Made by a program: the position numbers and the translations under genes. From contig CACGNN010000001.1 of assembly GCA_902574355.1 (NCBI GenBank), forward strand, positions 124,001 to 188,000: a stretch of 64,000 nucleotides of DNA, in the 5' to 3' direction. Positions within the stretch are counted from its first letter, which is position 1. Every line of letters begins with the position of its first letter. The notes beneath the pieces are model-generated. The model did not search any database. It had not been told where the DNA came from and saw only the letters and a program-made list of their open reading frames with translations. Shown here piece after piece: positions 1-64,000 of the stretch. The stretch is from an uncultured SAR86 cluster bacterium (GTDB lineage: Bacteria; Pseudomonadota; Gammaproteobacteria; Magnimaribacterales; Magnimaribacteraceae).

Positions 1-1173
1 AAATTTTTCATCAAATGAAAATTTCGCATAGTCGGTTACTAACCTTGCGGACATACCGAAGACATTTCCTTGATACTCAATATTCAAGCGAGGTTGAGTT
101 TTATATTCATTGGAAGAAAAAGGATTTAAATTATGAAATTGCCTCAATCTACCTATTATTTTCAAATTTTTTGTATTGAGGCCGACGTTGAGATTTCTCT
201 TCAAGAAATCCTTTTGTTGGGTTCCTAAGATATCATCATTTAAGTCTTCAAAGTATAGATTATCGCTTACGTGTTCGGTACTAATGCTGAGGTATAGGTT
301 AGAGCCTAAATTTGTTTGACTGTTTACTTTTGTTGCCCATCTTTTTTTATTTTCTCCAGTTTGATCTAGAAACTTTCTATCATTTATAAAATATGAAAAT
401 GCTATAAGACCCTCAGAATCTTGAGAAAGAAACCTTCCTTCGGAACTGATCCCGGATCCTCTTTTTTCTATATATCGTGGTGAGATTGTTAGATCGTAAT
501 TTGGAGCTAAACTAAAAAAGTAAGGCACTGATAGATCTAGCCCATCTTTGCCTTGTTTGATAGAAGGTGCTAAAAATCCAGAGAATTTTTCTTTTCCTAT
601 TGCTGTCCTCGCATAAGGCAAATAAAAGATTGGCGTCTCATTAACTTCAATTGTCACGTCATTAATAACAGCATTCTTTCTATCTTCAAGAATTGTTATT
701 CTCTTAGAATTTAAATTCCAAGATAGATCTTCCTTTTTACAACTTGTAATTGAAATATTTAATAATTCTATATCGCCATTAAACTTGAGATTTATAAACT
801 GAGCTTCGCCAAATCCTCTTTCCATAAAGTTAAAGCTAGAGCTTGAGAGGTAGAACTCATTATCAATAAAATCAGCTTCCATATTTTGAGCTTCAATAGA
901 AAGGTTTTTAGATAAGGCCTTGATATTTCCTTCAAGCTGTATGGTTTGGTTTTCGCGGTCGTAAATTGCTTTATCTGACCATAATTGAACAATATCAGTT
1001 TTAATAACAACATTGCCCGTTAAACTAAGAATTTCCTTATCTAAGGATTCTATAACTTCTGCATCAATAGAATTTATCTTAAGAGTTTTGTCCTCATTTC
1101 CCTTCAAGAGGTTTGAAAAAATAATCATAGATGAAACGATTATTAATAAAATAAAGGAGCACTTTTTAGACAT
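1..1173 (-). CDS. lptD: LPS-assembly protein LptD, partial (C-terminus beyond window start)
   Basis: Open minus frame from ATG at 1173 to position 1 (not in the ORF track because no stop lies in the window). Translates MSKKCSFILLIIVSSMIIFSN...NETPIFYLPYARTAIGKEKFSGFLAPSI...LDLSVPYFFSLAPNYDLTISPRYIEKRG, typical LptD/OstA. Confidence 0.9.
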   Translation of the reverse strand, partial: MSKKCSFILLIIVSSMIIFSNLLKGNEDKTLKINSIDAEVIESLDKEILSLTGNVVIKTDIVQLWSDKAIYDRENQTIQLEGNIKALSKNLSIEAQNMEADFIDNEFYLSSSSFNFMERGFGEAQFINLKFNGDIELLNISITSCKKEDLSWNLNSKRITILEDRKNAVINDVTIEVNETPIFYLPYARTAIGKEKFSGFLAPSIKQGKDGLDLSVPYFFSLAPNYDLTISPRYIEKRGSGISSEGRFLSQDSEGLIAFSYFINDRKFLDQTGENKKRWATKVNSQTNLGSNLYLSISTEHVSDNLYFEDLNDDILGTQQKDFLKRNLNVGLNTKNLKIIGRLRQFHNLNPFSSNEYKTQPRLNIEYQGNVFGMSARLVTDYAKFSFDEKF

Positions 1174-1260
1174 AGTACAAATTAGAGTATTTTTGGTAGT
1201 GATTGTTCCATAAACTTGTTGAGATCATAAAGGAAGACCTCTTCAGATTACTATAATATT

Positions 1261-2274
1261 ATGACAGAGATGAAAGATGACTTGTTAAATTGGGCCTTAT
1301 TGCAAGGATCAAGTTTAGGATTTAAAAATATTGAAAGCTTGCAGCCTCTAAGAGAGCAAGCAAGTCTGAGGCATTATTCCAGGATTCAGACCGATACAGG
1401 AACAAAAATAGGCGTGATATCTGAGCCCAATTCTAAACAAAATGAATTATTTGAGATTCATTCAAATTTTCTGAGAAAAAATGGCATTAAAGTACCCAAA
1501 GTAGAAGCTTCTGATCATCTTAAAGGTTTTATGATTTTAGAGGATTTCGGTGACAAAGTCGTTCAACTGGAAATAAATGAAGAAAATAAAGAGTTCCTTT
1601 TTAAAAAATCATTACAAAAAATCCATCAACTTCAAGAAATTAAACCACCTGCTGATCTCCTCAAGCTTACGCCGAAGATGTTGAAACAGCAAATGTGTCT
1701 TTTTGAGGAGTGGTTTTTTGTGGGTTTTTTAGAATTAGACTATTCTACTAATGATAAAAAAACGCTAGATGATAGTTGGGACCTAATAGCTAGAGAGTGT
1801 TCACAACAATCCCATGTAATGTGTCATTTTGATTTCGAATTCCGAAACCTTATGCTTTTAGAAAAAAATGAAATTGGAATATTAGATTTCCAAGATTTAT
1901 GCTTAGGACCTTATGCCATAGATCTTGTATCTATTTTAAAAGATATAGAAAATCCATTGAGTTATGAAGACTTACTAAATTATCTTAAATTCTATATGGA
2001 GGGTATCAAGGGTAACAAATTAGAAGGGTTAAAACTCTCAGACCTTGAAAAGGATTTAGATTTTGCTGGTTTCCAACGCCAGTTTAGGATTTTAGGAACA
2101 CTATCAAGATTACACCTTAGAGATAAAAAATCTTTTAGACTTAAGGATTTAAAACAGACTCTCAGATTTCTTCAAGAAGACCTAGAAAAATATTCTTCTC
2201 TGAAAGAATTGGCTAACTTTTTAACAGAAAAAGTTGAACCGAAACTCATTAAAACTTTAAGAAATATTCAATGA
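1261..2274 (+). CDS. amgK: Aminoglycoside phosphotransferase-fold sugar kinase, N-acetylmuramate/N-acetylglucosamine kinase AmgK
   Basis: APH motifs HFDFEFRNLM and GILDFQD; directly precedes a MurU-like uridylyltransferase and is divergent from lptD, as in Pseudomonas. Confidence 0.8.
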   Translation: MTEMKDDLLNWALLQGSSLGFKNIESLQPLREQASLRHYSRIQTDTGTKIGVISEPNSKQNELFEIHSNFLRKNGIKVPKVEASDHLKGFMILEDFGDKVVQLEINEENKEFLFKKSLQKIHQLQEIKPPADLLKLTPKMLKQQMCLFEEWFFVGFLELDYSTNDKKTLDDSWDLIARECSQQSHVMCHFDFEFRNLMLLEKNEIGILDFQDLCLGPYAIDLVSILKDIENPLSYEDLLNYLKFYMEGIKGNKLEGLKLSDLEKDLDFAGFQRQFRILGTLSRLHLRDKKSFRLKDLKQTLRFLQEDLEKYSSLKELANFLTEKVEPKLIKTLRNIQ

Positions 2275-2936
2275 AAGCATTTTTACTTGCAGCAGGGAAG
2301 GGCAAAAGACTTCTTCCATTTACAGAGGATAATCCTAAGCCATTGGTAAAAGTTGGCGGAGTTTCCTTGATTGAAAGGATAATTAAGACCTTAAAAAATA
2401 TCAATATTGAAGAAATTGTTATTAATCTTCACCATCGAGGTGAAAAGATAGTGAACTTACTTGGAGATGGCTCAGATTATGGCCTTAAGATTTCCTATTC
2501 CCTGGAAAAAGAACTATTGGGCACGGGGGGCGGAATACAAAATGCTATACATCACTTCGAGGAACCTTTTTTTGTTCTTAGTTCAGATATATGGACAGAT
2601 TTTAATTTTAATAATTTAGAGCTTAAGGATGATTTCTTGGCGCATATGATTCTTATTCCTAATCCTGAGAGCAATCCAAAAGGAGATGTTTCACTTATCG
2701 ATGGTTATGTTAGGCCTGACCTAGAAGAAAATAAATATACTTTCTCCGGAATAATGATTATTTCACCAGACTTGTTTAGTTTGTCTAAGATAGGACCTCT
2801 GCAGCTTTGGAATGATATTCTAAAACCAGCTTCTTTAAATAATCTTATTTCAGGTGAGATCTTTGAGGGCAGGTACGAGAATCTCAATACCCTAGAAGAT
2901 GTTGAAAGATTAGACGGTTTACTGAGCGAGGAGTAA
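2271..2936 (+). CDS. murU: N-acetylmuramate alpha-1-phosphate uridylyltransferase MurU-like nucleotidyltransferase
   Basis: MKAFLLAAGKGKRLLPFTEDNPKPLV nucleotidyltransferase signature, LLGTGGGIQNA; 4-nt overlap with amgK. Confidence 0.8.
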   Translation: MKAFLLAAGKGKRLLPFTEDNPKPLVKVGGVSLIERIIKTLKNINIEEIVINLHHRGEKIVNLLGDGSDYGLKISYSLEKELLGTGGGIQNAIHHFEEPFFVLSSDIWTDFNFNNLELKDDFLAHMILIPNPESNPKGDVSLIDGYVRPDLEENKYTFSGIMIISPDLFSLSKIGPLQLWNDILKPASLNNLISGEIFEGRYENLNTLEDVERLDGLLSEE

Positions 2937-2948
2937 ACTTGCATTCTA

Positions 2949-3623
2949 ATGACAACTAAAGAATACATAATTGCGCCTTCTATCTTGTCAGCAGACTTTG
3001 CTCGCCTGGGTGAAGAATCTAAGAGTGTCTTAAATTCTGGTGCTGACTGGATTCATTTCGATGTTATGGACAACCACTATGTGCCCAATCTAACTATAGG
3101 GCCTATGGTATGTAAGGCACTGCGAGATTATGGAATCAAAGCACCTATAGACACTCATTTGATGGTCAAACCAGTGGATAGTTTAATAGAGAGTTTTGCA
3201 AAAGCAGGATCAACTTATATTACTTTTCACCCTGAAGCTACTGATCATATAGATAGATCAATAGAACTTATCAAAAGCCATGATTGTAAAGCTGGCTTAG
3301 TCCTCAATCCTGCAACACCGCTGAGTTTAATTGAGGAGTCAATCGATAAATTAGATATGATTTTACTAATGTCCGTTAACCCCGGTTTTGGAGGACAAAA
3401 ATTTATTGATTCGGTACTTACGAAAGTCACAAAAGTAAGAGATACGATTGATAAGAAAAATCTAGATATAAGACTTGAGGTCGATGGTGGAATTAACTTA
3501 GAAAATATTGCTACAGTAGCTGATGCAGGTGCCGATACTTTTGTTGCTGGATCAGCTATTTTTAATCAAGAAGACTATTCTAAGATAATTAAACAAATGA
3601 GATCCTCTTTAGAAGCTCTCTAA
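2949..3623 (+). CDS. rpe: Ribulose-phosphate 3-epimerase
   Basis: [50 protein letters not shown] motifs. Confidence 0.97.
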
Positions 3624-3628
3624 AAATA

Positions 3629-5071
3629 GTGGATATACAAAAAAAAATTCCAATTTCTCGCGAAATCTTAGCCGATATGGAGACTCCTCTCAGTGTTTAC
3701 AGAAAATTAGCCAATTGTTCCTATAGTTACTTATTTGAGTCGGTTGAGGGTGGAGATAAATGGGCTAGATACTCTCTTATAGGCTTAAAAGCCAGGCGAC
3801 TAATAAAGGTTATAAAAAATGAAGTTGTAATTCTTCAGGATGGTAAACAAATTGACACTATACCTACAGATGATCCCTTAGATTATTTAGATCAGCTACA
3901 GAAAAGCTATACTCTTGAAGAAGATAGAAATTTACCAAAGTTTAATGGTGGTCTTGTAGGTTATTTTTCATATGATTGTGTCAGATACATTGAAAAGAAA
4001 TTGATCGAATCTGTTCCTCCAGATTCTTTAGGGACACCGGATGCCTTATTCATGGTCTCTGAAGAAGTTGCTGTGTTCGATAATCTAAAGAATAAACTTC
4101 ATTTAATTATATTAATTGATAGTGAAGATGATCGAGATATTGCAGAGAGACGATTAGATGAGTTAGAAGAAAAACTTAAAGAGCCTCTTAAATTTCAAGA
4201 TTTCAAGAAACCTGAAAAAACTATAAATGAATCTGATTTCACATCTGGATTTGGCGAAGATGAATTTAAGAATTCAGTAGAGAAAGCAAAAAAATATATC
4301 GAAGAGGGAGACATCATGCAAGTTGTTTGCTCGCAGCGTATGTCTCTTCCTTTTACGGCCGATCCGGTAGCTTTATATAGATCTATTAGGCAATTAAATC
4401 CATCGCCTTATATGTATTACTTAAACTTACATGATTTTCATATAGTGGGATCCTCTCCAGAAATCTTAGCAAGACTTGAAGATAATAAGGTTACGGTAAG
4501 ACCAATAGCTGGTACTAGAAGAAGAGGTAAAGATGATGCAGATGATATAGCTATGGAAGAAGATATGATTAATGACCCTAAAGAAATTGCGGAGCATCTC
4601 ATGTTAATTGATTTAGGAAGGAACGATGTAGGACGAGTTGCCAAACCTGGTACTGTAAATGTTACTGAACAATTTGGGATAGAAAGATATAGTCACGTCA
4701 TGCATATGGTCTCTAATGTTGAAGCTGAATTGGAAGATGGCTTGTCTGCCATTGATTTATTTAAGGCTACTTTTCCTGCAGGAACCGTCTCAGGTGCTCC
4801 TAAGATAAGAGCTATGGAAATAATTGATGAATTTGAGCCTGTAAAAAGAGGTATTTATGGTGGAGCAATAGGATACCTTTCTTGGCAGGGTAATATGGAT
4901 ATGGCAATTGCAATCAGGACAGCAGTTATTAAAGACGAAGTACTTTATATTCAGGCAGGAGGAGGCTGGGTTGCAGACTCAGTTCCGGATCTAGAATGGA
5001 AAGAATCACTAAATAAAGGTCGAGCTATTTTCAAAGCTGCAGAAATGGTGCAGGAAAAACTAGAAGGTTGA
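3629..5071 (+). CDS. trpE: Anthranilate synthase component I
   Basis: IAGTRRRGKDDADD, DLGRNDVGRVAKPGTV, FPAGTVSGAPKIRAMEII; GTG start; followed by trpG, trpD, trpC. Confidence 0.97.
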   Translation: MDIQKKIPISREILADMETPLSVYRKLANCSYSYLFESVEGGDKWARYSLIGLKARRLIKVIKNEVVILQDGKQIDTIPTDDPLDYLDQLQKSYTLEEDRNLPKFNGGLVGYFSYDCVRYIEKKLIESVPPDSLGTPDALFMVSEEVAVFDNLKNKLHLIILIDSEDDRDIAERRLDELEEKLKEPLKFQDFKKPEKTINESDFTSGFGEDEFKNSVEKAKKYIEEGDIMQVVCSQRMSLPFTADPVALYRSIRQLNPSPYMYYLNLHDFHIVGSSPEILARLEDNKVTVRPIAGTRRRGKDDADDIAMEEDMINDPKEIAEHLMLIDLGRNDVGRVAKPGTVNVTEQFGIERYSHVMHMVSNVEAELEDGLSAIDLFKATFPAGTVSGAPKIRAMEIIDEFEPVKRGIYGGAIGYLSWQGNMDMAIAIRTAVIKDEVLYIQAGGGWVADSVPDLEWKESLNKGRAIFKAAEMVQEKLEG

Positions 5072-5074
5072 GAT

Positions 5075-5641
5075 ATGTTACTAATGATCGATAACTATGA
5101 TTCTTTTACGTACAACCTTGTTCAATACTTTTACGAAATGTCACAAGAAGTAGAGGTATATAGGAATGATGAGATAAGCGTCCAGGAAATTAAAAAGAAA
5201 TCTCCAAATTATATTGTTATATCGCCTGGCCCTTGTACACCAAAAGAAGCTGGAATATCCGTTGATGTGATTAAAGAATTTTCAGGTAAAGTCCCCATTT
5301 TAGGTGTTTGCCTAGGCCATCAATCTATTGGTTCTGCAAATGGTGCAAATATAATAAAAGCTAATGAGATTATGCACGGAAAACTTTCGAAAATTAGCCA
5401 TAATGGAGAAGGTATATTCTCTTCAGTAGAAAAAGAATTTCTCGCCACAAGATACCATTCCCTTGTTATTGAAGAGTCATCTCTTTCAAAGGAATTTGAT
5501 ATCACGGCTAGATCTGAAGACGGGACAATAATGGCTATTCAACATAATTCAGAACCAGTCACCGGAATACAGTTTCATCCGGAATCCATCGCGACTGAAC
5601 ACGGCAAATCTCTTCTTAGAAACTTTTTGGATATTTACTAG
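5075..5641 (+). CDS. trpG: Anthranilate synthase component II (glutamine amidotransferase)
   Basis: MLLMIDNYDSFTYNLVQY, SPGPCTPKEAGIS, LGVCLGHQSIG, GIQFHPESI. Confidence 0.96.
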   Translation: MLLMIDNYDSFTYNLVQYFYEMSQEVEVYRNDEISVQEIKKKSPNYIVISPGPCTPKEAGISVDVIKEFSGKVPILGVCLGHQSIGSANGANIIKANEIMHGKLSKISHNGEGIFSSVEKEFLATRYHSLVIEESSLSKEFDITARSEDGTIMAIQHNSEPVTGIQFHPESIATEHGKSLLRNFLDIY

Positions 5642-5643
5642 AT

Positions 5644-6660
5644 ATGAATATACAAGAAGGAATAAGCAAAGTAGTCTCAAATCAAGATCTTCGAAAACAA
5701 GAAATGTCTTCTGTTATGTTTGAGATATTAGAAGGTAAGGCTACTGATGCTCAAATCGGTGCTTTTTTAATAGCTTTATCGATGAAAGGAGAAACGGTTG
5801 AAGAAGTAATTGGCGCAGTTGAAGTAATGAGAGAACTTTCTGAAAAAGTCAAAACTGATTTAACTCACCTGGTAGATACTTGTGGTACAGGAGGATCAGG
5901 AATTGGTATTTTTAATGTATCAACAGCTTCTGCATTTGTTGCAAGTCAATGCGGAGCAAAAGTCGCAAAACATGGCAATAGGTCAGCAACGAGGAGCAGC
6001 GGTAGCGCAGATCTTCTTGAACAAGCAGGTGTTCCTCTTACACTTAAACCCTCTGAAGTGGCAGATTGTATAAAAAATATCGGTTTAGGATTCATGTTTG
6101 CTCCAGCCCATCATAGTGCCATGAAGCATGTTGTTGGTCCTAGAAAAGAAATCGCTCAAAAGAGTATTTTCAATGTCCTTGGACCGTTGACTAATCCCGC
6201 ATCTGCTAAAAGACAAGTTATGGGTGTTTATGATAAGAAGTGGATGAAGCCGATTACTAATGTATTAAAAGAATTGGGAAGTGAACATACGATGATTGTT
6301 CACTCTAAAGACGGCTTGGATGAGATAAGTATCGCCTCTCCAACGTTAGTTATAGAGATGAAAGATGGAGACATCTCTGAGTATACTATTAACCCCGAAG
6401 ATTTTAATTTCACAACTTCTTCGCTTAATGGATTACAAGTGAATTCTCCAGAAGAAAGTCTTAATCTCGTAAAATTAGGGCTAGCTGGTGAACATCAAGA
6501 AGCTTCTTCTATGATCTCGATGGCAGCTGGTGCTGCACTATATGTTTCTGAAGTATCAAGCTCATTAGAGGCGGGTATTAGATTAGCTAGTGAATGTGTA
6601 AAAGATGGTGGTGGAATTGAAAAACTTAATCAATTAGTTGAATACTCCTCTAAATTCTAA
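5644..6660 (+). CDS. trpD: Anthranilate phosphoribosyltransferase
   Basis: DTCGTGGSGIGIFNVSTASAFV, KHGNRSATRSSGSADLLE, GPLTNPA. Confidence 0.96.
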   Translation: MNIQEGISKVVSNQDLRKQEMSSVMFEILEGKATDAQIGAFLIALSMKGETVEEVIGAVEVMRELSEKVKTDLTHLVDTCGTGGSGIGIFNVSTASAFVASQCGAKVAKHGNRSATRSSGSADLLEQAGVPLTLKPSEVADCIKNIGLGFMFAPAHHSAMKHVVGPRKEIAQKSIFNVLGPLTNPASAKRQVMGVYDKKWMKPITNVLKELGSEHTMIVHSKDGLDEISIASPTLVIEMKDGDISEYTINPEDFNFTTSSLNGLQVNSPEESLNLVKLGLAGEHQEASSMISMAAGAALYVSEVSSSLEAGIRLASECVKDGGGIEKLNQLVEYSSKF

Positions 6661-7454
6661 TGGCAAGCTACCTTGACGAAATTATAAAAGATAAACGCTC
6701 AGTAGTAACTGAGGAAGAGAGAAGAGAAAGCTTAGAAGATATCAAATCTAAGATTTTAGACTTGCCTCCAAGACGAGGATTTATTCAATCTATCCAGCAA
6801 AGAAATAATAAAGGACTTGTATCTGTAATTGCAGAGATAAAAAAGGCTTCTCCTAGCAAAGGAGTGATTAGAGAGAATTTCTCACCTGAAACTATCGCTA
6901 AACAATATGAGGAAAATAATGCTACTTGTCTGAGCATATTGACTGACAAAAAATTCTTTCATGGCTCTTTGGAATATCTCAAGAAGATAAGGTCTAAAGT
7001 AGAGATTCCCCTCTTAAGAAAAGATTTTATTATTAATGAGTATCAGATTTATCAGAGTAAATTATATGGTGCAGATTGTATTTTATTGATTGTATCTGCT
7101 TTATCAGACAATCAACTTAAGGAGTTTAAGACTATTGCTGAAAGCCTAGATCTAGATGTTTTGGTGGAGATTCATAACCAAGCTGAACTGGAACGTATTC
7201 AACCAATGGATTTTCCATTTATTGGTATTAACAATCGGAATTTGAGCACCTTTGAAGTTGACCTTAAAACTACCAAAGAATTATCTCTAAACTTAAAAGA
7301 CAAACTAGTCGTCTCTGAAAGTGGAATAAAGACAAGAGAAGATATAGATCAAATACTCAATTACGATGTTTTAAACTTTCTGGTCGGTGAGTCTTTTATG
7401 CGAGCAGAAAATCCAGGAACTGAACTTAGAAAGCTTTTTTTCTCCCCAGAATAA
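6660..7454 (+). CDS. trpC: Indole-3-glycerol phosphate synthase
   Basis: VIAEIKKASPSKGVIRENF, LLRKDFIINEYQIYQ, GINNRNLSTFEVD, VSESGI. Confidence 0.96.
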   Translation: MASYLDEIIKDKRSVVTEEERRESLEDIKSKILDLPPRRGFIQSIQQRNNKGLVSVIAEIKKASPSKGVIRENFSPETIAKQYEENNATCLSILTDKKFFHGSLEYLKKIRSKVEIPLLRKDFIINEYQIYQSKLYGADCILLIVSALSDNQLKEFKTIAESLDLDVLVEIHNQAELERIQPMDFPFIGINNRNLSTFEVDLKTTKELSLNLKDKLVVSESGIKTREDIDQILNYDVLNFLVGESFMRAENPGTELRKLFFSPE

Positions 7455-7552
7455 ACTGGAAATACATAACAAAGTAAAGCCAAGATAATATCTGAGCTTT
7501 GAACTTTGTTTCTGTATATTAGAAGAAAAGATTAATTCTTCTAGTGAGAGAG

Positions 7553-7798
7553 TTAGTCTCTAGGTTTGGCTTCGTTTACTCTTAAATCTCTACCACCAAA
7601 ATCATTTCCATCAAGCGCTTCAATAGCTGCTTGACCAGCTTCTTTTGATTCCATCTCTACAAATCCGAAACCTTTCGATCTACCTGAGTGACCTTCAGTG
7701 ATTATCCTGACTGCGTTGACGTTTCCGTATTGAGCAAAATGAGCTTCTAATTCTTCCTCAGATGTGCTCCAGGGAATGTTTCCAACGTATATATTCAT
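7553..7798 (-). CDS. RNA-binding protein with a single RRM domain
   Basis: MNIYVGNIPWSTSEEELEAHFAQYG...GRSKGFGFVEM has RNP2/RNP1 motifs. The internal ATG at 7798 has an SD (AAGGATAAT) and is preferred over the 7825 start in the track. Confidence 0.9.
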   Translation of the reverse strand: MNIYVGNIPWSTSEEELEAHFAQYGNVNAVRIITEGHSGRSKGFGFVEMESKEAGQAAIEALDGNDFGGRDLRVNEAKPRD

Positions 7799-7841
7799 AT
7801 TATCCTTTTCAAAAAAACATAGCATAATTGCTACGCGCGCA

Positions 7842-7869
7842 ACTATACCTGTGTAGATTTAATTAGCAA
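7842..7869 (-). promoter_or_regulatory. Candidate sigma70 promoter of the RRM gene (TTGCTA-N16-TATAGT on the minus strand)
   Basis: Plus-strand TAGCAA 7864-7869 and ACTATA 7842-7847; spacer 16. Confidence 0.45.
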
Positions 7870-7894
7870 TGGGTAATTTAAAAATAATTTTTTA

Positions 7895-8524
7895 CTAAAC
7901 ATAATAACTGGATTTAGTCATTATTTTAGCAATGCCAGCCATTAGTTTTTTCACATTATCAGGCAACTCAACAGCACCTGATTGCAGAGCTTCTTCGCTA
8001 TGATGTGCTTCATCAATGGCCATTTGTTCCAGAATAGAAGCAGTCCTTGCGTCGCTAGCTGGAATCTTATCCATATGACTTTTCAGGTGCTTTACAACTT
8101 GCTCTTCTGTTTCATGGACAAAACCTAAACTCCATTTATCTCCAGCCATGCCAGCAATTGCCCCCATAGTGAAAGATAGTCCATACCAGATAGGATTGAA
8201 AATACTTGGCTTCTCATCAAGTTCTTCAAGTCTTTTATTGCACCATGCCAAATGATCAAGTTCTTCTTCAGCCGCTTCATCCATTTTTTCTCTTGTGCCA
8301 TCAAGTCTAGCCGTTAAGGCCTGGCCTCTATATAAGCCTTGAGCAGAAACTTCACCAGCATGATTTATTCTCATCAGGCTTGCAGAAATACTTCTATCAA
8401 GTTCATTCAAAGAGTCTTTATCGATGTTTTGTGCAGGATACTGCCTTGATTCTTTCTGGTAGTTGTGTGTAGAAAACTTCAAACCTTTATCGATCTCAGT
8501 GATAAATTTGTCTATTAAGCTCAT
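7895..8524 (-). CDS. coq7: Demethoxyubiquinone hydroxylase Coq7/UbiF-type di-iron protein
   Basis: MRINHAGEVSAQGLYRGQAL, EEELDHLAWCNKRL, EQMAIDEAHH di-iron motifs. Confidence 0.93.
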   Translation of the reverse strand: MSLIDKFITEIDKGLKFSTHNYQKESRQYPAQNIDKDSLNELDRSISASLMRINHAGEVSAQGLYRGQALTARLDGTREKMDEAAEEELDHLAWCNKRLEELDEKPSIFNPIWYGLSFTMGAIAGMAGDKWSLGFVHETEEQVVKHLKSHMDKIPASDARTASILEQMAIDEAHHSEEALQSGAVELPDNVKKLMAGIAKIMTKSSYYV

Positions 8525-9807
8525 TTTTCTTCTTCTCTATCGATTGCTCTGTAACCTATATCTTTTCTGTAAAAAGCATCTTCATAAGTAATTTCAGATA
8601 TTGCATTATAAACTTTTTTTTGAGCAGATTGAATCGAAGAGCCCAGTGCAGTGACGCACATTACCCTGCCTCCATTTGAAGTTAAGCTATCTTCTTGGAA
8701 TCTTGTACCGGCATGGAAAACCTTTAGATCATTTTTTTCTGACGGGATGTTTTGAATCTTTTTATTTATTTCATACTTAGAAGGATATCCTTCTGCAGCA
8801 ATCACCACCCCTAGAGATTTTTTTTCATCCCAATCAAGCATTTGATTACTAAGATCACTTTCACATGCTTTAAAACAAAGGTCAGCTAGATCCGATTTGA
8901 GTCTCATCATTATGGGTTGTGTCTCAGGATCACCAAAACGGCAATTAAATTCGAGTACTTTTAGATTTTTGTCTTGATCTATCATCATCCCAGCATATAA
9001 AAAGCCAACATACTTATATCCTTCTTCTCTTAATCCTTCTAGGGTAGGATAAATTACATCTTGCATGATTTTCTTATGGACAATGCTATCAACTACCGGC
9101 GCTGGAGAATATGCACCCATACCACCGGTATTGGGTCCTTTGTCCTTTTCATCTCTTGCTTTGTGGTCTTGTGAAGTTGGAAATGGGATAGCATTAATCC
9201 CATCGGTCATTACGATAAAACTTGCTTCTTCTCCGTTCAGGAACTCCTCTATTACAATTTTTCTTCCGGCTTCTCCAAAAATTTCAGATTCCAGCACCAG
9301 ATCTATTGCCTCTTTGGCTTCATCAATATTATTTGCAATTATTACACCTTTTCCGGCAGCTAGACCATCAGCTTTGATTACAATAGGGCATCCTCTTTCT
9401 CTAACATAGTCTATCGCTTTAACGGGGTCGGTGAACACGGAATATTCCGCCGTAGGGATATTATATTTTTTAAGGAAATCCTTCATGAACTCCTTAGACC
9501 CTTCAAGTTGTGCGGCTCCTTTTGATGGCCCAAAACACCTTAATCCTGATTCTTCGAATTTATCAGTTATGCCATTGACCAAAGGATTTTCAGGTCCAAT
9601 GACAGTTAAGTCAATTTTCTTATTGATGGCAAACTGTACCAATCCCTCAATATCATCAGCTTGTATATCAACATTGATAATAGAATTTTCCAACTCTGTT
9701 CCCCCATTTCCAGGAGCAACAAAAATTTCTTTCACTAAGGGGCTTTTAGATATTTTCCACGATAGGGCGTGTTCTCTTCCACCTGACCCAACTATCAAGA
9801 CCTTCAT
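8521..9807 (-). CDS. purD: Phosphoribosylamine-glycine ligase
   Basis: MKVLIVGSGGREHALSWKI, PGNGGTE, KADGLAAGKGV, GGMGAYSPAP, FNCRFGDPETQ. Confidence 0.97.
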   Translation of the reverse strand: MKVLIVGSGGREHALSWKISKSPLVKEIFVAPGNGGTELENSIINVDIQADDIEGLVQFAINKKIDLTVIGPENPLVNGITDKFEESGLRCFGPSKGAAQLEGSKEFMKDFLKKYNIPTAEYSVFTDPVKAIDYVRERGCPIVIKADGLAAGKGVIIANNIDEAKEAIDLVLESEIFGEAGRKIVIEEFLNGEEASFIVMTDGINAIPFPTSQDHKARDEKDKGPNTGGMGAYSPAPVVDSIVHKKIMQDVIYPTLEGLREEGYKYVGFLYAGMMIDQDKNLKVLEFNCRFGDPETQPIMMRLKSDLADLCFKACESDLSNQMLDWDEKKSLGVVIAAEGYPSKYEINKKIQNIPSEKNDLKVFHAGTRFQEDSLTSNGGRVMCVTALGSSIQSAQKKVYNAISEITYEDAFYRKDIGYRAIDREEEK

Positions 9808-9810
9808 TTA

Positions 9811-11379
9811 TCAATGTCTAAAGTGTCTCACGGCAGTGAATAGCATGGCCATACCCGCTTCATCAGCTGCATCTATTACTTCTTGATCGCGCATCGAACC
9901 TCCGGGTTGGATAACAGAGGTGATTCCTATTTTAGCCGCAGCATCAATTCCATCTCTGAAAGGAAAGAAAGCATCCGATGCCATAGAACATCCTTTTGTT
10001 TCGAAGCCTCTTTCAACTGCTTTAGATGCTGCTATTCGTGCACTATCAATCCTACTCATCTGTCCGGCACCTATACCAATCGTTTGATTATCTTTTGTAT
10101 ACACAATGGCATTTGACTTAACAAACTTACATACTTTCCAAGCGAAAAGACAGTTTTCTATTTCATCATTACTTGGTTTCCGCTCAGATACCACCTCTAG
10201 ATCTTGATTTGAGATGACTGCTAAGTCATTATCTTGGATTAATAATCCACCATTAACACTCAATATTTTTGGTTCATTTGCAGGTTCTCCTAATTCCTTA
10301 GTATCTAAAAGTCTGACATTTTCTTTTTTAGATAGTATTTCACGTGCTTGATGGTCTATACCTGGAGCAATAATTACCTCCACAAATTGATTTTCAATAA
10401 TTTTATCAGTAGTAGATTGATCGAGTGATCGATTAAAAGCTATTATTCCGCCAAATGCTGATGTTTCATCTGAAGCAAAAGCTTTTTCATATGCTTCTTT
10501 AATATTAGACCCAAGTGCTATTCCACAAGGATTGGCATGTTTTACTATTACGCAAGCTGGTTCAGAAAAAACTTTCACACACTCGTAGGCAGCATCTGTA
10601 TCCGCAATATTATTATAGGAAAGCTCTTTACCTTGTATCTGTTCGGCAGATGAGACATTGTTTCCCTCGTAATGGCTTTTATTGACGTAGAAAGCAGCTG
10701 ATTGGTGAGGATTTTCACCATATCTCAGTTCTTGTTTAAGCTGATATCTACCAAATAAATACTTAGGTTTTGTTGTATGTTTACGGTTTAGGTAATCCGA
10801 GATTGCCGAATCATAATTTGCTGTATGGCTAAATGCTTTGGCCGCTAAATTTCTTCTAGTATCTAAAGTAAGTGAGCCGTTGTTATCCTTAATCTCTTGA
10901 AGGATTTCATCATAATCAGTTGGCTCCACTACCACACCCACATATAAATTATTTTTTGCGGCTGACCTCACCATACTAGGTCCACCGATATCAATATTTT
11001 CGATTGCAGTCTCAAGCGTAGTATTTTCTTTTGCGATGGTTTCAATAAATGGATAAAGATTCACAATTACTAAGTCTATTTCTTTTATCCCATTCTCTAA
11101 CATGACCTGCTGATCGATATCTCTTCTGGCAAGTATGCCTCCGTGCACTTTTGGATGAAGGGTTTTAACTCTCCCATCCATCATTTCAGGAAATCCGGTA
11201 TGCTTTGAAATATCTATAGCATTGATTCCTGCATCTAAAAGGGTTTTTAGAGTACCTCCTGTAGAAATGATTTCTATCCCCAAATCATTAGATAACGATG
11301 AACAAAAATCAACAATGCCATCTTTATCAGACACACTTACTAAAGCTCTTTTAATCTTTGGGTTGGCAGTTTTAGCCAT
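9811..11379 (-). CDS. purH: Bifunctional AICAR formyltransferase/IMP cyclohydrolase
   Basis: [57 protein letters not shown]. Confidence 0.97.
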
Positions 11380-11386
11380 CTATAGT

Positions 11387-11650
11387 TTAGAGTAGATTGT
11401 ATTCCTTTAGTTTAGTTCTAAGGGTACCTCTATTTATGCCTAATATCTTACTGGCCTTTGATTGATTATCATCACACTGCTTCATCACGATCTTTAGCAG
11501 AGGAAGTTCAACTTCTTTTAGAACCATATTATAAATATCAGTAGGATTCTCGCCATCTAACTGCTCGAAATACTTGCGCATACTTTTGGAAACTTGATGA
11601 CCTAACTGCTTGCCTTCACCGTTGAATTTCTTTTTCTTTTTCTCTATCAC
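11387..11650 (-). CDS. fis: Fis family DNA-binding protein
   Basis: C-terminal MKQCDDNQSKASKILGINRGTLRTKLKEYNLL; located upstream of purH as in Pseudomonas. Confidence 0.88.
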   Translation of the reverse strand: MIEKKKKKFNGEGKQLGHQVSKSMRKYFEQLDGENPTDIYNMVLKEVELPLLKIVMKQCDDNQSKASKILGINRGTLRTKLKEYNLL

Positions 11651-11797
11651 TTTACTAAATTTTCGTCATCTTTATTTACTGAAGGGACTACGAATAATAC
11701 CCAACATATTTTTTCTTTCAAGGAGTTTAGTGAAATACTGAACAGTTATTTTTTACGATGCCCTAAAAATAGATTTGATGATTTAATATATCCTTTG

Positions 11798-12532
11798 ATG
11801 AGTAATACTGACTACACAAGAACATTTCTCGATGTTCCCTATATTAAAGAGGAAGTTATGTCTCTATATAAAAAAGATTTTCATCATGAACTTAATGTTC
11901 TTAGGAAAAGAGTCGGGGATAGGTTGACTGTTTTCGATGGGAAGGGGAACTCGGCTTTAGCTGAGATTTTAAATATTGATAAGAAAATTCTTAAGATTTT
12001 AATCATAGAAAATTATCCACTATCCAATAGACACGGAATTCAAATTAATTTAGGTCAGTCTCTTATAAAGAATGATCCTTTTAACTTAACAATCCAAAAG
12101 GCTACAGAATTAGGTGTTGGGAGCTTTTCACCCTTGTTGACTGAAAGAGTCACAGTAAATAGAGCAAATGTTAATTTAGAAAAAAGAATAGAAAAATGGA
12201 ATCAAATAGCTAAAGGAGCATGCGCACAATGTGGCGAGAATTGGATTCCCGAAATAACAGAGCCTCTCAAGATTGAGGATTGGTCTAAGGCAATCAATTC
12301 CGATATCAAGATAGTTCTCTATCCAGAGGCAGAAATAATGTTGTCAGAAATTGAAATTAAAGATTCTATTTCAATCGCTATTGGACCTGAGGGTGATTTC
12401 ACTGAGGAGGAGATTAGGGGTTTGAAAGAAGATGGCTTTATACCTGTTACTATAGGACCGCGTATTTTAAGAGCAGAAACTGCAGCAATATCAGTTATAA
12501 GTGCTTTAAGATATGGTGCAAAGGAATTTTAA
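11798..12532 (+). CDS. rsmE: 16S rRNA (uracil-1498-N3)-methyltransferase
   Basis: IAIGPEGDFTEEEI and LGPRILRAETA-like GPRILRAETAAISVISAL SPOUT motif. ATG at 11798 preferred over TTG at 11795. Confidence 0.92.
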   Translation: MSNTDYTRTFLDVPYIKEEVMSLYKKDFHHELNVLRKRVGDRLTVFDGKGNSALAEILNIDKKILKILIIENYPLSNRHGIQINLGQSLIKNDPFNLTIQKATELGVGSFSPLLTERVTVNRANVNLEKRIEKWNQIAKGACAQCGENWIPEITEPLKIEDWSKAINSDIKIVLYPEAEIMLSEIEIKDSISIAIGPEGDFTEEEIRGLKEDGFIPVTIGPRILRAETAAISVISALRYGAKEF

Positions 12533-12551
12533 TTCAGGAGTCAGACTAAAG

Positions 12552-13490
12552 ATGAAGCTAGGTGTTGTTATGGATCCCATCGAGACTATCAATTTTAAAA
12601 AAGATAGCACTTTAGCGATGATGATCGAAGCTCAAAGAAAAGGTCATGAAATCATTTATATCACTCCTGATTCTTTATTCATTAAATCGGGTATTCCCTA
12701 TGCAAGTTCAAATAAAATGGAGGTTAGAAATGATCCATCGGACTGGTTCACCAAAGAAGAGGAAAAAATAATTGAACTCAGCGAACTCGATACAATTTTA
12801 ATGAGGCAAGATCCTCCTTTTAATTCCGGATATATTTACAACACTTACGTTTTAGAAATGGCTGCGAGACAAGGAGTTAATATCTTTAATAATCCTAGAA
12901 GCTTGAGAGACTGTAATGAAAAGGTTTATGCCACCGAATTTCCTCAATGTTGTACTAAGCACCTTGTTACTAGCCGCAAAGACTTTCTAACCGATTTTGT
13001 ACTGGAAAATAAAGATACTGTAATTAAGCCACTAGATGGAATGGGTGGAACTTCTATCTTTAGAGTGAAGGCTAATGATCCAAATTTAAATGTCATATTA
13101 GAAACAATCACTGATCATTTCACTGAAAAGGTCATGATCCAAGAATTCATACCTGAAATAACCGAAGGAGATAAACGTATTCTGATTGTGGATGGGAAAC
13201 CCATGAGTGCTTCCATTGCTAGAGTGCCTGCGGAAGGTGAGCTTCGCGGTAACTTAGCTGCAGGTGCCTCTGCGGTTGCAAAGTCTCTATCAGATAGAGA
13301 CTTGTGGATATGTGAAGAAGTTGGCCCATCATTAGTTGAAAAAGGACTTTTATTAGTAGGTCTTGATATTATTGGAGATTATCTAACGGAGATAAATGTA
13401 ACAAGTCCGACTTGCTTTAAGGAATATAAAGAGCTTTGCGATATCGACGTAGCTGAAATTTTTATTGAATCGGTCGAAGAATTTTCTTAA
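12552..13490 (+). CDS. gshB: Glutathione synthetase
   Basis: MKLGVVMDPIETINFKKDSTLAMM, MRQDPPFNSGYIYNTYVLEMA, VIKPLDGMGGTSIFR, INVTSPTCFKE. M14 of the listed ORF taken as start. Confidence 0.95.
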   Translation: MKLGVVMDPIETINFKKDSTLAMMIEAQRKGHEIIYITPDSLFIKSGIPYASSNKMEVRNDPSDWFTKEEEKIIELSELDTILMRQDPPFNSGYIYNTYVLEMAARQGVNIFNNPRSLRDCNEKVYATEFPQCCTKHLVTSRKDFLTDFVLENKDTVIKPLDGMGGTSIFRVKANDPNLNVILETITDHFTEKVMIQEFIPEITEGDKRILIVDGKPMSASIARVPAEGELRGNLAAGASAVAKSLSDRDLWICEEVGPSLVEKGLLLVGLDIIGDYLTEINVTSPTCFKEYKELCDIDVAEIFIESVEEFS

Positions 13491-13915
13491 TGAGCAAGGA
13501 TTCTCCTAGAGTGATAATGGCTTTTGATTTTGGTACCAAGAATATTGGTATTGCGATAGGACAAGAAATCACTAAGACAGCTTCTACTTTTTACTCGATT
13601 CGTGCAAATGATGGCTTACCTGACTGGGTAGAATTAGATATGATCGTCAAAGAATGGAACCCCAACTTATTTATTGTAGGCGATCCATTAAACATGGATG
13701 GAACTAGGAGTAAGATTCAAGATTCATCCGATAAATTTTCTACTGCTCTGAATAAAAGATATGATATAGGTATAGAAAAAACCGATGAGAGATTGTCCAG
13801 CAGAGAGGCTAAAGAGAGGTTAGAAAATATCCAGATGGGAATAAAAGATTCAAGAAATAAACATAGTATTTCTGCACAAATTATTTTGGAAGATTGGTTT
13901 AGGAGTAAGTATTAA
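13490..13915 (+). CDS. ruvX: Holliday junction resolvase-like protein YqgF/RuvX
   Basis: VIMAFDFGTKNIGIAIGQ, VGDPLNMDGTRS, TDERLSSREA. Confidence 0.92.
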   Translation: MSKDSPRVIMAFDFGTKNIGIAIGQEITKTASTFYSIRANDGLPDWVELDMIVKEWNPNLFIVGDPLNMDGTRSKIQDSSDKFSTALNKRYDIGIEKTDERLSSREAKERLENIQMGIKDSRNKHSISAQIILEDWFRSKY

Positions 13916-15732
13916 TGTCAGGTTCTATACCTAAAGATTTCATTACAGAAATCGTAGATATGACTGACATTGTCTCTTTAGTGGAATCTTATTTACCTCT
14001 GAAAAAGAAAGGTAAAGACCATTTTGGTCAATGCCCTTTTTGTGATGATGGAAAAAATCCATCCTTTAGTGTCAGTGACCAGAAACAATTTTATTATTGT
14101 TTTAAATGTAGAGCTACAGGGAACGTGATTGGTTTCTTACAATCTCATCAAGGATATGATTTTATCGAATCTGTAGAGGCGCTCGCAGCAAGAGCTGGTA
14201 TAGAAGTCCCCTATGAAAATAACCAGTCTTTTACAAGTGAAAAAGATCCTCTATACACTGCATTAAAAATGGCAATGGAGATATTTGAAAAGAACTTATC
14301 AAAGTCCATGGATTCGGAGCATGTTCGAAATTACATACTGAACAATAGAAAGATTTCGAGTGAAGTCTGTAGAAAATTCTCTCTAGGGTATGCTACTAAT
14401 TCTTGGGATGCTCTTTCTAAAGAGATGCTAAAAAAAGGCATAAAAGAAGAAGTATTAATTAAAGCAGGTTTAGCAAAAAAGAATAAAGACGATAAGTTAT
14501 TTGATTTCTTTAGAGATAGGTTAATGTTTCCAATAAAAGATCGGAAAGGGAGAGTGGTTGGTTTTGGTGGCAGAGTTATGAATCCTGATGATCAACCTAA
14601 ATATTTAAATACCGGAGAAACGCCAGTTTTTCAGAAAAATCGAGAACTTTATGGATTATATGAGGCCTTAGAATTTAGAAAGGATTTCAAAGAAATTTTT
14701 GTAGTTGAAGGTTATATGGATTCTATAGCTATGTATGAACATGGCATGACAAACTCAGTCGCTACACTGGGAATTGCAACGAACAGATTCCACATTCAAA
14801 AGCTACTGCAAGTAGTAAACGAAATAATCTTTTGCTTTGACGGTGATGATGCTGGAAGAGGAGCTGCATGGGGTGCTCTAAAAAATGTTTTACCAGCTGT
14901 AACCGATGGCAAGACGATAAAATTTCTCTTTCTACCTGAAGGAGAGGATCCCGCTAGTTTGTTAGAGAAAAATTCTGTGGAGGAATTTAAAGTAAAATCT
15001 AAAAATGCAACATTATTATCTGAATATTTCATAGATAGATTAACTATGGCTTCTGAAGTTACTTCATTAGAACAGAAAGCTTCACTGGCGTCTAAAGCTA
15101 TGGAATTACTTTCTGGTATGCAAGAAAGTTCGATTAAGAAATTATTGGAAGGTGAGGTTTCTAAGGTTACAGGTTTAGAAATTGAAGATATCAAAACTCA
15201 TAGCAAAAAAATAAGTTATCCTAGGCGTGAAATCAAAAATCCTACATCCGATCTTGGAGAAAATATAGTAAGTTATGACTCTACCTTATTAGGATCTAAA
15301 ATTTTATCTTTAGTTCTAACCTATCCGTACTTGGCTAATGAGATCAATGATCATGAAAAATTTAGTGATTTTCATGAGCCTGAAGTTAAGCTAATGATAA
15401 CAATAGTATCATTTTTTAAAGAAAATCCTGATGCAGGTATTTCTGATCTCTTAAGCACACTAGATAAGGAATCAGCTTCTTTCATAGGTGCTTTGCTTTC
15501 AGTACACGATGCCGTAGACGAGCAAAATGCCTTTGATTATTTGAATGACTGTATATCTAAATTGAAGAAATCAGATTCCGTAACAAGAATAATCGAGCTA
15601 AAAGAAATATTTGAAACAGGAAAATTATCCGAGGATGAAACTTTTGAGCTTCAACAACATTTGTTGACTAATCTTCATCGACTTGAAGAGCCGGAGAAGA
15701 ATCTATTAAGAGAACTTAGTCAAAAAGGCTAA
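13915..15732 (+). CDS. dnaG: DNA primase
   Basis: CHC2-type zinc motif CPFCDDGKNPSFSVSDQKQFYYCFKC; toprim VVEGYMDSIAM and FDGDDAGRGA. Confidence 0.97.
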   Translation: MSGSIPKDFITEIVDMTDIVSLVESYLPLKKKGKDHFGQCPFCDDGKNPSFSVSDQKQFYYCFKCRATGNVIGFLQSHQGYDFIESVEALAARAGIEVPYENNQSFTSEKDPLYTALKMAMEIFEKNLSKSMDSEHVRNYILNNRKISSEVCRKFSLGYATNSWDALSKEMLKKGIKEEVLIKAGLAKKNKDDKLFDFFRDRLMFPIKDRKGRVVGFGGRVMNPDDQPKYLNTGETPVFQKNRELYGLYEALEFRKDFKEIFVVEGYMDSIAMYEHGMTNSVATLGIATNRFHIQKLLQVVNEIIFCFDGDDAGRGAAWGALKNVLPAVTDGKTIKFLFLPEGEDPASLLEKNSVEEFKVKSKNATLLSEYFIDRLTMASEVTSLEQKASLASKAMELLSGMQESSIKKLLEGEVSKVTGLEIEDIKTHSKKISYPRREIKNPTSDLGENIVSYDSTLLGSKILSLVLTYPYLANEINDHEKFSDFHEPEVKLMITIVSFFKENPDAGISDLLSTLDKESASFIGALLSVHDAVDEQNAFDYLNDCISKLKKSDSVTRIIELKEIFETGKLSEDETFELQQHLLTNLHRLEEPEKNLLRELSQKG

Positions 15733-15796
15733 TTAAATTAAAAGTTAGGCATTTTGTGGAAAAAACTAATATAATTGCCCACCCTGAAAATTCGTT

Positions 15797-17668
15797 ATGG
15801 CAAGAAAAGCAAAAAATTCACCCGTTGAGTCAAAAGAAAAAGAAATAGAAGCCGTTGAAGCCTCTGAAGAAGCCCTTTTTGGAGAGGAAGACCTAGAAAA
15901 CTCAGGGCTTAGAGAGCTTGTAGATAAGGGAAAAGATCAAGGTTTTCTTACTTATGAGGACATAAACTCTATGCTACCTGAAGATATATCTGATCCTGAT
16001 CAGGTTGAAGAGACTATTCAGATGTTGATGGACATTGGTATTGAGGTTCTTGAATCAAATAATTCTGCTAATGATGACAATTCTGAGGCAGCCCCAGAAA
16101 CTATTGCAGATACAAGAACCACTTTGACTACTGTTGAATCTGAGGTAGGAAGGACAACTGATCCAGTTCGTCTCTACATGAGAGAAATGGGAACAGTAGA
16201 TCTTCTTACAAGAGAAGGTGAAATAGCAATAGCAAAAAGAATTGAGGAAGGCGCAAGAGAACTATTGCATGCTTGTTGTTTTTACCCAGGTATTGTCGAT
16301 AGAATTTTAGAAGAATATCAAGAGGTTGTAGCAGGCGATAGAAGGTTATCGGAAGTATTAGTTGGATTCATGGATATAGAGGAAGGTATTCCGCCGCCTG
16401 CCTTAGCTCAAAAGAAAGAGAAAGAGGAGAAAGGTGAATCTGATGATGAAGAACCCTCGGGACCAGATCCAGTTGAAGTTAAGAAACGCTTTAGTTCACT
16501 CAAAAGGCAATTCAATAAATCGAATAAAGCTTGTGCAAGAACAAGAACAAGTAAAGCCGCTATTCAAGAGCAAGAAAAATTAGGTGAGATCTTTCAATTT
16601 CTTAAATTATCTCCCACTCAATTCGAAATAATAGCTGATCCCGCAAGAGACGCCCTTGAAATTATTAGAGAAGTTGAAAAATATCTTTTTACCATCTATG
16701 TTAAGAGGGGGAAGATGCCAAGAAAAGAATTCATCCAAGAATATGCTGGAAATGAAGCTGACGCTTCTTGGTCTGAAAAGATAGCTAAATCAAGAAAACC
16801 GTGGGCAAAAGAAGTAAAAGAAAATCTGTCCGAGATCGTTAGATTGCAAAATAAACTTTCTAAACTTGAAAAAATTATTCAATTACCTGTCAGTGAAATT
16901 AAAGATATAAATAGAAAGATGTCCATAGGTGAAGCGAAAATTCGAAGAGCTAAAAAAGATATGGTAGAAGCGAATCTCAGATTAGTTATCTCTATAGCCA
17001 AAAAATATACAAATAGAGGACTTCAGTTTTTAGATCTTATTCAGGAAGGCAATATTGGTCTGATGAAAGCTGTGGATAAATTTGAGTATAGAAGGGGTTA
17101 TAAATTTTCTACTTATGCCACTTGGTGGATACGTCAGGCAATCACACGTTCGATCGCTGACCAAGCAAGAACGATTCGTATACCAGTCCATATGATAGAA
17201 ACTATTAATAAACTTAATCGTGTATCACGCCAAATGGTTCAAGAAATGGGAAGAGAACCTACTCCTGAAGAATTAGGGGAGCGTATGGATCTTCCAGAAG
17301 ATAAGGTTAGAAGGGTATTAAAAATAGCTAAAGAGCCAATTTCAACAGAGACTCCAATCGGAGATGAAGAAGATACAACCTTAGGTGACTTTATTGAAGA
17401 TACTTCTATCGATGCACCCGATATTGCCGCCATAGAAGAAAACCTCGAGGGTGCTACTGATGACATATTAGGCAGTCTTACAGCAAGAGAAGCTAAGGTT
17501 TTGAGGATGAGATTTGGTATTGGGATGAATACTGATCATACTCTGGAAGAAGTTGGTAAGCAGTTTGATGTAACTCGAGAGAGAATAAGACAAATAGAAG
17601 CTAAAGCTTTAAGAAAATTAAGACACCCAACTAGATCCTCTCACTTGAAAGGTTTCCTAGACGAATAA
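15797..17668 (+). CDS. rpoD: RNA polymerase sigma factor RpoD (sigma70)
   Basis: [91 protein letters not shown]. Confidence 0.98.
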
Positions 17669-17745
17669 GGGCCTGTAGCTCAGTTGGTTAGAGCAGTGGA
17701 CTCATAATCCATTGGTCGGAGGTTCGAGTCCTCCCGGGCCCACCA
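17669..17745 (+). tRNA. tRNA with CAT anticodon, probably tRNA-Ile2 (lysidine-modified); elongator Met not excluded
   Basis: GGGCCTG acceptor pairing CGGGCCC, GTTCGAG T-arm, anticodon loop CTCATAA, encoded CCA at 17743-17745. C4-G69 and C5-G68 match TilS determinants; an Ile2 tRNA lies near rpoD in other gammaproteobacteria. Confidence 0.93.
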
Positions 17746-17746
17746 T

Positions 17747-18586
17747 CTAAAATCTTTTTATTCTATTCTTTTCCACTCGACTCATTAATATCAAAACCAA
17801 TGGAATTGTGATTGGGAAAGCAAAGACCATTACTATAAGTCCACAGAAAAAAGAAATTATTTGAAAAAGGTTTGCTGAATTTGCTTCTGGGATATCAGAT
17901 TTAAAAAACCTAGCCGTATATAGATAAGGATATTCTTTAAAGTAGTTCTGCATAGTATTAACCCATTTTCTAAGGTTTATAAGCCTTTGATCCTTGAGAA
18001 GGGATTGCAATGCCGGTACAGGAATACTTGCATGACACTGTATTATTCCAAACATTACAAAGTCTTTTGAACCTGGTTTCATACCATCCATGAATGGACC
18101 TTCAGACGAATCAAGTATATTCTCCCAATACATGAATTGATCTCCAAAATTTTCAGGTTCCTTCTGTTTTAATGTCCATTTTCCAATATTTATTAACATG
18201 AACATATAAAAGGCAACAAAGCTTAAAAGAAAGTTATTTATTGTATTATTGATTAAAGATCCAGAAATCTGTCCTCCTTGTGCAAAGTGCAAAAAGAACT
18301 TCAAGGGATTATCTGTACGATGTAAAACACCTTGCCAAGCATTATTTGCTGCTTTAAGTTCATCAGGGAGTATAGGTTTGTAACCTAATTTAGTAAGTAT
18401 CTGTGTTGACTCAATTTCCCAAGGTACTTCATTTAGTGAAACTGCAGGCATATAAACACCCCACTTCTTGAAGACTTCATAAGGCGGTCTCACATATAGA
18501 TCGTATTCCAGATCTTTATCATATAGGGCAAGTAAGACTGCTTGTACCCAAGGAGAGTGAGTAAAACCATATACTTTTGCACTCAT
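17747..18586 (-). CDS. Glutathione S-transferase-like protein with hydrophobic C-terminal tail
   Basis: N-terminal thioredoxin/GST-like KVYGFTHSPWVQAVLLALYDKDLEYDL...PAVSLNEVPWEIESTQIL; C-terminal ISFFCGLIVMVFAFPITIPLVLILM. Confidence 0.6.
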   Translation of the reverse strand: MSAKVYGFTHSPWVQAVLLALYDKDLEYDLYVRPPYEVFKKWGVYMPAVSLNEVPWEIESTQILTKLGYKPILPDELKAANNAWQGVLHRTDNPLKFFLHFAQGGQISGSLINNTINNFLLSFVAFYMFMLINIGKWTLKQKEPENFGDQFMYWENILDSSEGPFMDGMKPGSKDFVMFGIIQCHASIPVPALQSLLKDQRLINLRKWVNTMQNYFKEYPYLYTARFFKSDIPEANSANLFQIISFFCGLIVMVFAFPITIPLVLILMSRVEKNRIKRF

Positions 18587-18666
18587 ACTCTAATTTTGAT
18601 GATGATTCGTTATCCTGTTTAATTTAAGGTATTTACTAGATTTAGAAACATCCTTGAATAAGGATT

Positions 18667-19137
18667 TTATTTTCTTATTTCTGCATAAACTTTAGTTGAC
18701 CCATCTTTGTAATGCACAAGCACATCATATGGCGTAAAACGATCATCAACTTCCATACCCGGTGAACCCAAAGGCATTCCAGGAACTGATAGGCCAATTG
18801 CATCTGGATTACCTTCTGCAAGAAATTGTGAGACATATTCACTTGGTATATGACCTTCAAAAAAATGTCCTTGTGAGGAAACCCCTGTATGACATGACCT
18901 ATGCTTAGGCTCTATTTTTAGTTCTTCTTTTATTTTTACAAGGCTTTGGTGATCTTTTGTATTTATTGTAAACCCATTTTCTTCCATATGCTTAACCCAC
19001 ATTTTGCAACAACCACAGGTTGGAGTTTTGTGAACTAGTAGTTCAAAATTGGAATCACTATTTTGTTTACTGATGCTAGTAGCTCCTACGAATGAGATTG
19101 ATAGAAACAGCAGAAAACCAAGATATATTTTTTTCAT
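18667..19137 (-). CDS. DUF411-family exported metal-binding protein
   Basis: Signal peptide, then VHKTPTCGCCKMWVKHMEENGF...HRSCHTGV...GHIPSE, AIGLSVPGMPLGSPGME. Confidence 0.8.
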   Translation of the reverse strand: MKKIYLGFLLFLSISFVGATSISKQNSDSNFELLVHKTPTCGCCKMWVKHMEENGFTINTKDHQSLVKIKEELKIEPKHRSCHTGVSSQGHFFEGHIPSEYVSQFLAEGNPDAIGLSVPGMPLGSPGMEVDDRFTPYDVLVHYKDGSTKVYAEIRK

Positions 19138-19205
19138 ATATTAATTTTATACTTTCTAAACTTCTTTGAAAATGAACGTCTATTTCAGGAATGTTATATC
19201 CTACT

Positions 19206-19826
19206 TCATAGGTTAAAAATGGGGTCGATTGACAAAATCAATCTATCTTTCTCATCAGGAGGTGATCGGTGCACGATGCCATTAAATTTATCATTCCAAG
19301 CACCGCCTTTAAGTAAAGACAAGTGACCTGTTACCATTTGTTTGATATCGGCATTTTCCTTAATGGGTATGTCTTTATTATCTCTATTTAAAAGGATTTC
19401 CCAATCAACGTCTTGATTTGAGATCCATTGCGTTCCCTCTCCGCACAAAGTAATGAGCATTCTGCATCTAATATTATCTACATGAAAGAGCGGGCACATA
19501 GGTGATCTTAGAGTGGCGATTCTTACTCCAATTTTTTTACAATCTACAAGACTTCCTAGCATTTCACCACTTTCTAAAATCAAATCAACTAACATTGACC
19601 TGAAAGATGTATCTAATGACTCGGGTAGGTTTTCTTGAATAGTCCAAGAGTCGTCTAAATCTTGATGCCATTGAAGTTTTAAGACCTCTCTAGATTTAAT
19701 AAAATTTGTTGATAAATCTTTTATGCTGTCAAATTTTTGCCTTTTAACACTGACTAATTCGACATCATCTAAATGTATATCTGAAAAGCAACTTAATTGA
19801 TCTCCTATAACTGCATTCATTATCAA
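19206..19826 (-). CDS. DUF1826-like protein
   Basis: HVDNIRCRMLITLCGEGTQWIS, LLKGGAWNDKFNGIVHRSPP; adjacent to a COG0523 GTPase. Confidence 0.6.
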   Translation of the reverse strand: MIMNAVIGDQLSCFSDIHLDDVELVSVKRQKFDSIKDLSTNFIKSREVLKLQWHQDLDDSWTIQENLPESLDTSFRSMLVDLILESGEMLGSLVDCKKIGVRIATLRSPMCPLFHVDNIRCRMLITLCGEGTQWISNQDVDWEILLNRDNKDIPIKENADIKQMVTGHLSLLKGGAWNDKFNGIVHRSPPDEKDRLILSIDPIFNL

Positions 19827-19842
19827 TCAGAGTTTATGAATT

Positions 19843-21048
19843 TTATTGCCATGCCGGGAAAGGATCGTTTAATGTTTTCCAGTATGCTTTACCTTTTAGA
19901 ACTTCATCTTCGCTCAAAAGGCACTCATCAAGTCTTTCTATCATCTTTTCTTTATCTAACCCTTGGCCGATAAAGACCAATTCTTGACGCATATCACCGA
20001 AAGGTTCTACCCACATCTTTCTAATTGCGTTTAGGTATTCTTCGTCTAAAGGCCAATCCTTCTTCGGAACAGATTTCCAGAACATTCCTGCAAATCCATA
20101 ATGAGCAATACCACCAGCTTGACTCCATTGTCCTGCAAACTCAGGTCGAGTTGCCAACCAAAAATAGCCTTTTGAGCGGATAAGCTTTCCAAACTGTTTA
20201 GTGCCATGAAGAAATTTGAAAAATTTGTCAGGATGAAAAGGTCTTCTTGCTTCATATGTGAAACTACCAATTCCATATTCCTCAGTTTCCGGAACATGTT
20301 CACCGCGCATTTCTTTTAACCAACCTGGAGCTTGTTGAGCGCGCTCAAAGTCAAAAAGACCGGTATCCAATACCTCATTTATATCAACTTTCCCATTCGC
20401 AATAGGTACTATTTTGGCCTCAGTATTAAGTGTTTTTAAAATAGCTTGTAAACGTTCTATTTCTTGTGGACTAGCTAAATCAGTTTTACTTAATAAAATA
20501 ATATCGGCAAATTCAACCTGATCAACGAGAAGATCAGCTACACTCCGCTCATCCTCTTCACCTAAAGATTCACCAGTATCTTGTAGATACTTTGCTTCAT
20601 CATAATCCTTTAGGAAATTGATGGAATCAACTACCGTCACCATTGTGTCTAAATTAGCGACATCGGACAAAGAAACTCCATTTTCATCTGCAAAAGTAAA
20701 TGTTTCTGCTACAGGAAGTGGTTCAGATATTCCAGTAGATTCGATGACTAAATAATCAAATCTACCTTCTTGCGCAAGTTTATTAACCTCTTCTAGAAGA
20801 TCTTCTCTAAGTGTGCAGCAGATACAACCATTACTCATTTCGATCAGTTTCTCCTCACTACGATTTAGAGAAACTTCATTTTGAACGATAGCAGCGTCTA
20901 TATTAATTTCACTCATATCATTCACTATTACAGCTACTCGTTTATTTTCTCTGTTATTTAAGATGTGACTTAGTACGGTAGTTTTACCTGCGCCTAAAAA
21001 ACCTGAAAGCACAGTAACTGGGAGTTTATTACTTAGAAGATTTTCCAT
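19843..21048 (-). CDS. CobW/COG0523-family GTP-binding metallochaperone
   Basis: Walker A GFLGAGKTTVLSHIL; CxCC motif SNGCICCTLREDL; IESTGISEP. Start taken as MENLLSNKLPVTVLSG at 21048. Confidence 0.9.
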   Translation of the reverse strand: MENLLSNKLPVTVLSGFLGAGKTTVLSHILNNRENKRVAVIVNDMSEINIDAAIVQNEVSLNRSEEKLIEMSNGCICCTLREDLLEEVNKLAQEGRFDYLVIESTGISEPLPVAETFTFADENGVSLSDVANLDTMVTVVDSINFLKDYDEAKYLQDTGESLGEEDERSVADLLVDQVEFADIILLSKTDLASPQEIERLQAILKTLNTEAKIVPIANGKVDINEVLDTGLFDFERAQQAPGWLKEMRGEHVPETEEYGIGSFTYEARRPFHPDKFFKFLHGTKQFGKLIRSKGYFWLATRPEFAGQWSQAGGIAHYGFAGMFWKSVPKKDWPLDEEYLNAIRKMWVEPFGDMRQELVFIGQGLDKEKMIERLDECLLSEDEVLKGKAYWKTLNDPFPAWQ

Positions 21049-21247
21049 TTTTACCCTTAAAAAATAGTTATATCCAAATAACATAGCATAGTTGTCAACC
21101 CCCCCCCTTTGAAGATTGATAATAAAAGGGAATTTTTGACTTAATTGCCACTTGAAAAGTCTTTTGTAAGATTGATTTATACTATTAATACTCTCATAAT
21201 TGATTCGTTATAGATCAACTTCATTTGTGACTCACCAAACTTCAATA

Positions 21248-22156
21248 ATGCTTTATTTTATTACGATAATTATCATTGCAATAAGCTTATGGATTGGTAA
21301 TTCAGCAGTCTCACTATTTTTGGGTATATCTCTAGCGCTCTTTTATAAATTACCCAAAGATTTTCTTACTCAAAAGTATGGATCCAGAATTTTACAAACA
21401 GGCATCGTTTTTTTAGGAGGCAGTTTGAGTTTAGATTCATTTTACGAGACCAATTCAGTTTATTTCTTTTGGATTTCGCTCTACGTGGTTTTGGCATTCG
21501 GTGCAGTTATATTGCTAGGCAAAATATTGGGTGTTTCTCAAAAGCTATCCTTTCTTTTGGCTTCTGGAACAGCAGTTTGTGGCGGAACTGCTATCGCTTC
21601 AGTTGCACCTTCAATTAAAGCTAAACCAGAAGACTTAACGATGGCTATTACGATAGTTTTTTTATTAAATGCTGTAGCTGTTTTATTATTTCCCACCTTA
21701 AATAACTTCATTCAACTAAACGAAGTTCAGTTTGGTGCATGGGTTGCACTTGCAATACACGATACGGCATCTGTTGTTGGCGCTGCTTCAAGTGTAGGTG
21801 AATTATCAGTTGAAGTTGCAGCAACACTTAAAGTAGCAAGGACAATCTGGATAGTCCCCTTAGTAATTTTTGCGGCTTGGCTTTATAGAAATAAGAATGA
21901 AGGACTAGGGTTGCCTCTTTTTGTCATTTTCTTCTTGATTGCCGCTTTATTAAATTCTTTTCTCCAACCTGACGAGATTATTACAGGCTACCTCAAGGAA
22001 ATTAATCGAATTTGCCTTTTGACAGGTCTTTTTTGTATTGGAACTCAGATAAATAGAGATGGCTTAAGCAAGCTTCAATTCAAGCCAATAGCCTTAGCAT
22101 GCTTAATTTGGTCGATAATTATTCCTACTTCTTTACTGTTAGTGCAAGGCCTTTAA
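21248..22156 (+). CDS. YeiH/UPF0324-family membrane protein (putative exporter)
   Basis: Polytopic; LQTGIVFLGGSLSLDSF, SGTAVCGGTAIASVAPSIKA, AIHDTASVVGAAS. ATG at 21248 preferred over TTG at 21200. Confidence 0.78.
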   Translation: MLYFITIIIIAISLWIGNSAVSLFLGISLALFYKLPKDFLTQKYGSRILQTGIVFLGGSLSLDSFYETNSVYFFWISLYVVLAFGAVILLGKILGVSQKLSFLLASGTAVCGGTAIASVAPSIKAKPEDLTMAITIVFLLNAVAVLLFPTLNNFIQLNEVQFGAWVALAIHDTASVVGAASSVGELSVEVAATLKVARTIWIVPLVIFAAWLYRNKNEGLGLPLFVIFFLIAALLNSFLQPDEIITGYLKEINRICLLTGLFCIGTQINRDGLSKLQFKPIALACLIWSIIIPTSLLLVQGL

Positions 22157-22753
22157 TTAGAACTTTTTCTTTTGTTTTTCGCATTTTCCTTTTGCAAGAA
22201 TTTCTATTTTTGGGTCTTTACCCTTTTTTCCATCTACTCTTTTTAGCCAAATATCTCCCTTAATTCTCGCTTTACCAGTAAACCAATTTATCTCATTATT
22301 TATTTTATAAATATCAACTTTATATTCAGGATAATTTGGATGCATTGCTCCATTCTCAATGAAATGAGTTACCATAATGCCGGTCTCTTTTTTCTCCTTT
22401 ACCCAATCACTTTGCGTAACCCAGACCGGAGCTGGTTCTACAACATAGTCTAGTTTTAGGAGATCATCTGAATTTTCGTCCAAGATCCAATATTGGATTA
22501 CATCAATTTTATTTTTATCCCATGCATCTTTATTAAGCGTTTGTTTTGCTCTATTTAAAAAAAATATTGATTGAGTTGTGGTAACGGCTACATTTTTTGC
22601 AATCTCTACAGCTTCATTAAAGTAATTTCTTCTGAAGTCATCATAAGTAATGGAATAATTGCCTTCCAATTCACATAAAACTTTCTTAGGTTCTTCAGAA
22701 TATGACGAATCAGCAATAAAAAGTACTGTCATCAAGGTAAATAATTTATTCAT
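22157..22753 (-). CDS. Exported hypothetical protein
   Basis: 198-aa ORF with signal peptide MNKLFTLMTVLFIADSSYS; no family recognised. Confidence 0.65.
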   Translation of the reverse strand: MNKLFTLMTVLFIADSSYSEEPKKVLCELEGNYSITYDDFRRNYFNEAVEIAKNVAVTTTQSIFFLNRAKQTLNKDAWDKNKIDVIQYWILDENSDDLLKLDYVVEPAPVWVTQSDWVKEKKETGIMVTHFIENGAMHPNYPEYKVDIYKINNEINWFTGKARIKGDIWLKRVDGKKGKDPKIEILAKGKCEKQKKKF

Positions 22754-22842
22754 CCTAAGATAAATTTTACATACAAAAAAAGTAACTAGAAAGTAACTTT
22801 ATTGATCTAGAAAAGTTTAAAAAAAAATATTATATTATCTCA

Positions 22843-23361
22843 GTGTCTGCTGATTGTTTGATATTGAATAGAGATGGAAGGCCTCTGAGCTTTTTTCCAC
22901 TTTCAGTAGTCGACTGGCACTCTGCTATTAAACTCACTTTAAACCGAAAAGTCTTCGTTGTGAAAGATCACAGTGATTGGGTTGTCAGGTCTCCAAGCAT
23001 GGCCTTCAATGTTCCAAGCATAATCATGCTCTCAAATTATCATCATCTAAAGAAAGAGGTAAAGTTTTCGAGATCTAATGTTTTTTTTAGGGATAACTAT
23101 GTATGCCAGTACTGTGAAAAAAAATTTCCGAGAAATGACCTTACTTTAGATCATGTAATTCCAATTTCGAAAGGAGGGGATACGTCTTGGGAAAATGTCA
23201 CTACTTCATGCAAAGTTTGTAATAACAAAAAAGGGAATTCTGATTTGAAGCCATTGACGCCGCCTAAGAAGCCAAACTTAAAGCATATGATGAGATCTTA
23301 TTTAGATTCGTCTTATAACTTTAAAGATGAGGAATGGACAAAGTATATTGATATCGATTGA
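22843..23361 (+). CDS. HNH endonuclease
   Basis: CQYCEKKFPRNDLTLDHVIPISKGGDTSWENVTTSCKVCNNKKGN; GTG start. Confidence 0.88.
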   Translation: MSADCLILNRDGRPLSFFPLSVVDWHSAIKLTLNRKVFVVKDHSDWVVRSPSMAFNVPSIIMLSNYHHLKKEVKFSRSNVFFRDNYVCQYCEKKFPRNDLTLDHVIPISKGGDTSWENVTTSCKVCNNKKGNSDLKPLTPPKKPNLKHMMRSYLDSSYNFKDEEWTKYIDID

Positions 23362-23364
23362 AAT

Positions 23365-24429
23365 TTACTTCCAAACAAGGGTCTTAGAAGCAGTCATTTC
23401 TTTTATAAAAATTTCCTCTTCCGAAGAGTAAGGGCTACCATCAGCTCTTAAAATATCATGAAACCATACTTCAGGCTCAGGTATATCATCACCTTCATTT
23501 AAAAAATCACCTTCTTCCTTTTTCTTTTTTAGGTCTAAGATTGTAGACCAGCCAAAATGTGTTTGGCTTTTTCCAGCTACGAGCCCCCAGTTAATACATC
23601 CAATATTATTTTTTTTAAAAATAGGTAAGCTAAATTCAAAAGTTGACCCAAATTCTCTAGCCATATACTCAGTACATATTAAAGGTCTATTGAAATTTTT
23701 TAGTCTATCGATTGTCTCTTGAAGTTTTTCGCCCTCGTAAGTGTGAAAAGTAATTACATCAGAGTTTTTTTGATTTAATTGAATAATCTCTTCACCTACG
23801 GAGCCATCTAAACAGGCTGTTAATGGTTGGGAGGGCCTTACTTCCAGTGCCCATTCCCAAACTAATTTTAATAAAGCTAAAGATTTGTCACCTATTCCAA
23901 ATTGACCAGGTTCATTGTAAATATCCCAAAGAAGAATTCTCTGATCATCGCCGTAGTGCTCGAGTATTTCTTGAACAAAACTCTTAAGTCTAGGTATTCC
24001 TGGATGACTATCGTTATCATGAATTTCACTTACAAGGGCCATACCTGGGCTTTGCTTCCAACCTGAATTATGAACACCTTTAACTGGTTTGGGTTGGACA
24101 CCAAGTTTTGGATAAGGTCTGTGACAGTCATCAAATAAAACTAACATTGGCCTTATCTTATTTTGGGCACAAATATCTAGAAATTGATCTAAGATATTTT
24201 TAAAAGTTTCTGGATCACTCCAAAGCAAGTCATGCAGATAAACTCTTACTGAGTTAAAGCCTAAATTATTTGCCCAAGATAATTCCCTTTTATTTATTTC
24301 AATATCAAATGTTTCTGGTTGAAACATTTCCAGCTGATTTATTGCATTACTGGGTAGATAGTTGCATCCTACTATCCAATCTTGGTCTTTATACCATGTA
24401 AAGGCTTCTGACTCTGTCCATTTAGTCAT
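23365..24429 (-). CDS. Glycoside hydrolase, cellulase/GH5-like
   Basis: GFNSVRVYLHDLLW, LLWDIYNEPGQ, PLICTEYMARE; no signal peptide. Confidence 0.7.
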   Translation of the reverse strand: MTKWTESEAFTWYKDQDWIVGCNYLPSNAINQLEMFQPETFDIEINKRELSWANNLGFNSVRVYLHDLLWSDPETFKNILDQFLDICAQNKIRPMLVLFDDCHRPYPKLGVQPKPVKGVHNSGWKQSPGMALVSEIHDNDSHPGIPRLKSFVQEILEHYGDDQRILLWDIYNEPGQFGIGDKSLALLKLVWEWALEVRPSQPLTACLDGSVGEEIIQLNQKNSDVITFHTYEGEKLQETIDRLKNFNRPLICTEYMAREFGSTFEFSLPIFKKNNIGCINWGLVAGKSQTHFGWSTILDLKKKKEEGDFLNEGDDIPEPEVWFHDILRADGSPYSSEEEIFIKEMTASKTLVWK

Positions 24430-24432
24430 AAT

Positions 24433-24642
24433 TTAGTCAGTCTTTAGACATTTAGTCATGCCTTGTATAAAAATACCTTGTCTTGCTATTTCACAATGCT
24501 CTTTAAGACGAAAAGGAGTGGGATAGGTTAGCCATTCACAACTTTTACAGGGTTTAATAAAGAGACTAAACTCATTTGCAAATGAAGTTGATGGATAAAC
24601 GAATAAAGTGATAAACACGGTTAGTATAAAAGCCTTTTTCAT
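24433..24642 (-). CDS. Small exported cysteine-containing hypothetical protein
   Basis: 69 aa; signal peptide MKKAFILTVFITLFVYPSTSFA, then CKSC and two further Cys. Confidence 0.5.
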   Translation of the reverse strand: MKKAFILTVFITLFVYPSTSFANEFSLFIKPCKSCEWLTYPTPFRLKEHCEIARQGIFIQGMTKCLKTD

Positions 24643-24676
24643 AATTTTTTTATTCTATAATTCATACTGACTGAGT

Positions 24677-25474
24677 ATGGCCATTATAAGCACAAAAGAG
24701 TTAGATATATATTTTGAAAGGAGTGCACCACGCCCTAATGGAACATTATTGTTTATAGGCGGAACAGGTGGAGACTTACGCAATAAGCCCAATCAGCTTC
24801 ATTCACCTCTTTCAGATCATTTTGAAATTATTAGTTATGATCAAAGAGGCTTAGGTCAGACATCTAGCCCATCTGGAGCTTATTCAATGCAACAATATGC
24901 TGATGATGCTGCTCATCTTCTAGATGTCCTTCAAATAAATACTATTCCGGTTATGGGTGTTTCTTTTGGTGGCATGGTTGCTCAAGAATTTATAAAAAGG
25001 CATTCATCTAGAGTAAGTAAACTAGTCTTGGCTTGCACTTCCTCAGGTGGAGATGGTGGCTCTTCATATCCTTTACACATATTAGAAGAGTTGAATGAAG
25101 AGGAGAAACTAGAGAAAAGTATCAAAATAAATGATCTTAGAATTACTGATGAATGGATAGAGCAAAATAAGGATTCATGGCGATCTATTAAAGAACACGC
25201 AAAAAATAGGAACGCATTTAAACCAAAGCCAAGAAACCTCCTTAAACAACTCCTGGCAAGAAAGGACCATAATACTTACTTAGATTTAGATGATATCAAC
25301 ATTCCCACTTTTTTACTGGGAGGTAAATATGATGGAATAGCTCCTGTATTAAATATGGAGAAGATGCATCAAAAAATTCGTAACAGTAAGTTAGAGTTCT
25401 ATGAAGGGGGTCATTTATTTCTAATGCAGGATACCAATGCCTTCCAGGACATAATTAACTGGCTGACTCATTAA
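24677..25474 (+). CDS. Alpha/beta hydrolase
   Basis: SYDQRGLGQTSSP, GVSFGGMVAQEF nucleophile elbow, C-terminal GGHLFLMQD. Confidence 0.88.
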   Translation: MAIISTKELDIYFERSAPRPNGTLLFIGGTGGDLRNKPNQLHSPLSDHFEIISYDQRGLGQTSSPSGAYSMQQYADDAAHLLDVLQINTIPVMGVSFGGMVAQEFIKRHSSRVSKLVLACTSSGGDGGSSYPLHILEELNEEEKLEKSIKINDLRITDEWIEQNKDSWRSIKEHAKNRNAFKPKPRNLLKQLLARKDHNTYLDLDDINIPTFLLGGKYDGIAPVLNMEKMHQKIRNSKLEFYEGGHLFLMQDTNAFQDIINWLTH

Positions 25475-26171
25475 AGCTAATTATCTTACTTGCTGTAGAT
25501 TCCCAAGAAGACCTAATGTCGGAGTCTATATTAGATAAGTCTGGAGGAATGTTATATCGCCTTATTGATTTCCTTACAATCTCCCCATCTTCATTTGTAT
25601 CGATATCAATAATATTTAAAGCGGCATGATCCTGATCAAATTTCGATGCTAGACTTATATCAATGTCATTTAACCAACACATGATTGCAGCATTAACTGC
25701 ACCATGCAAAACAATGGCTATTTGACTCCAATCTTCTTGTAAGATTTTTTCTAATTGATTTGTTACTCTATTATAAAATTCGTCTGCTTCTTCAATTCCA
25801 CCTATTGCATTTTTTGACTTAGAACTTTCAAATAGATATCCAAATTTTTTTACATCATTATCTCTAAAAGACTTAGGGTCCCATTGATATTCTCTAAGTT
25901 CTGGATAGGCCTCTATCTCGATTCCTCTCCTTTCTGCCATGTGGGCTCCAGTCTGAAGAGTTCTCGGTAAGCCTGAACTAAGAATTCTTTCAAAATATAT
26001 ATCCTTTGTATTCTCATCAATTAACTTCGCTTGCAAAAGACCTTTGTCAGTTAAGTCAACTAAATTTGGATCTGCAACAACTTTACCTGAGGGCATATAA
26101 TTTACTTCTCCATGCCTAAATAAATAAATTCTTTTTCTTGTAAGTCCATCTAAAGACATATTTTCTTTCAT
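25455..26171 (-). CDS. Histidine phosphatase family protein
   Basis: IYLFRHGEVNY (RHG), ILSSGLPRTLQTG, ELREYQWDP, IAIVLHGAVNAAI. Confidence 0.8.
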   Translation of the reverse strand: MKENMSLDGLTRKRIYLFRHGEVNYMPSGKVVADPNLVDLTDKGLLQAKLIDENTKDIYFERILSSGLPRTLQTGAHMAERRGIEIEAYPELREYQWDPKSFRDNDVKKFGYLFESSKSKNAIGGIEEADEFYNRVTNQLEKILQEDWSQIAIVLHGAVNAAIMCWLNDIDISLASKFDQDHAALNIIDIDTNEDGEIVRKSIRRYNIPPDLSNIDSDIRSSWESTASKIISFNESAS

Positions 26172-26210
26172 ATCGTTAACTCTTAATACCTGTGAAAAGC
26201 TTTATTAAGC

Positions 26211-27425
26211 TCAATTAGCGAGATCAAGTTTGGAAATAAAATTCTCAAAAGACTCAAGGCATCCTGAATAATGAACAGTTTCCATATTTCGCTTCATCAT
26301 CTCTCTCCAGTTTTCTTTTGATTTGAGTTGTTCGGGATCCTTATATCCATCAATAGATCCAACTGTGAAGCCCAAGTATTCAGGCCATATATTAATAAAA
26401 AGAAGCTTAAGATCATCAAGGAGAACTTCATAAGGATATTCGTCTTTAATTTCAGGTTTCTTAGAAATCATGGCCTCATAATATATCGATGTCATTTCAT
26501 CAAGCCTGTGTATCATTCCGCTATCCAATGAAAATGAATTAAACCAAACTTGTCCGAATTCATTACTTGCTGGGCCAGCTACCCACATCTGCCAATCTAT
26601 TATTCCCATGCTGCCATCATTCTTAGATTTAAAGATATTATTCCCTCGTGCATCACCATGAGTAATCGTTCGTGGCCTCTTTTGCAGTTCCTTGAGTAAT
26701 TCTTCTTGTATTTTTTTTCCGTTTTTGGAGGCATAAATATCCACAAGTTTTTTTATTGTTTCACCTACCTCATCACTAACCATTGAAAGCAGTGATTCCC
26801 CATAAACGTCTTCCCATTTAGGGACAGCTCTGTCCCACGTTGTTTCTCCGTCTTCCCAATAATCATCATTTAAATTTTGCCAGTGGGCTCTAAAGGGTCC
26901 CAATCCAGCATCATTCGATACAGGTTCCCCCCAGCAAGCTGCATGAAAGTACCCAAGGTCCTTCATGAATTGAATTGTATCGTCATAAGTCATGGGATTA
27001 TCAAACTGATCAAATGGAACCCAATTATCTTCATCAAAATCTTCTAGAACTAAGCAAAATTCCTTACATTCAATATCATCATCTGCTTTGAAGATTCCAT
27101 AACATTCCGGAACTCTAATGACATCTTTTACTTTATGAATGAGAGTCGAGTAAAAATAAACTTCTTTTGCATATACTTGAGTAGATAAACACATTTCAAC
27201 AACTTCCGGAATTTCTTTTGTACATTTAAGAAAACAACTTTTTGGAAGATCATTAATTCCATCATAAGAAATATTAAAGACTCTAAATGCATCCGCTAAA
27301 ACTCCGCCAGCTGTCATGCTCGTATCTAATTCAAATGATATGACTTTTCCGTTAAAACACTTCGAGAGAAACTCGTTCGTAACCTCTTCAGGATGAAGAG
27401 GAAAATCTCTTGATACTTTATTCAC
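26211..27425 (-). CDS. Ecdysteroid kinase-like/CHK-type phosphotransferase
   Basis: LVLEDFDEDNW, TITHGDARGNNIF, GIIDWQMWVAGP. Confidence 0.75.
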   Translation of the reverse strand: MNKVSRDFPLHPEEVTNEFLSKCFNGKVISFELDTSMTAGGVLADAFRVFNISYDGINDLPKSCFLKCTKEIPEVVEMCLSTQVYAKEVYFYSTLIHKVKDVIRVPECYGIFKADDDIECKEFCLVLEDFDEDNWVPFDQFDNPMTYDDTIQFMKDLGYFHAACWGEPVSNDAGLGPFRAHWQNLNDDYWEDGETTWDRAVPKWEDVYGESLLSMVSDEVGETIKKLVDIYASKNGKKIQEELLKELQKRPRTITHGDARGNNIFKSKNDGSMGIIDWQMWVAGPASNEFGQVWFNSFSLDSGMIHRLDEMTSIYYEAMISKKPEIKDEYPYEVLLDDLKLLFINIWPEYLGFTVGSIDGYKDPEQLKSKENWREMMKRNMETVHYSGCLESFENFISKLDLAN

Positions 27426-27534
27426 AAAAAAAACTCCTTTAAAGATTATATTTACATCATAAAGTCTATAACTTTGATGAATATTTCAGGACTATTAATT
27501 ACTACGCAATCAAGTAAAATACGTCCGCGCTCAC

Positions 27535-28941
27535 TTGTTCAAAGTGGATATTATCATACTACATAGAAATCTGAGATTAGAGGACAATTCAGCTCTTTTC
27601 CACGGTTCCCATAAGCAGAATTATCGAGTTCTCTATGTTTATGACAAGCATTACTGGTCGTCAGATGGGCGATCTCCAAGACAATTTTCATTTTTTGTAG
27701 ATTGTTTGAAAGAACTTCAAATAGGCCTTACTAAACTTAATTCATGTATTGAGATTTTTCAGGGTAGTTATTCTGATTTAACAACTTATATTGAGACAAA
27801 CTATCCCCAGTCAAGGATTCATCTTAATCATTCTACTGATACATCCTATTTCAGAGATCAAATGAGCAAATTCAAGAATATTTTTAAGGAATCTCAAAGA
27901 CTAAAAGTATATGAAGATTTTGGAATACAAACTCAGGAATTTAATAGAGACAGGTGGTCTTATGATTGGAATAAGCAAATGAGAAAAGAACGACTTGATC
28001 TACCAAAATCTAATCTTAACCATGAACCTACAGATTTAATGACTCTCGATGACTTTTTAGATTCCCAGAATATCATTCAAAAAAGTTTTCAGAAAGGAGG
28101 TACAAAAGAAGCAAATGTGTTACTTGAATCTTTCTTTGAGATGAGATCTGAAGGGTATTCAAAAAAAATGTCCAGCCCTCATGAAGCTGAAGAATCATGC
28201 TCAAGACTTTCTCCTCACATAGCATTCGGTACAATATCAATTAGGGAAATATATCAAAAACTTGAGTCTTATTATCCTCAATCACAATTCAAGAGAGATC
28301 TCTATTCGTTCAGGAAAAGACTATATTGGCATTGTCATTTCATACAAAAATTGGAAACAGAGCCCGAGTTGGAATTTAATTCCATGCATAGAATGTGTGA
28401 TAACCTCAGAGAATCCGAGAATAAAGAATTTATTGATAGATGGATTAATGGTGAAACAGGATTTCCTTTTATGGATGCATGTATGCTTTATCTTAGAGAA
28501 AAGGGTTGGATCAATTTTAGAATGAGAGCGATGATCATGTCATTTGCATCTTATAATTTATGGCAACCATGGCAATCCACATCTCCTTTGCTTGGAGAAC
28601 TGTTTGTCGACTACGAACCAGGTATACACATTCCCCAAGTACAGATGCAAAGTGGAGTTACTGGAATAAATCTACCTAGAATTTATTCAGTCAATAAACA
28701 GAGCTTAGATCAAGATCCTGAAGCAAAATGGATAAAACAAATAATCCCAAGTCTCAATGATATTGATCCAAAAAAAATACATTCCGCAGATTTACAGACA
28801 GGTTACATTTCTCCAGTAGTAGATCTGAAACAATCAGCAAAATATGCAAGAGATACTATTTGGTCAATAAGAAAAGGAGATGAGTTTAAGCAGATTGCTA
28901 GATCCGTTTACTATAAACATGGCAGTAGAAAAAGAAGTTAA
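27535..28941 (+). CDS. Cryptochrome/DNA photolyase family protein, divergent clade
   Basis: N-terminal DIIILHRNLRLEDNSAL; C-terminal GETGFPFMDACMLYLREKGWINFRMRAMIMSFASYNLWQPW. TTG start. Confidence 0.88.
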   Translation: MFKVDIIILHRNLRLEDNSALFHGSHKQNYRVLYVYDKHYWSSDGRSPRQFSFFVDCLKELQIGLTKLNSCIEIFQGSYSDLTTYIETNYPQSRIHLNHSTDTSYFRDQMSKFKNIFKESQRLKVYEDFGIQTQEFNRDRWSYDWNKQMRKERLDLPKSNLNHEPTDLMTLDDFLDSQNIIQKSFQKGGTKEANVLLESFFEMRSEGYSKKMSSPHEAEESCSRLSPHIAFGTISIREIYQKLESYYPQSQFKRDLYSFRKRLYWHCHFIQKLETEPELEFNSMHRMCDNLRESENKEFIDRWINGETGFPFMDACMLYLREKGWINFRMRAMIMSFASYNLWQPWQSTSPLLGELFVDYEPGIHIPQVQMQSGVTGINLPRIYSVNKQSLDQDPEAKWIKQIIPSLNDIDPKKIHSADLQTGYISPVVDLKQSAKYARDTIWSIRKGDEFKQIARSVYYKHGSRKRS

Positions 28942-28943
28942 AA

Positions 28944-29372
28944 ATGAACATTAGAACTAGACAAGTATTAGGATATCTTGGAGTAATTCCCTTTATTTTT
29001 TTATCCTTTTATCCGCTCTTCTTAGATTTTCCTGAGGGTTATGTATTCAATCTACTTTTATCATTTTACGGAGGTGTAATACTATCTTTCTTGGGAGGTA
29101 TGACATGGGGCTGGGAAGGAGAGGATGAAAATAATCTTTCTTTAATAGTTGGCATTCTAGTTTCACTGGCCGGTTTTTTGATAATTGCACTCTCCAATAT
29201 GTTTCTTTATTACAGTCTATGCCTAAGTCTTCTTACATTTATTTTATTCTATCTATTTGAATTGAGAGTCTCAGAGAAGATGAAGCAAGTGAAATATAGA
29301 AACCTAAGAGCAAATTTGACCATATTGGTAACTATTTCTTATATCGTTTGTCTGGCAACTTACACTTGGTAG
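28944..29372 (+). CDS. DUF3429-like small membrane protein
   Basis: RQVLGYLGVIPFIFLSFYPLF...SFYGGVILSFLGGMTWGW; directly downstream of the photolyase. Confidence 0.65.
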   Translation: MNIRTRQVLGYLGVIPFIFLSFYPLFLDFPEGYVFNLLLSFYGGVILSFLGGMTWGWEGEDENNLSLIVGILVSLAGFLIIALSNMFLYYSLCLSLLTFILFYLFELRVSEKMKQVKYRNLRANLTILVTISYIVCLATYTW

Positions 29373-29386
29373 AAAAAACTATTATT

Positions 29387-29462
29387 GCCTCCTTAGCTCA
29401 GTTGGTAGAGCAGGTGACTCTTAATCACTTGGTCGTAGGTTCGAGTCCTACAGGGGGCACCA
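29387..29462 (+). tRNA. tRNA-Lys (anticodon CTT)
   Basis: GCCTCCT/AGGGGGC acceptor, loop CTCTTAA, GTTCGAG T-arm, encoded CCA at 29460-29462. Confidence 0.95.
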
Positions 29463-29511
29463 CAGTGATCATCGGTGTCTAAAAGATTAAAAGCTCTTGA
29501 TTTAATTTTTT

Positions 29512-29539
29512 TTGACAGTTTTAATCAGATTGCTAATAA
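29512..29539 (+). promoter_or_regulatory. Candidate strong sigma70 promoter with extended -10
   Basis: TTGACA at 29512-29517, 16-nt spacer, TGC-TAATAA; then SD AAGGAG ahead of ATG 29562. Confidence 0.6.
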
Positions 29540-29561
29540 ATAAAATGCAAAGGAGTGCAAT

Positions 29562-30011
29562 ATGAAAGCTTTAATAACAAAAATAGTAGCAACCTTCTTG
29601 TTATCCAGTATGTCTTTTTTAAGCTTTAGCTCAGAAAAAGAAGTATTGGAAATTATATATAAATGGGCTGCCTTGGAGTCTGACCTTGATGCTCAGTCTG
29701 AATTAATTAGGGACGACAGAGTAATGATAACCTCTAAAAGATGGCCTAATCAGGCAGATAATTTAATGGTTCAGAAAGAGAGAAGGGCTGCAAATCTTTC
29801 ACGAGATCCTGATTTAAAGATAATTGCTACGATATCGTCTCCAGAAGTTAGAATTTATGGTGAGGTAGCTATTGCAGATTTTGTAAGGCGATATGATTTT
29901 ATTCCAGGTATGGGTGAGATGAGTCCACCAAATTTCACTTACATTACTCTCGTATTAGTTGAAGAAGATGGAAATTGGAAAATAGCACATACACATAATT
30001 CTTCTATGTAA
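29562..30011 (+). CDS. Exported SnoaL/DUF4440-like (NTF2-fold) protein
   Basis: Signal peptide followed by IYKWAALESDLDAQSELIRDD..., VAIADFVRRYDFIPG, WKIAHTHNSSM. Confidence 0.6.
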   Translation: MKALITKIVATFLLSSMSFLSFSSEKEVLEIIYKWAALESDLDAQSELIRDDRVMITSKRWPNQADNLMVQKERRAANLSRDPDLKIIATISSPEVRIYGEVAIADFVRRYDFIPGMGEMSPPNFTYITLVLVEEDGNWKIAHTHNSSM

Positions 30012-30050
30012 CTTATGTCGTGATAGGCTTTACATAATCCAGAGACTTTC

Positions 30051-30090
30051 AAAAAGAGAAAGTAAAATTACATATTTACTTTCTCTTTTT
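30051..30090. terminator. Bidirectional intrinsic terminator, 16-bp perfect stem
   Basis: AAAAAGAGAAAGTAAA-ATTACATA-TTTACTTTCTCTTTTT between convergent genes 29562-30011(+) and 30068-30535(-). Confidence 0.85.
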
Positions 30091-30535
30091 CTATTTTGCT
30101 GGAAATGAAATCTTGCAACTTCTCTAATTCATCACATGACTTAGGGCACAGAGATTCTAACTTTATTAAATTCTCATTTGCCAATTCAGACCTATTTGTT
30201 ACAACATAAAGCTCTCCCTGGTATTCGAGTGCGGCTTTATTTTCGGGATCTAATTCTAGGGCTTTTTCATAATACTTTTCGGCATTAGCATAACTTCCAA
30301 GTTTTCTTGAAGAGAAAGCTAGAAGAGTCCATCCGTCAGCATCATCTTTCTTTTTTCTAGTATAGATTCGGAGTACTTTTTGAGCTTTACCATATTGGTT
30401 TTTGTCCAGATGTTCTATCGCTTTTGTATATAGATCTGATGGCTTTTTTTTGTCATATTTTGCTGCTTTTATTGGCATGGCTACTAGTGAAGAAAGTACA
30501 AATATAATCAGACCAACTTTTAAAAATTTTTTCAT
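30068..30535 (-). CDS. Exported TPR-repeat protein
   Basis: Signal peptide; YGKAQKVLRIYTRKKKDDADGWTLLAFSSRKLGSYANAEKYYEKALELDPENKAALEYQGELY. Confidence 0.8.
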   Translation of the reverse strand: MKKFLKVGLIIFVLSSLVAMPIKAAKYDKKKPSDLYTKAIEHLDKNQYGKAQKVLRIYTRKKKDDADGWTLLAFSSRKLGSYANAEKYYEKALELDPENKAALEYQGELYVVTNRSELANENLIKLESLCPKSCDELEKLQDFISSKIEKEKVNM

Positions 30536-30629
30536 ATAATATCTAAGAATATAAATTCAGAAAGGCAAGCAGCGAGATAGACAATTTTAAAGCATTAAAG
30601 TTTTTTTAAAAGTTTTAAGTATCTCATGG

Positions 30630-31091
30630 TTGTATGAAAAACTTAGTCGGGGTGTGTTTATTTTGAAAATAAGCGAACAAATAGAAAAAACCTATAAAGA
30701 CTTTGAGGTATTTTTTAAAGAGGAGTTAAATCTTGATTTAAAGAAATTAGATATGTCTGAGGTACGCGATAAATTTAAGGAACTTGTTCTCAAAGATGAT
30801 CCAATCTTTACAGAGGAAAATCAAGCTGAGGATTCTTTTCTGTATATTTATCACTACAGAGAATTACAAGAGATCAAAAGAGTGTCCAACTATTTGTTGG
30901 AGTTAAACCAACGAAATTTATATGAAAAATTCATGTTGGAGTTTTTTAATGATTCATCACCTTCAGGACTAGAAGAACTCAAGGTTCATCAGATAAATAA
31001 TGAATCAGACAAGGTTTGGTTTTCCAGAGATGAATCTTCTAAAGACCTCATTAATTCTTGGAGATCGGAAAGGTTTAGTTCTTATTTATAA
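30630..31091 (+). CDS. Hypothetical protein
   Basis: 153-aa ORF with TTG start as listed (true start may be the TTG near 30663); no family recognised. Confidence 0.5.
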   Translation: MYEKLSRGVFILKISEQIEKTYKDFEVFFKEELNLDLKKLDMSEVRDKFKELVLKDDPIFTEENQAEDSFLYIYHYRELQEIKRVSNYLLELNQRNLYEKFMLEFFNDSSPSGLEELKVHQINNESDKVWFSRDESSKDLINSWRSERFSSYL

Positions 31092-31092
31092 G

Positions 31093-31542
31093 TTATTCTT
31101 CCGACTGTTTTAATTTCTCTAGACTTATTTTGTCTTTGAGGCTCATTAGATAGGCTGAACCTGCAAGAATAAAAATTGCACCTGCCTCCCACATGACCAT
31201 AATCGCATCCATTTCTTTCGTTTGCATTATAATCAAACGACACAGAGCAGTGATTGCAACAATGATTGGAAGAGTAACAGGTATCCTGTTAGTGCTATAG
31301 AAAGCCCCAACCATGGCGAGGATTTCTGCATAAATAAAAAGCATGAATAGATCACCTAGTAAGATTTCTCTTTGCAAGATCATCTCATAGAGATACATGG
31401 CCGAAGCTATACATGTTGATATTCCAATTAGTGCTAGAAGTAATTTTTCACTTGCTATGGTGGTCCAACTCAAGCCTTTATTCATGCCGGTGTTAAGAAT
31501 TTTATTAAATCTTTCTTTCATAATTGAACTATAAATACCCAA
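31093..31542 (-). CDS. Small integral membrane protein
   Basis: Several hydrophobic segments (LLLALIGISTCIASAMYLYEMI..., GAFYSTNRIPVTLPIIVAITALCRLIIMQTKEMDAIMVMWEAGAIFILAGSAYLM). Confidence 0.6.
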   Translation of the reverse strand: MGIYSSIMKERFNKILNTGMNKGLSWTTIASEKLLLALIGISTCIASAMYLYEMILQREILLGDLFMLFIYAEILAMVGAFYSTNRIPVTLPIIVAITALCRLIIMQTKEMDAIMVMWEAGAIFILAGSAYLMSLKDKISLEKLKQSEE

Positions 31543-31916
31543 ATGAGATTTGTCAGTAAAACTGATATTGTCAGTAACACACTAATTCGATGAAGAGTAG
31601 AAAAAAGTTTATCATTTCCATCATCTCTAGCCCTATTTGTTGCTCCTATCATGGAATTGCAGATTAAACCTGCTAAGAAGGTAAAAACTCCAACGCAATA
31701 TGCGATTATTAAATTAGAACCTTCTATAAGAGCTAATAGAGTGAATAAAATTCCAGCAACAGATATCGACTTAAAAAGCTTTGGGAAGAGGGATCTTAAT
31801 ATTATTGGTCTGCTTTCTTCAGGTAAGTCTCGAAAAACTGTAGGTGCAACAAAGGCGGACTGAAATATAATCAAACCACAAACTAAACCTGAAATTAAGA
31901 TTTGAGCAAATAACAT
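31518..31916 (-). CDS. DUF4149-like membrane protein
   Basis: IFQSAFVAPTVFRDLPEESRPIILRSLFPKLFKSISVAG..., ICNSMIGATNRARDDG. Confidence 0.7.
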   Translation of the reverse strand: MLFAQILISGLVCGLIIFQSAFVAPTVFRDLPEESRPIILRSLFPKLFKSISVAGILFTLLALIEGSNLIIAYCVGVFTFLAGLICNSMIGATNRARDDGNDKLFSTLHRISVLLTISVLLTNLIWVFIVQL

Positions 31917-31937
31917 AACTTTTAACTTTTATATATT

Positions 31938-34034
31938 TTAATAAGGAACATTATAAATTTTTGAGATATTTTTTGATAAATCTTCTTTGTCGAAGAAAGT
32001 AGGTTTGTATTCTTCTTGAATATACAAATCCATTTGGTCAGCAAAATGAATTGAGTTTATATCTTGAGTGGCACTTCCATACTGGTGAATGCTTTTAGAT
32101 TCTTGCTCACCATTCTTATCCCAACTTACATGTATGTAAAGTCCATCTCCTCCCGCAGCTTTTAAATCTCCTTCTTCATCGTTTCTTCCATAAATAGCCC
32201 TTAGAACATCAGGACCGCCTTGTACTGATTCTTTTTTACTTCCCCTGATAATAAAATTTCTTTCTGACCAAGGAGGATCAACTCTTCCGTAAGTTTGGTT
32301 TAATTCTTTCACGCATTCTCTAAAGGATATCTCAGGATCTTGAGGGATTCTTTGCCCCTGTTCAGAAATCCATTCACTCGATAGAACACATACCCCGAGA
32401 GCGGCAGAAGTATTTTTAAAATCTGTTGCCAGGTCCCACTTTCTTAAAATATCTCGTGCATTATTTAATTCACTAGACTCGAAGTCTTTATCGAATAACT
32501 CTGCTATATACTTGTAAGATCTAGATTGCTTTGAGTATTTATTATCAAACTTTATATCATCAAAATCCTTACCGCTGATTTTTTTATCTTGGCTGAAAAG
32601 TTCAATAGATCTGTATGCTCTATTAGTCATCCTTGTTTGCAGACCCAAAGTAGGGGAATAATTTTTTGATAACAAGTTGTCTTTTTCACCCGTTACCTTG
32701 AATGGATCTTGATTTGTACTTGCAATCCAACCTGAGGAAGGGTTTTGTAGCTGTGGAATTGACTCAAAGTTTACATATTTGTCCCAAACCAGATCAGACC
32801 TCGAACCATCGATGACATTTTTCCAATTTATTCCCTCTTTCCTTAGCGGTGAAGAAGAATTATGAAGGAAATATATATTGCCTTCTCTATCAGCATAGAC
32901 ACCATTAAAAGATATTATAGATCTCATTTTCATGGCCTCTAGCCATTCTTCTAGAGAATTTGATTTATTCATTGCATACCATTGATTGACTTGCTTGATA
33001 TCACTCATTCCTGAAAACCTAAGGGCATAACTTTTATCAGCTACTTCCAATACAGGGCCATGAACTGAATACTTTGCCTCTCTCTCAACCGTCCATTTGA
33101 TTGGTCCGAATAGTTTGATTGGAAGTCTTACCATCTCAATTTTGAAATCAACCCATTCTCCATCAAGCAAATATTGATTTTCATTTTCTGGATTAACTTC
33201 GAGTAAGTAACTATCAGAAAGATCGGGTTTATTGACTGTAAATCCCCAAGCTATATTTTCATTAAAACCTACAAATACAAAAGGTGATCCAGGAAAAAGG
33301 CCACCCATCATATTCCATCCTTCATCACTTCTCACATGCGCTTCATACCAAGCCAAAGGTCCATCAAGTGGTTGATGAGAATTAATAATAATTCTTGTAG
33401 ATTGATCGGATGTCTTGCGAGAGTTAACAGCTAATACATTTGAACCGGTTACAAATTCTTGATTTCGATACAAGGTTGTATATTCCTCTTTTAAGTCAGA
33501 TTCTCTCTGAAGTTTCTCTATAGAACTTACTACACCAGAAAAGAAAAGATTCTGTATCGAGAATCCTGCAACAATATCTTTTTCTGTAACTGGAAAGAAA
33601 TGGTTATAACCATTATTTGGATTATTTATCATCCAATAATTTATACCTGCTGCATACGCCTCAATAACTTTTCGTACTTCTGCATTTAAATCATTTGTAT
33701 AGTTTTCATCTATTTGTTCTCTTATTTTAAGGACCTTAATCAGATAATCTTGTATAGCACCGTCAATGCCATCTTTGAGACCCATCTCTGCCCTGTATAG
33801 ATACATATTTTCAGCAATATTTTTAAAATCATCCTCAGCATGAGCATATGCTAAACCAAAAGCAGCATCCGCATCTGTCTTCCCATAGACATGAGGAACT
33901 CCCCATATATCCCTTGAAATTTCTGCACCGTACGATTTTGACTCTTCGAGATAGAAGCTCACTGCAGTTCTATCAAGAGATTGACATGAACACAATATTA
34001 TACAAATTGTTAGTAATACAAGATTACGCATCAT
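31938..34034 (-). CDS. Penicillin acylase-family Ntn hydrolase lipoprotein
   Basis: Lipobox CILCSCQS; ISRDIWGVPHVYGKTDADAAFGLAYAHAEDDF; probable beta-chain start TGSNVLAVNSRKT. Confidence 0.88.
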   Translation of the reverse strand: MMRNLVLLTICIILCSCQSLDRTAVSFYLEESKSYGAEISRDIWGVPHVYGKTDADAAFGLAYAHAEDDFKNIAENMYLYRAEMGLKDGIDGAIQDYLIKVLKIREQIDENYTNDLNAEVRKVIEAYAAGINYWMINNPNNGYNHFFPVTEKDIVAGFSIQNLFFSGVVSSIEKLQRESDLKEEYTTLYRNQEFVTGSNVLAVNSRKTSDQSTRIIINSHQPLDGPLAWYEAHVRSDEGWNMMGGLFPGSPFVFVGFNENIAWGFTVNKPDLSDSYLLEVNPENENQYLLDGEWVDFKIEMVRLPIKLFGPIKWTVEREAKYSVHGPVLEVADKSYALRFSGMSDIKQVNQWYAMNKSNSLEEWLEAMKMRSIISFNGVYADREGNIYFLHNSSSPLRKEGINWKNVIDGSRSDLVWDKYVNFESIPQLQNPSSGWIASTNQDPFKVTGEKDNLLSKNYSPTLGLQTRMTNRAYRSIELFSQDKKISGKDFDDIKFDNKYSKQSRSYKYIAELFDKDFESSELNNARDILRKWDLATDFKNTSAALGVCVLSSEWISEQGQRIPQDPEISFRECVKELNQTYGRVDPPWSERNFIIRGSKKESVQGGPDVLRAIYGRNDEEGDLKAAGGDGLYIHVSWDKNGEQESKSIHQYGSATQDINSIHFADQMDLYIQEEYKPTFFDKEDLSKNISKIYNVPY

Positions 34035-34088
34035 GAATATTATATTTACCTCTTATTTAATAGGTAAAGATAAATAATTTGAAAAGAA

Positions 34089-34553
34089 CTACTTGATTCC
34101 CGATGGAGAGACTCGAGTTTTACCTTTCGTTGAAATAACTTCGACCAAGTCACCGATGGAAAAGTTATATTGAGAGGTCTCTTGCACAACTGATATGGTT
34201 CTTCCATCATCCATATTGATGGTCAGTTGTATTCCTTCAACTGACTGAATATTTTTAGACACATTACCACCCAGAGTAGCTCCTATAGCTCCTCCAATTA
34301 CGGCTCCAATTTCAGACTCAGGTTTAGAGTCACTTACCTGACTTCCTGCTGCAGCACCCACCAAACCACCGACGATCGTTCCCGACTTAGTTTCTCCTTC
34401 TATTGTTACTTTTTTTAGAGAAACTATTTCTCCATAAAGTACATTTGAAACTTTTTGTACTGAATCACGATCGTAGGTATCCGGTTTTAAAGAAGAATTG
34501 GCGCAACTAGTAAAAAGACAGATGAGTGTTGCTAACGATATGATTTTTTTCAT
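34089..34553 (-). CDS. Glycine-zipper outer-membrane lipoprotein (SlyB/Pcp-like)
   Basis: Lipobox LFTSCANSS; TIVGGLVGAAAGSQVS...IGAVIGGAIGATLGGNV. Confidence 0.85.
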   Translation of the reverse strand: MKKIISLATLICLFTSCANSSLKPDTYDRDSVQKVSNVLYGEIVSLKKVTIEGETKSGTIVGGLVGAAAGSQVSDSKPESEIGAVIGGAIGATLGGNVSKNIQSVEGIQLTINMDDGRTISVVQETSQYNFSIGDLVEVISTKGKTRVSPSGIK

Positions 34554-34561
34554 TTTTTCTC

Positions 34562-35719
34562 TTAGCTATAAATGGAACCTTCAAATTCTTGAAGTGTTGT
34601 GAAACAGCCTTCTTCAGAAAACGGAAGCATTTGCATTAAGATTAATGCAGCAATTTCATTTTTTGGATCAATCCAAAAGAAAGAGTTAAATAATCCTGCC
34701 CATCCAGAACTATTCTTAGGTCGTCCAGACCTAATGTCTTCATGATTAACCATAAAGCCCGGACTCCATGATTTAGTGGATGTAGGAAAAAAATCTACAT
34801 CATTGGAGAGCATGGGGACTTGAGTTAGCATTTTTTTCATTACCAACTCTTCATTCAGGCTACTTAGCATTGAGCTTATTGAAGACTCAGATATTATCTG
34901 TTCTTGAGAGCCTTTACCTAAATTTAAGAAGATTCTGAGAAACTTAGAATAATCATCAAGACTTGATATCAGGTTTCCACCTCCAGAATAAAAAGAAGAT
35001 TTTTCAGGCACTTCGAAAGGCATTTCTATATATTCATCATCATTTCTTCCGTAAACTTTTGCTACTCTTGAGAGTTTATTTTTATCGAGATCATAAGATG
35101 TATTAGACATTTCTAATGGTTCAAAAATATGAGTATGCATGTATTCTTGGAGCGAACATTCGTTAATTTTTTCTATTAATACGCCTAGCCAATCAATTCC
35201 AATACCATATTCCCAATCTGATCCGGGTTCAAAAACCAAAGGAGCTTTTAGAAATTCATCATTATTTGCGAAGGCACTCTGTAAATCACCTTTCTCAACT
35301 AGTTTAGCTATAGATTCGTTCCATATTTCGTAAGCAAAACCAGATGTATGTGTTAATAGATGTCCGATATTTATATCATTTGACACATCCGATAATATTG
35401 GATCACCATTATCATCAAAGCCTCGAATAACTTTTTTATCAGTAATTTCTGGAAAAAAATCTTTAAGGTTTGTATCTAAAGAAAGAATATCTTTATCTAT
35501 CAACTGGTAAATACATGTTGAGGTTATTGCTTTTGTCATAGAAGCAATCCTAAAGAGTGTATTGTCATCGACTGGATCTTTATTTTCTAGATCTTTAAAA
35601 CCAAAGTGACCTTTGTATAAGTCCTCGTCCTTTGATATGACTGCAGCCGATACAGCTGGAACTTTCTGCTGAGCAGCATTCTCTAAAACATTATCTATTT
35701 TTGGAGAATCTATTTGCAT
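34562..35719 (-). CDS. Serine hydrolase, beta-lactamase/esterase family
   Basis: FRIASMTKAITSTCIYQL (SxxK), YGIGIDWLGVLIE, GHLLTHTSGFAYE. Confidence 0.9.
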   Translation of the reverse strand: MQIDSPKIDNVLENAAQQKVPAVSAAVISKDEDLYKGHFGFKDLENKDPVDDNTLFRIASMTKAITSTCIYQLIDKDILSLDTNLKDFFPEITDKKVIRGFDDNGDPILSDVSNDINIGHLLTHTSGFAYEIWNESIAKLVEKGDLQSAFANNDEFLKAPLVFEPGSDWEYGIGIDWLGVLIEKINECSLQEYMHTHIFEPLEMSNTSYDLDKNKLSRVAKVYGRNDDEYIEMPFEVPEKSSFYSGGGNLISSLDDYSKFLRIFLNLGKGSQEQIISESSISSMLSSLNEELVMKKMLTQVPMLSNDVDFFPTSTKSWSPGFMVNHEDIRSGRPKNSSGWAGLFNSFFWIDPKNEIAALILMQMLPFSEEGCFTTLQEFEGSIYS

Positions 35720-35720
35720 T

Positions 35721-36848
35721 TTAAAGACTAGTGAACTTATCTAAGTGGAAATCAGCATTTCCAAATTGAGAGTCAATAACTAGTAATCTTTTAAAGAAAT
35801 GACCAATCCTTAGCTCTTCAGTAACTCCCATTCCTCCATGAAGTTGAACTGCACTTTCTCCTACAAATATTCCAGATTTACCGATTAAGTGTTTTAGTGC
35901 ATGCACAGTTCTTTGGGAAAGCGATGGATCTTGTACAGTTTCCATGGTGGCACGAAATAATAGAGATTTGCACTGTTCATACTCCATGAACATATCCACC
36001 ATGCGATGTTGAAGCACTTGAAAGTCAGATAATGGATGGTCGAACTGCTCTCTCTGTTGAGTGTATTCCACTGTATCTTTATATAGAACTTCCATTGCAC
36101 CGACAGCCTCAGCTGCTAAAGCTAAGATAGCATCATTTACTACTGCTTGAAGGATGGAAAACCCTTTATCCTTTTCCCCTATCAAAGATGTAGATTCTAC
36201 TTTTACGTCTTTAAATATAATTTCAGAAGCTCTTAGACCATCAACAGTAGGGAAATTCTCTTTCTCTATTCCTTCTGCATCTGCATCTACAACAAATAAA
36301 GTGATTCCTTCTTCATCTACCTGACTACCACTCGTTCTGGCAACAACTACAATTTTATCTGCCGATTCTGCATTCAGTACCATAGATTTTTTACCATTAA
36401 TGATAAAACCACTATTTTCCTCTCTGGCTGCCGTTGCCACATCCTCTATATCAAATCTACTCTGTTCTTCTGCATAAGCTAGTGTAATCTGTAAACTACC
36501 ATCTATTAGGCTTGGAATGATTGAGTCTTTGATCTCTTTAGAAGCTCCTCTTTTTATGGATCCTCCCCCCAAGACAACATTCGCTAAAAAAGGCTCAAGC
36601 ACTAATCCTTTACCGAATTGCTCCATGAGAACTAATGTATCAATCTGATTTCCACCAAATCCTCCATCCTCTTCACTAAATACCAGTCCAAGCCAACCTA
36701 ATTCAGCCATAGAAGACCAGTATTCTTTACTAAAGCCTGGATCTTCTGAGCTTATTTTTATTCTGTTAGAAAGGTCATAGTTTTCCTGAACAAAACGTTC
36801 AACGCTTTGTTGAATCATTTTCTGTTCTTCAGAAAGTTCAAAATTCAT
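35721..36848 (-). CDS. Acyl-CoA dehydrogenase family protein
   Basis: MNFELSEEQKMIQQSVERFVQENY, AEEQSRFD, VQLHGGMGVTEELRIGHFFKRLLVIDSQFGN. Confidence 0.9.
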   Translation of the reverse strand: MNFELSEEQKMIQQSVERFVQENYDLSNRIKISSEDPGFSKEYWSSMAELGWLGLVFSEEDGGFGGNQIDTLVLMEQFGKGLVLEPFLANVVLGGGSIKRGASKEIKDSIIPSLIDGSLQITLAYAEEQSRFDIEDVATAAREENSGFIINGKKSMVLNAESADKIVVVARTSGSQVDEEGITLFVVDADAEGIEKENFPTVDGLRASEIIFKDVKVESTSLIGEKDKGFSILQAVVNDAILALAAEAVGAMEVLYKDTVEYTQQREQFDHPLSDFQVLQHRMVDMFMEYEQCKSLLFRATMETVQDPSLSQRTVHALKHLIGKSGIFVGESAVQLHGGMGVTEELRIGHFFKRLLVIDSQFGNADFHLDKFTSL

Positions 36849-38017
36849 TTTGAGCTACCTTTTGTGAGACCTAGAACTTTTTTAGCAACAATATCTTTTT
36901 GTACTTCGCTTGCTCCACCATAGATTGTGAAATATCGGCTATTTAAATATCCAGCTGTTCCTCCTTTTGCAAAAGAAGGACCAACACCTTTATCACCCCA
37001 AGCAGAAGAGTATATTCCGCTGGCTTCAACTGTAAGTTTTTGTATTCGTTGCTTAATTTCTGTTCCTTTAAGTTTTAGGATAGAAGATTCAGGTCCAGGT
37101 TCTCCACCAGCTGCTGCTGAGGCTAAGCTTCTTAGCTCAGTAAACTCTGTTGCTAATAAATCTATTTCTAATTCACCTACCTTAGATCTATAACTCGAAT
37201 TATCCATGAGGTTTCCATTTCCTCTTTGTATGGATCTAGCATTATCTTTTAATTGCTCTAACTCTACTAAAGACTTAGATAGTCCAGCTAATCCAGTTCT
37301 TTCATGCTCAAGTAAGCCTTTTGCATAAGTCCAACCTTTACCTTCTTCACCTATTCTATTTTCAACAGGTACTTTTACATCTGTAAAATGAACCGTATTT
37401 ACAGTATGCGAGCCTCCTAATGTGATAATTGGTTTGACTTCTATACCTTCTTGTTTCATGGGAAATAATAAAAAGGTAATTCCTTGCTGTTTAATTCCAG
37501 AGTCGTCTGTTCTCGTAAGACAAAATATCCAATCTGCGACATGAGCTAGAGTTGTCCAGATTTTGGAACCATTTACTGTGTAATATGTTCCATCATCTGA
37601 TAACACAGCTTTTGTTTTGAGATTTGCTAAATCTGAACCAGCTCCGGGCTCAGAGTAACCTTGGCACCAATTTACCTTTCGATCTCTAATATCTGGCAAG
37701 AATCTGTCCTGTTGTTCTTGGTTTCCATAATTCATTAATATAGGAGCCAACATACCTAGACCAAACGGAAGATCAAAAGGGATATTCGCTTTTGCAGTCT
37801 CCTGCTCCCAAATATAATGTTGAGTAGGCGACCATCCTGGGCCACCAAATTTTTCAGGCCATTTAGGTACGTCCCATCCGCCTTTTTCTCTGGCTTTTTC
37901 AAACCATCCTAATCTCCAAGAGAAGTAGTCTTCTCCTGATTTAATTTTATTCTCTTCGAAAAAAGATCTTACTTCGTCCCTAAATGCCAGATCTTCACTG
38001 CTTAGATTTATATCCAT
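36845..38017 (-). CDS. Acyl-CoA dehydrogenase family protein
   Basis: WCQGYSEPGAGSDLANLKTKA, GSKIWTTLAHVADWIFCL, IYGGASEVQKDIVAKKVLGL; 4-nt overlap with downstream ACAD. Confidence 0.93.
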   Translation of the reverse strand: MDINLSSEDLAFRDEVRSFFEENKIKSGEDYFSWRLGWFEKAREKGGWDVPKWPEKFGGPGWSPTQHYIWEQETAKANIPFDLPFGLGMLAPILMNYGNQEQQDRFLPDIRDRKVNWCQGYSEPGAGSDLANLKTKAVLSDDGTYYTVNGSKIWTTLAHVADWIFCLTRTDDSGIKQQGITFLLFPMKQEGIEVKPIITLGGSHTVNTVHFTDVKVPVENRIGEEGKGWTYAKGLLEHERTGLAGLSKSLVELEQLKDNARSIQRGNGNLMDNSSYRSKVGELEIDLLATEFTELRSLASAAAGGEPGPESSILKLKGTEIKQRIQKLTVEASGIYSSAWGDKGVGPSFAKGGTAGYLNSRYFTIYGGASEVQKDIVAKKVLGLTKGSSK

Positions 38018-38143
38018 ATTATTTACTGAAATAGTTGAAAATGAGCGTAAATACTAATGTTTTTTGACATTGAAAGCTAGGAAAAACGGGCTTTTAAAGA
38101 TAATTTAATATTTTTTACATTTTCCTATTAAGATAGACAAATC

Positions 38144-38551
38144 ATGGAAGAATTTTTAGAAAAATTCAACGAGGAGTTTCGTGGACCATCTATGGAATTC
38201 TTTAACTTGAAATATGACTCCATTGAAGGAGAGCAAATTTGTTTTTCTTGTGAGTTCAACAACATGTCTGCAAATCCAATGGGTTTTGTTCAGGGCGGAA
38301 TGATTTCCGCAGCTTTAGATGACGCTACCTCTGCAGCAATGATTGCCGCTTATCAAGAAAAGAAGGCCCCTATGAGTACCAATTTAAATATTTCATTTCA
38401 TCGACCTCTCGCACTTGGGAAGGCCAGAATGAAAGTAAATTTAATTAAATTGGGAACCCGAAGTGCTACCTCGGAGGGTAGAATATTTAATCTGGAGGGT
38501 AAGTTGGTTGCAACATTGATGCATACAGCTCAACCTGTAGATGTCAGTTAG
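38144..38551 (+). CDS. PaaI-family hotdog thioesterase
   Basis: NPMGFVQGGMISAALDDATSAAMIA...STNLNISFHRPL. Confidence 0.87.
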   Translation: MEEFLEKFNEEFRGPSMEFFNLKYDSIEGEQICFSCEFNNMSANPMGFVQGGMISAALDDATSAAMIAAYQEKKAPMSTNLNISFHRPLALGKARMKVNLIKLGTRSATSEGRIFNLEGKLVATLMHTAQPVDVS

Positions 38552-38569
38552 AAAGTAAAGGAGAGATAT

Positions 38570-39358
38570 ATGAAACCAGTATGTTTAGTATTTGGAGCAG
38601 GAGCAGGAATCGGTGGAACAGTGGCAGCTAAATTTGCTGAAGAAGGCTATCACTCTTTTTTATGCAGGCGTTCGGATCAAGAAGGTTTAGATAAATTAAT
38701 TGGAGATATAGAAGCCTCTGGTGGCTCTGCCTCAGGACAACTTCTTAATGCTATAGAAGAGGATGCAATTGAAGAGGTTATAAATAAGGTTGAATCTGAA
38801 GTTGGTCCAATAGAAGTGGTAATTTATAACTTAGGAGCTCAAACAGGTATGAAGCTGCTAAGCCAAACAACTTATAAAGAATTTGAATGGGGATGGAAAA
38901 TGGCAAGCTTTGGGCTATTTAGAGTTGCCAAGATGCTCTGTCCGTTGATGGTAGAAAGAGGCAAAGGGACAATATTAGTAACTTCAGCTACCGCTGCAAT
39001 GAGAGGAAATGCAACTCAGCATTCCCACGCAGCAGCCATGGCTGCAAGAAGAATGCTTTGTCAGTCTCTAAATGCTGAGTTTTCATCTAAAGGGGTGCAC
39101 GTAGCACACATTATTGTGGACGGCGCTGTAGATGCTCCTGATACACTTGGAAAGATGTTAGGGCCTGAAATGTATCAGCAGCTAAGAGAAACAAAAGGGA
39201 TGGAACATGATGGATTGCTGCTTCCTAAAGAAATAGCAAAAACCTATTATCATTTGTCTCAACAACATCGCTCGGCTTGGACGCATGAATTAGACTTAAG
39301 AGCTTTTTCTGATCTCGCGTGGTGGAATCATGCCACTATGCTTGATGACGACAAATAA
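38570..39358 (+). CDS. Short-chain dehydrogenase/reductase family protein
   Basis: Rossmann VFGAGAGIGGTVAAKFAEEGY; GTILVTSATAAMRGNATQHSHAAAMAA. Confidence 0.87.
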   Translation: MKPVCLVFGAGAGIGGTVAAKFAEEGYHSFLCRRSDQEGLDKLIGDIEASGGSASGQLLNAIEEDAIEEVINKVESEVGPIEVVIYNLGAQTGMKLLSQTTYKEFEWGWKMASFGLFRVAKMLCPLMVERGKGTILVTSATAAMRGNATQHSHAAAMAARRMLCQSLNAEFSSKGVHVAHIIVDGAVDAPDTLGKMLGPEMYQQLRETKGMEHDGLLLPKEIAKTYYHLSQQHRSAWTHELDLRAFSDLAWWNHATMLDDDK

Positions 39359-39364
39359 AAATAT

Positions 39365-40771
39365 TTAAACATTTAAAGGAAAACCTGCTTTTTCATCAAA
39401 GGCTATTATTTCTTCAAAAGAGTTCATTGCTTTAAGAACATTTAAGTCTTGTCTTTGTCCTCCTATAATTTGAAGGGAAGCAGGTATACCTGAGTCCAAT
39501 AAAGAGATTGGTATCACCCCAGCTGGATTTCTTGTCATATTAATACCCATAGTGAAATCAACCCATGATGGAGTTTCATTGCCATTAACAAAACCGTCTC
39601 CTTCAAGTTTAGGTGCCTGTCCACAAGTCGCAGGAGTAATTATTAGGGGGGCTTCTTCGAAGAATTTTTCTAATTGATAGCCTAATTTATGACATGCGTC
39701 TATTGCAGAAGCATATGAAGCTCCATCCATATTAGTTCCCATTTCAATGAAGAATCTAAGTAGAGGATCTATTTTCTCAAAGTCTTTCGTATCTATTAAA
39801 TGTTGCTGTCTTCTCGCACAAGCACACGCCCAAAATATCATCCAATCATCAACAGGATTTTCGTTCCATATAGTTTCTTTTTCTATTATTTCAATACCTG
39901 CCTCCGCAAGAGAATTTATGGCCTTTTCACATTTCGATAAAATTTCTTTATCTACGGTTGAAAAGCCCATCGTAGGAGACCATATTGCAGTTTTCGGTGC
40001 ATCATTGAGTAATTCTCTTGACCAATTAAGGTTATCTGATTCTAAAGAAAAAATATCTGTTGGATCTGGTCCTACCGTTGCGTCTAAAGCTAAAGTATTA
40101 TCTTGAGTAGTATTAGCCATAGGGCCTTTTACAGTTAATAATCCTGATCCAGGAGGTGTTTTTCCTCCTATAGGAATTCTACCTTGAGAGGTTTTTAAAC
40201 CTGATAATCCACCTAATGCCGCAGGTATCCTTATGGAACCACCTCCATCAGATCCTGTTCCAAGAGGTATCATGCCGGATGCCAATGCTGCCGAAGTTCC
40301 ACCAGAAGAACCACCTGCAGAATATTTAAGATTCCAAGGATTTTTTGTGCTCCCAAAAGGTACATTGTCTGTTTTTCCTTTATGACCAAACTCAGGTGTA
40401 TTAGTTTTACCAAGAATTACACACCCTTGGTCTCTCATTCTTTTAACTAGAACTGAGTCTTCATTCGCTGGAGCGTCATTAATATGCAATTCTGAACCGA
40501 AACTGGTTATAAATCCTTTTGCATCTTCTAGATCTTTCACTCCGATGGGAATTCCGGCAAGTATTCCAACCTCTTCACCTTTTATAATTGCAGAATCAAT
40601 TTGTTCTGCTTGCAAAAGAGCATCCTCAGGATTTACGGAGCAAAAAGCATTTATCTCATCATCGAACTTATCAATATTATCTAAAGCTGATTGCGTTAAC
40701 TCCTTAGCAGATATTTTCTTTCCTTGAACATTGCTGACTAACTCTTTCAATGAATAATCTCTAAAGTCCAT
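39365..40771 (-). CDS. Amidase (amidase-signature family)
   Basis: GIPIGVKDLEDAKG, YSAGGSSGGTSAALASGMIPLGTGSDGGGSIRIPAALGGLSGLKTSQGRIP. Confidence 0.95.
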   Translation of the reverse strand: MDFRDYSLKELVSNVQGKKISAKELTQSALDNIDKFDDEINAFCSVNPEDALLQAEQIDSAIIKGEEVGILAGIPIGVKDLEDAKGFITSFGSELHINDAPANEDSVLVKRMRDQGCVILGKTNTPEFGHKGKTDNVPFGSTKNPWNLKYSAGGSSGGTSAALASGMIPLGTGSDGGGSIRIPAALGGLSGLKTSQGRIPIGGKTPPGSGLLTVKGPMANTTQDNTLALDATVGPDPTDIFSLESDNLNWSRELLNDAPKTAIWSPTMGFSTVDKEILSKCEKAINSLAEAGIEIIEKETIWNENPVDDWMIFWACACARRQQHLIDTKDFEKIDPLLRFFIEMGTNMDGASYASAIDACHKLGYQLEKFFEEAPLIITPATCGQAPKLEGDGFVNGNETPSWVDFTMGINMTRNPAGVIPISLLDSGIPASLQIIGGQRQDLNVLKAMNSFEEIIAFDEKAGFPLNV

Positions 40772-40835
40772 AGTATTCTCTCCAGTATTTGAAATGATGT
40801 TATCATTTTTTTAATACTTAAATTTTAAATTAATT

Positions 40836-42047
40836 ATGAACTTCGAACACACGAAAAAAACTAAAGAACTTATAGGGCTAGTCTCAAACTTTATCGATCA
40901 AAAAATAAAACCTCGAGAGGCAGAATATGTTAAGTCAATGAATTCTTTTAGAGAGTCAGGTAACCCATGGCAAGTTCCAGAAGTATTATATGAACTCAAG
41001 AGTGATGCACGAGCAGAGGGTTTGTGGAATTTTTCCTTAACAGGCAATGAAGGTTATGGGCTTACCAATCTTGAATTTGCACCTCTTGCTGAGGTGATGG
41101 GTGTTGGGTGGACTTCAGAAGTTTTTAATTCTTCTGCACCTGATGCTGGAAATATGGAAGTTTTAGATAAGTACGGCAGCGATTATCAGAAAGAAAAATG
41201 GCTTAAACCTTTATTAGAGGGTCGAATTCGATCGGCGTTTGCCATGACTGAGCCCAATGTAGCCTCTTCAGATGCAACTAATATTGCTAGCACTATATCT
41301 AAAGATGGTGATGATTATGTAATCAATGGAGAAAAATGGTGGACATCCGGTTATGGAAGACCTGACTGTGAGTTTATGATTTTTATGGGAGTATCAAATC
41401 CTGATGCACCAAAGCATCAAAGGCAATCTCAGATAATTATTCCAAAAAATACTCCAGGTATTACTTTGCAAAGAATGCTTACTGTTTATGGTTCAGACCA
41501 TGCACCTAATGGTCATGCCCATTTGAAATTTGATAATGTGAGGATACCAAAAGAAAATATTATTTTAGGTGAAGGAAAAGGTTTCGAAATTGCTCAAGGT
41601 CGTCTGGGTCCTGGACGTATACATCATTGCATGAAAATAATTGGTGCAGCAGAACTTGCCCTAGAACTCCTTTGCAGAAGGGCTTCAACACGGAAAGCCT
41701 TCGGTAAGGCAATTGCAGAGTTAGGTGGTAACTTTGATGTCATAGCTAAATGCCGTAATGAAATTGAGATGTGCAGATTATTAACACTTAAAGCGGCATA
41801 CATGATGGATACTTTAGGCAATAAAGAAGCTAAAAGTGAAATAGCACAACCAAAAGTTGAAGTTCCATCAATGGCAGTTAGGGTAATTGAAAGGGCAGTG
41901 CAAATTCATGGAGGAGCTGGAGTTTCTCAAGATACACCTTTGGCTAGTCTTTACAGTTCAATTAGATATCTGCGTATAGGTGATGGGCCGGATGAGGTAC
42001 ATATGAGGACAATAGCGAAAGAAGAGCTCAAAAAGTACTTAGATTAA
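40836..42047 (+). CDS. Acyl-CoA dehydrogenase family protein, ACAD10/11-like
   Basis: [74 protein letters not shown]. Confidence 0.93.
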
Positions 42048-42055
42048 CCTCCCTT

Positions 42056-42337
42056 TTACTGCTTTTGATTCAAAATATCCGCTATTGTCTTTTTCTTTGA
42101 TTTTATAGATAGCATTTTCTTTGCAAATCCCATTTCTTTGTCTGCATTTATTTTATTCAACTTATATTGCTCTGAGTCCTGAGTAGCAATGATAATTCTG
42201 CCTGAGTCTGTATCTAGGCGAATACTATCCGTCTTAAACACCTTATTTTTTTTTGATATGACAACAGCCTCAACATCATTATTAAGATCTTCAGGATGAC
42301 ATCCTTCAATTAACTTTTTAAGTTCTTTTAATTTCAT
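42056..42337 (-). CDS. Hypothetical protein
   Basis: 93-aa ORF, no family recognised. Confidence 0.5.
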   Translation of the reverse strand: MKLKELKKLIEGCHPEDLNNDVEAVVISKKNKVFKTDSIRLDTDSGRIIIATQDSEQYKLNKINADKEMGFAKKMLSIKSKKKTIADILNQKQ

Positions 42338-42372
42338 AAAATTATTCTAAGAGCTAGAAGAGATTAGATATT

Positions 42373-42777
42373 TTATTTAAAACCTTCTGCAAGACTTTTC
42401 ACTGTAGATAAAGCTATTTCTTTAGTTTTGATATTATATTTATGATGATTAACGCCAGCGTACATCATTTCTGTTTCCTTGAAATCTTCAATCACCTGTT
42501 TGTTCAAACTAAAAACTATTTCTTCCTTGATTGCGTCGTTACTCCTTTTTTTATCTCCATATATTCTTTCATTTTCACCAATTTGAATCCATATCTTATC
42601 AAGTAAATCCATTAATTCTGGAAAATGAGAATCCTCATCTTCTGGAGTTTTAACAATTTCTATTATTCCAACGAGAGCAGGTTGCTCTTCAATTATTTCA
42701 CTATCTTTAAAAAGTATTGAAATTTTAGAACCTATTGAAATAGACCTGACATCACGATTTTTTATAGAACTCGACAT
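42373..42777 (-). CDS. Hypothetical protein
   Basis: 134-aa ORF, no family recognised. Confidence 0.5.
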   Translation of the reverse strand: MSSSIKNRDVRSISIGSKISILFKDSEIIEEQPALVGIIEIVKTPEDEDSHFPELMDLLDKIWIQIGENERIYGDKKRSNDAIKEEIVFSLNKQVIEDFKETEMMYAGVNHHKYNIKTKEIALSTVKSLAEGFK

Positions 42778-42902
42778 TCTTTATATCTACTAATTTATGA
42801 ATTAAATTGATGGATACTCACATTTTATATTCTTTTATAAGAGAAGACTATTTGTTAATAAGACTCTGGTTAAATTACGAGGTTTTGCTAAAATTCTTAT
42901 AT

Positions 42903-42978
42903 TGCAAAGGGGTGGCTTCGGCCTGAGATCATTGAAACCCTTTGAACCTGATCCATACAATAATGGCGGAGGAATTGC
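42903..42978 (+). promoter_or_regulatory. TPP (thiamin pyrophosphate) riboswitch, THI element
   Basis: GGGGTGGC-TTCG-GCCTGAGA...AACCCTTTGAACCTGATCCATACAATAATGGCGGAGGAATTGC, matching the conserved GGGGUGnnn...CUGAGA...ACCCnUnGAACCUGAUCnGG...nGCG core; directly upstream of the TonB receptor. Confidence 0.93.
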
Positions 42979-45069
42979 ATGCTAAAACGTATATTTTTAT
43001 TTTTTCCAGTTCTTTTTATTCTACCTGCTCACACCGAAGCAATTGACGAAATTGTCGTAAATGGAGATTGGCGGGACACAATATTAAGTGAGGTTGACAG
43101 TAGTCTTATTCTTATAAATGATGAAGATATAAGAAAAAAACAACATAAGCATTTTGAGGATATAACTTATCTAGTACCAAATCTTAATTTTGCTGCTAGT
43201 GATTCAAGACCGAGGTATTTTCAGATCAGGGGAATTGGAGAACGCTCTGGCTATGAAGGAACCCCGAATTCTTCAGTAGGATTCTTGATTGATGACATAG
43301 ATTTTTCAGGTCAGGCAGGTATCGCTTCCGTATACGATATCGATCAAATCGAAGTTTATAGAGGCCCTCAAGGTTCCAGAATGGGAGCCAGCTCACTTGC
43401 CGGAATGATTTATATCAAGACCAAAGATCCTCAGGATTTATTTGAAGCAAACGGAGAAATAACCCTAGGTAACTATGGAAGGAATGACTTGAGTGCTTCA
43501 ATTAATATTCCTTTCTCTAAGAATTTAAAATCAAGAGTGAGTATAAGGAAAGAAGATTTCGATGGTTTCAGAGAGAATTTATTTTTAAAAAGAGATAATA
43601 CATCTAGAAAAGACGAGCAATCCCTTAGGTTCAAAACCAATTGGTTAATTAATGAAACCGCTTCTCTTGCTTTGGTATATTTTGATAATGATTTTGATGA
43701 TCCTGCAGACATATGGACAATTGATGGGTCATTAAATACTCTTTCAGATAGACCCGGAATGGATTCTCAAGATTCTAATGCTTTGGGTATCAATCTAGAG
43801 TTCATTAATCAATTTAATAGTCTAAAGGTTTTATATTCTGAAACTGATACAGATGTAGTTTTCAGTTACGATGCTGACTGGGGCAATGCGCAGTCACACT
43901 TTCCTTACATTTATGATTATTTTTCTGAAACCCTGAGAAAAAGGGAAACATCTAATTTCGAACTAAGACTTCTATCTAACGAATCTGTAACAACTTTTGG
44001 AGATCAATTCCAATGGATAGTTGGATTTTCATTTTATGAAATTGATGAATTAAATAATAGAAGAGATGACGGAGCTTATGGAGATCCAAATGATGGTTTT
44101 GGAACTTTCTATAGTGAATCGTTTTTCTCGAGTGATTACTCTTCAGAGAGTAAATCTATGTTTGGTAACTTAGACTACCCTATAAGCGACGCTTTAAAGT
44201 TATCGTTAGGCTTTAGATGGGAGGATTGGGAAGCAGATTATATAGACTCAAATAATGAATTATTCACACCCGATGATTCAATGAATGGAGGAAAAATATC
44301 CCTTATTAATTCTTTAGAAAATGATCTTAAATATTATGTAAGTGTTGCAAAGGGTTATAAGCAGGGTGGTTTTAATTTAGGAACTGGGGTAAGCAGCTCT
44401 TCATTAGTGCAAGCAATATCTTATTCACCTGAATACCTAACTAATTACGAGTTTGGAATAAATAAATACTTTATCTCTTCAAAAACATTTTTTGATTTAG
44501 TAATTTTTTATTCAGACAGAAGAGATCAACAAGTATTGTCATCAACTCAAGTTGACCCACAAGATCCAAATACATTCTTGTTTTTGACTAAGAATGCAGC
44601 TGAAGGTTTAAATTATGGAGCTGAGATAAGTCTAGATTCTGAAATTTCAGATAGATTCAATATGTTCCTTAACTTAGGAATACTTGAAACAGAAATAAGA
44701 AAATATCAATCAAGACCAGATCTAGAGGGAAGGGAGCAAGCACACGCACCCGACTATAGTTTTTCTGCAGGATTAAGTTGGGAAATATCAAATAATGTAG
44801 AGTTTTTATTGGACATCAATGGCAAGAGTGACTTTTATTACTCAGACTCACATAATAATTCTTCTGATGATTACATTCTTACAAATATGAATCTGGTATA
44901 TGAGAAAGAAAATATAAACTTGAACTTCTGGGTAAGAAATATATTTGACGAATATTATTCTCTAAGAGGGTTTTATTTTGGCAATGAGCCGCCAAGTTTT
45001 GAAGATACTTTATATGAACGTCATGGAGATCCGCGTAACTATGGAGTTACATTCCGCTATGACTTCTAG
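42979..45069 (+). CDS. TonB-dependent receptor, predicted thiamin/thiamin-precursor uptake
   Basis: Plug domain IDQIEVYRGPQGSRMGASSLAGMIYIKTKDP; C-terminal beta-strand YGVTFRYDF; riboswitch-controlled and followed by PnuC-family gene. Confidence 0.93.
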   Translation: MLKRIFLFFPVLFILPAHTEAIDEIVVNGDWRDTILSEVDSSLILINDEDIRKKQHKHFEDITYLVPNLNFAASDSRPRYFQIRGIGERSGYEGTPNSSVGFLIDDIDFSGQAGIASVYDIDQIEVYRGPQGSRMGASSLAGMIYIKTKDPQDLFEANGEITLGNYGRNDLSASINIPFSKNLKSRVSIRKEDFDGFRENLFLKRDNTSRKDEQSLRFKTNWLINETASLALVYFDNDFDDPADIWTIDGSLNTLSDRPGMDSQDSNALGINLEFINQFNSLKVLYSETDTDVVFSYDADWGNAQSHFPYIYDYFSETLRKRETSNFELRLLSNESVTTFGDQFQWIVGFSFYEIDELNNRRDDGAYGDPNDGFGTFYSESFFSSDYSSESKSMFGNLDYPISDALKLSLGFRWEDWEADYIDSNNELFTPDDSMNGGKISLINSLENDLKYYVSVAKGYKQGGFNLGTGVSSSSLVQAISYSPEYLTNYEFGINKYFISSKTFFDLVIFYSDRRDQQVLSSTQVDPQDPNTFLFLTKNAAEGLNYGAEISLDSEISDRFNMFLNLGILETEIRKYQSRPDLEGREQAHAPDYSFSAGLSWEISNNVEFLLDINGKSDFYYSDSHNNSSDDYILTNMNLVYEKENINLNFWVRNIFDEYYSLRGFYFGNEPPSFEDTLYERHGDPRNYGVTFRYDF

Positions 45070-45078
45070 TTAACATCT

Positions 45079-45639
45079 ATGGAAATTATTGCAGTTTCTT
45101 TAGCAATTATTTACCTCTTATTGGCAGTTAAGCAAAATATTCTATGCTGGCTAGCTGCCATACTAAGTTCATCAATATTTTTCTTTATTATGTATTCAGC
45201 AGGACTATACATGGAAGCTTATTTACAAATATTTTATATATTGATGGCCGTATATGGGTGGTCTCAATGGAGAGCAAAGGAATTACCTCTTGTTGTTGGC
45301 ACTTGGCAGCTAAGCAGTCATTTAAAAGCCTTAGGAATCATCTTATTCTTATCTCTAACATCCGGCTATATATTAGATAATTACACAGATGCAGCCCTAC
45401 CTTTTTTTGATGCTTTAACAACTTGGGGTGCTGTGGTGGCAACTTACATGGTAGCCAAGAAACTTATTGAGAACTGGATCTATTGGTTTGTAATTGACTT
45501 TATATCTGTCTTCTTATTTTTGTCGAGAGACTTATTTCTTACAGCTTTACTCTTCGCCGGTTATTTAGTAATTATTATTTTTGGCTACAGGGCCTGGAAA
45601 CTATCTATGCTGAAAACAAAAAAAGGGATTAACAATTAA
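45079..45639 (+). CDS. pnuT: PnuC/PnuT-family transporter, probable thiamin transporter
   Basis: Polytopic; NILCWLAAILSSSIFFFIMYSAGLYMEAYLQIFYILMAVYGWSQW and YWFVIDFISVFLFLSRDLFLTALLFAGYLVIIIFGYRAWK. Specificity inferred from the TPP riboswitch. Confidence 0.85.
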   Translation: MEIIAVSLAIIYLLLAVKQNILCWLAAILSSSIFFFIMYSAGLYMEAYLQIFYILMAVYGWSQWRAKELPLVVGTWQLSSHLKALGIILFLSLTSGYILDNYTDAALPFFDALTTWGAVVATYMVAKKLIENWIYWFVIDFISVFLFLSRDLFLTALLFAGYLVIIIFGYRAWKLSMLKTKKGINN

Positions 45640-45654
45640 TAGTTAATCCCTTTT
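45621..45654. terminator. Intrinsic terminator hairpin, 13-bp perfect stem, between convergent pnuT and katG
   Basis: AAAAGGGATTAAC-AATTAATA-GTTAATCCCTTTT followed by AGTTTTT. Confidence 0.85.
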
Positions 45655-45670
45655 AGTTTTTAAGTCTTTA

Positions 45671-47815
<2,145 letters not shown>

Positions 47816-47982
47816 TTAATTAAATGTACCTAGGAAGCGCGCAGTAGTTAAATATTCTTATATTTAAAGGGTATAGTATATAAAGTGAAGCTGGAGTTTT
47901 CAACGTTTTAACCTAACGAATTAATAAGGTTTAAGCGAACAATTCATTTATATGAGAGAATAATTCTTTAAGGGAGTAAATT

Positions 47983-48462
47983 ATGGCAAAAGCATTATAC
48001 CCAGGCACATTCGATCCAATAACTTTGGGTCATATTGATATCATTGAGAGGGCTTTACACCTTTTCGATGAAGTCACAATAGCAATTGCAACTAGTGCTG
48101 CAAAAAAACCTATTTTTACTCTCGAAGAGAGAATTGAACACATTGATAAAATATTTGAAGGAAATAAAAAGGTTAAGGCAATTGGGTTTACTGGCCTTGT
48201 GGTAGATCTTGCAAAGGAGCAAGAATCTAATATTCTCATTAGAGGTTTAAGGGCTGTTTCTGATTTCGAGTACGAATTTCAACTAGCAAATATGAATAGG
48301 GCAATGTCTCCTGATTTGGAGAGTATTTTCTTGACCCCAAAGGCTAAATTTTCATTTCTATCATCTACCTTAGTAAGAGAAATTGCTTCTATGGGCGGAA
48401 AAATTGATTCATTTGTTGACCCTATCGTCAAGCAAGCTTTGCAGGAAAGGTTTAAAAAATAG
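47983..48462 (+). CDS. coaD: Phosphopantetheine adenylyltransferase
   Basis: [54 protein letters not shown]. Confidence 0.97.
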
Positions 48463-49270
48463 ATTGGCATTTAGGACAATATGCACTGGCTCTTTGTCCT
48501 ATTCTTTTCCCTTTAATAGTAGAAAAACATTCATAACATTCTTCTCCTTCTCTGCCATAAACCCTCAGACTTTGTTTGAAATAACCTGGTTTACTATCTC
48601 CACCAACAAAGTCACGCAATGTAGTGCCTCCTTCCTCAATTGATTTTCTAAGAATATGTACAATTTCTTTGGCAAGTAAATTATATTTTTTCCTTGGTAC
48701 CTTACCTGCCATGCATGAAGGCCTAATCCCGGCTGAGAATAAAGCCTCGCTTGCGTAGATGTTTCCAACTCCAACTACAACTTTAGAATTCATTATAAAA
48801 TTCTTGATGGGAACTTTTCTTTTTCTAGATTTATAAAAGAGATAGTCGCCACTAAAGCTATTACCCAGTGGCTCTGGTCCTAAGTTTTTTAAAAGAAAAT
48901 GTGTATCGATGTCCTTTGACCATAAAAAGCAACCGAACCTTCTAGGATCGCAATATCTCAGAATGGTCCCATCTTCAAAGCAAATGTCGATATGGTCATG
49001 TTTTTTGAGATTCTCTTCTTTGGCTATCCTAAGACTTCCAGACATCCCCAAATGAATGATAAGATTTTCATTTGAACTCTCAAGTAAAAGATATTTTCCT
49101 CTTCTTTTTATGCTTTCAATTTTTTTCTTCTCCAATTTTCTTTTGATTAAACATTTAGGTACAGGCCATCTTAAGGATGGTTGGCGAATTATCACCGAAC
49201 TTATTGTCTTATTGATTATGTGAGGTTCAATCCCTCTCAAGGTTGTTTCTACTTCAGGTAATTCAGGCAC
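48452..49270 (-). CDS. mutM: Formamidopyrimidine-DNA glycosylase
   Basis: [37 protein letters not shown]-terminal zinc finger [25 protein letters not shown]. Confidence 0.97.
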
Positions 49271-49281
49271 TTGCGCTCAAG

Positions 49282-50328
49282 CTAATTTTTCTGAGTTTGT
49301 GAATCAGTTACTTCTTCAATTACTCTTATCAATGCCTCAGCTATCTCATTTGGAACCTCTTCTTGAAGAAAATGACCAGCAGTAGTTTTTGTAAGACGTG
49401 CATTTGGAAAATTTTGTTGCATGATGGGAAGTGCCCTTCCCAAAATTGGATCATTCTCACCCCAAACTATTTCAGCAGGAATTTCTAAAGTATTTACGTA
49501 TTCTTCTATTCTGCGCATCGAAGGAGCACTTTGATGATTTGGTCCATCGGGCACCATTCTCATCATTGCAAGAGGTGCCTTAGAATTTCCACTTTCATAA
49601 ACAGGTCTTCCATAAAGTTCAGCAACTTCTGTTGTCCATGAATCAGGATTTCCTTGAACACTTTTCAATCTCTCGAATATCGAAAAGACCACTTCTAGCA
49701 AAATTTCACCAAGTACTGGAGTTTTGACTATTGCATGTGCAGGAGACAGATCAGCATTTGCTTTAGGGGCATTAAATCCCGTGTTTAGTAAAACAGCTCC
49801 TTTAAGTAATTCAGGAGAAAGGGATAATGCACCCATACCGATAGGTCCTCCCCAATCTTGTCCTGCGTAGATTAATTCTTTAAGTTCAAGCTCCTTCAAG
49901 ACCTTATTGATCCAGTAAATATGATTCTCTGCAGTGTGCTCACTAGCTGGTATTTTAGAAGAGAATCCCAACCCCAGACTAGTTGGCATAATAACCCTTA
50001 CTTTATTTAGAGGTAATTTTTCTAATACTTTTCTATATAAAAACCCTGAAGTAGGATTACCGTGCATTAAAAAAACAGGGAATCCTTCTCCTGCCTCTAA
50101 AACATGAACCTTTAATCCTGGCTCGACTTCTATAAAGTAACTTTTATAGTTTGAATCAACCATATTTGCAGCATAACTTGGTAGAGGAAAAGCCTCATAA
50201 GTTCCAGAATCCAAAACTACTTGGCCATCACCAATTGGAGTAACCACATATCCATCACGAGTTACAAAGAAACTTAGGATAATTAAACTAAAAGCAATGA
50301 GAATCAGAATTCTTAGAAAAGTTTTCAT
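49282..50328 (-). CDS. Alpha/beta hydrolase of the haloalkane dehalogenase/epoxide hydrolase type, N-terminal membrane anchor
   Basis: FLMHGNPTSGFLYR, GQDWGGPIGMGAL (Asp nucleophile), GHFLQEEVP; N-terminal ILILIAFSLIILSFFV. Confidence 0.8.
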   Translation of the reverse strand: MKTFLRILILIAFSLIILSFFVTRDGYVVTPIGDGQVVLDSGTYEAFPLPSYAANMVDSNYKSYFIEVEPGLKVHVLEAGEGFPVFLMHGNPTSGFLYRKVLEKLPLNKVRVIMPTSLGLGFSSKIPASEHTAENHIYWINKVLKELELKELIYAGQDWGGPIGMGALSLSPELLKGAVLLNTGFNAPKANADLSPAHAIVKTPVLGEILLEVVFSIFERLKSVQGNPDSWTTEVAELYGRPVYESGNSKAPLAMMRMVPDGPNHQSAPSMRRIEEYVNTLEIPAEIVWGENDPILGRALPIMQQNFPNARLTKTTAGHFLQEEVPNEIAEALIRVIEEVTDSQTQKN

Positions 50329-50335
50329 AGAATCG

Positions 50336-51670
50336 TCAGTTCATTTGATTACTTATTTTTATGAGATCATCAGGGCTTAGTGTTCCGACAGAAGCCTTCA
50401 GTCTCAGCATAGAAATAATGTAATTATATCTTGAGCTAGCGTAATCTCTTTGCGCTTGAAAGACTCTTTTTTGAGCATCCAGCAGATCTACGGTATTTCT
50501 TGTACCAACCTCATAGCCCACTTGTGTAGCTTCAAGAGCAGATTCTGCAGACGCGAGGGCTTGCTTTCTAGCAGTGACATTAGCTACTTGTGTTTGCACA
50601 CCAAAGTGATTGGACCTAATATCTCTGATCGTTGATCTTTCAGAATAAATGGCTTGTTCTTTAGATCGATCGTAATTGGCGTAAGCCTGTCTTCTTGCTG
50701 AGCTGATGGCTCCTCCGGCAAACAATGGTAAGTTAAACTGAATAGAATACTGTCTGGTGTCTTGTTCAACTCCAAATAATGGATTTTGAATAAAGCCACC
50801 GAATTTGCCCTGTTTTGTTGTACTTGTCGAGATTCTTCCAACTAGGTCTATTTGGGGAAGATGATTAGAAGCAGAAGCTCTAGCTGTTGCTTGCGCGGCG
50901 TCTCTTTGAAGTTTAGCAGCTTTGAGTTGATAATTATTTTTTATGCCTAAAGATACCCAACTTTCTCGATCTAATGGATCGGGCAGTGATATTTCAAATT
51001 CGTCTATTAATGGAGAAAGCAGACTTATATCTCTTCCGACTATTGAAGTTAGAGTTTCTTTTGCAGTATCTAATTGTGATTCTTGAGCAATTCTCGACAC
51101 GACTGTTAAGTCGAATGCTGCCTGAGTTTCTTGAACTTCAGTAATTGCCGCTAGACCAACATCAAATCTCTTTTTAGCTAAATCTCTTTGTCTACCTATT
51201 GCCTTTTCTTCTGCTTTAGCAGCATTTAAGCTATCAATTGAGTTAAGTACATTGAAATAAGCTGAAGCTACTCTGATCATAGTTTCTTGTTGTTGGTAAG
51301 CAAATTCTGCAGCTGCTGCTTCTGACAAAGCTGTACCTCTCTCAAATTGAAACCATTTATCTAATCTAAAAATTGGTTGATTCAAATTCGCAAAGTAAGC
51401 ATTAGAGTTATATTGGTCTATAAGCTGTTCTTCAACTCTGTACTCATTCCAATTAGTGCTTCCGGACACACTAAGTGTTGGAAGGAGACCTGCTATCCCT
51501 TGAGTTTTATTCTCTTTTCCCGATCGGTAAGAAGCTTCAGCAGCTCTCAACAAAGGGTCATTCTTAAGTGCTAATTCATAAACTTCAGAAAGATTTTCTC
51601 CTCTGATTGGGCTTGTCATAGTAGCGAAGATCAAGCAAAAGAAAGGAACTATTATGTTTTTAAAGCGCAT
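50336..51670 (-). CDS. tolC: TolC-family type I secretion outer membrane protein
   Basis: SEVYELALKNDPLLRAAEASY; QVGYEVGTRNTVDLLDAQKRVFQAQRDYASSRYNYIISMLRLK. Confidence 0.92.
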   Translation of the reverse strand: MRFKNIIVPFFCLIFATMTSPIRGENLSEVYELALKNDPLLRAAEASYRSGKENKTQGIAGLLPTLSVSGSTNWNEYRVEEQLIDQYNSNAYFANLNQPIFRLDKWFQFERGTALSEAAAAEFAYQQQETMIRVASAYFNVLNSIDSLNAAKAEEKAIGRQRDLAKKRFDVGLAAITEVQETQAAFDLTVVSRIAQESQLDTAKETLTSIVGRDISLLSPLIDEFEISLPDPLDRESWVSLGIKNNYQLKAAKLQRDAAQATARASASNHLPQIDLVGRISTSTTKQGKFGGFIQNPLFGVEQDTRQYSIQFNLPLFAGGAISSARRQAYANYDRSKEQAIYSERSTIRDIRSNHFGVQTQVANVTARKQALASAESALEATQVGYEVGTRNTVDLLDAQKRVFQAQRDYASSRYNYIISMLRLKASVGTLSPDDLIKISNQMN

Positions 51671-51742
51671 TTTTTTATAAACGTCAGGTGTATTAGTCTA
51701 CTATAACACCTCTTAGATTCGCAACAAAATTAATTCTTAGCC

Positions 51743-51765
51743 TATAATGATATTTTACTAAGGAG
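51743..51765 (+). promoter_or_regulatory. Candidate -10 element (TATAAT) and Shine-Dalgarno for peroxiredoxin
   Basis: TATAAT at 51743-51748; AAGGAG at 51760-51765; ATG at 51771. No good -35 seen. Confidence 0.45.
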
Positions 51766-51770
51766 AAAAA

Positions 51771-52253
51771 ATGACAATACAAGTTGGAGATACATTACCC
51801 TCAATTAATTTAACAACTATGACCTCTGAAGGCCCTAAACCAGTTTCTTTGACAGAGCTTTCTGCAGGAAAAAAAGTTGTTTTATTTGCAGTTCCTGGAG
51901 CTTTCACTCCAACATGCAGTGTGCAACATTTGCCTGGATTTCTTGAAAAGAATAGCGATTTGAAAGATAAAGGTGCTGATATTGTTGCATGTATTTCTGT
52001 CAATGACCCTTTTGTAATGCACGCGTGGGGTGAAGACAGAAAAGTAGGAGACGATGTTTTGATGTTATCAGATGGAAATGGAGAATTTACCGCTGCGATA
52101 GGCCTTGAAATGGACGGGAGTGGATTTGGTCTGGGAACAAGATCCCAAAGATATGCAATGGTGATAGATGATGGAGTAGTCTCAATTTTAAACGTGGAAT
52201 CTGGTCCTGGTTTAGATGTTAGTTCAGCTGAAACGATACTAGAACAACTTTAA
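51771..52253 (+). CDS. Peroxiredoxin, Prx5/redoxin family
   Basis: FAVPGAFTPTCSVQHLPGFLE; FGLGTRSQRYAMVIDDGVV. Confidence 0.95.
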   Translation: MTIQVGDTLPSINLTTMTSEGPKPVSLTELSAGKKVVLFAVPGAFTPTCSVQHLPGFLEKNSDLKDKGADIVACISVNDPFVMHAWGEDRKVGDDVLMLSDGNGEFTAAIGLEMDGSGFGLGTRSQRYAMVIDDGVVSILNVESGPGLDVSSAETILEQL

Positions 52254-52255
52254 AG

Positions 52256-53494
52256 ATGACCAAGCCTATTTATGACATAGGACAAATCTGTGAGTTAGAT
52301 AAATGGGAGACTTTTATCAATGGTCAACCATTTGATATCTTCAAAAGACTACGTGAGGAAGCGCCAATATATTGGCACGAGGAAAGTCTAGATTTTGAAC
52401 CTGGTTTTTGGGCTCTCACTAAACACGAAGATATAGTAAGAGTTTCTAAGGATCCTATGACTTTTTCATCAGCAGTTGGCGGACACTTAATGACAATGGG
52501 TGATCCTGAGGTGGTAGATCCATCTGCCGTAGCTGCAATAATTGGGAATATGATAGGAATGGATCCTCCAGATCATCAAATTTACAGAAAGATGGTAGCT
52601 CCAAGCTTTACACCAAAAGCCATTAGAACACTTGAAGGTGATATGAGGCTAAAGATACGTGAGCTTCTTGAAAATGTTGAAGACAAGGGAGAATTTAATT
52701 TCGTCACTGAAATATCTGAACAATTACCTCTGTGGGTTCTTTGTGAAATGATGGGAATTCCGGAATCTGAGAGACCTAAAATAAGAGATCTAGTAAATAA
52801 TCTTACTGATGCTTCAATACAGCAAGATCCTAATAATGCTTTTCAGATATGGGTAAATTACATGGAACTTTTCAAGATGGGAAGGGACATGATTGAAGAA
52901 AGAAGGAAAAACCCGACAGATGATCTCATGAGCGTGGTTGCCAATACTAAGATTGAGGGAGGAGAACTTCCCTCAGAGTTATTAGACGGTTTCTTTCTAT
53001 TAATGGTTATTGCTGGAAATGAAACTACTAGGAATACACTTACTGGAGGTTTGATGGCATTAACTGATAATCCTGAAGAAAGAGAAAAGCTTTTGAAAGA
53101 TCCAGCTTTAATTTCAAATGCTACTGATGAAATGTTGAGATGGGTGACTTCTGTTATCTATTTCAGAAGAACTGCAACAAAAGATACGAACATTAGAGGT
53201 CAAGATATAAAAGCTGGAGATAAAGTAGTAATGTGGTACGGTTCAGCGAATAGAGATGAAGATATATTTAAAGATGGACATTTATTCAGAATAGATAGAG
53301 AGAATGCTAAAAAGCATCTTGCCTTCGGTGCAGGAGAACATCTTTGTTTAGGCAATAGATTAGGCCATATGCAGATAAGGATTTTATTTGAGGAGCTCCT
53401 AGATCGTTTTCCTAATATTCACTCAACATCTGATCCGGTAAGAATACCTTCTAATTTTTTAGCTGGAATTTCAGAACTAAAAGTTAGGATATAA
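52256..53494 (+). CDS. Cytochrome P450
   Basis: I-helix LMVIAGNETTRNTLTGG; ExxR region; heme motif FGAGEHLCLGNRLGHMQ. Confidence 0.97.
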   Translation: MTKPIYDIGQICELDKWETFINGQPFDIFKRLREEAPIYWHEESLDFEPGFWALTKHEDIVRVSKDPMTFSSAVGGHLMTMGDPEVVDPSAVAAIIGNMIGMDPPDHQIYRKMVAPSFTPKAIRTLEGDMRLKIRELLENVEDKGEFNFVTEISEQLPLWVLCEMMGIPESERPKIRDLVNNLTDASIQQDPNNAFQIWVNYMELFKMGRDMIEERRKNPTDDLMSVVANTKIEGGELPSELLDGFFLLMVIAGNETTRNTLTGGLMALTDNPEEREKLLKDPALISNATDEMLRWVTSVIYFRRTATKDTNIRGQDIKAGDKVVMWYGSANRDEDIFKDGHLFRIDRENAKKHLAFGAGEHLCLGNRLGHMQIRILFEELLDRFPNIHSTSDPVRIPSNFLAGISELKVRI

Positions 53495-53496
53495 AA

Positions 53497-54585
53497 ATGA
53501 TCTCTAAAGGGGACGATTTTCCAATTCATCAGTTACCTTCACCAATTGCCGAAGTTGGAACCGAAAGAAACTTCTATGATAGATATTTTTTCAATGGTTA
53601 TAGCGAAGATGGGAATATATTTTTTGGAGCAGCGTTTTGTGTCTATCCAAATCTTAATATAAAAGATGCTAGTTTCATTTTGGTGCTAGATGGCATTCAG
53701 CACAACTTCAGATATTCAGACGTATTGAACTACGAGAGAATGGAAATAGAGGTGGGTTCTTTTGAGATAGAAATATTAGAGCCACTCAAGAAATTAAAAA
53801 TAGTTATAGACGATAAAGACAAAGAAATATCAGCAAATTTAACTTTTGTAGGTAGATTTGAACCTATGGAAGAGCCAAGAATGACCATTAAGAATGGCCC
53901 TCGAATTTATATGGATTCAACCCGTATGACACAACACGGTAATTGGAGTGGCTTTATAAATTTCAAAAGCAGTAAAGTTGATTTGTCTAAAAAAAAATAT
54001 GTAGGTACCCGTGATAGATCCTGGGGCATAAGACCTGTTGGATCTCAAGATTCACAAATTGTGCCACCAATCAAATTACCCCAATTTTACTGGTTATGGG
54101 CTCCTGTAAATTTTATAGATCAATCTTCTCATCTGTATTTTGTTGATGATGAGGAGGGGTATGCTACAAATTGTCATTCTGTCCTTCAAAATAAGAGTGA
54201 GAGTTTAAAACTATATGAATTAAAAAAGGAAGTTGAATATAAAGGGGGAACAAGGAGGATCTCTAAAGCCCGATTCTCAGCTTTAAAAAAAGATGGCACT
54301 GAATTAACTTGGTCTTTAACTCCCAAATATCATATTTTCATGTGTGGATTAGGCTATATGCATCCCGAATGGGGTCATGGTCAGTTCCATGGAGAAAATC
54401 AATCACTTTATGATTTCTATGATTTAAGTGAAGATCCACATGATCCACCATTCCTTCATATTCAAGCTATTTGTGATGTAGAGTTGCAGGAAGGAAAATC
54501 ATCTCAGAAGGGAATAGGCGCATTAGAACAACTTCTTATAGGTCCTCATCTAACTAGTGGCTTTGAGAGTCTTTTAGATACCTAG
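53497..54585 (+). CDS. CrtC/AttH-like (lipocalin-type) protein of unknown function
   Basis: GTRDRSWGIRPVG motif typical of the hydroxyneurosporene-synthase/AttH-like fold; FYWLWAPVNF. Confidence 0.55.
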   Translation: MISKGDDFPIHQLPSPIAEVGTERNFYDRYFFNGYSEDGNIFFGAAFCVYPNLNIKDASFILVLDGIQHNFRYSDVLNYERMEIEVGSFEIEILEPLKKLKIVIDDKDKEISANLTFVGRFEPMEEPRMTIKNGPRIYMDSTRMTQHGNWSGFINFKSSKVDLSKKKYVGTRDRSWGIRPVGSQDSQIVPPIKLPQFYWLWAPVNFIDQSSHLYFVDDEEGYATNCHSVLQNKSESLKLYELKKEVEYKGGTRRISKARFSALKKDGTELTWSLTPKYHIFMCGLGYMHPEWGHGQFHGENQSLYDFYDLSEDPHDPPFLHIQAICDVELQEGKSSQKGIGALEQLLIGPHLTSGFESLLDT

Positions 54586-54589
54586 GTAC

Positions 54590-55594
54590 ATGTCTGAAGA
54601 ACTCTCTAAATCTTTCATCTCTTATTATTCCAACCTATCTAATAAGGAATTTTCTTTAATAAGTTTTGAAAGAATTTTTGGAGGAGCAAGTCGAGAAACC
54701 TACAAGATTAGACTCAAAGATAGTTTGGGTAGTGAAGAGCGATTAATTTTAAGACTTTCTCAAGAAAGCTCTCTTATAGAAACGGAACAAAGAATAGAAT
54801 ATTTAGCTTATTCCGCTTTTCAAAAATCCGATGTTCCAGTACCAATCTTGATTGACATGTCAGAAGATGATTCCACTTTCAATGCTCCATTCATGTTGAT
54901 GAGAGAGTTGAATGGCAAAGCTGCAAATCCTTTTACACCAAATGGCTACTCTCCTTACGAACAAGATATAGGCATTCAATTCTGGTCAATTCTTGGTGAA
55001 ATAGCTAAAAGGAAAATAGATAACGAAATTTTTAAAACTTTCGCTCAAGATTTGGAAAAACCTTTTTGGAAAACTGAATTAGATAAATGGGTAAAAGTGA
55101 TAGAAGAAGATTCAATAGGAGTAGAACCAATATTAGATGCTGGTATAAGATATTTATATAAGTACCCTCCTAAAGAATCTAAAAATATATGCATGGTTCA
55201 TGGAGATTATAGAAGCGGTAATTTTCTTTATTTTAAGAATAAAATAACGGGGATTCTTGACTGGGAAATGGCACATTTAGGTGATCCCTTAGAAGACCTA
55301 GGTTGGGCATTATCTCCAATTTGGAGCTGGCAAGATAGAGACCGTCCAGCATATTTGATACCTAGAGATGAGGCCATAGAGGTTTGGGAGAATTCCAGCA
55401 ATAGCAAAGTTGATAAAAAAGATCTGGAGTGGTGGGAACTTTTCGCAGCCATCAAAGGCATGGCTATCTGGATCTCAGCTGGAAATGAGTTTAAATCTGG
55501 AAAAAATATTGATCCTATAAATTTATTTTCAGCTTGGATACCTGGCGATATCCATTTAGAAGTAATTTTGAATACGTTGGAAAGTAAAATATGA
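54590..55594 (+). CDS. APH-fold phosphotransferase family protein (ACAD10/11 kinase-domain-like)
   Basis: IFGGASRETYKIRL, MVHGDYRSGNFLYFKNKITGILDWEMAHLGDPLEDLGWAL. Confidence 0.88.
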   Translation: MSEELSKSFISYYSNLSNKEFSLISFERIFGGASRETYKIRLKDSLGSEERLILRLSQESSLIETEQRIEYLAYSAFQKSDVPVPILIDMSEDDSTFNAPFMLMRELNGKAANPFTPNGYSPYEQDIGIQFWSILGEIAKRKIDNEIFKTFAQDLEKPFWKTELDKWVKVIEEDSIGVEPILDAGIRYLYKYPPKESKNICMVHGDYRSGNFLYFKNKITGILDWEMAHLGDPLEDLGWALSPIWSWQDRDRPAYLIPRDEAIEVWENSSNSKVDKKDLEWWELFAAIKGMAIWISAGNEFKSGKNIDPINLFSAWIPGDIHLEVILNTLESKI

Positions 55595-56034
55595 AACCAG
55601 ATCTTAATATAGCTCTTTTAAATGCAGCTCAAGAAATAATTAGTAGATTTAGCCCACTAATTGAAGATGAATATGAGAGATCTCGTTTGAGTTCTTGGGG
55701 CGCTCTGATCTTAATATCCGCTATGAAACTTGATGAAGCTGGTGATTCTTTAGATAAAGAAAATCGAGATATTATTGAATGGTTATTATCAAATTCAAGA
55801 ATTAAAGAAAATGAATTGGAAGCACTGAAATCAGCTAACTCAGATGATAACAATATAAGTTTTCTTGATAAAAATAATCAGAAACTAAGACGAATATTAA
55901 CTGATGAAGTAGAGTCTTTAGAGAGTAATGGGCAGAGAGATAAAGTTTTAAGTGCTTACAAACTATTTAGGTCTATGCATCAAAGAAGGAAAGTAAGTGA
56001 TCTGGTAGGTTTACTGCAGCAGAACACTGATTAA
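55591..56034 (+). CDS. DUF6285-like protein
   Basis: 147-aa ORF overlapping the phosphotransferase by 4 nt, in the context where DUF6285 usually occurs. Confidence 0.55.
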   Translation: MKPDLNIALLNAAQEIISRFSPLIEDEYERSRLSSWGALILISAMKLDEAGDSLDKENRDIIEWLLSNSRIKENELEALKSANSDDNNISFLDKNNQKLRRILTDEVESLESNGQRDKVLSAYKLFRSMHQRRKVSDLVGLLQQNTD

Positions 56035-56150
56035 CTTGTCCATTGCACAAAAGATATGAACCCATAAGCGCCAATTATCATTGGTGCTAAGTAAAGAGTC
56101 GGTAGTATCACCTCAGATACCTTTCTTGCAGTTTTTTCTATTTTTTTCAT
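56031..56150 (-). CDS. Unlisted small single-TM protein, 39 aa
   Basis: MKKIEKTARKVSEVILPTLYLAPMIIGAYGFISFVQWTS*, basic N-terminus then hydrophobic stretch; below the ORF-track length cutoff. Confidence 0.5.
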   Translation of the reverse strand: MKKIEKTARKVSEVILPTLYLAPMIIGAYGFISFVQWTS

Positions 56151-56208
56151 TCGTTACAATTAATTAAAAATACATCTTATCATTTATAATGATATATGTA
56201 TATAAGTA

Positions 56209-56241
56209 TTGTGAATATATTGTGAAAAACCTGTGAAATGC
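56209..56241. repeat. Three direct (T/C)TGTGAA repeats at 11-bp period
   Basis: TTGTGAATATA / TTGTGAAAAAC / CTGTGAAATGC starting at 56209, 56220, 56231. Confidence 0.6.
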
Positions 56242-56247
56242 CTATTT

Positions 56248-57231
56248 TTAAGAATGTTCAATAGAAAATTCAACTATACCAATCCCGTTTTCTCCCCTTA
56301 ATGAGTAAAGAAGATAATTTTTATCATCTTCAAAAAAAATTGCTGGATCTCTAAGCTGATTAACCGGTATATTGATTGCACTTTCAACAGATTCATAATT
56401 TGGTAAAAAAGCACCCTCCCAATCCTTTTCAGGCTTTAGAACCTCAATAGGTTTTGAAGCATTCCACTTATTTGATGGTAATGAAAGGTCAACTATTGAA
56501 AGAAGTATACGTTCTGGCTTGTCTCCTTTTCTGGTGTGAAATACAAGTAATTGATCTTCATAAACCATCACAGCGCTGTGCCTTGTATCTTCTTCCATGA
56601 CTTGATTAATAATAGTGAAATCCTCAATATCTCCATTATTTTTATATATAAAACCAGGCATAGATATTGCGTAATCATCAGCTTTATAGGTAAATTTCCT
56701 AAAATAAGGCCATCCTACTATTTTCTTTTTAGCTTTAAAATTTATACCATCACAGGATGTAGCTACTCTCGTCTTTTGAAGACCAAATTCGTCTAGACCG
56801 TGAAAATATAGAACTATTCTTTGATTGACTTCATCAACATGTGCATCTGGTGAAGCAATATGGGGAATGGTCAAATCATCAATTTTTTTGGGTATATGTT
56901 TGATATGATCAACATGAGCATCTCTTTCTCTCAACTCATTTATGTTGAAATCATCAGGCATTGAAGGTTTCTCATTCAAAAAATAGGAATTTTCAAGTTT
57001 TAAAGTACCACCGCTCAGAATTTTCCATTGACCTTCCAGCTTATCCGAATATGCAAGTTTTATCCTATCTCCTTTATGATCTGCAAAGTACAAATAGTAT
57101 TTTCCTAATGAGTCTTCAATCCAATCAGGTACTTTTATCAAGGAAGGACCATTTATATTAGAGCCGATCTCCTGCTCAAGAAATGGAGGTATTATTGGTT
57201 GATCAACAAAACGAGTAATTTTTATTTTCAC
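56248..57231 (-). CDS. Glycosidase-like five-bladed beta-propeller protein (GH43/GH32-type fold)
   Basis: KYYLYFADHKGDRIKLAYSDKLEGQWK, HIASPDAHVDEVNQRIVLYFHG, LRDPAIFFEDDKNYLLYSLRGE. Confidence 0.6.
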   Translation of the reverse strand: MKIKITRFVDQPIIPPFLEQEIGSNINGPSLIKVPDWIEDSLGKYYLYFADHKGDRIKLAYSDKLEGQWKILSGGTLKLENSYFLNEKPSMPDDFNINELRERDAHVDHIKHIPKKIDDLTIPHIASPDAHVDEVNQRIVLYFHGLDEFGLQKTRVATSCDGINFKAKKKIVGWPYFRKFTYKADDYAISMPGFIYKNNGDIEDFTIINQVMEEDTRHSAVMVYEDQLLVFHTRKGDKPERILLSIVDLSLPSNKWNASKPIEVLKPEKDWEGAFLPNYESVESAINIPVNQLRDPAIFFEDDKNYLLYSLRGENGIGIVEFSIEHS

Positions 57232-57362
57232 ATTATTCTTTATCAGTGAAGCTTAATAATAATCCTATGATTGATAGTAATAAATAATTCTTCATCTCTA
57301 AATAATATTTAATTTCTAGTCACTCAGTTTGCTACCCAGAGGTTATAATATGCCAAAACCAA

Positions 57363-59249
57363 ATGGCAAGAGAATATACTGCAAAGTCAATTGAAGTCCT
57401 TTCGGGACTTGATCCTGTCAAAAAAAGGCCGGGCATGTACACCGAGACATCTCGTCCAAATCACCTAGCTCTTGAAGTAATAGATAATAGTATTGATGAA
57501 GCTCTTGGAGGTTTTGCATCTAAGATTAGTGTTTGTTTGTTTAAAGATGGATCTTTGAGTGTAGAGGATGATGGCAGAGGCATGCCTGTTGATATTCATC
57601 CCGATGAGGGGATACCTGCGGTTGAATTGATATTTACTAGATTACATGCTGGAGCAAAGTTTTCTAATGAAGATTATAAATTTTCAGGAGGTCTTCATGG
57701 AGTTGGTGTCTCTGTTGTTAATGCTCTGTCTCTCCATCTTGAAGCAGAGATAAAAAGAGATGGAAAAAAGTATTCAATAAGATTTGAAGATAGTGAAAAG
57801 AAGATAGATCTTAGAACTATCGATAGCGTTGGGCAAAAGAATACTGGCACTAAGGTGACTTTTTTAGCTGACCCACAGTATTTTGATAATGCGAAAATAT
57901 CTGTATCTCAACTAACTGCTGCCTTAAAAGCTAAAGCAGTTCTATCACCAGGTTTAAAAATTTCCTTTTCTGATGAAAATACTGGAAATTCAGAAAGTTG
58001 GTGTTTTGTAGATGGGCTCGCCTCTTATCTATCTGCTTCAAATCAAGGAGGGGAAGTAGTTCCTTCAGATCCCTTTGAAGGTGAGTATCTTTCAGATGAC
58101 GGAGGTCTTACATGGGCACTTCAATGGGTACAAGGAATAGCTGATCCTATATCTGAGAGTTATGTAAACTTAATTCCTACTTCTCAGGGAGGTACGCATG
58201 TTAATGGTACAAGATCAGGACTTACTGAAGCTCTAAAAGAGTTTTGTGATTTTAGGAGTTTAATTCCCAGAGGTGTTAAATTAACAGCTGACGACATTTG
58301 GCTAAACTGCAGCTCTATAATCTCGGCAAAAGTAAAAGACCCTCAATTTACTGGTCAGACTAAGGAAAGATTATCATCTAAGGAATTCTCAAATATTTCT
58401 TCACAAATCATAAAAGACTCTTTCAGCCTTTGGCTCAATCAACATACAGAAGAAGGTGAAACTATTGCTGAAATATGTATTGCTAATGCCCAGGCCAGAC
58501 AAAAGAGCAACAAGAAAGTTGATAGAAAAAAAATAGTATCAGGACCCGCTTTACCAGGAAAATTAACAGACTGTACTAGTGACGATCCAGAACAAGGAGA
58601 ATTATTCTTAGTGGAGGGGGAGTCAGCTGGCGGATCTGCCAAAAGGGCAAGAGATAGAAACTTCCAAGCTATTCTTCCACTCAAAGGAAAAATTATGAAT
58701 ACTTGGGAAGTAGATGTTAGTGAAGTATTAGCTTCTCAAGAGGTAAATAACATTGCAATAGCTCTTGGCGTTGAACCTGGAAGCAATAATTTAGACGGAC
58801 TCAGATATGGCAAAGTTTGCATTTTAGCTGATGCAGATTCAGATGGGCTTCATATTGCCACCTTATTATGTGCTCTTTTCTTGAAACATTTCCGACCTCT
58901 AGTGGAAGCAGGAAGAGTTTATGTTTCGATGCCACCTCTCTATAGAATTGATCAAGGGAAAGATGTTTATTACGCTTTGGATGATCCAGAAAAAGATAAA
59001 TTGGTGGATGAATTACGGAAGAAAAATAAAAGAACAAAAATAGAAGTTCAAAGATTTAAAGGTCTAGGAGAAATGAATGCTTCCCAACTGAGAGAGACTA
59101 CTATGTTGCCTGGAGCTAGAAGACTGGTTCAACTTACAGTTAAAAATGGAGATAAATCATCTCAAATGGTTGATATGTTGCTGTCAAAAAAGAGGTCTCA
59201 AGATAGAAAAGAATGGCTTGAAGATAAGGGAAACTTAGCTAATGTCTGA
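57363..59249 (+). CDS. parE: DNA topoisomerase IV subunit B
   Basis: [43 protein letters not shown], ATPase [42 protein letters not shown]; next gene parC. Confidence 0.97.
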
Positions 59250-61488
59250 AAAACTTGAACAGCAATCTTTAAGTCTTTTTAGCGAAAAGGCATACCTTGA
59301 TTACTCAATGTACGTAATCCTTGATCGAGCTTTACCCCATATAGGTGACGGACTTAAACCGGTACAAAGGAGAATTATCTATGCCATGTCTGAATTAGGG
59401 CTAAGTTCAGCAGCTAAATATAAAAAGAGTGCCAGGACGGTAGGAGATGTAATAGGTAAATTTCATCCTCATGGTGATACAGCCGCTTACGAAGCAATGG
59501 TCCTTCTATCTCAATCTTTCTCAACCAGATATCCTCTTATTGATGGTCAAGGTAATTGGGGCTCCATAGATGATCCAAAATCTTTTGCTGCAATGAGATA
59601 TACAGAGTGCCGTCTCTCGCCATATGCAAAAAGTCTTTTAGAAGAGCTTGGGCAAGGTACTGTAGATTGGGATAGTAATTTCGATGGAACACTTCTAGAA
59701 CCCACTGTATTGCCAGCGAGGTTACCAAATCTATTATTGAATGGTGCTACGGGCATAGCTGTCGGAATGGCCACTGACATACCTCCTCATAACCTAAATG
59801 AAGTTGTAAACGCATGTATTAAAATCCTAGATGAACCTAAAGTTACTGTTGAAGAGCTATATAAAATTATTCCAGGACCTGATTTCCCGACTCAAGCCGA
59901 GATAATTTCATCTGAAGAAGATCTCAAGGAAATTTATCAATCAGGTAGAGGATCAGTAAGAATGAGATCTACTTATAATATTGAAAATGGTGAAATTGTC
60001 ATCACTGCCTTACCTCATCAAACATCAAGTTCCAAGATATTGGAACAAATAGCACTTCAAATGGACGCAAAGAAGCTTCCCATGATAGTAGATTTAAGAG
60101 ATGAGAGCGATGAAGAGAACCCTACGAGATTAGTATTAGTTCCAAAATCTAACAGAGTTGATAAAGATGCAGTTATGAACCATTTATTTGCCACGACAGA
60201 TCTTCAAAAGAACTACAGGGTAAATATGAATCTCATTGGCCTTAATGGTAAACCTCAGACTAGAGATATTAAGCTCGTTCTAAAAGAATGGCTGACATTT
60301 AGATCTCAAACAGTAACGAGACGACTGCAGTTTAGGCTGGACTGGGTTTTAGATAGACTTCATATACTGGAAGGTCTTCTAGTTATTTATCTAAATATCG
60401 ATGAGGTTATTAATATCATCAGAAATGAAGATGACCCCAAGAAAGTATTACAGAAAAAATTTAAATTAAGCGTAGTTCAAGTTGATGCTATTTTAGAGAT
60501 AAGGCTAAGACAATTAGCGAAGCTTGAAGAAATAAAAATAAAAGAAGAACAAGGTAATCTTGACTCTGAGAGGAAAGATTTAGAAAAGTTATTAGGTTCC
60601 AAAAATCGCCTCAAAACTCTTATAAAAAAAGAGTTGAAAGCTGATGCAGAGATTTATGGAGATCAAAGGAATAGTCCTATAGTCACAAGAGAAGAAGCTT
60701 CTGCTTTTGATGAAACAGAATTAATTTCGTCTGATCCAGTTACGGTTGTTTTATCAGAAAGAGGGTGGATAAGGGCTGCAAAAGGACATGATATTGACCC
60801 AGAATCATTGAATTATAGGGAAGGGGATAGTTATTTTTCATCAGCTTTATCAAGAAACAATCAGAATGCTGTATTCTTTGATTCAAAAGGCAAAGCATAC
60901 ACTTTACCTTGTCATTCACTTCCATCTGCAAGAGGACAAGGGGAGCCCCTTTCAGGAAGATTAAATGCAGAATCTGGTGAAACTTTCATGGGAGTAATTT
61001 CTGGAACAACCGAAGAAAAGATTGTCTTAGCAACCTCGTCAGGATATGGATTCTTAGCAAATCTCGGAGACTTGCAAACCAAAAATAAATCAGGAAAAGC
61101 TGCAATAAGGGTTCAAGAGAATGCAAAAGTTTTGATTCCCAAACTAATCGAAGATGAAAAAGATGTTCTAGCTGCCATATCAAATCAAGGTCGTATGTTA
61201 GTCTTTCCTCATTCTGAATTACCTCAATTAGCCAGAGGTAAAGGTAATAAAATTATTGGAATTCCAAAAGCAAACTTTGAATCTGGTGAAGAATTTTTAC
61301 AAGAGTTGGCTGTAATAAGTGAAGGCAGAGAGTTAAAGTTGATAAGTGGAAAAAGACATTTCACAATTAAGTTTAAGGATTTAGAAAATTTTTATGGCAA
61401 CAGAGGACGAAGAGGAAACTTCTTACCAAAAGGCTTTAGAAAAGTCGATAAAGTTGAGGTAGTCACTCCAGAGAACTTACAGTCTTAA
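59242..61488 (+). CDS. parC: DNA topoisomerase IV subunit A
   Basis: [64 protein letters not shown]. Confidence 0.97.
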
Positions 61489-61511
61489 TTTTAAGGACAA
61501 TATACTTTTAA

Positions 61512-61985
61512 TTGGAGAAATTAATGAAAGAAAAATTTCCATCTTTAGGTAATGAGGTAACTATAACCGAAGAAATGTGTGATCTTAACGGTCATATGAA
61601 TGTAATCTATTATGCTCAAATTTTTGAAGATGAGTTTCCTTTTTATTCTAATTTAGGGTTTAACTCCGATTACTTTAAGGAAGGTTATTCATTCTTTACT
61701 CTTGAAATGAATATAAGATATTTGAAAGAGATGAAAAAAGGCGAAATTGCTTTGCCTTGTTTTAGATACTTTGCGATCAAACCAAAATTAATCCATTACG
61801 GAGGGGTTATTCTTAATGAGTCCGGTGAAGTTTCTGCAATAACAGAAAATATTTTGGTCAATGTTGATATGAGTACACGAAGATCCTGTGAGATGAAAGA
61901 TGAAATGATTCAGCATCTTAATGGAATGCTGGATGAACACTCGGCTACAGGAGATGTAGACTTTGAGTTAAGACTAAAGATTTAA
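61512..61985 (+). CDS. Hotdog-fold acyl-CoA thioesterase-like protein
   Basis: CDLNGHMNVIYYAQIFEDEFP..., FFTLEMNIRYLKEMKKG. Confidence 0.75.
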   Translation: MEKLMKEKFPSLGNEVTITEEMCDLNGHMNVIYYAQIFEDEFPFYSNLGFNSDYFKEGYSFFTLEMNIRYLKEMKKGEIALPCFRYFAIKPKLIHYGGVILNESGEVSAITENILVNVDMSTRRSCEMKDEMIQHLNGMLDEHSATGDVDFELRLKI

Positions 61986-62950
61986 ATAGATAATAATTCT
62001 TTTTGTATATTCTCATCAATTAAAGGAATAACTTCGGTACTCTCTAGATTTTCTTTTAATTGCTCAAGTTTGGAGGCTCCTAAGATTACTGTCGAGACGT
62101 TTTTATTTAGTAGACACCAGGCTATAGCAAGTTTTGACATGCTGATATTTAACTTTTCTGCAATTGGCGCTAACTTTGTAACTCTTCCCATCCTCTCCTG
62201 ACCTCGATCAGACTCCACCATACTTTTTTTCAGCCATTCATAACCAGACAAGGTTGCTCTAGAGCCCTCTGGAATACCATCAAGATATTTTCCTGTTAAA
62301 GCACCGGAAGCTAAAGGAGACCAGATAGTAGTACCGAGACCATACTTCTCATAGAGTGGTCCGTATTCGTTCTCAAATCTATTTCTATCGAGCAGGTTAT
62401 ATTGTGGTTGCTCCATAGAAGGAGGAGTTAAGTGATTCGTAAAGGCAAATTCATATGCTTCTGTAATTTCTTCAGCAGTCCATTCTGAAGTTCCCCAATA
62501 CAAAACTTTACCCTGAGTAACTAGATTATGCATAGCCCAAACAGTTTCGCCTATGGGTGTATCAGGGTCAGCCCTGTGACAGAAAAAGAGATCTAGATAA
62601 TCTACTTGTAGTCTTTCCAGTGCTTGATGACAGGCTTCGGTTATATGCTTTCTGCTAAGGCCGATTTGAGTTGGTAACGGATTTTCTTTAGCTCCAAAGA
62701 ATACCTTTGAAGAGACGCAATAAGAATCTCTAGGATTTGTTAGGGCTTTTAATGCCTTACCCATTACAATCTCAGACTCTCCTCTTTCGTATCCTTCGGC
62801 ATTATCAAAGAAGTTAATACCTGCGTCTAAGCAAGTTCCAAACATAGACTCAGCAAGTTTAGTATCTACTTGTTTATTGAAAGTTACCCATGATCCAAAT
62901 GAAAGTTCTGAAACTTTCAGACCTGATTTGCCTAAATTTCTATATTTCAT
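61982..62950 (-). CDS. Aldo/keto reductase family protein (Kv-beta-like)
   Basis: MKYRNLGKSGLKVSELSFGSWVTF, GINFFDNAEGYERGESEIVMGKAL, VDYLDLFFCHRAD, YWGTSEWTAEEI. Confidence 0.93.
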   Translation of the reverse strand: MKYRNLGKSGLKVSELSFGSWVTFNKQVDTKLAESMFGTCLDAGINFFDNAEGYERGESEIVMGKALKALTNPRDSYCVSSKVFFGAKENPLPTQIGLSRKHITEACHQALERLQVDYLDLFFCHRADPDTPIGETVWAMHNLVTQGKVLYWGTSEWTAEEITEAYEFAFTNHLTPPSMEQPQYNLLDRNRFENEYGPLYEKYGLGTTIWSPLASGALTGKYLDGIPEGSRATLSGYEWLKKSMVESDRGQERMGRVTKLAPIAEKLNISMSKLAIAWCLLNKNVSTVILGASKLEQLKENLESTEVIPLIDENIQKELLSI

Positions 62951-62951
62951 A

Positions 62952-64000
62952 TTATTCCTCTAATAAAACTTGTTTTAATATCTCAACACCTTTTTCTATT
63001 TCCGAATTCGAGATATTTAGAGCAGGAGCTAATCTAAGGCAATTTGAACCTGCGGAAACCAAGATTAAGCCTTGTTCATATGCTTGATCTAAAACTTCAT
63101 TAGCACTTTTATCTACTAAATCGCAACCAATCCATAATCCCGCCGACCTTATATCTGAGAAGATTCCCTGAGTTTCTAACTCAGATAAGAGATTTAAAAA
63201 TAATTTCTCCTTTTCACTGACATCACTAAGAAATTTTTCATCACTCACTATATTTAATACTTCATGAGCGACTGCACAGGCAATTGGATTGCCTCCAAAA
63301 GTTGAGCCATGAGTGCCTGGCTTCATACTCTCACCAATTACTTTTGTCGTTAGTGTGGCTCCAATAGGTATTCCACCACCTAATCCCTTGGCAGATGTCA
63401 CTATGTCCGGTTGAATGTCATAGTTCATGTATCCATAGAGGCTTCCCATTCTACCAACTCCACTTTGTACTTCGTCAATTATAAGAAGAGCACCTTTTTC
63501 AGACGTCACCTCATGTAGTTTTGTCATAAAGTCATTCGTCGCTTTGAAGACTCCAGCCTCTCCTTGAACTGGTTCAAGAATAACAGCTGCAGTTTTATCC
63601 GTAATAAGCTCATCTAAACATGACAAGTCATTAAATAATCCGTGCTTGATCCCAGGCATTAGGGGTTCGAATCCATTCCTATGCATTTCAGAACTACCTA
63701 GAGATATATTTAAAAGGGATCTTCCATGAAAAGAGTTTTGAAAAGAAACTATTTCATTTCTATTTTCATTTCTCGAAGAGTGATATTTTCTAGCTATTTT
63801 TATAGCAGCTTCGTTAGCCTCTGATCCCGAATTACTAAAAAAAATATTTTCTGCAAAAGTTAACTCAGTTAGCTTATTAGCTAATTTAATCGCTGGCTCA
63901 TTTGTTAAGTAATTACTAAGATGCCATATTTTTTTTGACTGATCTGTCAGTGCCTTGACAAGAGAAGGGTGAGAATGACCTAAGGAATTGACGGCTATTC
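62952..64000 (-). CDS. argD: Acetylornithine/succinyldiaminopimelate-type class III aminotransferase, partial (N-terminus beyond window end)
   Basis: Frame stays open upstream of the listed start (VSFQNSFHGRSLLNISLGSSEMHRNGFEPLMPG...); LIIDEVQSGVGRMGSLYGY, TSAKGLGGGIPIGA, HGSTFGGNPIACAVA. Confidence 0.88.
   Translation of the reverse strand, partial: IAVNSLGHSHPSLVKALTDQSKKIWHLSNYLTNEPAIKLANKLTELTFAENIFFSNSGSEANEAAIKIARKYHSSRNENRNEIVSFQNSFHGRSLLNISLGSSEMHRNGFEPLMPGIKHGLFNDLSCLDELITDKTAAVILEPVQGEAGVFKATNDFMTKLHEVTSEKGALLIIDEVQSGVGRMGSLYGYMNYDIQPDIVTSAKGLGGGIPIGATLTTKVIGESMKPGTHGSTFGGNPIACAVAHEVLNIVSDEKFLSDVSEKEKLFLNLLSELETQGIFSDIRSAGLWIGCDLVDKSANEVLDQAYEQGLILVSAGSNCLRLAPALNISNSEIEKGVEILKQVLLEE

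Follow-up and report, generated by a model that had tools for sequence, protein, structure and literature searches.

A TPP riboswitch aptamer that ends on the start codon of a putative thiamin-uptake operon in SAR86 bacteria

SAR86 is an abundant ocean bacterium. The group corresponds to the order Magnimaribacterales (PMC11582366), and it is described as a vitamin B1 auxotroph (PMC10881298, PMC12236431). The stretch of SAR86 DNA analysed here, called the window, is 64,000 nucleotides long. It contains a compact TPP riboswitch aptamer, followed directly by genes for a TonB-dependent receptor and a PnuC-family transporter, with 9 nt between the two open reading frames. The features of the locus are listed in Table 1.

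Table 1. Positions of the riboswitch, operon and neighbouring features in the window.
Feature	Position	Strand	Basis
TPP riboswitch aptamer	42898..42991	+	RF00059 match, 60.9 bits, E 1.7e-9
P1 5' strand, TGCAA	42903..42907	+	Rfam alignment; covaries with partner strand
P1 3' strand, TTGCA; ends with the A of the ATG at 42979	42975..42979	+	Rfam alignment
P3 hairpin GGC-TTCG-GCC (stem GGC/GCC, loop TTCG)	42914..42923	+	Rfam alignment
Thi-box core CTGAGA, putative pyrimidine-binding side by analogy with known TPP aptamers	42924..42929	+	Invariant in 17 genus sequences
P4-P5 arm, with the Shine-Dalgarno sequence on its 3' strand	42947..42972	+	Rfam alignment, pairing counts
Shine-Dalgarno GGAGG, 6 nt 5' of the ATG; AGG is the P4 3' strand	42968..42972	+	Sequence, pairing
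TonB-dependent receptor, 696 aa, signal-peptide-like start, TonB-box-like DEIVV	42979..45069	+	PF00593 2.4e-26, PF07715 4.8e-12
PnuC-family inner-membrane transporter, 186 aa, read as PnuT	45079..45639	+	PF04973 5.3e-47
Possible terminator hairpin shared by pnuT and convergent katG	45621..45654	.	Pattern scan, near chance level

The initial annotation, made from the sequence alone, had described a THI element at this site. The match to RF00059 spans the full length of the model and exceeds its gathering score of 54.3 bits, and the Rfam model search finds no other TPP switch in the 1.44-Mb SAR86 genome. The finer details of that annotation are likewise borne out by the alignment. These are the P1 pairing that takes in the A of the start codon, the short P3 stem closed by a TTCG loop, and the placing of the Shine-Dalgarno sequence inside the 3' segment of the aptamer, where its AGG falls within P4. 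In SAR86 TPP aptamers, P3a is reduced or absent. An 8-nt direct repeat, TGCTAAAA, lies on both sides of the aptamer, at 42886 and 42980; at only 8 nt, it was taken as chance rather than as a functional element.

The matches of the first protein to the plug and barrel families, and of the second to PF04973, agree with the two-gene operon of a TonB receptor and a PnuT-type transporter that had been proposed. The transporter also matches the PnuC structure 4QTN (E 3e-4), and its relatives at 54-95% identity mostly come from named SAR86 cluster bacteria. NCBIfam names it PnuC (nicotinamide riboside) with a score above the cut-off, PnuT and PnuC not being separated by sequence; from the TPP switch and the operon context we infer that it is PnuT and that its substrate is thiamin. 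The nearest named families and solved relatives of the receptor are siderophore or colicin/pesticin receptors, all of them weak matches. A katG-like catalase-peroxidase gene, at 45671-47803 of the window, is convergent with pnuT and possibly shares the hairpin that lies between them.

A comparable locus occurs on a marine Bacteroidetes contig (L103, 2898-3940 and 6136-8485). There a weak match to the TPP switch precedes a TonB receptor, and a Pnu transporter lies close by; the gene after the transporter encodes a NadR-like kinase (AAA_28) that might act on thiamin. The receptor of the window has only plug-motif similarity to the receptor of that contig (E 0.014), and recent transfer of the operon from Bacteroidetes was rejected because the two receptors are too unlike.

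The conservation of the locus was followed in 19 genomes of the genus and in 151 genomes of the order. Exactly one TPP switch is present in 17 of the 19 genus genomes; the exceptions are G009, in which the transporter is cut by a contig end, and G010, which is 50% complete. Across the order, 77 of the 151 genomes, spanning 12 genera, have exactly one TPP switch. The riboswitch-receptor-pnuT order, whose conservation the initial annotation had raised as a question, recurs throughout these genomes. A homologue of the window receptor lies 3' of the switch in all 77 loci. The transporter follows the receptor in each of the 72 loci whose contig is long enough; in the other five the contig ends first. 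In 61 of the 77 homologous loci P1 ends with the A of the ATG, a layout that is far from chance. Fourteen loci read TTGCATATG, with the AUG 2 nt further on, and two further loci deviate. In the divergent aptamers at L178, 6001-6098, and L198, 2002-2097, P1 no longer ends on the ATG (GGAGGGATGGCGTAT, GGAGGAATAGCATAATG).

Among 75 distinct sequences, P1 is standard-paired in 100% of cells, and two of its five pairs have changed on both sides. The middle pair, counted by locus, is C-G in 58, U-A in 16, and U-G in 3. The U-A state corresponds to about five changes on the receptor tree, and at least four of the middle-pair changes are forced by well-supported branches. For the aptamer structure as a whole, 96.8% of cells are paired, and changes on both sides of a pair occur in 77 cells of the aptamer alignment, compared with 21.3 in shuffles. 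The constant pairing of P1 and the covariation of two of its pairs show that it is kept by selection, even though its 3' strand doubles as the translation start. On the same receptor tree, the receptors of genera g4 and g5 of family f1 are placed among those of f2, and two g4 receptors are nested in g1; this placement hints that the operon was transferred inside SAR86, or that genomes were misfiled.

The distance from P1 to the start codon is 42 nt in E. coli thiB, 46 nt in thiM, and 0 nt here. A pattern scan of the leader found no terminator-like site. The 25 nt upstream of the aptamer and the first receptor codons are poorly conserved among the 77 loci, so no conserved anti-P1 strand is left. 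With the AGG in P4, the A of the AUG in P1, and flanks that are not conserved, the earlier suggestion that the locus has no separate expression platform holds. With no gap, poorly conserved flanks, and no terminator-like site in the leader, the entry of the ribosome is probably blocked directly by the binding of TPP; most simply, the obstacle would be the ligand-bound aptamer itself. When the aptamer is enforced in folding, the AGG and the A of the AUG are both hidden.

We propose that at high TPP the nascent leader would fold into the TPP aptamer, and that P4 and P1 would then enclose the Shine-Dalgarno sequence and the first base of the start codon, preventing the 30S subunit from initiating on the receptor mRNA. 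The expression of pnuT would probably be lowered together with that of the receptor, either because the two are translationally coupled or because the untranslated message is lost. At low TPP, P1 would open, and receptor and pnuT would both be made. In 38 loci there is overlap between the earliest possible pnuT start and the stop region of the receptor gene, and in most others that start lies within about 13 nt after it; the overlap would fit translational coupling. The ON state is not obvious, since in free folding of the window leader P1 is absent from the minimum-energy structure and the AGG of the Shine-Dalgarno sequence is paired in P4 even without P1.

The control of E. coli thiB/tbpA is also a TPP-OFF translational switch in which formation of P1 blocks initiation, but there an anti-P1 stem is used, and 42 nt separate P1 from the GUG (PMC11487190). 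In one review TPP switches are placed with the strand-exchange riboswitches, and direct occlusion is assigned to classes such as SAM-II and preQ1, with the remark that a single class may work in more than one way (PMC10907184). In SAM-II, preQ1-I, and SAM-III, the aptamer and the ribosome-binding site likewise form one unit, though the aptamers differ (PMC10907184). The SAR86 leader could be thought to use the usual strand exchange, with the leader or the start of the coding region supplying an anti-P1 strand that opens P1 in the absence of TPP, and with partly Rho-dependent termination, as in E. coli tbpA, where mRNA-level effects accompany the anti-P1 stem (PMC11487190). Alternative pairings are indeed available in free folding of the window, but a search of 42860-43000 revealed no inverted repeat that would compete with P1, and the poorly conserved flanks and the 0-nt gap, against 42-46 nt in E. 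coli, also weigh against such an exchange. We consider it unlikely, although it is the strongest of the alternative readings considered here. A mixed form, with untranslated mRNA lost to Rho, is possible. Direct Shine-Dalgarno sequestration by some THI elements was reportedly described by Rodionov and colleagues (2002), and we therefore do not claim that the layout is new in kind.

The gaps in the thiamin pathway rest on profile searches of a draft genome that is about 90% complete, and the 19 genus genomes agree with it. In these 19 genomes the searches gave zero matches to thiC and to thiamin pyrophosphokinase (TPK), and no match above the cut-off to thiG or thiE. The thiE model TIGR00693 has only a partial 19-bit match in the genome of the window, and the weak, partial thiE and thiG matches in the genus, at 18-20 bits, were dismissed as belonging to other barrel enzymes. 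With thiC, thiE, and thiG thus above the cut-off in none of the 19 genomes, the auxotrophy or salvage implied by the initial annotation is supported. ThiL is found in 16 of the 19 genomes, and the copy in the window's own genome scores 268 bits.

The annotation had left the cargo of the receptor as thiamin or a precursor. Intact thiamin, or a phosphate ester of it, agrees with these gaps; a precursor does not, because precursors cannot be joined without ThiE, which is absent here. Intact thiamin is therefore the likely cargo. The substrate of ThiL is thiamin monophosphate (TMP), so a thiamin kinase would be needed. No confident ThiK or other thiamin kinase was identified. The best candidate is an APH-family ThiK-like protein of 297 aa, encoded beside panB-panC on contig C3 of the window's own genome (L109, 1426-2319); its match to ThiK is weak, 42 bits against a cut-off of 299, and extends over most of the profile. 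A NadR-type kinase, such as that beside pnuT in the Bacteroidetes contig, was rejected as the missing enzyme, with no match above the cut-off in the genus. In the proposed route, thiamin would pass the outer membrane through the TonB-dependent receptor and the inner membrane through the PnuT-type protein. A kinase, possibly the APH protein, would make TMP, from which ThiL would then make TPP.

Import of a phosphate ester such as TMP, or of a precursor, in place of thiamin would be the simplest explanation of a ThiL without TPK or ThiE, and the failure to find a clear ThiK fits it as well. Precursors alone, however, would be useless without ThiE, the PnuT homologues of Bacteroidetes transport thiamin (PMC5613172), and the APH protein with its weak ThiK similarity is present. 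We regard import of such a compound as improbable, a little more so than strand exchange, and keep intact thiamin as the cargo.

The distribution of the operon was compared with that of ThiE in the 151 genomes of the order. A genome was scored as operon-positive when it had the switch or the transporter, and as ThiE-positive when it had a full-length match with E below 1e-16. The operon is present in 79 genomes and full-length ThiE in 57; none has both, and 15 have neither. Fisher's test of this exclusion gives 6e-28, a value that is descriptive only, as it ignores relatedness. Most of the ThiE matches score 95-133 bits, below the curated cut-off of 145; ThiE is the best family for all four matches examined, and ThiD adjoins two of them. 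At two loci checked in SAR86 genomes without the operon (L242, 4962-6364, and L248, 4980-6379), ThiE has ThiD and argC as neighbours.

Families f1, f2, and f4 each contain both states, as do the single genera g3 and g10; family f3 has the ThiE state only. From the presence of both states inside families and single genera, it follows that operon and ThiE were exchanged more than once. The zero overlap, together with both states in three families, makes SAR86 appear split into two B1 strategies. A reading in which the two genes encode a siderophore receptor and a conventional nicotinamide riboside transporter (PnuC), their TPP control being accidental, agrees with the NCBIfam equivalog and with the nearest families of the receptor, but is very improbable given that in 77 genomes from 12 genera the TPP switch is invariably accompanied by this gene pair, that the operon and ThiE are mutually exclusive, and that a NadR-type kinase has no match above the cut-off in the genus.

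We consider it highly probable that the locus is a TPP-controlled thiamin-uptake operon of B1-auxotrophic SAR86 and that it works by the whole mechanism set out above. With less assurance, but as the view that we favour, we propose that SAR86 has fixed a platform-free TPP switch acting by direct occlusion, in which the aptamer is also the translation start. The operon under its control would be an alternative to precursor salvage by ThiD and ThiE, exchanged several times, so that SAR86 populations would divide into importers and assemblers of the vitamin.

The pairing of an outer-membrane receptor, OMthi, with PnuT under a TPP switch is the standard thiamin uptake of Bacteroidetes, and B. thetaiotaomicron mutants in OMthi and PnuT need more thiamin (PMC5613172). 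The OMthi-pnuT-tnr3 system of Bacteroidetes (B. thetaiotaomicron BT2390, BT2396-2397) shares with the SAR86 locus the TPP switch and the TonB receptor and PnuT pair, usually in one operon (PMC5613172). The Bacteroidetes operon, however, includes a thiamin pyrophosphokinase, tnr3, whereas SAR86 lacks it and keeps ThiL; B. thetaiotaomicron also makes thiamin, unlike the auxotrophic SAR86. In 2024 two SAR86 clusters were reported to have a receptor, omr1, with a TPP (TDP) riboswitch nearby (PMC10881298); this is very probably the system described here. The accessible part of that report gives its presence only and does not mention PnuT, the fusion to the start codon, or the exclusion of ThiE. The parts of the system are thus already known; the conservation of the layout across the order and the exclusion of ThiE appear to be without an earlier report in the literature consulted.

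The aptamer fused to a start codon is a putative minimal natural thiamin-responsive translation switch, which may be usable as a sensor. SAR86 is commonly classed as a B1 auxotroph without further distinction; the exclusion between operon and ThiE suggests, rather, two B1 strategies in one order. The strategy of a given SAR86 would be readable from one locus, and this bears on models of vitamin exchange in surface seawater.
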